Below, piece by piece: positions 1 through 45,000 of a stretch of 45,000 nucleotides of DNA. The notes beneath the pieces were generated by a model that did no database searches, had not been told where the DNA came from, and saw only the letters and a program-made list of their open reading frames with translations. Where the stretch lies: assembly GCF_900291465.1 (NCBI RefSeq), contig NZ_LT985808.1, forward strand, positions 3,567,079-3,612,078. Reading direction: 5' to 3'. Source of the DNA: Bacteroides sp. Marseille-P3684. Lineage in GTDB: Bacteria > Bacteroidota > Bacteroidia > Bacteroidales > Bacteroidaceae. Made by a program: the position numbers and the translations under genes. Each line of letters opens with the position of its first letter. Positions within the stretch are counted from its first letter, which is position 1.

Positions 1-1048
<1,048 letters not shown>

Positions 1049-1140
1049 CCGTTCTGCAGTATTAACTGCCACGGATTATACTCTTGGCTCTTGCGTCTTA
1101 CTGTTATTGGGTTTGTACAACATGTCAAAGATCTTCTTCC

Positions 1141-1165
1141 AATTGACAATTGACAATTGACAATT
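1141..1165. repeat. 7-bp tandem repeat in the rRNA spacer
   Basis: The 7-bp unit AATTGAC is repeated three times in a row from 1141 and followed by a partial AATT, between tRNA-Ala and the start of 23S. Each junction makes the palindrome CAATTG. Such short tandem repeats commonly vary in number between rRNA operon copies and strains; no function is claimed. Confidence 0.8.
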
Positions 1166-1173
1166 CTGGAGTG

Positions 1174-1247
1174 TGGAGAATAACGGATTCGAACCGTTGA
1201 CCCCCTGCTTGCAAAGCAGGTGCTCTAGCCAGCTGAGCTAATCCCCC
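1174..1247 (-). tRNA. tRNA-Ala (anticodon TGC)
   Basis: The minus strand folds as a tRNA: acceptor GGGGGAT pairs with ATTCTCC (two G-U pairs), there is a standard D arm (TAGCTCAGCTGG), an anticodon stem CCTGC/GCAGG around the loop TTTGCAA, which gives anticodon TGC, and a T loop GTTCGAATC. No 3' CCA is encoded after discriminator A. It lies between 16S and 23S with tRNA-Ile, the usual Bacteroides spacer pair. Confidence 0.97.
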
Positions 1248-1263
1248 TTCATTTTCCGGGCGG

Positions 1264-1294
1264 CAAAGGTACGCTTTTCTGTACGTTCCGCAAG
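1264..1294 (-). promoter_or_regulatory. Promoter-like element inside the rRNA spacer
   Basis: Between tRNA-Ile and tRNA-Ala the minus strand reads TACCTTTG (1264-1271), a perfect match to the Bacteroides -7 box TAnnTTTG, with CTTG (1291-1294) 19 bp upstream as a possible -33 box. The same -7 octamer is the core of the main rRNA promoter at 3256-3263. It could drive tRNA-Ala and 23S separately or be chance; no activity can be shown from sequence. Confidence 0.35.
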
Positions 1295-1321
1295 CGGATG
1301 CCCGGACTTTTTTTTTCGGAG

Positions 1322-1395
1322 TAGTCCCAGGCAGAGTTGAACTGCCGACCTCTACATTATCAGTGTAGCGCTCTAACCAACTGAGCTATAGGACT
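1322..1395 (-). tRNA. tRNA-Ile (anticodon GAT)
   Basis: The minus strand gives acceptor AGTCCTA paired with TGGGACT, D arm TAGCTCAGTTGG, anticodon stem CTACA/TGTAG around the loop CTGATAA (anticodon GAT) and a T loop with GTTCAACTC. It is the first tRNA after 16S in the operon direction. Confidence 0.97.
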
Positions 1396-1525
1396 GTCAG
1401 TCTAACCTCAATCTGCCCGGACAGTGCCCGGCTTCTCTGGTTCTCCTTCATATCTTTACAAACAAACATCAGCAGTACAAGACCGGATAGAAAGGCCTAT
1501 GTCCTATCGGAATCTCAAAGCTCCA

Positions 1526-3060
<1,535 letters not shown>

Positions 3061-3255
3061 AATGAATTTCTTTAATCTCTTTTGCCCGGATTTCCGATTT
3101 CCTTTTGACTTATTGTCCAGGTTTTGACGTTGACCTTTCATACCCATTCCGCTGATTAACAATCATCAGCAGAGCTCTTGTACTACTTGTCTGTTTGTTG
3201 CATTCTTTTCAAGTATCTAACGCTTTACAGCGGCTTTCCTTATCGAAAGCGGATG

Positions 3256-3287
3256 CAAAGGTAGAGCTTTTGAATATTCCCTCCAAA
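3256..3287 (-). promoter_or_regulatory. rRNA operon promoter
   Basis: On the minus strand TTTG (3284-3287) and TACCTTTG (3256-3263) are separated by 20 bp, a full match to the Bacteroides -33/-7 pattern. Upstream (3300-3330) the transcribed strand is rich in A-tracts, resembling an UP element. A leader of about 190 nt would separate the start site from mature 16S. Confidence 0.75.
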
Positions 3288-3299
3288 CATTCTACGCAC

Positions 3300-3560
3300 T
3301 TTTTTGAACATTTTTTTGAACGTATTTTCTAAAGAACTCATTCACAGATATGTTTTATAACATGTTTTTCGGGGATTGTTGGGAAAATGTAACGGTGCGA
3401 AAGGCGGAATCGGGTGGATTCGAATGCAATGACGGAAAGGAAAGGGAGAAATTATTTGCGTTTGTTTGCATTTCAAAAGGAAATTACAGAAATGCCGCAC
3501 CGGGAGAGGCGATGCAATACAATGAAGGCCTCCATATAATAATGTGAAGCCTTCCGCATC
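3300..3560. other. Gene-free stretch between the rRNA promoter and the gdhA terminator
   Basis: No convincing gene. A 65-codon plus-strand frame (3350-3547) has no family resemblance, an odd composition and no promoter, and I do not annotate it. The left part holds A/T tracts that probably belong to the rRNA promoter region. Confidence 0.5.
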
Positions 3561-3598
3561 GAAAAGAGAAGGGGAAGCATCTGCGCGACGCCTCCCCT
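3561..3598 (-). terminator. Terminator after gdhA
   Basis: AGGGGAGGC (from 3598) pairs with GCTTCCCCT (to 3570) through one G-U pair, with an 11-nt loop, followed in the minus direction by the T-rich tail TCTCTTTTC. It lies about 25 bp beyond the gdhA stop. Confidence 0.7.
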
Positions 3599-3623
3599 CC
3601 CATACATCGAATTTATTAGAAAT

Positions 3624-4958
3624 TTAAACAATTCCTTGTGCCATCATGGCTTTTGCCACTTTCATGAAGCCGGCGACGTTCGCGCCCTTCACATAGTTGA
3701 TGTATCCGTCGGGCTCGGTACCATATTTGACACATGCCTCGTGGATATTCTTCATGATGCTCTTCAGACGTTCGTCCACTTCCTCCTTGGTCCAGCCCAA
3801 CTTGATGGAGTTCTGAGTCATCTCCAGACCGGATACCGACACACCGCCGGCATTGGCAGCCTTACCCGGAGCGTACAGGATCTTCGCTTCCTGGAACACG
3901 CGGATGGCTTCGGGAGTGGAAGGCATGTTCGCACCTTCGGAGACGGCAATCACACCGTTGGCAACCAACTGACGGGCATGGTCGCCGTTCAATTCGTTCT
4001 GCGTAGCGGAAGGCAACGCGATGTCCGCCTTCTCACCCCAAGGCTTCGCACCGGCAACGTACTTGCAACCGTATTTCTCGGCGTACTCGCGGATACGGCC
4101 GCGGTAGAGGTTCTTCAACTCCATGATGTAGTCGAGCTTCTCGCGGTCGATGCCGTCGGGGTCATAGATGTAGCCGTCGGAGTCGGACATGGTGACCACC
4201 TTGCCACCCAGCTCGAGCACCTTCTCGGCCGTATATTGTGCCACGTTTCCGGAACCGGAAATGAGGCAGACTTTGCCTTTCAAATCCTCGCCGCGGGTCT
4301 TCAGCATCTCCTGCAGGAAGTAGATGTTGCCGTAGCCGGTTGCCTCGGGACGAATCAGCGAACCGCCGAACTCCAATCCCTTGCCGGTCAACGTACCGGT
4401 AAACTCGCGGGTCAGCTTCTTGTACATGCCGAACATGTAGCCCACCTCGCGTCCGCCGACACCGATGTCGCCGGCAGGTACGTCGGTCTCGGGACCGATG
4501 TGGCGCCACAACTCAAGCATGAATGCCTGACAGAAACGCATCACTTCCGCATTGGACTTGCCGCGCGGGGAGAAGTCGGAACCGCCCTTGCCGCCACCCA
4601 TCGGAAGCGTGGTCAGCGAGTTCTTGAACGTCTGCTCGAAAGCAAGGAACTTCAAGATACCCAGGTTCACCGAAGCGTGGAAACGAATACCGCCCTTGTA
4701 CGGACCGATGGCGTTGTTGTGCTGCACACGGTAGCCCATGTTCGTACGGATGTTGCCTTCATCGTCCACCCAGGTCACACGGAACTGGTAGACGCGGTCG
4801 GGGATGCACAGGCGCTCCACCAGATTCACCTTGTCAAATTCGGGGTGCTTGTTGTACTCCTCTTCAATCGTACTCAATACTTCTTCTACCGCCTGGTGGT
4901 ATTCAGGCTCGTTCGGGAATCGTCTCTTCAAATCCTCTAATACGTTAGCTGCATTCAT
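3624..4958 (-). CDS. gdhA: NADP-type glutamate dehydrogenase
   Basis: This 444-residue enzyme converts 2-oxoglutarate and ammonium to glutamate (or the reverse), the main ammonium-assimilation step in gut Bacteroides. The length is normal for the hexameric bacterial family. Visible marks are KGGIRFH and the catalytic-lysine block LPMGGGKGGSDF (about residues 115-135), then a Rossmann domain with the dinucleotide loop SGSGNVAQYTAEK near 235-247. The NADP preference is inferred from overall similarity to the 440-450-residue class. It is a single-gene unit with its own promoter (5013-5042) and terminator. A 434-codon frame on the opposite strand is a mirror of its codon bias. Confidence 0.95.
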   Translation of the reverse strand: MNAANVLEDLKRRFPNEPEYHQAVEEVLSTIEEEYNKHPEFDKVNLVERLCIPDRVYQFRVTWVDDEGNIRTNMGYRVQHNNAIGPYKGGIRFHASVNLGILKFLAFEQTFKNSLTTLPMGGGKGGSDFSPRGKSNAEVMRFCQAFMLELWRHIGPETDVPAGDIGVGGREVGYMFGMYKKLTREFTGTLTGKGLEFGGSLIRPEATGYGNIYFLQEMLKTRGEDLKGKVCLISGSGNVAQYTAEKVLELGGKVVTMSDSDGYIYDPDGIDREKLDYIMELKNLYRGRIREYAEKYGCKYVAGAKPWGEKADIALPSATQNELNGDHARQLVANGVIAVSEGANMPSTPEAIRVFQEAKILYAPGKAANAGGVSVSGLEMTQNSIKLGWTKEEVDERLKSIMKNIHEACVKYGTEPDGYINYVKGANVAGFMKVAKAMMAQGIV

Positions 4959-5012
4959 AAAGCTTACTTACTTTTACTAATAACCTAATATGTGATTTTC
5001 TCGTTTACGGTG

Positions 5013-5042
5013 CAAAAGTATATATTCTCCCGAATATAGAAA
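5013..5042 (-). promoter_or_regulatory. gdhA promoter
   Basis: The minus strand has TACTTTTG (5013-5020), a full -7 match (TAnnTTTG), and TTTC (5039-5042) as a one-mismatch -33 box 18 bp upstream, about 55 bp before the gdhA start. Confidence 0.6.
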
Positions 5043-5173
5043 ACATTTTCGCAACTATTTTCGCAAAAAATCTATCAAATTTACATTTTAATCACTGAAA
5101 GTACAACAAACAGTAAACAATCAGATGCAAACAACGGACAAATGACAGCCGACGGACCGTCCGCCGACGCCCT

Positions 5174-5341
5174 CTACTTCCAACTCCGCCACACCGGGAT
5201 GCCGACCAGCACCGCGGACAGCACCAGCGAGACCACCAGCGGACCGTCAATCTTCGCACCGGACGTCAGCACGATGAAGCACAGGGCGACCCACAACAGC
5301 ACGAAGCACACGGACTGCGAACGGGACAAACGTTTTCTCAT
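5174..5341 (-). CDS. Small membrane protein of unknown function
   Basis: A 55-codon frame encodes a basic N-terminus (MRKRLSRSQS) followed by two hydrophobic segments (about residues 10-27 and 33-50) joined by a short polar turn, ending WRSWK. It looks like a two-helix inner-membrane protein with the basic end in the cytoplasm. The start at 5341 is preferred because AAGAAAAGAG lies just upstream; a start at 5356 adds five residues. It lies beyond the putative maeB terminator, so it would need its own promoter, which I do not see. I do not recognise the family. Confidence 0.45.
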   Translation of the reverse strand: MRKRLSRSQSVCFVLLWVALCFIVLTSGAKIDGPLVVSLVLSAVLVGIPVWRSWK

Positions 5342-5362
5342 AACTCTTTTCTTCATTTGGGA

Positions 5363-5408
5363 TAAAACAAAGAGAGCTGCCGCAAGACTTGCTTCCGCTT
5401 GCAGCAGC
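5363..5408 (-). terminator. Terminator after maeB
   Basis: GCTGCTGCAAG (5408-5398) pairs with CTTGCGGCAGC (5386-5376) with one mismatch and an 11-nt loop, followed by TCTCTTTGTTTT in the minus direction, about 25 bp past the maeB stop. Confidence 0.65.
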
Positions 5409-5433
5409 CCCCGGGATTCAATAGTCAACGGGC

Positions 5434-7737
<2,304 letters not shown>

Positions 7738-7776
7738 AATAATATGTATTTAGTGATTCCGTTTAACTAGTTGTAG

Positions 7777-7784
7777 CAAAGGTA
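7777..7784 (-). promoter_or_regulatory. maeB promoter -7 box
   Basis: The minus strand reads TACCTTTG (TAnnTTTG) 40 bp before the maeB start. I see no clear -33 box at the usual distance. Confidence 0.5.
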
Positions 7785-7960
7785 GGAAGAATATTACAAT
7801 GTGCGCGTCTGTCCATCGTTTTTAACGTGATTTTGATATTTCGGATACAAGCAAGGGGGAACGCGCAAGGCGACTTCGGCTGAACAAAAAACAGACGGAC
7901 GCCGCAGCCTGTCAGCCACGACGCCCGTCCCAAAAATTCCAACATTACAATTCTTCAGAC

Positions 7961-8758
7961 TCAGATGCCCTCGTCCGTGTCATCGCTGCTGCCACCACCG
8001 GAAGGCTTTCCTCCGTCCTCCGCCGGTGTGCCGCCGGTGTTGCCCGACGTCGTGGTGGCGTCTGCCTTCTGACCGATGACCTCGCGCTTGTAGTGCGTCA
8101 CCTCGGTGTTGGCGTAGTCGATGAAGGAGGCATAATCCTTCTCGCCCTCGATGAGCGCCAGTGCGTTGACCCATTTCACCAGCGTACGGTAGGCCTCATC
8201 GGACGCCCGGCGAGCCTTCTTCAGCGCGCCGACGGGTTGCAGCATCCGCTCCTGCGTGCGCTGAGCGGTGAAGGTGCGCACCTGCTCGTTGGCACCCTTC
8301 AGCGCGGTGACGAACGGGGTGAGCGAGAGGGTGCTGACCTGTGTGGCATACTTCCCTTCGAGGTCGGCGACGAAGTTGATGAGCAAGCCCGTCTCCTTGT
8401 CGAGCTGGTCGGTCGTGGAGATACCGTAGTCAACGATGTGCTGGTTGAGGACCCGGGCAGCCGCCGCCATCGCCTCGTCGGGGAGGTTGAGGAAGCCCTT
8501 CACCGCCTTCTTGTAGCCGTTGTAGAGGGCGTCGCGCAGCCGGTCCGCCTCCATGATGTCGTCGGTCAGCAGACTCTTCTGCGAGAGTTTCAGCGCGTCA
8601 TCCTCGGCAGCGAGAGCTGTCTTGAGGGCGGCGAGTTGGGCGGAAGCCTTGGTTTTCAACTGTGCATTTTTCTCGGCATTTGCCAAGATGTTGCTTACGT
8701 AGAGGTAGTGCGCACCATTGTTCATGCGCTCCAATGTGATGTTTTTGAGTTCCATCAT
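7961..8758 (-). CDS. DUF6261-like protein
   Basis: A 265-residue, mostly helical, soluble-looking protein without signal peptide or membrane segment. It opens MMELKNITLERMNNGAHYLY and ends in a low-complexity Gly/Ser/Asp tail (about residues 235-265, rich in GG, SS and DD). The N-terminal pattern and length fit a Bacteroidetes-specific family I recall as DUF6261, whose function is unknown; the assignment is from memory. The frame is open upstream to 8797, but the ATG pair at 8758/8755 fits the family start better. The variable acidic tail suggests a flexible end. The tandem-repeat region begins about 180 bp upstream. Confidence 0.8.
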   Translation of the reverse strand: MMELKNITLERMNNGAHYLYVSNILANAEKNAQLKTKASAQLAALKTALAAEDDALKLSQKSLLTDDIMEADRLRDALYNGYKKAVKGFLNLPDEAMAAAARVLNQHIVDYGISTTDQLDKETGLLINFVADLEGKYATQVSTLSLTPFVTALKGANEQVRTFTAQRTQERMLQPVGALKKARRASDEAYRTLVKWVNALALIEGEKDYASFIDYANTEVTHYKREVIGQKADATTTSGNTGGTPAEDGGKPSGGGSSDDTDEGI

Positions 8759-9241
8759 ACACAAACCGTTTAAATGATTAATACTAGGTGCAGGCATCGT
8801 GCCTGCATCGGAACAGGCACGAAATTACAGAAGTTTTTATAATTATTCCCATTTCTTAGGAGGAATTTTTTCGCGGACGTTATATTTCAGCCATTTTTGC
8901 CCGGAAAGATGTTAAGAAACATGTTTTCCGCGTCCGTTTGGTTTCTCGGGACGCTGGAAATGTCGTATCCAACGCCAAACTGTTTTTCGGGACGCTGGAA
9001 ATGTCGTATCCAACGCCAAACTGTTTTCCGGGACGCTGGAAATGCCGTATCCGGCGCCAAAGTGTTTTGAAAGGTTAAGGATACGCTATATCCAGCTTCA
9101 AAATGTTTTCAAAGGTTAAAGAAACGTCGTATCCAGGCTCAAAACATTTTGCGGGAAGGCTTTGTCATCCGTTTCTCGTTTGAACGGCCTTCGAACGGTG
9201 TTCATGTCGGGTGTTTCTTGCCTGACGGGGAGCATAAGGAA
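8759..9241. other. Intergenic region between the DUF6261-like gene and the fimbrial operon
   Basis: I find no gene in this stretch of nearly 500 bp. Its main content is the 41-bp tandem repeat at 8940-9144. The short frame 9149-9340 overlaps the operon terminator and the end of the fimbrial gene and is not supported. Confidence 0.6.
8940..9144. repeat. 41-bp tandem repeat, five decaying copies
   Basis: Anchor GGGACGCTGGAAATG begins at 8948, 8989 and 9030, and the TGTTTT joint recurs at 8981, 9022, 9063 and 9104, all at an exact 41-bp period. Copies 1 and 2 are nearly identical, copy 3 has a few changes, and copies 4 and 5 keep only GTATCC/TATATCC and the CAAAA-TGTTTT joint. The period is not a multiple of 3, so it is unlikely to be coding. 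Each copy has a weak dyad (CGCTGGA...TCCAACG). Confidence 0.85.
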
Positions 9242-9271
9242 GGGGGCAGCCCCTTGTTGTGGACTGCCCCC
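9242..9271 (-). terminator. Terminator of the fimbrial operon
   Basis: GGGGGCAG and CTGCCCCC form a perfect 8-bp stem (9242-9249 with 9264-9271) with a 14-nt loop, about 50 bp beyond the last fimbrial stop. The downstream minus-strand tail TTCCTTATG is only moderately T-rich. Confidence 0.55.
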
Positions 9272-9320
9272 CGTTCGCTAGTGAATGATAATTATGTTTG
9301 TGTGATGCTTGCAGGAGAAG

Positions 9321-11312
9321 TTATCTACCACGCAATGTAAATTCAGTTGCTGTGCCATTTCTCAATGCGCCTACCGTTGTAGTGGCGGTATATCTATTAC
9401 TATATCTGAAAGTTATTTGCGTATCGTCATCATAATCGGCTAAAATATCCAATCCAAGGTCAGCTTTACCCTGCGAACCAACCGTCAACGTTTCAATCTC
9501 CGTTGTTTGTCCCCAACCTGAGGGCACTATTACTTGAACCTGTCCATTGTTAGGTACATTCTGAGTATTTCCATAATACCCTCCATATTTAAATGTCAAC
9601 GATAATATGACAGGTTCCGGATTCGTAAAGCTCAACAACTCATGTTCCGCGAACAAGTCGCTCGACACCTTAATCTGCGTAGCACTCTCTGCGATATTCG
9701 ACAAGAAATGGAACTCAAAGGTGCGATTGGCTGTCGTTTCATATTCCTCTTGCGTGATGGTAGCCACATAGTCGAACGAAGAATTTTCGTGCAAGCGGAC
9801 AGGCAGACGGTTCTTCTCAACATCGGGATAGATGGTCTTCTTGATGGGTTCGATGTAGAACTCCAAGGGGAAGACTGACTGCGGAAGATTCTCCGGCAAT
9901 TGAAGCGTGACGGTTTGCGGAGTTCCTGCCTCTGCATCAATCTGGGGGATACAGCTAGCTGTAAACTCGAACGGCGTACGTACATTGACAGTAACCCGAC
10001 GGGATAATCCTTCGTCACTAATCACAATGAATTCCTGTGTTTGCATGGAGGCAGGCAACGGATCAGCCGGAATGATGGTTATCGTTCCGTCCTCATTGCA
10101 TTTGATTTCCTTTACAGCCTCATGATTATAGCCGCCTTCATCGTCTCCGTCAACCGGCACGGCATTCACATGGTCGTTTGCCGGCTTTCCGTCAATCGTG
10201 TAATTGTAGTTCAGGGTATATGCGTCCGTTGATACCAACATGATGTGGAGCTTGTCGACACTCAACTCACGTCCTACATTGTCCTCGATGCGGTTTACCT
10301 CGCTGACTTCGACAGAAGCTGAAATGTTGTTGGACGCTGCCGCGTTCATGGCTTCCTCAATGCTATCATATCCCTTGCTCTCCACGTTGCCTATAATCAC
10401 ATGATAGGCAAAGTTGCGATACAGATTGAGGTAGGAAGTAACGCCCGTAGTCGCATCGCTGCTGACAATGTCCAGCTTATAATAACATGTAGCCCCATTG
10501 AAGTCTGCTTTCACAAGGATATAGACCGGAGCATCCGAATCATCCTGATTGCGTTCGTACACGTATTTGGGTTCTGGCGTGAATTCGTCCGCTTCGGGTG
10601 CACTCTCATCTATCTCTCCACAAGTGACACCGGGATACCGTTCGTTTTTTTCACGGAAGGTTGCATACACATCATCCGCTGTGTCCAGTCCCTCGAACTT
10701 CGCAAAGCCACTGCCCGTGTATGGAGCCACGGTTCCTTCGTTGGTTTCATTTACAAGGGCATAACCTAAAAGCGTAAAGTTCTCGTTTCTGCCCTCACCT
10801 TTCGTAACACTGATCTTGGCAAAGTTGCGCACCAGCTTGACAGTCTCCAACTTCGTATTTTTCGTAATGCCATCCTTGACTGTCAAATGTCCCCAATAAG
10901 CATCCACACCGTCCTTCACAGTCAGGTTGCTAAAGATGCTTACTTCATTCGCCGCCGGGGAATACGTACCGAACGTAACATCTCCCAAGACGAAATGCAA
11001 AGAAACATCCGCGTCAGACTTGGGCAAATTGACCGTATAAGTGCCTTGGTTACCCACAAAACTGTTTACGGTCGCCACCTGGTTGGCTATAAAGAATCCG
11101 TTTTCATCGAAGACCAACACACGCATCGGCATCTGCATTACGTCCTGAGGTTGGTCGCCCAAAGCACGGGAAGCCACAACCGGTTCCGGAATCGTAACCG
11201 TAAATTGATACTCATCCGGTTGCAGCGTCGGTGAACTCACCAATTCGTCCTGCTGACAAGCTGTTGCCAGCAAGAGCATCAACATACTTATATAGGTATA
11301 TATCTTTTTCAT
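9321..11312 (-). CDS. Fimbrillin-like lipoprotein, probable minor or tip subunit
   Basis: A 663-residue protein with a lipoprotein signal peptide (LLLATAC, lipidated Cys19). The mature protein starts with an extended acidic stretch, then a beta-rich domain with VVASRALGD around Arg49, and a segment (about 60-110) typical of Mfa/Fim subunits (PMRVLVFDENG, a first beta-sandwich strand pair). The rest is a series of beta domains without recognisable enzyme motifs. It is the last gene of the operon, 21 bp after the gene before it, so it is probably a late, low-copy subunit at the fimbrial tip. The exact Pfam family cannot be fixed by eye; the C-terminal half could be an adhesin. Confidence 0.75.
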   Translation of the reverse strand: MKKIYTYISMLMLLLATACQQDELVSSPTLQPDEYQFTVTIPEPVVASRALGDQPQDVMQMPMRVLVFDENGFFIANQVATVNSFVGNQGTYTVNLPKSDADVSLHFVLGDVTFGTYSPAANEVSIFSNLTVKDGVDAYWGHLTVKDGITKNTKLETVKLVRNFAKISVTKGEGRNENFTLLGYALVNETNEGTVAPYTGSGFAKFEGLDTADDVYATFREKNERYPGVTCGEIDESAPEADEFTPEPKYVYERNQDDSDAPVYILVKADFNGATCYYKLDIVSSDATTGVTSYLNLYRNFAYHVIIGNVESKGYDSIEEAMNAAASNNISASVEVSEVNRIEDNVGRELSVDKLHIMLVSTDAYTLNYNYTIDGKPANDHVNAVPVDGDDEGGYNHEAVKEIKCNEDGTITIIPADPLPASMQTQEFIVISDEGLSRRVTVNVRTPFEFTASCIPQIDAEAGTPQTVTLQLPENLPQSVFPLEFYIEPIKKTIYPDVEKNRLPVRLHENSSFDYVATITQEEYETTANRTFEFHFLSNIAESATQIKVSSDLFAEHELLSFTNPEPVILSLTFKYGGYYGNTQNVPNNGQVQVIVPSGWGQTTEIETLTVGSQGKADLGLDILADYDDDTQITFRYSNRYTATTTVGALRNGTATEFTLRGR

Positions 11313-11333
11313 AACTTATTTCATTTTATAAGT

Positions 11334-13451
11334 TTATCGCATCGGTTCATCACCCCATACGAATTGCGTATCGGAACCACCCTTCTCACTCATCTTTTCA
11401 TTGCCCCAATACCATACATCGTAAACGCAGCGGACAGAGTGCCCCCACCCATCATCATCATGGAAACCTGCCGGAGAAGACTCATTATCATAGTATCTAC
11501 CAGACGAAGCATAATAGTCACCTCCAAACAGCACCGGAATCACCCCACGGTCTGACAGACTCACAATATACTTGATTTCGGCTTCTGTCGGCACACGCCA
11601 ACGACCAGCAGGATAACCGTTTTCCTGATAGGATGCACAACGCCGTTTAGCCGTTTCATAAGTCAAAGAGTACCTATCCACAACTCCCCACGACGAAGCT
11701 ATCTTGAATGCCGGGGCAATCACATTCTGCACATCGCCCTTACGCGTCGGATAATAGTAGCTCAAAGTCTTTCCATTGAATTCCTTCTTCAGAAAATCCA
11801 AATTGTCCACTGTGGAAGAACGCGGGTCACCAATGGCATAATTGCTACCTGCGATGTCAAAAGAGGTAATATAAATGGTATATTGGTTCAAGTTTTTATT
11901 CGTTGCATTGACTAATGGATTATTAACACCACCTAAAGTATTACCATACCAATCGTACTGCCCTTTATCATCATCATAAACAGAACCAGAAGACACACCA
12001 TACACAAAACGATTACTTGCTCCGTTCGGATTATAATCTCCCACAATATAAATTGCAGGATATTGTGTAATCTCCCAAGTGGCATCCAGCTCTTGCTCGT
12101 TCCAGACTTTAACCGTGATTGTATAAGGAACATAGTCTTCTGTAGTTACAGGATGGGTAAATATCAACTCGTCGTCATTCCATGTAAGCGAGAAGCCGGC
12201 ATCCCAAATTGCCTCCGGAGTATCCAATTTCACAGTGTCTGTATGGCTAGCATCATCCGTTTTTGCATTGTAATTCGGATAAGTAACCTTCGTTATCTGA
12301 GTTTCACCCATCGTCAGTGCACTACTGCTGACATAAGGCATCCGCAGCTCATTGGTATTATTCATGACCGATGTATACTCTTCCAACACCAAATATTTAT
12401 AATTGTTCATGTCGGCAGAAATATTCATGTCAAACCAGTCATAGATGATGAAGTCTGCGTCCAGCGTAACTGCCTCACGAGGATTCATACTACCCAAAAC
12501 ACTCACATTGACATTTACCTTATAATATTTGTTGCGCTCCAGCAAGGCAGGAGTGTCCTCACTTCCGGTAATGGGCACACGGTAGTAGTAGTTGACAGGT
12601 TCCTCACCAGAGGCTGTCTTCATGTTCCAAGGAACACAAAGAATCAGATAAGAATCCTTTCTATCCGTCGTATTGAGCGGGTTCGGATAAGAGTAGAAAG
12701 GCACATGCTTCGTTCCATCCTGTGTATAGGCACGATGCATACGGGTCACGTAATCTTCAGCCACGACCTCATAATCACCTGCCAGGTTCGTAGCCTGTAC
12801 ACCGTAAACCATTGTCACGCTCATCGCGTTCACGATAGGAGTGTATTCCACACCGTTCTCGACAATCGGTTCTGTCGTCACGGTCGGGAACAAAGCCACC
12901 TTTGCCATGGCGCGTTTCAGTGAAATCTCGCCCGGAGTCTCTCTTGACACGGTAACCGATGCCTCACCATCCATCAGGAGGGATTCTTCTATCTCGCCGT
13001 TTGACTTATATCCGTCTTTCCACGTGGTCTGTATGCGTTTGTCCTGTAACTCGGCTATTGTCATGCCGACGGCAGAAGCATCATTAACGTTTGCATAATA
13101 AGCACGTCCATTGGCTATGACATATATATAATAGGAGTTACCAAAAGACACCGCAGTATCAGCGAGCTTCACACGCAGCTCATTTCCGACAGGCTCCAAA
13201 CCTGTTTGTGCGTAGATACATTGTCCGTCGGCATCATTGAAGAAAAAGACATCAGCCGAAGTGACCTTATTCTCATTATACTCATCCACACCCGGAGAGC
13301 GTGAAGGCTGAACAGCCGTAGCTTCCAGATTCAGCACCCACGTATTTTCATCACCCGCCAACGGGCCATTGTCAAAATCTTCCTGGCAGGCACACAAGCA
13401 ACCCAGTGCCACAAGCACCGTACAAGCAATCGTATAAATTCTAAGTTTCAT
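11334..13451 (-). CDS. Fimbrial minor subunit with FISUMP/DUF1566-like C-terminal domain
   Basis: A 705-residue lipoprotein (signal peptide ending in the CLCAC cluster, probably Cys22). The N-terminal part is fimbrillin-like: ADVFFFNDADGQCIY near residues 67-81 corresponds to the LRVLVVD strand of its neighbours, and there is a candidate processing site QPSRSPG at Arg51. The C-terminal about 110 residues contain GRWRVPTEAEIKYI, then DYYASSGRYYD and HSVRCVYD, the pattern of FISUMP/DUF1566-type domains found in surface proteins. Such a domain at the end of a fimbrial subunit suggests a ligand-binding or tip role (inference). It follows the previous gene by 5 bp and precedes the next by 21 bp. 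Confidence 0.75.
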   Translation of the reverse strand: MKLRIYTIACTVLVALGCLCACQEDFDNGPLAGDENTWVLNLEATAVQPSRSPGVDEYNENKVTSADVFFFNDADGQCIYAQTGLEPVGNELRVKLADTAVSFGNSYYIYVIANGRAYYANVNDASAVGMTIAELQDKRIQTTWKDGYKSNGEIEESLLMDGEASVTVSRETPGEISLKRAMAKVALFPTVTTEPIVENGVEYTPIVNAMSVTMVYGVQATNLAGDYEVVAEDYVTRMHRAYTQDGTKHVPFYSYPNPLNTTDRKDSYLILCVPWNMKTASGEEPVNYYYRVPITGSEDTPALLERNKYYKVNVNVSVLGSMNPREAVTLDADFIIYDWFDMNISADMNNYKYLVLEEYTSVMNNTNELRMPYVSSSALTMGETQITKVTYPNYNAKTDDASHTDTVKLDTPEAIWDAGFSLTWNDDELIFTHPVTTEDYVPYTITVKVWNEQELDATWEITQYPAIYIVGDYNPNGASNRFVYGVSSGSVYDDDKGQYDWYGNTLGGVNNPLVNATNKNLNQYTIYITSFDIAGSNYAIGDPRSSTVDNLDFLKKEFNGKTLSYYYPTRKGDVQNVIAPAFKIASSWGVVDRYSLTYETAKRRCASYQENGYPAGRWRVPTEAEIKYIVSLSDRGVIPVLFGGDYYASSGRYYDNESSPAGFHDDDGWGHSVRCVYDVWYWGNEKMSEKGGSDTQFVWGDEPMR

Positions 13452-13456
13452 GGTGT

Positions 13457-14833
13457 TTATCTGCTTTGAAGTAATGTAAATCGGTTAATCTCGTCCGTTG
13501 AACCCGGCTGAATGGTCTGATCCGGGTCAGTCAAATCGAGTTCATAGGTTTTTCCGGCAATATCGGCAAATACCCGGAGCACCGCCTCATGACGTTCATC
13601 TGATGCGGGGTCGGTGACTTCAATCCGAAGGGTTTGCGTCACGGGTTTACCCTCTGCATACGCCGGTCCGGAAGTCGGCGTTACAAATCGGAATGCATTT
13701 ATATCGCCTTCCAGATAAGCACGCCACAGAGTTCCACTGGGGGCATTGATGACGAACTTCAGCTCCGCAGTACGATTCGGATTCATCCATACGGTGTTCT
13801 CATCGCCTGCTACTCCCAGTTGGTAGTATGTTCCTTCGGTCCATCCTTCACTCATGTAGCTCAGCACATCCTTAAAGTCAATATTGATTTCAGGAGCATC
13901 TTCCCAATCGAGAACTTCGTATTCCAGCTTCCAGTCATTCTGCTTCAGTATAATATTGATGTTGATGAAAGCGTTGCGGAGGATTTGAGACAAGTCGCTG
14001 CCTTCCTCCGTCTCCATGTCATTCAACGGGAATGTTTTCTTATTGCCATTCCAAGTAGCTTCCAATACATATCCGCCTTCGGGAGCCACGCTCTCATAGA
14101 AATAGCCCAAGGCAGTCGAAGCTGTCGCATCCATAGGTGCAGACACGGTGACATCTCCCAAAGCCAAATCCTCGGAACCGGCGTCATTGGGCGTATAGGT
14201 CATCTCATAATTTTTCGCGAACAGAGACGTATTCTCAGCTCCCACCTTTACCAAGCGGATATCTGTAATCTGTTGCTCTGCCCCTGTCTGGTTGATAAAG
14301 TTGACTCTCGCTTTGGCAACCACACGCTGCATCTCAATCTCGAGCTGTTGGTTTTCATTCCCTTCGATTTTCAATGAACGCTTGGCAGCGGCAGGCAGGT
14401 GTTTCCCGGCAGACGCGTCAATCAGCGTTCCGGGCACCTCATCCAAAAGGGTTGCTTCGAGTTGTTCCAAATCGGGCGTTCCGCTGAAGTCTCCACCAAA
14501 GCTTTCCTCGTTGGCAATGGCATAGAAGTCATACGTGTGTCCGGCATAGAGGTCGCCGAAGGTCACGGTTGCGGAGATTTCATTTTGCTGAAACTCGCGT
14601 TCGTAGTTGAAACGGATTTCACTCGTCGCCTGATCGACCACAAGGACACGCAGATGCTTCATGCCTTCGCCCGCCTCCAGATTGGAGTCCGTTGTACCAT
14701 TGGCACGTGTCGTAAACGTCAGCGTCACGCTCGCCTTGTCAGCCACGGCGTAATCTTCCTTGATGCAGGAGGTCAGGCAGCAGGCCAGCAGCAGGAGCAT
14801 TGCGCCGGTGTATTTCAATAAATTGTTTCTCAT
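13457..14833 (-). CDS. Fimbrillin-like accessory lipoprotein
   Basis: A 458-residue protein with signal peptide and lipobox LTSC (Cys23), followed by the fimbrillin opening: a beta strand (SVTLTF), the candidate cleavage site TTRANG at Arg43, and the paired strand MKHLRVLVVDQ. It belongs with the Mfa3/Mfa4/FimC-type accessory subunits that join the anchor to the shaft or cap it. I chose the ATG at 14833 rather than 14854 because AGAAAGGAAC lies about 7 bp before it and a normal signal peptide then starts at residue 1. It lies 25 bp after the anchor gene and 5 bp before the next. Confidence 0.8.
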   Translation of the reverse strand: MRNNLLKYTGAMLLLLACCLTSCIKEDYAVADKASVTLTFTTRANGTTDSNLEAGEGMKHLRVLVVDQATSEIRFNYEREFQQNEISATVTFGDLYAGHTYDFYAIANEESFGGDFSGTPDLEQLEATLLDEVPGTLIDASAGKHLPAAAKRSLKIEGNENQQLEIEMQRVVAKARVNFINQTGAEQQITDIRLVKVGAENTSLFAKNYEMTYTPNDAGSEDLALGDVTVSAPMDATASTALGYFYESVAPEGGYVLEATWNGNKKTFPLNDMETEEGSDLSQILRNAFININIILKQNDWKLEYEVLDWEDAPEINIDFKDVLSYMSEGWTEGTYYQLGVAGDENTVWMNPNRTAELKFVINAPSGTLWRAYLEGDINAFRFVTPTSGPAYAEGKPVTQTLRIEVTDPASDERHEAVLRVFADIAGKTYELDLTDPDQTIQPGSTDEINRFTLLQSR

Positions 14834-14858
14834 AAGGCTTGTTCCTTTCTGCATATAG

Positions 14859-15788
14859 TTATTCCCAGCCGGGAGTTACATCCTCGATGTACCAGGCAGG
14901 TAGTTTGATTTCAATGTTAGTTTGCTTAAAGTTGATGGCAATCGGCAGGTTGGCTTCTTGCCGGATGACATCGCGGGTGATGTCGTTCTCCATGATGTAG
15001 TCATAGAGCGATGTTTCCACCAGGAGTTCATCGTCGGGACCATACAGACGAAGCAGGTGCTGGCTCAGGTCGGCATCCAGTGCCCCGTTGGCATCCATAC
15101 GGAAGACAGGTACCTCGCCCGTGGTGTAGCAGCCCAGTTCCGTGTTCCACTCCAGTGCCGGAACCAGTGTCTCCTTTTCGTCATTGACCTTGTTTGTCAG
15201 TGATGTCTGTGCGTTGGCATTCTCAATCACCAGACGGAGCGGCATGCCTTCGTCAGGCGACGGCCATCCGTTCACCTCCACGCTCAGGTTGATGTGCGAG
15301 CTGCGGAGCGTCACGGTGTCGCGGTTCATCACACCATCACCGGAAGCGACGAAAAACTCCGATTGTCCCAAGTAGTTGTGGTCATGTGTGGCCACCTCAT
15401 TGTTTCCTCCTCCCCAGTCGGGATTCTGGATGAATATACGGTCAAAGTCGGCAGCGTTCATGTCTGTCAACTCCGTATTGTCGCCGGCATTACCCACGGC
15501 AACCACCTTGTAGCGTACACCGGCAGGCAGCTTGAACGACGGTTTGGCAAAGTTCGAAAGTTCGTCCTTGTTGTATTGGCGGCTGCTCAGTAAGTGCCCG
15601 CCCTCATCGAAAACATACAGGTCTACCTTACTCATGTATTGATAAAGCACATCCGTATTGCCATCCGCCAGATATTGGAAGTAGATGGTCACATTGTCGC
15701 AATCGTCGTAATCCTCTTTTATACAACTGGTCGTCAGGACGGGAACGGCCAGCAACAGCATTAGTTTATATATAATATGTTTCATCAC
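14859..15788 (-). CDS. FimB/Mfa2-family fimbrial anchor subunit
   Basis: A 309-residue lipoprotein (LTTSC, Cys22, followed by IKEDYDDCDN, the typical Mfa2/FimB opening with a conserved Cys). The two domains are transthyretin-like in known Mfa2 structures; VDLYVFDEGGHLLSS near 50-65 is the family strand pair and the protein ends with the hydrophobic segment LPAWYIEDVTPGWE. The family caps and anchors the fimbria to the outer membrane and limits its length. Unlike its neighbours it has no Arg between the lipidated Cys and about residue 70, which fits an anchor that is not processed. It follows the major pilin gene after a 101-bp gap with a terminator-like hairpin. Confidence 0.9.
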   Translation of the reverse strand: MMKHIIYKLMLLLAVPVLTTSCIKEDYDDCDNVTIYFQYLADGNTDVLYQYMSKVDLYVFDEGGHLLSSRQYNKDELSNFAKPSFKLPAGVRYKVVAVGNAGDNTELTDMNAADFDRIFIQNPDWGGGNNEVATHDHNYLGQSEFFVASGDGVMNRDTVTLRSSHINLSVEVNGWPSPDEGMPLRLVIENANAQTSLTNKVNDEKETLVPALEWNTELGCYTTGEVPVFRMDANGALDADLSQHLLRLYGPDDELLVETSLYDYIMENDITRDVIRQEANLPIAINFKQTNIEIKLPAWYIEDVTPGWE

Positions 15789-15828
15789 TTAGTACGGTTT
15801 TGTTAAACTGTATGTCGTTAGTCCTATG

Positions 15829-15875
15829 ATTCAAAAGAGGAAAAAGGGAGAGGAAATTTCTTCCCTCCCTTTTCC
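15829..15875 (-). terminator. Intercistronic terminator-like hairpin between major pilin and anchor genes
   Basis: GGAAAAGGGAGGGAA (15875-15861) pairs with TTCCTCTCCCTTTTTCC (15855-15839) with two bulged bases and a short loop, followed in the minus direction by TCTTTTG. It starts 15 bp after the major-subunit stop, inside the operon, so it probably ends a fraction of transcripts and keeps pilin mRNA in excess. Confidence 0.6.
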
Positions 15876-15889
15876 ATTTATTTAAGAGA

Positions 15890-16966
15890 TTAATACTCTT
15901 GCCATACAGCTGTAAGGTTCTCAATATCCCAAGCAGCTTCTACTACTGTTACGTCAACAGCATAAACATCTTCATCTTGATGCTCTTCGTTCGGACCGAT
16001 GTTCTTGTCAGCAATCTGGATATCAGTGATACGGTAGATTGTACCTGCCTTGAACTCAAAATTCTCAGAACCGTTGAAAGACTTAACAATAGCATAACGG
16101 GGCTCATTAATAACAGTACCATCAGCTCTATCAGCATTCTTGAAGCAGAGCTTCAGCAAAGGCATTTCATTCTGGTTGTTGGGGAAGAAGTGATAAGCAT
16201 AAGCCTGAGCCGGTTCAGCTACAGCAGGCCATACAGCATTTGCAGCTTTGAAATCATTGTTCGGAGCAGCGATTTCATCCAACAATACAGGAATAGGAGC
16301 TGTAATTCCTTCAGTTGCAGGATAGTAATAGTTGGTAGCATTAGCAGCACCCTTGGTAGCCTTTACATGGTCCACATAAACAGCATCGAATGACAATACA
16401 CTGTAGATACATGCTGCAGCTCCATCCACATGCTTAATGCCAGACACTTCCAAACGAGCAACAGGAATTTCCAAACTTACCGTTACATCTTCATACATCT
16501 TATAAGTCTTTCCATCATGTTGACGCTCGTTATCGGTCAATTGGAAAGCTTTTGCTACAGAACCGTAAGCCGGGATTGTTTCAGGCTCTTTAACCAAGTC
16601 TTCTTCATTCATTTCTTCCAACGAGGTTAAATCATCAATCTCCTGACCGCCATTTACCCATGCTTCTACTTTAGAAAGTCCGTTGACTCCATAGAAAGTA
16701 TACTCAGTCGTACCTGCTTTCAACTGAACAGCTTGACCTGCACCATTATTATCGGTAATGCGAACATAGATATCACCAGTTACCTCCACCATGTCGGCAC
16801 CTGCTGCTTTATCCGTTGCCGGAACGAGGGCACGAGTACCCGGTTGAACCAAATTGATAGTCACTGCAGATGTGCCGTCGGCAATCATCGCATTTTCCTC
16901 GTCATTACTACAAGCAGCAAACGCAAGAGCAGCTGCTGAGAACATAATTAAACTTTTCAGTTTCAT
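15890..16966 (-). CDS. Mfa1-like major fimbrial subunit
   Basis: A 358-residue protein with a lipoprotein signal peptide (LAFAAC, Cys19). After a short linker comes TINLVQPGTRALVP; Arg45 sits where Arg-gingipain cuts Porphyromonas pilins to free the groove for the donor strand. The body has the two-domain beta pattern of Mfa1 (EVTGDIYVRITDNNG as the first paired strand) and the C-terminal strand AVDVTVVEAAWDIENL, a candidate donor strand. Its place right before the FimB/Mfa2 anchor and after DUF3868 matches Bacteroides fimbrial operons. Codon use is more AT-rich and even than its neighbours, consistent with a highly expressed structural gene. Confidence 0.85.
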   Translation of the reverse strand: MKLKSLIMFSAAALAFAACSNDEENAMIADGTSAVTINLVQPGTRALVPATDKAAGADMVEVTGDIYVRITDNNGAGQAVQLKAGTTEYTFYGVNGLSKVEAWVNGGQEIDDLTSLEEMNEEDLVKEPETIPAYGSVAKAFQLTDNERQHDGKTYKMYEDVTVSLEIPVARLEVSGIKHVDGAAACIYSVLSFDAVYVDHVKATKGAANATNYYYPATEGITAPIPVLLDEIAAPNNDFKAANAVWPAVAEPAQAYAYHFFPNNQNEMPLLKLCFKNADRADGTVINEPRYAIVKSFNGSENFEFKAGTIYRITDIQIADKNIGPNEEHQDEDVYAVDVTVVEAAWDIENLTAVWQEY

Positions 16967-17042
16967 ACTCTTTAAATTTTAGAATTAAACAATCGGTTAA
17001 TTAGTATTTTACTTACTTATCTCTTCATTTGTTCATGGCAAA

Positions 17043-18497
17043 TCACAGTTGTTCCATCACCTTCACGAGCTGCTCCAGGTTGCCCTTCGCGTCGGCGTTC
17101 CCCTCGCGCACAGCCTCCTCAAACAGCGACTTTGCCTTGTCGTAGGCACCCGTCTCGGCGTATGCCACAGCCAAGGTGTTCTTCGCGGTCGCGTCGAGAC
17201 GCTTGCCTTCCAGCAGGGCGATGGCCCCAGCCGCATCCTTCTGCGAAATCTTCGTCACGGCGGCATTGCTCAGGGCGATGGGGTTGTCAGGATAGGTGCG
17301 GGCGGCAATCTCCATCACCTCGTTGTATTCCGCAGTCCCCTTGCCATAGCTGCCTGCCACCTGATACATCTCGTTCAGGCTGACGAGCTTCGGGTTCGTG
17401 CGTACCTGCTGCTTGGCTTCCTCCAGACTGAAGTTGCGCACGTTGTACTCGATGCGGTACTCGTTGCGGCGCAGGGGGACGTACATCTCGTTGAGCAGAC
17501 GCTCGTAGATGGTCGGCGGAACCAATGCCTTCAGCTGGTTCTCACACTCGTCCTGGTTGCCGTCGCAGCCGTCGATGATGGCGAGCACCTCGTCCTGCTT
17601 CAGCAGACCCGGATGCTTCTCCACCTCACGGCGCAGGCCTTCCCAGTCCTCACCCTTCCAGTCGACGTGCCACAGCGAGGCGTCGATGTTGCTGTTCTGA
17701 CGCTTGATGTAGTCGGTGAAGGTCTTCGCGCGGCGTTCCGACAGGGTCATGTTGTATGCCACCGAGCCTTCGGGCGATGCGTATCCCGTGATGTAGATGC
17801 CCGTGATGGTCAGGTCGCGGTTCTCCTTCACGGCGTCGAGCGAAGCCTGCACGTCAGCCAGCTCCTTGGCGTTGTTGCCATAGCCCGGCTCCGTCTTGTA
17901 GCTCGCGCGGCGGTATTGCAGACGGGCGCTGCGCACCTCGTCACGGCGTTTCACCGGTTCGGGTGCCGGCTCCTGCAGAGCCACCTGATAGTTGGGCACG
18001 AAGCGTGCCAGCACCAGCGGGTCGAGCGTCGATGTCTCGCCACCCTCGCTACACTCTGCACAGCCTGTCACAGCCTCGCGCACCTCCAGCCGGCTGTCAT
18101 ACATCCAGCGTGCAAAGGGTGCCGTGGCTTCGTAGCTGACGGTCTGCGCCTCGCCGTTCTTCCGACGGACGGTCGTGCTGACGTTCTCATACACCGGCTG
18201 TCCCGTCAGTGCCTCCTGACGCCGGATGGCGCGGTTGCGGATGCGTCCGTTGACCACGATGGCAGGGAACACCTGCTCCTGCGTGCCGTCCTTCGACACG
18301 AGCACGGGGACCAGCTGTGTGGTGTGCTGCTGCTTCATCTTCACCGCGCTGAGGTCCAGGTTCATCGTCACACGCACCTCGTCGCCCACGCGCTGCACCT
18401 CGCGGCCGCTCACCTCGATGTCTTTCATGTAGCCCGTCTGGGCAAAGGCACTCATGCCCGCCAGGAGCATGCCTGCCAAGAGAATATGTCTTTTCAT
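17043..18497 (-). CDS. DUF3868 protein with OmpA-like domain and C-terminal repeats
   Basis: A 484-residue secreted protein with a cleavable signal (MSAFAQ, cut after about residue 19). The N-terminal part (20-150) is a beta-rich DUF3868 domain; about 215-320 is OmpA-like, with ITGYASPEGSVAYNMTLSER and SERRAKTF resembling the peptidoglycan-binding loop; the C-terminal about 110 residues look like TPR helices (ALSNAAV, AVAYAETGAYDKAKSLFEEA). Genes of this kind precede Mfa/Fim operons in Bacteroides and probably hold the fimbrial base in the outer membrane and wall (inference). It is the first intact gene downstream of the IS, so its expression may now depend on IS read-through. Confidence 0.85.
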   Translation of the reverse strand: MKRHILLAGMLLAGMSAFAQTGYMKDIEVSGREVQRVGDEVRVTMNLDLSAVKMKQQHTTQLVPVLVSKDGTQEQVFPAIVVNGRIRNRAIRRQEALTGQPVYENVSTTVRRKNGEAQTVSYEATAPFARWMYDSRLEVREAVTGCAECSEGGETSTLDPLVLARFVPNYQVALQEPAPEPVKRRDEVRSARLQYRRASYKTEPGYGNNAKELADVQASLDAVKENRDLTITGIYITGYASPEGSVAYNMTLSERRAKTFTDYIKRQNSNIDASLWHVDWKGEDWEGLRREVEKHPGLLKQDEVLAIIDGCDGNQDECENQLKALVPPTIYERLLNEMYVPLRRNEYRIEYNVRNFSLEEAKQQVRTNPKLVSLNEMYQVAGSYGKGTAEYNEVMEIAARTYPDNPIALSNAAVTKISQKDAAGAIALLEGKRLDATAKNTLAVAYAETGAYDKAKSLFEEAVREGNADAKGNLEQLVKVMEQL

Positions 18498-18515
18498 AAC
18501 GTCGCCCTCCTTGTT

Positions 18516-18767
18516 TTACTTAATGATGTAGATGATTGAAATGGCAGCCTTCGTCAAGCCCAGGTAGTTCTTGTGGTCCCGTCCGAGAATCTCGCCGCAG
18601 TGCCCGCACTCATAGCGCTTGTAGTTGGCATGGATGAATCCCAGCCCCAGTTCAGCCTCCAGGCTCCAGCGGTTGCCGAGAATCCAGTGGTAACCATATC
18701 CCACACCGCCTCCGGCAAACCATCCCTGTGCACGCGAGTTCTCCAGCGCGCTGAACGTACCGAAAGG
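18516..18767 (-). pseudogene. DUF3575 gene, 3' fragment (downstream of the IS)
   Basis: Encodes the last 83 residues of a DUF3575 outer-membrane-type protein: PFGTFSALE, then GWFAGGGVGYGYHWILGN and WSLEAELGLGFIHANYKRYECG, typical beta-barrel strands. The fragment has no start of its own. When the IS and one copy of CAGGTCCA are removed, it joins the 5' fragment (20199-20525) in frame to give a 192-residue protein, normal for the family. It lies 18 bp before the DUF3868 gene. Confidence 0.9.
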
Positions 18768-18775
18768 CAGGTCCA
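18768..18775. repeat. Target-site duplication, left copy (CAGGTCCA)
   Basis: The 8-bp CAGGTCCA borders the IS on the left and is repeated at 20199-20206 on the right. Eight bp is the usual duplication length of ISL3-family elements. Confidence 0.95.
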
Positions 18776-18789
18776 GGAGCAGTAGAAAA

Positions 18790-19782
18790 TCAGTGGGGAT
18801 AACCATACAGCTTTGCGATTCTGAAGAGGAAGAATTTTTTGTCTACGACTCCATGCAGATTCGCCCTGAAAAGTTTGATTTTGGCGTTGAATGATTCGGC
18901 TGCCGCATTTGATGAGCGTTTGTTGTAGAAGTTCAGGATTTCGTCATAATGCTCATAGAATGTCGAGGCAATGACATTGAACTGCTTCATTCTTGAATCA
19001 TCGACTTTGTTGTACCATTTGGCCATGCTCAACCGCGCTGCATCTTTGATGGTGTTCTTTGAGAATATCATTCTTAATGAGTGGGACAGACCATAAGCCA
19101 TTTTGATGTCAGGATACTCCTCGAAGAGGATTTTAGCCCTTTCCTTTTGTCTTTCCGTCCATTTGTCTGCTGATTTGAACAGAAGGTAACGGCTTCTGAT
19201 GAGCAATTCCGGACGCGTGTCTCCATTGGAAAAGCGGAACGGCACATAGGGCTTGCCGGTTTGTTTGCACTCTTCCATTTCTTCATTGCTTTGCTGCAAG
19301 GCGTCCCAACGGTGCGCCACACGGATTTCCTGCACGGCATCACAAGCCAGTTTCTGGATGTGGAAACGGTCAATCACTCTTTGAGCCTTCGGAAATGCGA
19401 CAGAAACAATCTTGCGCATTGAATCGGAAAGGTCAAGGGTCACTTCCTCCACTTTCATGCGTTCTTCCTCGTCTATCAACTTCAGCACCTGTATCACGTC
19501 TTCCGATTTCGTGCCGGAAACGACCGCCACCAGACTTCCTTCACCTGTATGCCGGTCACGGTTGGTGACAAACGTATACAGCTCCCCATTGGACAGGGAA
19601 GACTCGTCTATGGCAAGATGCCGGCCTATGTTTTCGGGAAACAACAGCCATGAATCGGCATGGTCTAGCTGGTCCCAGTCGTGGAAGCCGCTTAGCGTTT
19701 CCTTGTACTGTTTCTCAAAGGTATGTGCATTTATGTGGTAGAATGTTTCAAGCGTACGGCAGGTCACAGGGGATGTCTCCAT
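18790..19782 (-). CDS. ISAon1-like transposase, catalytic part (orfB)
   Basis: A 330-residue DDE transposase of the ISL3 group. The first catalytic Asp lies in LAIDESSLSNG (Asp59), the second in the ...VIDRFHIQKL segment (VSVAFPKAQRVIDRFH), and the Glu in NAAAESFNAKIKLFR near the C-terminus. The stop codon lies inside the left inverted repeat. The gene begins within the last 35 nt of orfA in the +1 frame, and an in-frame TAA lies just upstream, so it is probably made by re-initiation at the ATG (19782) or by a +1 event, not by -1 slippage. The product probably works together with the orfA protein. Confidence 0.9.
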   Translation of the reverse strand: METSPVTCRTLETFYHINAHTFEKQYKETLSGFHDWDQLDHADSWLLFPENIGRHLAIDESSLSNGELYTFVTNRDRHTGEGSLVAVVSGTKSEDVIQVLKLIDEEERMKVEEVTLDLSDSMRKIVSVAFPKAQRVIDRFHIQKLACDAVQEIRVAHRWDALQQSNEEMEECKQTGKPYVPFRFSNGDTRPELLIRSRYLLFKSADKWTERQKERAKILFEEYPDIKMAYGLSHSLRMIFSKNTIKDAARLSMAKWYNKVDDSRMKQFNVIASTFYEHYDEILNFYNKRSSNAAAESFNAKIKLFRANLHGVVDKKFFLFRIAKLYGYPH

Positions 19783-20134
19783 ACGTTTCTTTTAAAAAAG
19801 CCCCGAACTCCTTGGAGTAACGGGTTCCTTTGCAGGCTATGTCAAGGCTGATTGGAAGGCTGAAACTCTTGCCTGTACGCAGGTCGGTCCACCTGCGACG
19901 GCGTATGACCAGTATGACCTTATGGTCGCGTATCGGGAAATCGGTTACATTCACAGCCTCCATGAAGCCTTTGGATGCAAAATTGGCATCTGATGACAAT
20001 CCCGCATTCATTAACTCGTCGAGATAAATATGAATCTCTGTCCGACTCTGTTGCACACCTGCTATCTCAAAATGATCCAGTATTTCTGAAGGCAGCACGA
20101 TACGCGCAAGCACTTCCAATTGATTCTTTTCCAT
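19748..20134 (-). CDS. ISAon1-like transposase N-terminal-region protein (orfA)
   Basis: A 128-residue protein. In related elements this ORF, annotated as the N-terminal region of the ISAon1-family transposase, lies directly before the catalytic ORF and overlaps it. Here the overlap is 35 nt. The basic segment VILVIRRRRWTDLRTGKS in the middle could bind DNA (inference). No Cys-rich zinc finger is evident. The start at 20134 is about 40 bp inside the right inverted repeat. Confidence 0.85.
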   Translation of the reverse strand: MEKNQLEVLARIVLPSEILDHFEIAGVQQSRTEIHIYLDELMNAGLSSDANFASKGFMEAVNVTDFPIRDHKVILVIRRRRWTDLRTGKSFSLPISLDIACKGTRYSKEFGAFLKETYGDIPCDLPYA

Positions 20135-20198
20135 AAGGCAAAGGTCGGAATTCCTCTGGATATTGGAAAACTAATCCCCACTGATTTTCTACTGCTCC

Positions 20199-20206
20199 CA
20201 GGTCCA
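20199..20206. repeat. Target-site duplication, right copy (CAGGTCCA)
   Basis: Identical to 18768-18775 and directly next to the right inverted repeat. Confidence 0.95.
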
Positions 20207-20525
20207 GGTTCGAGAGGTTGAACTCTCCGCCCAACGCATGGAGTGCAAAGAAGTGTCCGTTGAAGCGCTCGCAGAGCCAGTAGCGTCCTTCGGGCTGCAC
20301 CATCCAGTGCTTCAACTTCTTGTCGTCAGAAAAAGTCCAGGGATTGTAGTTGCCGGACACATTGAGTGTCCACTTCGGCGCCAAGCCGACTTCCACACCC
20401 AAGTTGAGCGTGGTAGTTGCATCGTAAAGCAAATTGCTCTTGACAACCCACTTTTGGGCGTGAAGCGGAGCTGCGAACAGGAAGAAGAGCCCCGCCACCA
20501 ACAGATACAGGAGTCTGCGTTTCAT
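20199..20525 (-). pseudogene. DUF3575 gene, 5' fragment (upstream of the IS)
   Basis: Encodes the first 109 residues: signal peptide (LFFLFAAPLHAQ), then WVVKSNLLYDATTTLNLGVE and the beta-strand pattern of DUF3575 proteins, with the family's PWTF and PEGRYWL segments. The reading frame runs on into the IS for 43 foreign residues. DUF3575 proteins occur as the first gene of Bacteroides fimbrial operons and probably act at the outer membrane in assembly or anchoring (inference). The insertion removes the last 83 residues, so the gene is probably non-functional and the operon is interrupted right after its promoter. Confidence 0.9.
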
Positions 20526-21188
20526 ATTATTCTTTATTTAATAGTTTATCACGGTTGCATGTTTCCTCGTTCAGTGTGCGACGAACGCAGGCAGGAATTT
20601 AAGGAGATGTGTTTCTCTATAATGACCGTTATCTCTTAAAATTCGTAGCAACTTTCTTGCTTAATCACACTTGCAAATATAAAGACTTTTCCGAAACAAT
20701 GTTCAAACGTTTTACTGCCACTATTTGGCATTAGGGTGAAATTAGGGTGGGGATTCCTTAAATCCGTGCCCGTCCGTTAACAATCGCGTTTAACACACCT
20801 CTGCCGACGGCTCTCCGACGGCATCTGTTTCTATAATATTTACAAACAAAGAAGCAAATAGAGCGGTTAAGTCAGGAAATAAAGGGAATACGTGGATTTA
20901 CTTCGGGCGGCAGCCCCTTCCGTTCATCATCCTGCTGCCCGTCCGTCTTTCATACCGACGGACGGAAGCACCGCCTCCTCCCCTTCCGCTGGAAGGCGTC
21001 TTTCTCGTCAGCACGACACACGGTCCGACAACTTAAACAGAGTACCCTAAAACTCCATAATTTTTACCATACCAATTTCCGACGGAAAGTCATCCCTCCC
21101 CTCCCGATGGATGCGATTTACGGCAGTTAACCTTTTCGTATTTATTTACAGACGAGAACGATAATTAACACAAAGAACCTAACAAATA
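20526..21188. other. Intergenic region upstream of the fimbrial operon
   Basis: Contains the operon promoter (20674-20707) and about 140 nt of leader. The right part has no gene; it holds three consecutive inverted repeats between about 20904 and 20990 (see findings). Confidence 0.5.
20674..20707 (-). promoter_or_regulatory. Fimbrial operon promoter
   Basis: Minus strand TATATTTG (20674-20681), a full -7 match, with TTTG (20704-20707) 22 bp upstream, slightly longer than the usual 19-21. It would start a leader of about 140 nt before the DUF3575 gene. The IS now lies between this promoter and all intact fimbrial genes. Confidence 0.6.
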
Positions 21189-21189
21189 A

Positions 21190-21210
21190 GGGCGAGCACT
21201 CGGCTCGCCC
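21190..21210 (-). terminator. Terminator after the thioredoxin-like gene
   Basis: A perfect 8-bp stem GGGCGAGC/GCTCGCCC with a 5-nt loop, followed in the minus direction by TTATTTGTTAGG, about 70 bp past the stop. Confidence 0.65.
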
Positions 21211-21277
21211 CTATCCATTTCCCGGGTCATTGGAGTCATCCGGGAGGGAAGATTCCGTCCAGCGGACGCCCCCGGCA

Positions 21278-21844
21278 TCATTCCGCTCCTGTGACGGACG
21301 TGCGCAGCGTCCCGATTTCCTCTGCCAGCTCCCTGGCAATGGGCAGCGGATAGTCGGTGTGTGCGAAACGTACCACCCGCTGTGCGTCGGAGATATAGAT
21401 GCGGGGGATGGTCGCGTCGGCAAACAGGCTGTAGATGGTGCGCGAGGGGTCGGCATAGTAAGGCAGCGTCAGTCCCTCTTCCGCCCAATAGGAAGCCACG
21501 GAAGCCTCATCTTCGGCACGGCTGATGAACGCCATGCGTATGCCCTCCTGGTCGCGGAAGCTGTCGTAGACCTGCTGTACGCGCGGCAACATCTCGCGGC
21601 AGTCGGGACAGCTCGTGTCAAAGAACATGATGAGGGAGACGGAACCGCCGAGCGTCGAGGTGTCGAACTCCGTCCCGTCGGAGAGTGTCACACGGAAGTC
21701 GGGCAGCGTGTCGCCCACCTGGACGTAAACTTCGCCCGTCGGCAGGTCATCGTCCGTGATGCAGGAGACCGCCAGCAAGGCAACCAAGCAACTGAAAAGG
21801 CGGAGGAGAGAACCTGCCCGCCGTTTGTTCAAAAAATGTATCAT
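21278..21844 (-). CDS. Thioredoxin-like (TlpA/peroxiredoxin-type) lipoprotein
   Basis: A 188-residue protein with a lipoprotein signal (LLAVSC, Cys28), so probably attached to the membrane facing the periplasm. The thioredoxin fold is visible in VQVGDTLPDFRVTLSDG, the active site CPDC in FFDTSCPDCREMLP (about residues 73-86), and the cis-Pro-like segment DATIPRIYISD near the C-terminus. It probably reduces disulfides on exported proteins or acts as a thiol peroxidase-like protein; the substrate is unknown. It has its own -7 box and terminator. Confidence 0.85.
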   Translation of the reverse strand: MIHFLNKRRAGSLLRLFSCLVALLAVSCITDDDLPTGEVYVQVGDTLPDFRVTLSDGTEFDTSTLGGSVSLIMFFDTSCPDCREMLPRVQQVYDSFRDQEGIRMAFISRAEDEASVASYWAEEGLTLPYYADPSRTIYSLFADATIPRIYISDAQRVVRFAHTDYPLPIARELAEEIGTLRTSVTGAE

Positions 21845-21897
21845 AAGTCAAAGCGTTTTTTGGTATGCGGAAAGGCATCCTTCCCGCTTGTTCGCGG

Positions 21898-21905
21898 CAA
21901 AGGTA
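21898..21905 (-). promoter_or_regulatory. -7 box of the thioredoxin-like gene
   Basis: Minus strand TACCTTTG, about 55 bp before the start; no clear -33 box. Confidence 0.45.
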
Positions 21906-22139
21906 AGTGTTTCAGGAAGAATCTCACCGCCTTTCTATTAATAAATTATAAAAAGAAGAAATATTTCGGAGAAACTATTTATAGTTTTAGGGTTTTCATT
22001 TATACTTGTCAACGATTTTACGGGCGGGTGTCAGACGGTCTTCCACTGAGGAGTCATTAAAGGAAAACTAACCCAACGAGCTGCCCACACGCCAGCCGTA
22101 AGAGAAACGAGAGTGTATAATCATAAAAACAGATACGCT

Positions 22140-22805
22140 ATGGTTAACAAGTACACAAAGTATATCAGAAACCGTGCTCCACGGCCAGAGTTGCACGACA
22201 AGATTCTCCTTGCCACGAAAGCGATGTTCTATAAACAAGGTATCAAACAGGTGCGCATGGACGACATCGCCAAGGAACTGACCATCTCGAAACGTACGCT
22301 TTACGAGATTTTCAACGACAAGGAAACGCTGCTGCTGGAATGCATCAAGTACAAACATCAGCAGGAGGAAAGCTACCTCCAGGCGCTCGACCTCTCGAAT
22401 GCCAATGTGCTGGAGGTGGTGCTGCGCTACTACGAATACACGATGAAGGAACTGCCGCACATCAACCCGACCTTCTTCGAGGACATGAAGAAGTATCCCG
22501 GCGTGCTGGCATACATGCGCAGCAAACGTGACCAGAACTTCAAGGATGTGGTGAGCTATTTCACCCGGGGCATCGAGCAGGGCATCTTCCTCCCCGATGT
22601 GGACATGGAGCTTTTCATCCGTCTGCTCAACCTGACGTTCGACCACAGCATGGAGTCGGAAATCTACAAGCAGTACCCGATGGACCGTGTCTACCGCGCC
22701 ATCCTCTTCACCCACTTGCGCGGCATCGCCACGGAAAAGGGACTGGCAATCCTCAATGACTTCATCCGCAAGCATGATGAGGAACAAGCCAAGCAGGAAG
22801 GCTGA
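22140..22805 (+). CDS. TetR/AcrR-family transcriptional regulator
   Basis: A 221-residue regulator. The N-terminal helix-turn-helix is clear: HDKILLATKAMFYKQGIKQVRMDDIAKEL, then TISKRTLYEIFNDKETLL (about residues 20-65). The remaining about 150 residues are helical, as expected for the ligand-binding/dimer domain. I prefer the ATG at 22140; a GTG at 22113 would add nine residues (MYNHKNRYA). Its ligand and targets are unknown; the convergent transporter pair is a possible but unproven target. A weak promoter candidate is TATACTTG at 22001-22008. Confidence 0.9.
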   Translation: MVNKYTKYIRNRAPRPELHDKILLATKAMFYKQGIKQVRMDDIAKELTISKRTLYEIFNDKETLLLECIKYKHQQEESYLQALDLSNANVLEVVLRYYEYTMKELPHINPTFFEDMKKYPGVLAYMRSKRDQNFKDVVSYFTRGIEQGIFLPDVDMELFIRLLNLTFDHSMESEIYKQYPMDRVYRAILFTHLRGIATEKGLAILNDFIRKHDEEQAKQEG

Positions 22806-22838
22806 CCCGCCCGACTTCCAAACTGAATAACAGATAAG

Positions 22839-22889
22839 ACTGACGCGATTGGCGTGGATTCGGAGAATCCGTCCGCCAATCGCGTCAGT
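22839..22889. terminator. Bidirectional terminator between tetR-like gene and mlaF
   Basis: A perfect 16-bp stem (22839-22854 with 22874-22889), with a second 6-bp hairpin GGATTC/GAATCC inside its loop. It serves two convergent genes whose stops lie 34 bp and 22 bp away. T-rich tails on either side are short (TGTGTTTG on plus). Confidence 0.75.
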
Positions 22890-22910
22890 TGTGTTTGTAT
22901 GGTAGCTATC

Positions 22911-23681
22911 CTACCCTTCGCGGGTCGTCATCTCCATATCCTTCACCTTCTTCAGTAAGTCGGAAGCAAAGATGAAGTCATTCAGGCGACGGTTGCTCGA
23001 AGTGAAGATTTCCTCCTTCGTGCCCTGCCACTCCTGGCGGCCTTCGTAGATGAAAAGGATGCTGTCGCCGATGCCCAACACGGAATTCATGTCGTGCGTG
23101 TTGATGATGGTGGTCATGTTATATTCGGTCGTGATGCTGTGAATCAGCTCGTCGATGACCAGCGAAGTCTTCGGGTCAAGACCGGAGTTCGGTTCGTCAC
23201 AGAAGAGGTACTGAGGCTGCAAGGCGATGGCACGCGCGATGGCTACGCGCTTCTGCATACCGCCACTGATTTCTCCCGGGTATTTCTGTTGTGCCTCACC
23301 CAGGTTGACACGGTCCAGACAGAAACGGGCACGCTTCAGACGGTCCCGGTAGGTGTCTGTGGAAAACATGTCGAGCGGGAACATCACGTTCTCCAGCACC
23401 GTCATCGAGTCGAAGAGGGCGGCACTCTGGAAAATCATGCCCATCTCACGACGCAAGGCAATCTTTTCCTTTTTATTCATGTTCAGGAAGTTCCGTCCGT
23501 CATACAGAATCTCGCCCTGCTCCGGGGTCAGCAGCCCGACGATGGACTTCATCAGGACAGTCTTTCCCGAACCACTCTGCCCGATGATGAGGTTGGTCTT
23601 CCCGTTTTCAAACACCGTACTGATGTCCTCCAGCACCGTGCGCCCTTCAAAGGACTTGCATACAGATTTGAGTTCAATCAT
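22911..23681 (-). CDS. mlaF: MlaF-type ABC transporter ATP-binding protein
   Basis: A 256-residue ATPase of the lipid-trafficking (Mla/MCE) group. Walker A GQSGSGKT (about 35-42), Q-loop region, signature ISGGMQKRVAIARA, Walker B YLFCDEPNSGLDP and switch His in THD are all present. The ATG at 23681 overlaps the stop of the permease gene as ATGA, which indicates translational coupling and rules out the longer upstream reading frame. With MlaE it would power phospholipid movement between inner and outer membrane; the MCE substrate-binding subunit (MlaD) is not next to it here. The name is by family. Confidence 0.9.
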   Translation of the reverse strand: MIELKSVCKSFEGRTVLEDISTVFENGKTNLIIGQSGSGKTVLMKSIVGLLTPEQGEILYDGRNFLNMNKKEKIALRREMGMIFQSAALFDSMTVLENVMFPLDMFSTDTYRDRLKRARFCLDRVNLGEAQQKYPGEISGGMQKRVAIARAIALQPQYLFCDEPNSGLDPKTSLVIDELIHSITTEYNMTTIINTHDMNSVLGIGDSILFIYEGRQEWQGTKEEIFTSSNRRLNDFIFASDLLKKVKDMEMTTREG

Positions 23682-24421
23682 TTCGTCAACAGTTGGGTTA
23701 GGAACAAATCGGAGAAGAGAATCAGGATGCTGCTGCACACCACCGCGTCGGTGCTCGCCTTGCCGACGGCTATCGAACCGCCCTCGACCGTATAGCCGAA
23801 AAAGGACGAAACGCTGGCTATGATGAAAGCGAAGAAAAACGACTTGATGATGCCGCACCACACGAACCACTCCGTGAATGAATATTGCAAACCGTAGGTC
23901 AGGTCTTCCGCGTTGATGATGCCACCGAACCATGCCGTGGCATACGCTCCCAGGATACCCGCAAAGATGCTGATGCTCACCAGCACGGGGATGAAGCTCA
24001 CCAGGGCGGCAATCTTGGGCATGATGAGGAAGTTGGCGGAATTGACCCCCATGATTTCAAGGGCGTCTATCTGTTGGGTGACGCGCATCGTGCCCAGCTC
24101 GGAGGCGATGTTCGAACCGACTTTTCCTGCCAGGATGAGACACATGATGGACGACGAAAATTCGAGCAACATGATTTCACGGGTGACAAAGCCGGTGGTG
24201 AACCGGGGCATCCACGCGCTCTGGATATTCAGTTTGATCTGGATACAGATGACTGCTCCGATGAAGAACGAAATGAGCAGGACAATGCCTATCGAGTTGA
24301 CACCCAGCTGTTCCAGTTCCTTGGCATACTGCTTGAAAAACATACGCCAACGCTCCGGACGGCCGAAGGTGCGCCCCATCAGAATCATGTAGCTGCCCAG
24401 TTGTTGAAGTGCTTTAAACAT
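23678..24421 (-). CDS. mlaE: MlaE-type ABC transporter permease
   Basis: A 247-residue membrane protein with five or so hydrophobic segments and the family signature EFSSSIMCLILAGKVGSNIASELGTMRVTEQ-like block (here GTMRVTQQIDALEIMGVN, about residues 135-155). MlaE forms the transmembrane dimer of the phospholipid transporter driven by MlaF. The start at 24421 (MFKALQQLGSYM) gives the usual length; the frame continues to 24508 without family support. It is the first gene of a two-gene operon, with TATTTTTG (24442-24449) as a -7 box 20 bp upstream. Confidence 0.9.
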   Translation of the reverse strand: MFKALQQLGSYMILMGRTFGRPERWRMFFKQYAKELEQLGVNSIGIVLLISFFIGAVICIQIKLNIQSAWMPRFTTGFVTREIMLLEFSSSIMCLILAGKVGSNIASELGTMRVTQQIDALEIMGVNSANFLIMPKIAALVSFIPVLVSISIFAGILGAYATAWFGGIINAEDLTYGLQYSFTEWFVWCGIIKSFFFAFIIASVSSFFGYTVEGGSIAVGKASTDAVVCSSILILFSDLFLTQLLTK

Positions 24422-24441
24422 TACTCTTGTGCTATTTTCTG

Positions 24442-24449
24442 CAAAAATA
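24442..24449 (-). promoter_or_regulatory. mlaEF promoter -7 box
   Basis: Minus strand TATTTTTG matches TAnnTTTG, 20 bp before mlaE. It is divergent from the lptB -7 box 65 bp away. Confidence 0.45.
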
Positions 24450-24514
24450 ATAGAAAACCTCCGATAGCGCCTTAGTTTCCCCCTCTTGATAACCTTTTTT
24501 AAAACCAAAAGTTG

Positions 24515-24522
24515 TATTTTTG
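24515..24522 (+). promoter_or_regulatory. lptB promoter -7 box
   Basis: Plus strand TATTTTTG, 18 bp before the lptB ATG, implying a very short leader. No clear -33 box at 19-21 bp. Confidence 0.5.
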
Positions 24523-24540
24523 CGCCAAATTCATTGAACT

Positions 24541-25344
24541 ATGGCGCACGATTCAGAGACTCTTGAAATGCACATTCCGGAAGACGGACGGATGGTCCTC
24601 CGCACGGAAGGACTGGTGAAGAAGTATGGCAAACGTACGGTGGTCAACCATGTTTCCATCAACGTGAAACAAGGAGAGATTGTCGGCCTGCTCGGACCGA
24701 ACGGTGCCGGGAAAACCACCTCGTTCTACATGACCACCGGTCTGATCGTGCCCAACGAAGGCCATATCTTCCTCAACGATCTCGACATCACCAAATACCC
24801 TGTCTACAAGCGGGCGCAGAACGGCATCGGCTACCTGGCACAGGAGGCGTCGGTCTTTCGCAAGATGAGTGTCGAGGACAACATCGCGTCCGTGCTGGAG
24901 ATGACCAACAAACCCCGCGAATACCAGCGCGAGAAGCTCGAAAGCCTGCTGACGGAGTTCCGCCTGCAAAAGGTGCGCAAGAATCTGGGAGACCAGCTAT
25001 CGGGTGGTGAACGCCGACGGACGGAGATTGCCCGCTGCCTCGCCATCGACCCCAAGTTCATCATGCTCGACGAACCGTTTGCCGGTGTAGACCCCATCGC
25101 CGTGGAAGACATCCAGCACATCGTCTGGCGTCTGAAGGACAAGAACATCGGTATCCTCATCACCGACCACAACGTACAGGAGACACTGTGCATCACCGAC
25201 CGTGCCTACCTCTTGTTTGAAGGAAAAATCCTCTTCCAGGGGACGCCCGAGGAACTGGCAGCCAACCAAGTGGTGCGCGAGAAATACCTCAGCCAGAGCT
25301 TCGTGCTCCGCCGCAAGGATTTCCAGCTCCGGGAAGACAACTGA
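24541..25344 (+). CDS. lptB: LPS export ABC transporter ATPase LptB
   Basis: A 267-residue ATPase. Walker [15 protein letters not shown] (about 51-64), signature [16 protein letters not shown], Walker [14 protein letters not shown] and the switch TDHNVQETL are intact and have the LptB form (for example [11 protein letters not shown]). With LptF and LptG it extracts LPS from the inner membrane and pushes it along the Lpt bridge. An N-terminal extension of about 17 residues precedes the family start ([12 protein letters not shown]); it is kept because the promoter allows it and the ATG at 24541 is the only good start. The gene stands alone. Confidence 0.93.
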
Positions 25345-25411
25345 ACCACATCACGACACGGGAGGCCGTTCCTCACAGAAAGGAAGCTCCATCAGTCCCA
25401 TTTTGTATACG

Positions 25412-25450
25412 GAGGCGCAGAGAATCCCAAGCTCTGCGCCTCTGCCTTTT
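25412..25450 (+). terminator. Terminator after lptB
   Basis: A perfect 11-bp stem GAGGCGCAGAG/CTCTGCGCCTC with a 9-nt loop, followed by TGCCTTTTTTG, about 70 bp past the lptB stop. Confidence 0.9.
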
Positions 25451-25736
25451 TTGTACCGACGCCGACAGCCTCAGCAGAAGGCAGGCAACTTCCGCCTGAA
25501 GACTGCCCTGCCCTACCGAAGGGAATGTCCCGGACAGCAAAAATCAGAAAGAAACCAAAATCACCCGTCCGCTTGACAAAAACGGCTTAAACATTCCCTT
25601 CAGCTAACTCACACTTTGCAAAAGTCGGGCAAACCAGCAAGCAAACGCTAACGAATGCAAACAAAACCGCCCGAAAAAGCCTTCGATTTTAGAAAACTAT
25701 ACACTTCAATTCCGGAATATGAACAAAACGCGCCCG

Positions 25737-25816
25737 GAACAATATTGTTTCGTGAGCCAAACAATATTGTTTGACGCGTCAAACACATTAGTTTCATACT
25801 CCAAACACTATTGTTT
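25737..25816. repeat. Four 14-bp near-palindromes at an exact 22-bp period
   Basis: GAACAATATTGTTT (25737), AAACAATATTGTTT (25759), AAACACATTAGTTT (25781) and AAACACTATTGTTT (25803) begin exactly 22 bp apart; the three 8-bp spacers between them differ. Copy 2 is a perfect palindrome. Two helical turns between copies would place bound proteins on the same DNA face, which suggests an operator cluster or other protein-binding array. No gene lies within 400 bp on the left or about 660 bp on the right. Confidence 0.85.
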
Positions 25817-26481
25817 CGCCCGCGGAAGTCAAACCTTTGGAAAATGGAAGTAAAAAGAAGTGAGTTTCGTTCTCTGGAAGAAGGCCGGCGTCAACGAATC
25901 GGAAGGTAATAAAAGGAGGGGTAAAACGGCGTTATGAACAGTCAAAGGATACAGTTGCCCCATTTCCTCCGTCCCCATGCAACCGGAATAAGCCATTTGC
26001 CGTCAATGTGTATTTTGCGAATCGCCCGAGAAGGGCCTCGGAATCCACGGAACTGTATTTTGGTGCGAGGAAAGGCACTGTCGGGCGCTTCATTTGACAT
26101 TTTGACACTTCGGCATCCGGAGGAAGAACCGGGCAGTGTCCGTACGGATGCATGACGGAAGGCGAACGTACTGCACTCCGACTTACAGGCACCCAATATG
26201 TTAATTATTGGAGGGACGGCGAAAAAAGTGGTTGCATTTATTGCCAATTCAAATAATATGCGTTCCTTTGCTGCGTAATGGTGTAACATCAAAGTTACGA
26301 GATTTTTATTACATGGTTTTTACTCTTCGCCCGTCATTCTGACGCATAGGTAAACTCTCTGTCATTCTAATCCTTTAATTTTATTGCATACCATTGAGAG
26401 TCCGTCCGGTCATTGCCGGTCAGTGAACGGATGAGCTCTGAGAGTTTTACTATTTATTTTATTTACCATTTTATTTTCATT

Positions 26482-26760
26482 ATGAACATTTATGTAGGTA
26501 ACCTGAACTATCGGGTTAAGGAGAATGAGTTGAAACAGGCTTTGTCGGAGTTTGGTACAGTGGATTCCGTGAAAATCGTGACCGACCGCGAAACCGGACG
26601 TTCCAAAGGTTTTGCTTTCGTCGAGATGCCCAACGATGAAGAGGCTTCCAAAGTGATTGCCCAGCTGAACGGTGCTGAGTATGCAGGCCGTCAGGTGGTC
26701 ATCCGCGAGGCGACTCCGCGTGCTCCCCGCGAACCGCGTGAACCGCGCAGACGTGAATAA
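26482..26760 (+). CDS. Single-RRM RNA-binding protein
   Basis: A 92-residue protein with one RNA-recognition motif: RNP2 IYVGNL (residues 2-8) and RNP1 KGFAFVEM (about 43-50), followed by an Arg/Pro/Glu-rich tail (PREPREPRRRE type). It matches the small RRM proteins of Bacteroides (Rbp type), thought to act as RNA chaperones or post-transcriptional regulators in a phylum that lacks Hfq. The frame opens at 26413, but the family start is the ATG at 26482. The leader can fold around CCGG/CCGG and TCCGT/ACGGA (about 26403-26431). Confidence 0.93.
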   Translation: MNIYVGNLNYRVKENELKQALSEFGTVDSVKIVTDRETGRSKGFAFVEMPNDEEASKVIAQLNGAEYAGRQVVIREATPRAPREPREPRRRE

Positions 26761-26863
26761 ACCCGACTTCCGCCGGTTTCCATAACCGGCTCCATGGAGT
26801 GACAAACAACAGAAGACGGGTCGGCATCCGACAGGAGAACCGCCCCACCCTTCATGCCATAAC

Positions 26864-26918
26864 AGCGGCAGGACAGATTCCCCGACGGAAGGGGGTTCTG
26901 TGCCTGCCGCTTTGTTTT
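26864..26918 (+). terminator. Terminator after the RRM gene
   Basis: AGCGGCAGG (26864-26872) pairs with CCTGCCGCT (26903-26911), with further pairing inside, followed by TTGTTTT. Confidence 0.7.
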
Positions 26919-26977
26919 CAGGCATCCGTCTTACGCTGCCCTGAAAAAAGCGGAACTGCAATTTAATCCATTCTCTT

Positions 26978-27009
26978 TTTGGGGATTTAAAAGAATAACG
27001 CTAATTTTG
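26978..27009 (+). promoter_or_regulatory. tig promoter
   Basis: TTTG (26978-26981), 20-bp spacer, TAATTTTG (27002-27009): full match to the Bacteroides consensus, 70 bp before the tig start. Confidence 0.8.
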
Positions 27010-27079
27010 CGCACTCTTATGATTAATAATGAGGTAAAGTCGCAATAAAAATAGTAATCATTAAAAATAAATTGTCAGA

Positions 27080-28435
27080 ATGAACGTTTCATTAGAGAAC
27101 ATTGACAAGGTAAGCGCACTGCTTACGGTAAAATTGGAAAAAGAAGACTACGAGGCACGAGTTGAGAAGGCCCTGAAAGACTTCCGCAAAAAGGCAAACA
27201 TGCCGGGTTTCCGTCCGGGTATGGTTCCGATGGGCTTGATCAAGAAGCAGTATGGAACTGCCATCAAGGCTGAGGAAGTGAACAAAGTGCTTCAGGAAAA
27301 GGTTTATGAATATCTGAAAGATAACAAGGTGAACATGTTGGGCGAGCCCCTTCCCAATGAAGAGAAGCAACCCGCCATCGACTTTGCAAAGGACGAGGCT
27401 TTCGAATTTGTATTCGACATTGCCCTGGCTCCGGAGTTCGACGTCGTGCTTGACACCAACGATGAAATCGACTACTATACCATCGACGTAAACGACGAGC
27501 TGGTTGAGCGTCAGGTGAAAATGTACGCACAGCGTGGCGGAAACTACGAGAGCGTACAGGAGTACACCGAAGGTGACATGCTGAAAGGTCTGATTGCCGA
27601 GCTCGACGAGAACAACAACGTGAAGGAAGGCGGCATCCAGGTTGAGAACGCCGTGATGATGCCTACCTATATGAAGAACGACGAGCAGAAGGCTATCTTT
27701 GCCAATGCCAAGACCAACGAGGTGCTGGTGTTCAACCCGTCGGTTGCCTTTGACGGCAACGAGGCTGAAATCGCTTCCTTGCTGAAGATTGAGAAGGATG
27801 CCGTTGCCAACGTGAAGGGCAACTTCAGCTTCCAGGTAGAAGAAATCACCCACTTCGTTCCGGGCGAACTCAACCAGGAGTTGTTCGACAACATCTTCGG
27901 CGAAGGGGTCGTGAAGAGCGAAGAGGAGTTCCGCGGCAAAATCAAGAGCGAACTGGAAGAGCAGTTTGTCAACGACAGCAACTACAAGTTCCTCATCGAC
28001 ACCCGCGAATACCTGATGAAGAAAATCGGCAAGCTGGAATTCCCGGATGCCATCCTGAAGCGCATCATGCTGCTCAACAACCAGGAGAAGGGCGAAGCTT
28101 TCGTAGCCGAGAACTACGACCGCAGCATCGAGGAGCTGACCTGGCACCTCATCAAGGAGAAACTGGTTGCTGCCAACGAAATCAAGGTCGACAACAACGA
28201 CATCATGGACATGGCGAAGGAGGTTACCCGCATCCAGTTCGCACAGTACGGCATGCTGAACGTGCCCGATGACATGCTGGACAACTACGCCAAGGAAATG
28301 CTCAAGAGAAAGGACAGCGTCGAGCAGCTGGTTAACCGCAGCGTAGAGTCGAAGCTGGCTAAGGCTCTGAAAGATAAAGTGAAACTGAACAACAAGACTG
28401 TCTCTGTAGAAGACTTCAACAAGATGTTCGAATAA
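27080..28435 (+). CDS. tig: Trigger factor (ribosome-bound chaperone)
   Basis: A 451-residue chaperone that binds the ribosome exit tunnel and shields nascent chains. The N-terminal domain carries the ribosome-docking signature region FRKKANMPGFRPGMVPMGLIKKQYG (here split as GFRPGMVP near 41-48); the middle has a PPIase-like segment, shortened as in other Bacteroidetes; the C-terminal part is the long helical chaperone domain. It starts at 27080 after a strong promoter. Its neighbours clpP and clpX follow in the order common in many bacteria, though a terminator-like hairpin separates it from clpP. Confidence 0.95.
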   Translation: MNVSLENIDKVSALLTVKLEKEDYEARVEKALKDFRKKANMPGFRPGMVPMGLIKKQYGTAIKAEEVNKVLQEKVYEYLKDNKVNMLGEPLPNEEKQPAIDFAKDEAFEFVFDIALAPEFDVVLDTNDEIDYYTIDVNDELVERQVKMYAQRGGNYESVQEYTEGDMLKGLIAELDENNNVKEGGIQVENAVMMPTYMKNDEQKAIFANAKTNEVLVFNPSVAFDGNEAEIASLLKIEKDAVANVKGNFSFQVEEITHFVPGELNQELFDNIFGEGVVKSEEEFRGKIKSELEEQFVNDSNYKFLIDTREYLMKKIGKLEFPDAILKRIMLLNNQEKGEAFVAENYDRSIEELTWHLIKEKLVAANEIKVDNNDIMDMAKEVTRIQFAQYGMLNVPDDMLDNYAKEMLKRKDSVEQLVNRSVESKLAKALKDKVKLNNKTVSVEDFNKMFE

Positions 28436-28460
28436 GCAGCTTGTTTTGCTAAATCTTCCT

Positions 28461-28533
28461 AAAAGGGAGGCTTTTGGTACGAGTTATATTGTACATTTGT
28501 GCGCAATATCGGAGAGCCAGAAGCCTCTCTTTT
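28461..28533 (+). terminator. Terminator-like hairpin after tig, with a promoter element in its loop
   Basis: AAAAGGGAGGCTTTTGG (28461-28477) pairs with CCAGAAGCCTCTCTTTT (28517-28533) at 15 of 17 positions, ending in a T-tract (28530-28535). The 39-nt loop contains the clpP -7 box TACATTTG (28492-28499). Confidence 0.65.
28492..28499 (+). promoter_or_regulatory. clpP promoter -7 box
   Basis: TACATTTG matches TAnnTTTG, 108 bp before clpP. The only TTTG upstream (28473-28476) is 15 bp away, shorter than usual, so the -33 box is uncertain. Confidence 0.45.
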
Positions 28534-28606
28534 TTGACCCTTACCGAGCGGTTGCCGCGCTGCATGCCCGGCACTCCTTAAGGGCCTGACCCTAACTAAT
28601 TAAGCA

Positions 28607-29278
28607 ATGAATATGACAGACGATTTTAGAAAGTACGCCACCAAACATTTGGGAATGAACAGTATGGTACTCGACGACGTCATCAAGTCGCAGGGTTATC
28701 TCAATCCGTACATCCTCGAGGAACGTCAGCTCAACGTGACCCAGCTCGACGTGTTCTCCCGCCTGATGATGGACCGCATCATCTTCCTGGGCACTCCCAT
28801 CGACGACTATACCGCCAACACCTTGCAGGCACAGTTGCTCTATCTCGACTCCGTCGACCCGGGCAAGGACATCTCCATCTACATCAACTCTCCCGGCGGT
28901 TCGGTCTACGCCGGTCTGGGCATCTATGACACCATGCAGTTCATCTCCAGCGACGTAGCCACCATCTGTACCGGTATGGCAGCCTCCATGGCAGCCGTTC
29001 TGCTGGTAGCCGGAAAAGAGGGCAAACGTTCCGCGCTGACCCACTCGCGCGTGATGATACACCAGCCGATGGGCGGTGCACAGGGACAAGCGTCGGACAT
29101 CGAGATCACGGCCCGCGAAATCCAGAAGTTGAAAAAGGAACTCTACAGCATCATCGCCGACCACTCTCACACCGAGTTTGACAAAGTGTGGGCAGACTCT
29201 GACCGCGACTACTGGATGACAGCCCAGGAAGCCAAAGACTACGGCATGATCGACGAGGTCCTGGCACGCAAGAAGTGA
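28607..29278 (+). CDS. clpP: ATP-dependent Clp protease proteolytic subunit
   Basis: A 223-residue serine peptidase of the ClpP family. The triad is readable: Ser127 in TGMAASMAAVLL, His152 in SRVMIHQPMGG and Asp201 in DSDRDYWM. The YINSPGGSVYAGL loop is conserved. It forms the proteolytic double ring that works with ClpX, whose gene follows after 43 bp. Length is somewhat greater than the E. coli protein (207) because of an N-terminal extension; ATG codons at 28607 and 28613 are both possible. Confidence 0.95.
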   Translation: MNMTDDFRKYATKHLGMNSMVLDDVIKSQGYLNPYILEERQLNVTQLDVFSRLMMDRIIFLGTPIDDYTANTLQAQLLYLDSVDPGKDISIYINSPGGSVYAGLGIYDTMQFISSDVATICTGMAASMAAVLLVAGKEGKRSALTHSRVMIHQPMGGAQGQASDIEITAREIQKLKKELYSIIADHSHTEFDKVWADSDRDYWMTAQEAKDYGMIDEVLARKK

Positions 29279-29321
29279 CCCCGTAACTCAAGGACTCAAA
29301 AACTAAAAACCTAACAAGACA

Positions 29322-30566
<1,245 letters not shown>

Positions 30567-30631
30567 ACGAGGTCGGGAGCCGAAAAAGAGGGGACTTATT
30601 GCGTCGGAACCCGAAAATAGTATCGAAATAA

Positions 30632-30664
30632 TTTGTACTTTATAGTAAGTTGTTTATAATTTTG
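30632..30664 (+). promoter_or_regulatory. recQ promoter
   Basis: TTTG (30632-30635), 21-bp spacer, TAATTTTG (30657-30664), 45 bp before recQ. Confidence 0.8.
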
Positions 30665-30708
30665 TTAGTCATTCATTTCGATTTATTCAATTAACGAGAA
30701 CAAGCGAT

Positions 30709-32889
30709 ATGGCGGAGAAAACAGATTTAACAGCGCAACTAAAAAAGTTCTTTGGTTTCGATACGTTTAAAGGAGAGCAGGAAGCTATTATCCGCAACCT
30801 CATGGCGGGTAATGACACGTTCGTGCTCATGCCCACCGGAGGCGGTAAGTCTTTGTGCTATCAGCTTCCGTCTTTATTGATGGAGGGGACGGCTATTGTA
30901 ATCTCTCCTCTGATAGCCCTGATGAAAAACCAGGTGGATGCCATACGGAACGTATGCGAAGAAGACGGAGTGGCGCACTTCATCAATTCGTCGTTGACCA
31001 AAGCTGCCATCGACCAGGTGAAGAGCGACATCCTCTCCGGCAAGACCAAGTTGCTGTATGTCGCCCCTGAATCGTTGACGAAGGAGGAGAACGTGGAGTT
31101 CCTCAAAGGTGTCAAAATCTCGTTCTATGCCGTCGACGAAGCACACTGTATCTCGGAGTGGGGACATGACTTCCGCCCCGAATACCGGCGCATCCGCCCC
31201 ATCATCAACGAAATCGGCAACGCACCCGTCATTGCCCTCACGGCAACTGCAACCGACAAGGTAAGAAGCGACATCAAGAAGAGCCTCGGCATCGTCGATG
31301 CCAAGGAGTTCAAGTCGTCGTTCAACCGTCCGAACCTGTACTACGAAGTACGCCCGAAGACCAAAAACATAGACAAGGACATCATCCGATATATCAAAAA
31401 CAACAGTGGCAAGTCGGGCATCATCTATTGCCTGAGCCGGAAGAAGGTGGAAGAGCTCGCCGAAATCCTGCGTGCCAACAACATCAACGCACGCGCCTAT
31501 CATGCAGGCATGGACTCTGCCACCCGTTCAGCGACCCAGGACCAGTTCCTCATGGAAAAGGTCGACGTCATCGTGGCGACCATTGCTTTCGGCATGGGCA
31601 TCGACAAGCCTGACGTGCGTTATGTCATCCACTATGACATGCCGAAGAGTCTTGAAGGGTATTATCAGGAGACCGGACGCGCCGGACGCGACGGTGGAGA
31701 AGGCCGATGCATCGCTTTTTATTCAAACAAGGATCTCCAGAAACTGGAGAAGTTTATGGAAGGGAAACCTGTGGCAGAACAGGACATTGGCCGACAGCTT
31801 CTGCAAGAAACAGCTGCCTATGCCGAATCTTCCGTGTGCCGCCGGAAGCTGCTGCTGCACTACTTCGGCGAAACGTACAAGGAAGATAATTGTGGAAATT
31901 GTGACAATTGTTTAAACCCTAAGAAACAAGTGGAAGCTCAAGATTTATTGTGTACCGTCATTGAAACAGTTCTTGCCGTCAAGGAAAAGTTCAAGGCAGA
32001 ATATGTGATTGACGTCATTCTCGGAAAAGAAACGACAGAGGTATTAGACCACAAACACGAAGAACTGGAAGTGTTTGGCTCCGGCACGGGCGAAGAAGAC
32101 AAGCTCTGGAATGCCGTAATCCGCCAGGCACTCATTGCCGGATACCTCAGCAAGGACGTGGAGAACTACGGACTGCTGAAGGTGACGGCGGAAGGAAAGA
32201 AATTCCTGAAACACCCGAAATCATTCAAGATAGTTGAAGACAATGACTTTGAAGAGGAAGAGGAGGAGACTCCCGTTCGCGGAGGTGCCTCGTGCGCTGT
32301 CGACCCGGCACTCTACTCCATGCTGAAGGACCTGCGCAAGAAACTCTCGAAGAAACTGGAAGTGCCGCCCTACGTCATCTTCCAGGACCCGTCGCTCGAA
32401 GCGATGGCAACCATCTATCCCGTCACACTGGAGGAGTTGCAGAACATCCCGGGTGTGGGAGCCGGAAAAGCCAAACGCTACGGTTCCGAGTTCTGTGCAC
32501 TCATCAAACGCCATTGCGAGGAGAACGAAATCGAACGCCCCGAAGACCTGAGAGTCCGCACGGTCGCCAACAAATCGAAGCTGAAGGTGTCCATCATCCA
32601 AAGCATCGACCGCAAAGTGGCGCTTGACGACATCGCCCTGGCAAAGGGTATCGAGTTCGGCGAACTGCTCGACGAGGTGGAAGCCATCGTCTACTCCGGC
32701 ACGAAACTCAACATCGACTATTTCCTGGAGGATGTGATGGACGAAGACCACGTGGACGACATCTACGACTACTTCAAGGAGTCGACTACCGACAGCCTGG
32801 AAGTGGCGATGAAGGAGCTGGGCGACGAATACACCGAAGACGAAATACGCCTGGTGCGCATCAAGTTCATTTCGGAAATGGCCAATTGA
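30709..32889 (+). CDS. recQ: ATP-dependent DNA helicase RecQ
   Basis: A 726-residue 3'-5' helicase of the RecQ family for recombination and fork repair. Order of parts: Walker A MPTGGGKS (Lys47), DEAH box VDEAHCISEWGHDFRPEY (about 140-160), motif VI QETGRAGRDG, a zinc-binding RQC segment with four Cys (CRRKLL...CGNCDNC), and an HRDC domain in the last third (LYSMLKDLRKKLSKK, then LQNIPGVGAGKAKRYG). About 120 further residues after the HRDC, acidic near the end, make it longer than E. coli RecQ (609), as is usual in Bacteroidetes. It has its own promoter and terminator. Confidence 0.95.
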   Translation: MAEKTDLTAQLKKFFGFDTFKGEQEAIIRNLMAGNDTFVLMPTGGGKSLCYQLPSLLMEGTAIVISPLIALMKNQVDAIRNVCEEDGVAHFINSSLTKAAIDQVKSDILSGKTKLLYVAPESLTKEENVEFLKGVKISFYAVDEAHCISEWGHDFRPEYRRIRPIINEIGNAPVIALTATATDKVRSDIKKSLGIVDAKEFKSSFNRPNLYYEVRPKTKNIDKDIIRYIKNNSGKSGIIYCLSRKKVEELAEILRANNINARAYHAGMDSATRSATQDQFLMEKVDVIVATIAFGMGIDKPDVRYVIHYDMPKSLEGYYQETGRAGRDGGEGRCIAFYSNKDLQKLEKFMEGKPVAEQDIGRQLLQETAAYAESSVCRRKLLLHYFGETYKEDNCGNCDNCLNPKKQVEAQDLLCTVIETVLAVKEKFKAEYVIDVILGKETTEVLDHKHEELEVFGSGTGEEDKLWNAVIRQALIAGYLSKDVENYGLLKVTAEGKKFLKHPKSFKIVEDNDFEEEEEETPVRGGASCAVDPALYSMLKDLRKKLSKKLEVPPYVIFQDPSLEAMATIYPVTLEELQNIPGVGAGKAKRYGSEFCALIKRHCEENEIERPEDLRVRTVANKSKLKVSIIQSIDRKVALDDIALAKGIEFGELLDEVEAIVYSGTKLNIDYFLEDVMDEDHVDDIYDYFKESTTDSLEVAMKELGDEYTEDEIRLVRIKFISEMAN

Positions 32890-32926
32890 TTCCATAGACA
32901 TATCCGGCTCGGAAAGAGCCGTCGGG

Positions 32927-32970
32927 GACCCCCGCTATGATGTTGTAAATCATGGCGGGGGTCTCTTTAT
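32927..32970 (+). terminator. Terminator after recQ
   Basis: GACCCCCGC and GCGGGGGTC form a perfect 9-bp stem (32927-32935 with 32955-32963), extended inside by ATGAT/ATCAT, followed by TCTTTAT. Confidence 0.85.
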
Positions 32971-33028
32971 CCGTGCAATCGGGATGCCGTGGAAAAGAGT
33001 AAAAAAATATAAAAAACGCACGACGGTA

Positions 33029-33061
33029 TTTCCGCCGTAACGGATAAAACGTGTATATTTG
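33029..33061 (+). promoter_or_regulatory. guaB promoter
   Basis: TTTC (33029-33032), 21-bp spacer, TATATTTG (33054-33061); the -7 box is a full match, the -33 has one mismatch. The ATG is 32 bp downstream. Confidence 0.7.
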
Positions 33062-33071
33062 CACGCAATAA

Positions 33072-34568
<1,497 letters not shown>

Positions 34569-34617
34569 GCCGGCAAGGGCTTTCGTCATAGCACAAACAT
34601 AACGCAACATAATAAAT

Positions 34618-34660
34618 CGAAAAGAGGGTGTGTCATCCGGCACATCCTCTTTTCGATTTT
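34618..34660 (+). terminator. Terminator after guaB
   Basis: CGAAAAGAGG (34618-34627) pairs with CCTCTTTTCG (34646-34655), extended inside by GTGTG/CACA, followed by ATTTT. It may also stop tracrRNA read-through from the other side. Confidence 0.8.
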
Positions 34661-34708
34661 ATCTCCATACGTTCGCCCCACAACGTTCCGAGGACGTATC
34701 CGAAGCAC

Positions 34709-34733
34709 AAAAAAAGCCCCTCCGAAGAGGGGC
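34709..34733 (-). terminator. tracrRNA terminator
   Basis: GCCCCTC/GAGGGGC, a 7-bp stem with a TTCG tetraloop (34716-34733), followed by seven Ts in the minus direction (34715-34709). Both an intrinsic terminator and the last stem of the tracrRNA. Confidence 0.9.
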
Positions 34734-34786
34734 GTAGGAGAAAACTCCTTCGGCATATAGCCTTATTGCGATAAGATGTAGATCTT
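34709..34786 (-). ncRNA. tracrRNA of the type II-C CRISPR locus
   Basis: Divergent from cas9. Reading the minus strand: AAGATCTACATCTTATCGCA forms the anti-repeat. UCUACAUC pairs with repeat bases 11-18 (8 bp), then a 2x2 U-U internal loop, then AUCGCAAU pairs with repeat bases 1-8 (8 bp with two G-U pairs). After this come AAGGCUAUAUGCCG (a short nexus hairpin, much like other type II-C tracrRNAs), GGAG-UUUU-CUCC, and a terminator GCCCCTC-TTCG-GAGGGGC followed by seven Ts. The predicted RNA is about 78 nt if it starts some 7 nt after the -7 box. The anti-repeat orientation fixes array transcription as plus strand. Confidence 0.9.
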
Positions 34787-34792
34787 ATGGCA

Positions 34793-34824
34793 CAAATGTA
34801 ACAACTCATTTTGTCATATACAAG
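34793..34824 (-). promoter_or_regulatory. tracrRNA promoter
   Basis: Minus strand CTTG (34821-34824), 20-bp spacer, TACATTTG (34793-34800), a full -7 match. The expected start near 34786 is exactly where pairing with the repeat begins. The element lies across the cas9 promoter. Confidence 0.7.
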
Positions 34825-34840
34825 TTTATTCCTAGTTTTA
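34810..34840 (+). promoter_or_regulatory. cas9 promoter
   Basis: TTTG (34810-34813), 19-bp spacer, TAGTTTTA (34833-34840), one mismatch to TAnnTTTG; 24 bp before the cas9 ATG. Its -33 box lies in the spacer of the tracrRNA promoter and vice versa. Confidence 0.6.
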
Positions 34841-34864
34841 TAGACAACTTTTAATCACACAACC

Positions 34865-37800
34865 ATGAGTAAACGCATACTAGGAATCGATGTAGGTACC
34901 AACAGCCTGGGGTGGGCTGTCGTTGACCGCACAAACTGTGACAATTATACCCTTGTCAAGAGAGGAGATGTGATATTCCAAGAAGGAGTAAACATCGAAA
35001 AGGGAAATATTGAAAAGTCAAGAGCTTCAGAGCGCACCGGGCATCGGAGCACCCGGAAGCATTATTTCAGAAGGAGGATGCTGAAAATAAAAGTGCTGGA
35101 GATACTTGTCGAACATCAGTTATGCCCCTATCTCTCCCACGAGGAACTGCACCAGTGGATGACGCGTAAGGTCTACCCTACTAACGAAGACTTCCGCCTG
35201 TGGTTACGGACCAACGATGCCAACGACCAGAACCCCTATCATGACAGGCATGTCTGCCTGCATGAACGGCTGGACCTCCGTCTGCAGGAGAACCGGTACA
35301 GACTGGGAAGAGCACTCTATCACCTGGCACAACGCAGGGGATTCCTCAGCAACCGACTGGAACAGAAGAGCAATACCGATGAAACCGGGGCTGTAAAGTC
35401 TGACATTTCCCAACTGAACGAGGAAATGGAAAAAGCAGGTTGCCAATACCTGGGCGATTATTTCTACCGGCTCTATCAGGAATGCGGCAATCAAGTCACC
35501 CTGCGCGCCCGATACACCGACCGAATACAACATTATCAGAAAGAGTTCGAAGCCATCTGCCAAAGACAGCAACTGGGCGACGAACTTGTCGACAAGCTGA
35601 GAAGAGCCATCTACTTCCAGCGTCCGCTGAAATCACAGCGCGCAGGTGTGGGAAAATGTACCTTTGAACCGGACAAACCGCGTTGCGCCCTGTCCCATCC
35701 GCGGTATGAGGAATTCCGCATGCTGTCTTTTCTCAACAATGTCAAGGTAAAAGGTCCGTCGGATGACAGCCTGCGTCCGTTGAGCCCCTCGGAAAAGGAG
35801 AAAATCAAGCCTTTGTTCTTACGCAAGTCAAAAGCCAACTTCGACTTTGAGGATATAGCCAAGGCCATCGCCGGCAAAGGCAAATATGCCTGCATCCGGG
35901 ACAAAGAGGGAGCACAGAAACCCTACCAGTTCAACTATGCCCTTAGTCAAGGCGTCAGCGGATGCCCGGTCACGGCAAAGCTGACAGCCGTCTTCGGAGA
36001 GTCTTGGGAGCGCAACCTCGTCAATGCCTACCGCAGCCGGAACGATACGCGGAAATCGGACGAGGAGATTGTCAACGAAGTTTGGAACGTATTGTACTCA
36101 TTCTCATCCAAAGAGAAACTCCGCGCATGGGGCATGGAGAAACTGGGACTGGACGAAGCCTGTGCCGGAGAATTTGCCGACATCACACTGCCGGCAGCCT
36201 TTGCTGCACTCAGCTTGAAAGCCGTCAACAAGATACTGCCTTTCCTGCGTCAGGGATTCATCTATTCGCATGCAGTGATGCTGGCAAACATACCTTATAT
36301 TATAGGTATGGACAGGTGGAACGACCCCAGGCAACGTCAGTTCATCATGGACAACCTGCAAGAGCTGTTGGATAACTTCACTGCATCCGACAAGGCATTG
36401 CAACAGACCCTGGACTTCTGCATCAAGGACTTCCTGCTCAACAACTACGAACTGGCTCCGGGAAAAGCAGACCGGCTCTACCACCCCTCAATGATTGAGA
36501 CATACCCGGATGCAAAGGCAGACGGACAGGGCATCTACCAACTGGGCTCTCCTGCAACAAACGCCATACGCAACCCGATGGCCATGCGCTCGCTACACAT
36601 CCTGCGAAGGGTCGTCAACCAACTGCTTAAAGAAAAGACTATTGACTCCGAAACGGAAGTCCACATTGAATATGCCCGTGAATTGAATGACGCCAACCGA
36701 CGTTGGGCCATCAACCAGTGGCAACGTGAACAGGAAACCCGACGCAAAGATTATGCCGAGAAGATTCGGAAAGTTTATGCTGACGAGTTCGGAAAAGTCA
36801 TCGAACCGACCCAAGAGGAGCTTCTGAAATACCAGCTCTGGGAGGAGCAGCAGCACCTGTGCCTGTATACCGGGGAACAAATCGGACTGACGGATTTCAT
36901 CGGCCCCAACCCCAGATATGACATCGAGCACACCATACCACAAAGTATGGGAGGCGACAGCACACGGATGAACCTGACGCTGTGTGAGCGGACATACAAC
37001 CGAACGGTGAAAGGCAACAGGATGCCGTCGCAACTGGCGGAACATGAAAGCATCCTGACGCGGATAAAACCTTGGAAAGACAAATACGAAGAGCTGACCG
37101 TCAAAATAAATAAACTCCGTACGCATCCCGGCATGGACAAAGCATCGAAAGACAACATCATCCGCAAAAGGCATCTGCTGGAACTGGAACGTGACTACTG
37201 GTTCCAGAAATACCAGCGATTCACGATGACTGAAGTCCCTGAAGGGTTCAGCCTGAGACAAGGGACCGGTATCGGATTGATTGGCAAATATGCAGGGCTG
37301 TTCCTGAAATCGCTCTTCCACCATGTCAAAGAGCGCAACCGGAAACAGGTCTACGTCATCAAGGGCCCCATCACGGCTGAATTCCGCAGATTGTGGGGAC
37401 TGCAGAACCTCTACGAACAGAAGTCACGGGACAACCATGCCCACCATTGCATCGACGCAATCGTCATTGCCTGCATCAATCCTACGGAATATGCACGGAT
37501 GGCATCCTACTACCGACAGGAAGAAGACTTCCGACTGAACAAGGGAAACAAACCTGTATTCCCAAAACCTTGGGCTACCTTCACACAGGACCTCCAAGCA
37601 CTGGAAGCAGAACTTCTGGTCGTACATGAGACACGGAACAACCTGACAAAGAAGACCCGTAAGAGAGTCCGGACAAAGGGCGGAAATGTCCTGTCAGAAA
37701 GCGACAGTGCACGCGGAAGCCTGCACAATGACACCTATTATGGAGCAATCCAAAAGGATGGCGTCATAAGGTATGTCGTGCGCAAAGCGCTGAGCTCCTT

Positions 37801-38542
37801 AAGCGAAAAGGACGTGAAAGACATTGTCGACAAGACTGTACGGGAGAAAGTGCAGGCGGCTATCCAGGAAAAGGGATTAAAAGAAGCACTTGCCGGCACC
37901 ATCTATATGAACGAGGAGAAAGGCATCACCATCAAAAAGGTAAGATGCTTCACCAAAATCGCCTCACCACTGGCTATACGCAGGCACCGCGACGCTTCAG
38001 CGAAAGAGTACAAGCGGCCCTATTATGTCACGAATGAGTCGAACTATGTCATGGGAATTTATGAAGGGTGCATCAAGAAAAAGACCAAGCGTGAATTCAT
38101 CCTGGTAAATAATCTGGAAGCCGTGCGACAACTCAAGACGGCACGAAAACAAGGCGTCGTCAGCTCGATACTGCCTCCCGTAAGTGCGAAGTCGCAATTC
38201 CCCTTGAAATACAGGTTGTACACGGGAACTCTGGTGCTGCTCTATGAGAACTCTCCGGAAGAAATCGATTTCACCAATCAGGCAGACATCTGCAAACGGC
38301 TTTACAAAGTCACTGGACTGTCTTCCATGACTGTAACCGGGAATCAGTATGGCACAATCCAACTGAGATACCATCAGGAAGCCCGGCAGGCAAAGGACCT
38401 AAAAGCCCAGAATGGAGCCTATAAAGAGGGTGAAGAACATCGCCCCGTCATTTTCCTGTACCATACACAATTTAAAGCCCTGGTTGAAGGTACCGATTTC
38501 CGCATGAATATCTTAGGAGAGATTGAGCCTCTCCGAAAATAA
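34865..38542 (+). CDS. cas9: CRISPR-associated endonuclease Cas9, type II-C
   Basis: A 1,225-residue RNA-guided nuclease. RuvC-I holds Asp9 (ILGIDVGTNSLGWA); the Arg-rich bridge helix is at about 51-80; RuvC-II has Glu602 (VHIEYARE); HNH has His689 in YDIEHTIPQS with probable Asn712; RuvC-III has His861 and Asp864 (HHCIDA). All catalytic residues are therefore present and the protein should cut both strands. The C-terminal about 250 residues should bind the PAM and are the least conserved. The absence of csn2 and cas4, and the divergent tracrRNA, indicate type II-C. The PAM cannot be read from the sequence. cas1 begins 65 bp downstream. Confidence 0.97.
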   Translation: MSKRILGIDVGTNSLGWAVVDRTNCDNYTLVKRGDVIFQEGVNIEKGNIEKSRASERTGHRSTRKHYFRRRMLKIKVLEILVEHQLCPYLSHEELHQWMTRKVYPTNEDFRLWLRTNDANDQNPYHDRHVCLHERLDLRLQENRYRLGRALYHLAQRRGFLSNRLEQKSNTDETGAVKSDISQLNEEMEKAGCQYLGDYFYRLYQECGNQVTLRARYTDRIQHYQKEFEAICQRQQLGDELVDKLRRAIYFQRPLKSQRAGVGKCTFEPDKPRCALSHPRYEEFRMLSFLNNVKVKGPSDDSLRPLSPSEKEKIKPLFLRKSKANFDFEDIAKAIAGKGKYACIRDKEGAQKPYQFNYALSQGVSGCPVTAKLTAVFGESWERNLVNAYRSRNDTRKSDEEIVNEVWNVLYSFSSKEKLRAWGMEKLGLDEACAGEFADITLPAAFAALSLKAVNKILPFLRQGFIYSHAVMLANIPYIIGMDRWNDPRQRQFIMDNLQELLDNFTASDKALQQTLDFCIKDFLLNNYELAPGKADRLYHPSMIETYPDAKADGQGIYQLGSPATNAIRNPMAMRSLHILRRVVNQLLKEKTIDSETEVHIEYARELNDANRRWAINQWQREQETRRKDYAEKIRKVYADEFGKVIEPTQEELLKYQLWEEQQHLCLYTGEQIGLTDFIGPNPRYDIEHTIPQSMGGDSTRMNLTLCERTYNRTVKGNRMPSQLAEHESILTRIKPWKDKYEELTVKINKLRTHPGMDKASKDNIIRKRHLLELERDYWFQKYQRFTMTEVPEGFSLRQGTGIGLIGKYAGLFLKSLFHHVKERNRKQVYVIKGPITAEFRRLWGLQNLYEQKSRDNHAHHCIDAIVIACINPTEYARMASYYRQEEDFRLNKGNKPVFPKPWATFTQDLQALEAELLVVHETRNNLTKKTRKRVRTKGGNVLSESDSARGSLHNDTYYGAIQKDGVIRYVVRKALSSLSEKDVKDIVDKTVREKVQAAIQEKGLKEALAGTIYMNEEKGITIKKVRCFTKIASPLAIRRHRDASAKEYKRPYYVTNESNYVMGIYEGCIKKKTKREFILVNNLEAVRQLKTARKQGVVSSILPPVSAKSQFPLKYRLYTGTLVLLYENSPEEIDFTNQADICKRLYKVTGLSSMTVTGNQYGTIQLRYHQEARQAKDLKAQNGAYKEGEEHRPVIFLYHTQFKALVEGTDFRMNILGEIEPLRK

Positions 38543-38607
38543 CCGGGTTTCGTGTTGCGCATATCCGAGCTCATAAACAATTCAATAACCTATAAAACAC
38601 AAATGCC

Positions 38608-39495
38608 ATGTTAAAACGAAGTCTAGTCTTTGAAAATCCCGTTATCTTACGGCTGAAGGATAAACAACTTGTCGTATCCTTTAAGGAACTGCCTGATGAA
38701 AAACGTACGATTCCCATCGAAGACATAGGCTTCGTTTTAATCAATCACCCCATGGTATCCATCTCGATGCCCCTACTGAATGAGCTTGCTTCCAACAATA
38801 TAGCAGTTGTATTCTGTGACGAGAAGGGATTGCCACAGTCCATGTTGCTCAATTTTGATTCCAACCTCACCCAAGGGAAGATTATCAGTGAACAGCTCGT
38901 TGCCGGAGAAGTCTTGAAGAAGAATTTGTGGAGGCAGATTATAGTCTCCAAAATCAAGAACCAAAGCCTGCTTCTGAATAAGCTGGGACTTGACGGAGAG
39001 TCTTTGAAGCCCCTGTACATGAATGTAAAATCCGGAGACAGCGACAATAAAGAAGGTATTGCAGCCAGACTGTATTTCAAGACTTTGTTCGGAAAGGAGT
39101 TCACCCGTGACCGTAATGCCGGTGGGATCAATGCCTTCCTGAATTATGGATATGCCATTTTGCGGGCAGCTACAGTCAGGGCAGCTCTTAGTTCCGGCTT
39201 ATTCCCTGCCCTGGGCATTTTTCATCATCACAGGAGCAATGCTTTTCCATTGGCTGATGATATCATGGAACCATTCAGACCCTTCGTAGACGAAATAGTC
39301 TATGACTTGTTCCGACAGAACCAATCTGAACTTACCAAAGAAAATAAGGGTAAGCTGATAGCATCCCTGTATTGTGACACCTATTACGAAAAAGTTACCC
39401 GTCCACTTTCCGTTGGACTTTCCATCACGATGGCCTCTTTGGCCAAATGCTACATCAATGAACACAAAACACTCAACTTACCGTCGGTCAAATGA
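38608..39495 (+). CDS. cas1: CRISPR-associated integrase Cas1
   Basis: A 295-residue integrase that, with Cas2, inserts new spacers at the leader end. The metal-binding residues are in place: Glu149 (KEGIAARLYF), His206 (GIFHHHRSN) and Glu221 (LADDIMEPFRPF); the 149/206/221 spacing matches type II Cas1. The last 4 bp overlap cas2 (ATGA), so the two are translationally coupled. Confidence 0.97.
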   Translation: MLKRSLVFENPVILRLKDKQLVVSFKELPDEKRTIPIEDIGFVLINHPMVSISMPLLNELASNNIAVVFCDEKGLPQSMLLNFDSNLTQGKIISEQLVAGEVLKKNLWRQIIVSKIKNQSLLLNKLGLDGESLKPLYMNVKSGDSDNKEGIAARLYFKTLFGKEFTRDRNAGGINAFLNYGYAILRAATVRAALSSGLFPALGIFHHHRSNAFPLADDIMEPFRPFVDEIVYDLFRQNQSELTKENKGKLIASLYCDTYYEKVTRPLSVGLSITMASLAKCYINEHKTLNLPSVK

Positions 39496-39830
39496 GCGAA
39501 CTAAGACTTAATGCATATCATATCATGTGGTTATTTGTAATGTTTGACCTGCCAACCACAACCAAGAAAGAACGAGGATTGGCAGCCAAGTTCCGAAAAA
39601 GCCTGGAAAAAGATGGTTTCACACGCTTTCAATACAGCGTCTACATCCGCTTCTGCGGGTCTTTGGAAAGTTCCAAAGTCCATATCAAACGGGTAAAATC
39701 ATGTGTTCCGCCTAAAGGCTCTGTAAGCATTTTGTCTGTCACAGACAAGCAATACTCCAACATCATCAACATTTGGGGTGAAATTGAGAAAAAGGCTTAT
39801 CCGGAACCACAACAACTAGAATTTTTTTAA
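39492..39830 (+). CDS. cas2: CRISPR-associated protein Cas2
   Basis: A 112-residue protein with the ferredoxin-like Cas2 fold: the first strand WLFVMFDLPT with Asp19, then RFRKSL-type helix and FTRFQYSVYIRFCGS. It bridges the Cas1 dimers in the integration complex. The start overlaps the cas1 stop. The array leader begins right at its stop codon. Confidence 0.96.
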   Translation: MSELRLNAYHIMWLFVMFDLPTTTKKERGLAAKFRKSLEKDGFTRFQYSVYIRFCGSLESSKVHIKRVKSCVPPKGSVSILSVTDKQYSNIINIWGEIEKKAYPEPQQLEFF

Positions 39831-39920
39831 TATTTTTGTTTCCAACAAAGCTCTTCATTTCGCAATTGTATCGCCATTATTGAACTTAATCATTGATTAT
39901 GAATCAAATAAAGCGCATAC
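39831..39920 (+). promoter_or_regulatory. CRISPR leader with promoter element
   Basis: This 90-bp AT-rich leader starts with TATTTTTG (39831-39838), a full -7 match that begins one base after the cas2 stop; no good -33 box is visible. A short inverted repeat TTGATT-ATG-AATCAA (39893-39898 with 39902-39907) lies 13 bp before the first repeat and may be a leader-anchoring signal for Cas1-Cas2. The leader side is assigned here because cas2 is adjacent and the one variant repeat is at the far end. Confidence 0.65.
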
Positions 39921-42128
39921 GTTGCGGTTTGATGTAGAATATTGATAAGGAACAACATAGTTATTAATCAGCGGAGTGAATGCATTCGTTGCGGTTTGAT
40001 GTAGAATATTGATAAGGAACAACCATGGCTTTTCAAGTAAGATTCAGTTTTTAGTTGCGGTTTGATGTAGAATATTGATAAGGAACAACTACATACTCTA
40101 CACGGTACAGGATGTTGTAGTTGCGGTTTGATGTAGAATATTGATAAGGAACAACCTGGATAGCGAAGAACGGAATCGCGGAAAAGTTGCGGTTTGATGT
40201 AGAATATTGATAAGGAACAACACGCAAGCGAGCGAAAGCGGCAGTGTTTAGTTGCGGTTTGATGTAGAATATTGATAAGGAACAACGTTTGAGCCAGCAG
40301 AAGCGACACCAGCAAGTTGCGGTTTGATGTAGAATATTGATAAGGAACAACACGCTACGGCGGCACAGGCTACGCTGTCTAGTTGCGGTTTGATGTAGAA
40401 TATTGATAAGGAACAACTCGTTCCATCTATGTTATGCAGTAAATGCAGTTGCGGTTTGATGTAGAATATTGATAAGGAACAACTCAAATTCTTGATTCAT
40501 CGCGACCTGTCGCGTTGCGGTTTGATGTAGAATATTGATAAGGAACAACTACCCCTTTTCGATTCAGCAATGGACTATCGTTGCGGTTTGATGTAGAATA
40601 TTGATAAGGAACAACTCGGCATTTTCGTAAGATTTCATAATTGTAGTTGCGGTTTGATGTAGAATATTGATAAGGAACAACTATCCCAATCCCGTTCGGC
40701 TAACCGTCGGAGTTGCGGTTTGATGTAGAATATTGATAAGGAACAACTAATGCAAGTGGAACATCAACCTATGAGTAGTTGCGGTTTGATGTAGAATATT
40801 GATAAGGAACAACTTGGCGAGTTCGCCCTGGCACGCGAACTGGGTTGCGGTTTGATGTAGAATATTGATAAGGAACAACTCGTCGGCTGAACATCATAGG
40901 CATGTTGGTGTTGCGGTTTGATGTAGAATATTGATAAGGAACAACCAGTCGAAGACCATCGAGAGCATCTTCGGAGTTGCGGTTTGATGTAGAATATTGA
41001 TAAGGAACAACTTGCGCGGCTTCGGCCTTGGCGGCAATTTCGTTGCGGTTTGATGTAGAATATTGATAAGGAACAACAATAAGGAAGCAACAATACGTTA
41101 GGCGTGGGTTGCGGTTTGATGTAGAATATTGATAAGGAACAACCGGTAGTAAAACAGCCAGGGGCTGGAGTCGTTGCGGTTTGATGTAGAATATTGATAA
41201 GGAACAACTTTATCTAGTACATTAGCATTTTCATCTAAGTTGCGGTTTGATGTAGAATATTGATAAGGAACAACCTCGTAATGCCGTGGACGCTCCGCTC
41301 TCTAGTTGCGGTTTGATGTAGAATATTGATAAGGAACAACACATTATTTACAGGTAGTCCGGCGTCAAGGTTGCGGTTTGATGTAGAATATTGATAAGGA
41401 ACAACTTATCAATTATCAGAGAACGTTATCCGGAGTTGCGGTTTGATGTAGAATATTGATAAGGAACAACTATATCATATTCTTATACTCTCTACAGTAG
41501 TTGCGGTTTGATGTAGAATATTGATAAGGAACAACAAGGGGTTGCGCGCCACACAGACCGACCCCGTTGCGGTTTGATGTAGAATATTGATAAGGAACAA
41601 CTTGTTTTGATTCGCGTTTAAAATCCACGTAGTTGCGGTTTGATGTAGAATATTGATAAGGAACAACTCTTTCAACCGGGATACCTGATTAGAGGCTGTT
41701 GCGGTTTGATGTAGAATATTGATAAGGAACAACTGTCGGTCAAGCGTCTGCGCGACGAGTATGTTGCGGTTTGATGTAGAATATTGATAAGGAACAACTG
41801 ACACCCTCCGAGCTCGAGTGGCTCAGGAGTTGCGGTTTGATGTAGAATATTGATAAGGAACAACCCGGGGCAATGTCAATAAACTGAATCAATAGTTGCG
41901 GTTTGATGTAGAATATTGATAAGGAACAACGCAAGGTGAATATAAAAGAGTTGTGACTATGTTGCGGTTTGATGTAGAATATTGATAAGGAACAACCTAT
42001 AGATAAATGGTCAGCGGCGGCCCAACGTTGCGGTTTGATGTAGAATACTGATAAGGAACAACGTCGCGACAAATCATAAAGGCGGACGCGTGGTTGCGGT
42101 TTGATGTAGAATATTGATAAGGAACAAC
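39921..42128 (+). CRISPR. CRISPR array, 34 repeats and 33 spacers
   Basis: A 36-bp repeat (begins GTTGCGGTTTGATGTAG, ends ATAAGGAACAAC) occurs 34 times, from 39921-39956 to 42093-42128. Thirty-three copies are identical; copy 33 (42027-42062) has a T-to-C change at base 22. Spacers: 25 of 30 bp, seven of 29 bp, and the first of 31 bp. No two spacers look alike by eye. The repeat ends (GTTG...CAAC) are complementary. Pairing with the tracrRNA shows it is transcribed on the plus strand. Long periodic reading frames within it are artefacts. Confidence 0.99.
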
Positions 42129-42145
42129 TAGCTTTACATACCAAT

Positions 42146-42376
42146 ATGAACCTAAAGTATCTACAAACGATGTTATTGGCTGGCAAAACAGTCTATATTT
42201 TAGACGATTTTGAAGAAGCTGCAGTACGTCTCATTTATGAAGATGAAGTCACTAAGGCTTATCTCAAGCATAAAGGGAGAAAAGAAGTTAGTATACCTCA
42301 ATCTAACAAAACTGTGTGCGAAATCATTCTTGCAGGCAAAGAGATAACAAAATTTGAATATGAAAAATACGAATGA
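42146..42376 (+). CDS. Small unknown protein directly after the CRISPR array
   Basis: A 76-residue frame starting 17 bp after the last repeat, on the same strand as the cas genes. The protein is acidic at both ends (YILDDFEEAAVRLIYEDE and the final KFEYEKYE), with a basic middle (KAYLKHKGRKEV). There is no signal peptide, membrane segment or known motif. Its codons are markedly more AT-rich than those of cas9 or der. TAGCTTTA at 42129-42136 resembles a -7 box but is too close to the ATG; transcription could also come from array read-through. Its role is unknown; small genes at CRISPR borders include regulators and anti-CRISPRs, but nothing here proves either. Confidence 0.55.
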   Translation: MNLKYLQTMLLAGKTVYILDDFEEAAVRLIYEDEVTKAYLKHKGRKEVSIPQSNKTVCEIILAGKEITKFEYEKYE

Positions 42377-42474
42377 ATCGCTACAAAAGCACATGCCGGA
42401 CAAACTGACCAGACAGATACTGCCTGCATCTCCTCCTTCCACTACGCCCCAAAGTGAAGAGGAAGACGGTCGGA

Positions 42475-42516
42475 TATAAAAAATCCCGCTACAACCACAA
42501 AAGCCATAACGGGATT
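42475..42516 (-). terminator. Terminator after der
   Basis: AATCCCG (42516-42510) pairs with CGGGATT (42488-42482), followed in the minus direction by TTTTTAT; it ends about 40 bp past the der stop. Confidence 0.65.
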
Positions 42517-42558
42517 ATCTTATCCAGGAACAGTCCGGAAGAGGAAATGTTCACCAGC

Positions 42559-43872
42559 CTACTTCTGACGTATAAATATATTGATGGGAGTACCGCTCAA
42601 CGACCAGCGTTCCCGCATCTTGTTTTCCAAGAAACGGCGGTAAGGCTCCTTCACATATTGCGGCAGGTTTGCAAAAAACACGAAGGAAGGTACCTTGGTG
42701 TTGGGCAGCTGCGTACAATACTTGATCTTAATATACTTGCCTTTGATGGAAGGGGGCGGATAGGCCTCGATAAGAGGCAACATTTCCTCATTCAGGCGAG
42801 CCGTAGAGATGCGTGTCGTACGGTTCTTATAAACCTGTTCGGCAGCCTCCAGCACCTTATAGATACGCTGTTTGGTGAGAGCCGACGCGAAAATAATGGG
42901 AAAGTCGGTAAACGGAGCCAAACGGCTGCGAATGGCGTTCTCAAACGTCTTCATCACCTTATCGCTCTTGTTTTCCACCAAATCCCACTTATTGACCACC
43001 ACAACCAACCCCTTCTGGTTACGCTGAATGAGGGAGAATATGTTCAGATCTTGTCCTTCGACACCGCGTGTAGCATCCAACATGAGGATACACACATCGG
43101 AATTCTCTATGGCACGGATGGAACGCATCACCGAATAGTATTCCAAATCTTCCACCACCTTGTTCTTCCGACGGATTCCGGCAGTATCAACCAGATAGAA
43201 GTCGAAACCGAACTTCTCATAGCGGGTATAGATGGAGTCACGGGTTGTTCCGGCAATCTCAGTCACGATGTTGCGTTCTTCTCCAATGAAGGAATTGATA
43301 ATGGACGATTTTCCGGCATTGGGACGTCCCACCACCGCAAAACGGGGGATTTCGTCATCCAGCAGCTCACCGGAGTCTTTCTTGAACTTACTGATTACCA
43401 AATCCAGCAAATCGCCCGTACCACTTCCGCTAAGAGCAGAGATACAATGAGGATCACCCAGCCCGAGCTTGTAAAACTCAGCTGCACTATATTGCAAATC
43501 ATTGTTGTCAGTCTTATTGGCCACCACGATCACGGGCAGCTTGGAACGCCGCAGAATAGAGGCAACCTCCATGTCGAGGTCAGTCACCCCATTGACCACA
43601 TCGACCAGAAACAGCACCACGTCCGCCTCGTCGATGGCTATGATTACCTGCTTGCGTATTTCTTCTTCAAAGATGTCGTCGGAATTGACCACCCATCCCC
43701 CGGTATCCACCACGGAGAATTCCTGTCCGTTCCATTCGCTTTTTCCATATTGGCGGTCGCGGGTCGTTCCGGCTTCATCGTTCACAATCGCCTGCCGTGT
43801 ACGGGTGAGGCGATTGAACAGTGTCGACTTTCCCACATTGGGACGTCCGACAATCGCTACTAAGTTTCCCAT
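42559..43872 (-). CDS. der: GTPase Der (EngA), ribosome assembly
   Basis: A 437-residue protein with two GTPase domains in tandem and a C-terminal KH-like domain, acting in 50S subunit assembly. First G domain: GRPNVGKST (about 8-16), DTGGW, NKTD. Second: GRPNAGKSS (about 183), DTAGI, NKWD. The KH-like part covers about the last 90 residues. Length matches the family. It follows era after 49 bp on the same strand and is probably co-transcribed. Confidence 0.97.
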
Positions 43873-43921
43873 AAATAATTTCTCTTTACTATGACGACTT
43901 CACAGTCTGTCAGGTTGTTAT

Positions 43922-44803
43922 TCAATCCAGGTTGTAACCGAAGTTTTTCAACTCCTTATCTGAGCTGCGCCAGTCCTTATCCACCTTGACAAAGGTCTCC
44001 AGATAGATACTTTTGCCGAAGAATTTCTCCAGTGACTTGCGTGCTTCTGTGGCTACCTTCTTCAAAGCCCGTCCTTGTTTTCCAATGATGATGCCCTTCT
44101 GCGACTCCCGTTCCACATAGATGACCACATTGATGTGAATAGACTTCTCATCTTCCTTAAACTGCTCCACAGCCACTTCTACAGCATACGGAATCTCCTT
44201 GTCATAATACAGGAGAATCTTCTCACGGATGATTTCAGTCACAAAAAAGCGTGCCGGACGATCGGTCCATTGGTCTTTGTCAAAATAGGGAGGAGAATCG
44301 GGAAGCAGCTCCTTGATACGCTTCATCACCGCATCGATATTGAAACGGGCGGTAGCGGATATAGGGATAATCTCCGCTTTGGGAAGCAAACCATGCCACT
44401 CCTCGACAAGATTTGTCAGAGCATCCTGGTTGCTCAAGTCAATCTTGTTGATCAGCAGCAAAACAGGAACATCCATCGCCTGCACCTTCTGGATGAAGTC
44501 GAGATTCTTATCAGGCTTCTCCACAACGTCAGTTACATAAAGCAACACATCGGCATCTTTCAGTGCCGACTCGGAGAAGTTGAGCATGGACTCCTGCAAC
44601 TTATAGTTTGGCTTAAGCACTCCCGGAGTGTCAGAGAAAACAATCTGCATCTCATCCGTATTGATAATACCCATGATGCGATGCCGGGTCGTCTGTGCCT
44701 TAAAAGTGGCGATGGATATACGTTCGCCGACCAGAAGGTTCATCAGGGTGGATTTCCCCACATTGGGGTTTCCCACGATGTTTACAAATCCTGCTTTGTG
44801 CAT
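43922..44803 (-). CDS. era: GTPase Era, 16S rRNA maturation
   Basis: A 293-residue GTPase that binds the 3' end of 16S rRNA in 30S assembly. G1 GNPNVGKST, G3 DTPGV and G4 NKID are clear; the C-terminal KH domain has IIGKQGRALKKVATEAR. Length is normal. It lies upstream of der, a pairing of two ribosome-assembly GTPases. I see no clear promoter between its start and the window edge. Confidence 0.97.
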   Translation of the reverse strand: MHKAGFVNIVGNPNVGKSTLMNLLVGERISIATFKAQTTRHRIMGIINTDEMQIVFSDTPGVLKPNYKLQESMLNFSESALKDADVLLYVTDVVEKPDKNLDFIQKVQAMDVPVLLLINKIDLSNQDALTNLVEEWHGLLPKAEIIPISATARFNIDAVMKRIKELLPDSPPYFDKDQWTDRPARFFVTEIIREKILLYYDKEIPYAVEVAVEQFKEDEKSIHINVVIYVERESQKGIIIGKQGRALKKVATEARKSLEKFFGKSIYLETFVKVDKDWRSSDKELKNFGYNLD

Positions 44804-45000
44804 AAAGTCTTCAGTTGGTTTCGTTCATTATAGGACAAAAGAAGCTGTTTCAGGAAAGGATGGGTTTGTCATCATGCAAAAAAGCACGGACCTCAAGGAT
44901 CTCACCGGTCGTCGAAACAAACTTCCCGCTGTGTGTATCCGTGAAATCCGTGCCTTCGATATTGCGTCCTTTTGAAACAGCTCTTTGTCAGTAGAAAAAC

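Follow-up and report, generated by a model that had tools for sequence, protein, structure and literature searches.

The minus-strand stretch at 34709-34788 of the window, by which we mean the whole 45,000-nucleotide stretch of DNA that was analysed, is almost certainly, as judged from its sequence and that of its relatives, the tracrRNA of a type II-C Cas9 locus, and the first bases of this RNA probably fold onto the middle of its own anti-repeat as a hairpin that is conserved at the RNA level among related loci. The explanation that fits best overall, and in which we have good confidence, is a type II-C tracrRNA with a 5' leader:anti-repeat hairpin whose role may be that of a cap or shield.

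The Locus and Its tracrRNA

Open reading frames, Pfam domains and a repeat search define 34865-42128 of the window as a type II-C locus of cas9, cas1, cas2 and a CRISPR array, all on the plus strand. The cas9 frame (34865-38542) encodes 1225 residues, the length given in the preliminary description of this DNA, and contains RuvC and HNH domains; its residues D9, E602, H689, H861 and D864 are invariant in an alignment of five Cas9 proteins (A1), and we take them, by RuvC/HNH motif, to be the catalytic ones. According to Pfam and the reading frames, cas1 (38608-39495) and cas2 (39492-39830) follow, cas4 and csn2 are absent, and the three genes occupy 34865-39830 minus 65 bases. The array (39921-42128) has 34 repeats of 36 nt that read GTTGCGGTTTGATGTAGAATATTGATAAGGAACAAC, and a candidate -7 box of the array, TATTTTTG, lies at 39831-39838 on the plus strand as one consensus match, seen in the window only. 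Comparison of the array spacers with phages matched three records, none of them convincingly. The end of an unverified phage scaffold from human faeces (MT838156.1, 5519-5623; L211) aligns to the window array in five pieces at 74% identity and is probably array-like sequence. Between the IMP dehydrogenase gene and the end of the tracrRNA, a long inverted repeat at 34610-34665, with arms around AAAATCGAAAAGAGG and CCTCTTTTCGATTTT, is probably a terminator.

The tracrRNA would be transcribed divergently from cas9, under a Bacteroidota-type promoter whose -7 box, TACATTTG, matches the consensus TAnnTTTG at 34793-34800 on the minus strand. Excerpts of published reports place such a box at -12 to -5 in Flavobacterium psychrophilum (PMC9723704) and centre it on -7 in B. 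thetaiotaomicron (PMC7366714); because of the former position, the start is predicted at 34788, the fifth base past the box, and the RNA would end in the U run at 34709. Its predicted first transcribed bases, the leader arm AUAAGAU (34782-34788, minus strand, as are all elements of this RNA), are complementary to AUCUUAU at 34771-34777 within the anti-repeat. The anti-repeat itself (34765-34782) faces repeat bases 1-18, the partner of the leader facing bases 7-13 and including both U of a U-U loop at 34773-34774. Folding then gives a nexus hairpin, GGC-UAUAU-GCC (34752-34762), a second hairpin of 5 bp with the loop UUUU (34736-34749), and an intrinsic terminator (34709-34733) made of a 7-bp stem at 34716-34733 and seven U, in agreement with the second hairpin and terminator that had been read after the anti-repeat from the letters alone. 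Nexus, second hairpin and terminator would form the Cas9 scaffold, expression and Cas9 binding being presumed from the family. The marks of a tracrRNA found here are an anti-repeat near cas9 and outside the array, a promoter of its own (by consensus), a nexus and a 3' terminator.

Co-folding pairs repeat bases 1-8 with 34765-34772 and bases 11-18 with 34775-34782, leaving between the helices a 2x2 U-U loop in which repeat bases 9-10 face 34773-34774; this is exactly the duplex of two 8-bp helices that had been proposed earlier. The duplex with repeat bases 1-20 reaches -22.8 kcal/mol, below all of 1000 shuffled repeats (-11.4 ± 2.2, minimum -20.4). As a proof of tracrRNA by itself, duplex energy is ruled out by a second site of the window, near 9825 on the minus strand, which reaches -23.2 kcal/mol; since this energy is not unique in the window, conservation and covariation decide the call. 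Folded alone (82 nt), the window tracrRNA reaches -29.9 kcal/mol, with a z of -4.56 over the whole RNA. In Rfam, no family reaches its gathering score in 34560-34900, and in the whole window rRNA and tRNA alone do so.

Conservation and Covariation with the Repeat

Relatives were gathered by a contig search with an alignment of five Cas9 proteins, from which the best 80 of 158 confirmed relatives were used, and by whole-genome searches, which supplied further Cas9 loci; together with the window this gave 94 loci (the window, 13 genome stretches and 80 contigs). The closest Cas9 among the best 80 of these 158 contig relatives and the genome loci is about 60% identical (L127). The viral contigs searched held no Cas9 relative, and the plasmids (56 records) no such relative at 60% identity or above. 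The tracrRNA core CAATAAGG, used as anchor, occurs at most 330 nt upstream of cas9, on the minus strand, in 92 of the 94 loci, 89 of them distinct. The loci dropped to arrive at 89 were L179, with upstream sequence absent, L156, with the anchor absent in about 200 nt, and the duplicates L182, L192 and L197. L156, which belongs to Candidatus Tidjanibacter faecipullorum, is a Cas9 locus in which the tracrRNA core was not found in the roughly 200 nt upstream of cas9. A TAnnTTTG box stands within 60 nt upstream of CAATAAGG in 88 of the 89 loci, against 4.3 ± 2.1 after shuffling, and place, strand, box, core and terminator are the same in the relatives, which bears out the early claim of a tracrRNA upstream of and divergent from cas9.

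A usable repeat of their own was available for 75 of the 89 loci, in full (36 nt) for 63; for the other 14, the duplex was computed with the consensus repeat and the locus was left out of the pairing counts. The Cas9 trees used in the independent-pairs and tree-aware tests leave out L172, which has a short frame. The RNA would pair with the first 18 repeat bases by means of its anti-repeat, and this layout is supported by both conservation and covariation. Positions 1-8 and 11-18 are paired with the locus's own repeat in 72 to 75 of 75 loci, and the U-U site (positions 9-10) in 5 of 75; with shuffled partners, 57.5 of 75 are paired at position 15 and 61.4 of 75 at position 16. A tree-aware null (74 rows), which redistributes the same number of changes over the Cas9 tree, gives P = 0.002 at position 5, <0.001 at 15, 0.0007 at 16 and <0.001 at 18, and weaker values at positions 8 (0.018), 12 (0.019), 13 (0.025) and 14 (0.059); at position 17, P is 0.007 for association and 0.88 for cells paired. 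The changes can be followed base by base: four of the 75 loci (the window, L127, L141 and L203) have C as repeat base 5, and these are exactly the ones in which the facing base is G; L140, whose own repeat was not found, likewise has G facing position 5. Repeats with GATGATG go with CATCATC anti-repeats in L134, L135, L136, L154, L171, L172 and L195. Among the exceptions, L196 retains A opposite a changed C8, and L096 is mismatched at several positions. The anti-repeat thus changes together with the repeat of its own locus with few exceptions, with tree-aware support at positions 5, 15, 16 and 18, so that the tracrRNA reading withstands the refuting condition named in the preliminary description.

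The Leader and the Anti-Repeat

When the window tracrRNA is folded by itself, its 5' end adopts the hairpin AUAAGAU-CUAC-AUCUUAU, where AA of the leader pairs with the two U that make up the anti-repeat side of the U-U loop. This complementarity of the anti-repeat to the tracrRNA's own 5' end was absent from the preliminary description. The 7-bp hairpin of the window is weak (-3.5 kcal/mol), and in this single locus the stem is unremarkable (shuffled P 0.05). Over the 89 loci, a leader:anti-repeat stem of at least 5 bp is present in 78, against 29.6 ± 4.0 when the leaders are shuffled by single bases, and the summed fold energy is -327.8, against -103.4 ± 10.5. When Cas9 groups of below 70, 60 and 55% identity are each represented by a single locus, stems of at least 6 bp occur in 36 of 53, 17 of 31 and 9 of 17 loci, the shuffled values being 5.7, 3.0 (± 1.5) and 1.7, respectively. 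The same arrangement appears in other letters, as GTAAGA/TCTTAC in relatives, GTGATAA/TTATCAC in L088 and ACAAG/CTTGT in L200-L202, where L201, the sole one with its own repeat, has repeat base 8 changed as well. The arms are rewritten or shifted in L201, in L095 (AAGAAAAAA/TTTTTTCTT, the repeat reading GAAAGAAAAA) and in L092 (GATGTAAA/TTTACATC), and they are lengthened on both sides in L212 (12 bp) and L230 (10 bp).

A 5-bp stem is absent in 11 of the 89 loci: L090, L091, L093, L117, L134, L135, L137, L145, L154, L173 and L195. In L090, L091 and L117, the box is so near that the predicted RNA starts at the anti-repeat. L134, L135, L137, L154 and L195 form one clade with L171, in which the anti-repeat has AA instead of UU; both AA bases pair with the repeat in five of these six loci (those with their own repeat), and in L134, L135, L171 and L195 the pairing runs through the usual U-U site over 18-19 contiguous pairs, suggesting that the U-U loop is not needed by these Cas9 proteins in general. 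Loss of the U-U loop goes along with loss of the hairpin in most of these loci, L171 still having 5 bp; this joint loss is a single event on the tree and suggestive only.

Beyond the close family, the hairpin is patchy. Of 27 distant sources, L121 and L124 gave no match, and L097, L099 and L115 were left out of the remaining 25. Among the 22 distant Bacteroidota loci so obtained, leader stems of 6-8 bp are found in the GATTAAA type, L101-L103 and L105-L107 (individual shuffled P 0.003-0.13), L120 has a weak one of 7 bp that includes wobble pairing (P 0.08), and no convincing leader stem was found in L098, L100, L112, L113, L114, L116, L118 and L119. In some types with 46-47-nt repeats (L119, L120), the anti-repeat is partly palindromic (GTGAAAGACTTTTCAC) and folds alone. 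A covariance model (R1), built from 24 loci selected for equal length, matches the window at 34748-34792 with 58.1 bits; it was used instead of a plain multiple alignment of the leader (A2), in which arms with unequal loops were not aligned. Further R1 searches found matches in 18 of 395 and 9 of 294 genomes. Among these 27 loci, L223 and L237 are without anchor, and L216, L222 and L231 are the same places as the earlier loci L109, L113 and L112; 9 of the 16 that have a box carry a stem of at least 6 bp, against 3.6 ± 1.4 shuffled, a count that may favour the stem because R1 contains it.

The repeat does not explain the covariation at the end of the stem. The anti-repeat base of the end pair stands opposite repeat base 7; this repeat base is G in all 75 loci, a partner that suits U and C alike, so that the repeat cannot drive the U/C change seen in the anti-repeat. 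Scored by the TAAG motif only, with no fitting, an anti-repeat C goes with a leader G in 30 of 30 loci; an anti-repeat U goes with A in 25, G in 10 and T in 2 of 59, the NTAAG leader being absent in 22. In alignment A4, which was fitted to the model structure with some rows forced (e.g., L134), the end pair is AU in 35, GC in 27, GU in 14 and other in 1 of 77 scorable distinct rows, and the second pair is UA in 71, CG in 3 and other in 3. Cells changed on both sides number 34 in A4, against 4.4 ± 6.9 shuffled, and 91.8% of cells are paired, against 25 to 49% in slid versions; the count of further pair types in A4 is not above shuffles (120 of 500 reach its value). The unfitted 24-row alignment A3 has 7 double-change cells, against 2.9 ± 1.2, all within the end pair. 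In the tree-aware test of the leader pair (67 rows), association reaches P 0.001 and cells paired P 0.054, and between the sister loci L168 and L170 a G-C pair is exchanged for A-U, with both sides changed. Of four independent pairs, about three are concordant, none is discordant and one is unchanged (p 0.25, a test of little power). Class-swap energies are informative in one direction only: a CTTAC-class leader on a CTTAT-class anti-repeat weakens the fold (-2.95 vs. -3.98), whereas the reverse, a CTTAT-class leader swapped onto a CTTAC-class anti-repeat, does not (-3.04 vs. -2.90).

Start Site, Mechanism and Alternative Explanations

The extent of the hairpin depends on where the RNA starts. 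An [AG]TAAG arm is present in 65 loci; in 48 of them it starts exactly 4 nt past the -7 box, at the expected +1. With the start at 34788, the bases facing repeat positions 1-6 and 14-17 are free (pairing probability at most 0.02) and those facing 7-13 are paired (0.69-0.99). In models with the start moved 4 nt earlier, three extra pairs facing repeat bases 3-5 appear, the fold deepens from -29.4 to -34.4 kcal/mol, and part of the proposed docking site would be covered. Folded from the end of the box, the 89 loci show a mean pairing of 0.70-0.82 facing repeat bases 7-12, 0.14-0.20 facing 14-18 and 0.21-0.42 facing 1-6. Addition of a 24-nt repeat RNA takes the window fold from -29.9 to -49.2 kcal/mol, and since the hairpin itself is worth -3.5 kcal/mol, the repeat should win over the leader.

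We propose that, before contact with a crRNA, the first seven bases of the tracrRNA fold onto the middle of the anti-repeat as a 5'-terminal hairpin, a step to which covariation lends support. With the predicted start, the repeat could then dock on the free bases facing positions 1-6 and 14-17 and displace the leader. Until that moment the hairpin would cap and shield the free tracrRNA and hold the anti-repeat; that it works in this way, as a cap or latch, is plausible but uncertain. In a bolder and more tentative form, the Bacteroidota type II-C tracrRNA would be self-locked from birth, its 5' bases filling the centre of the anti-repeat and leaving single-stranded toeholds, so that the cognate repeat alone could open it by strand displacement; the anti-repeat would be held by two partners, and the U-U loop would exist because its bases pair in the locked form. 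Leader pairing could thus explain why the U-U "mismatch" persists.

The alternative that fares best is a plain tracrRNA, in which shared ancestry and a conserved promoter +1 region account for the leader complementarity and the hairpin is unselected. Many of the loci are indeed related, the window stem is weak, 11 of the 89 loci are without a stem, and the independent-pairs test is not significant. However, the first two pairs change on both sides, with the tree-aware association noted above, the stem persists in more than half of the Cas9 groups below 60% identity, and the arms are rewritten or shifted in L095, L092 and L201, so that we regard this alternative as unlikely. In tracr-L, an upstream stretch takes the place of the repeat in cis, and the 5' fold could likewise be a natural single-guide RNA like that of S. 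pyogenes, the leader mimicking the repeat in longer transcripts and the preceding bases repressing cas9 in the manner of a short guide. Part of the repeat does recur in the leader arm of Flavobacterium-type loci (GATTAAA) and of L092 (GATGTAAA), and 13 of the 89 loci have another TAnnTTTG farther upstream, against 5.3 ± 2.0 shuffled; nevertheless, the usual box would put the start of the RNA at the arm, leaving no guide, and the arm of the window class is not repeat-like and pairs even at the U-U site, where the repeat does not. This reading is improbable, the more so since tracr-L, according to the portion of a review consulted, has not been found outside subtype II-A (PMC8616872).

Highly improbable, too, is a reading in which the inverted repeat acts as DNA, as an operator through which a regulator controls the tracrRNA or the cas9 promoter, with no RNA structure involved. 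The inverted repeat does sit at +1, between divergent promoters, but in ten loci the end pair consists of a G opposite a U, a combination that interrupts a DNA palindrome and not an RNA stem. For stems of at least 5 bp, the loop length here ranges between 4 and 16 nt, whereas operators usually keep a constant spacing. Finally, the proposal in the preliminary description that this region was once a full repeat and gained a short insertion is extremely unlikely, for although its GTTGTT does stand at 34800-34805 on the minus strand, where it equals the first six bases of the repeat's reverse complement (probability 0.014 in shuffles for one hexamer in one place), and 8 bases in L135 match the end of that locus's own repeat, the last 6 bases of the repeat, reverse-complemented and without mismatch, occur upstream in 3 of 63 loci (1.15 ± 1.05 shuffled), near chance, gapped alignment of the window's upstream 44 nt with the reverse-complemented repeat is no better than shuffles (P 0.60), and the last base (T) of GTTGTT is the first base of the -7 box.

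Significance and Comparison with Known Systems

If the lock formed by leader and anti-repeat is real, the free tracrRNA of these systems is not an open strand. The lock would then bear on tracrRNA stability and on the choice of repeat in genomes with two Cas9 systems, of which the present genome is one, and on guide design, because fused single guides drop the native leader; it would also offer an explanation for a duplex loop otherwise ascribed to Cas9 recognition. The second Cas9 locus of the genome (G000:C1:2118234-2126430, L121) has a frame of 1531 residues and 47-nt repeats, of which 13 copies were found. No anti-repeat above background was found within 20 kb of it, and the genome contains no second significant match to R1 (next best E 3.71). 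With the repeat of this second locus, the window tracrRNA reaches -8.1 kcal/mol, against -22.8 kcal/mol with its own.

The window tracrRNA is probably an ordinary member of a published tracrRNA class. CRISPRCas_38, as described in part of its source, is a Bacteroidetes type II-C tracrRNA model with 578 of 599 instances in Bacteroidetes, typically lies within 100 bases upstream of cas9, and has an anti-repeat that matches the repeats of the arrays (PMC9067536); the window tracrRNA resembles it in placement and taxonomy, a likeness by description and not by model score. The excerpted text on CRISPRCas_38 makes no mention of an intramolecular leader:anti-repeat hairpin, and Fig. 5A of that paper may draw one (PMC9067536). 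Among the matches listed in a literature search over titles and the beginnings of abstracts (figures, supplements and subscription papers being outside its scope), no text describes a self-paired anti-repeat. In the excerpts on diverse Cas9 proteins, catalogue sgRNAs have, as here, a repeat:anti-repeat duplex with or without a bulge, a nexus and 3' hairpins, and they join 16 nt of repeat to the complementary anti-repeat (PMC7606464), a design from which the native leader would be left out. The tracrRNA of S. pyogenes, too, shares with that of the window an anti-repeat, a nexus and terminal hairpins, and its tracr-L, as far as the excerpted sources describe it, belongs to subtype II-A, is transcribed from a promoter further upstream and includes 11 nt that match the cas promoter (PMC8616872, PMC11417352). 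Unlike tracr-L, the window RNA appears to start at the pairing arm, without a guide. The tracrRNA class is already known, and the 5' hairpin appears to occur in many related systems.
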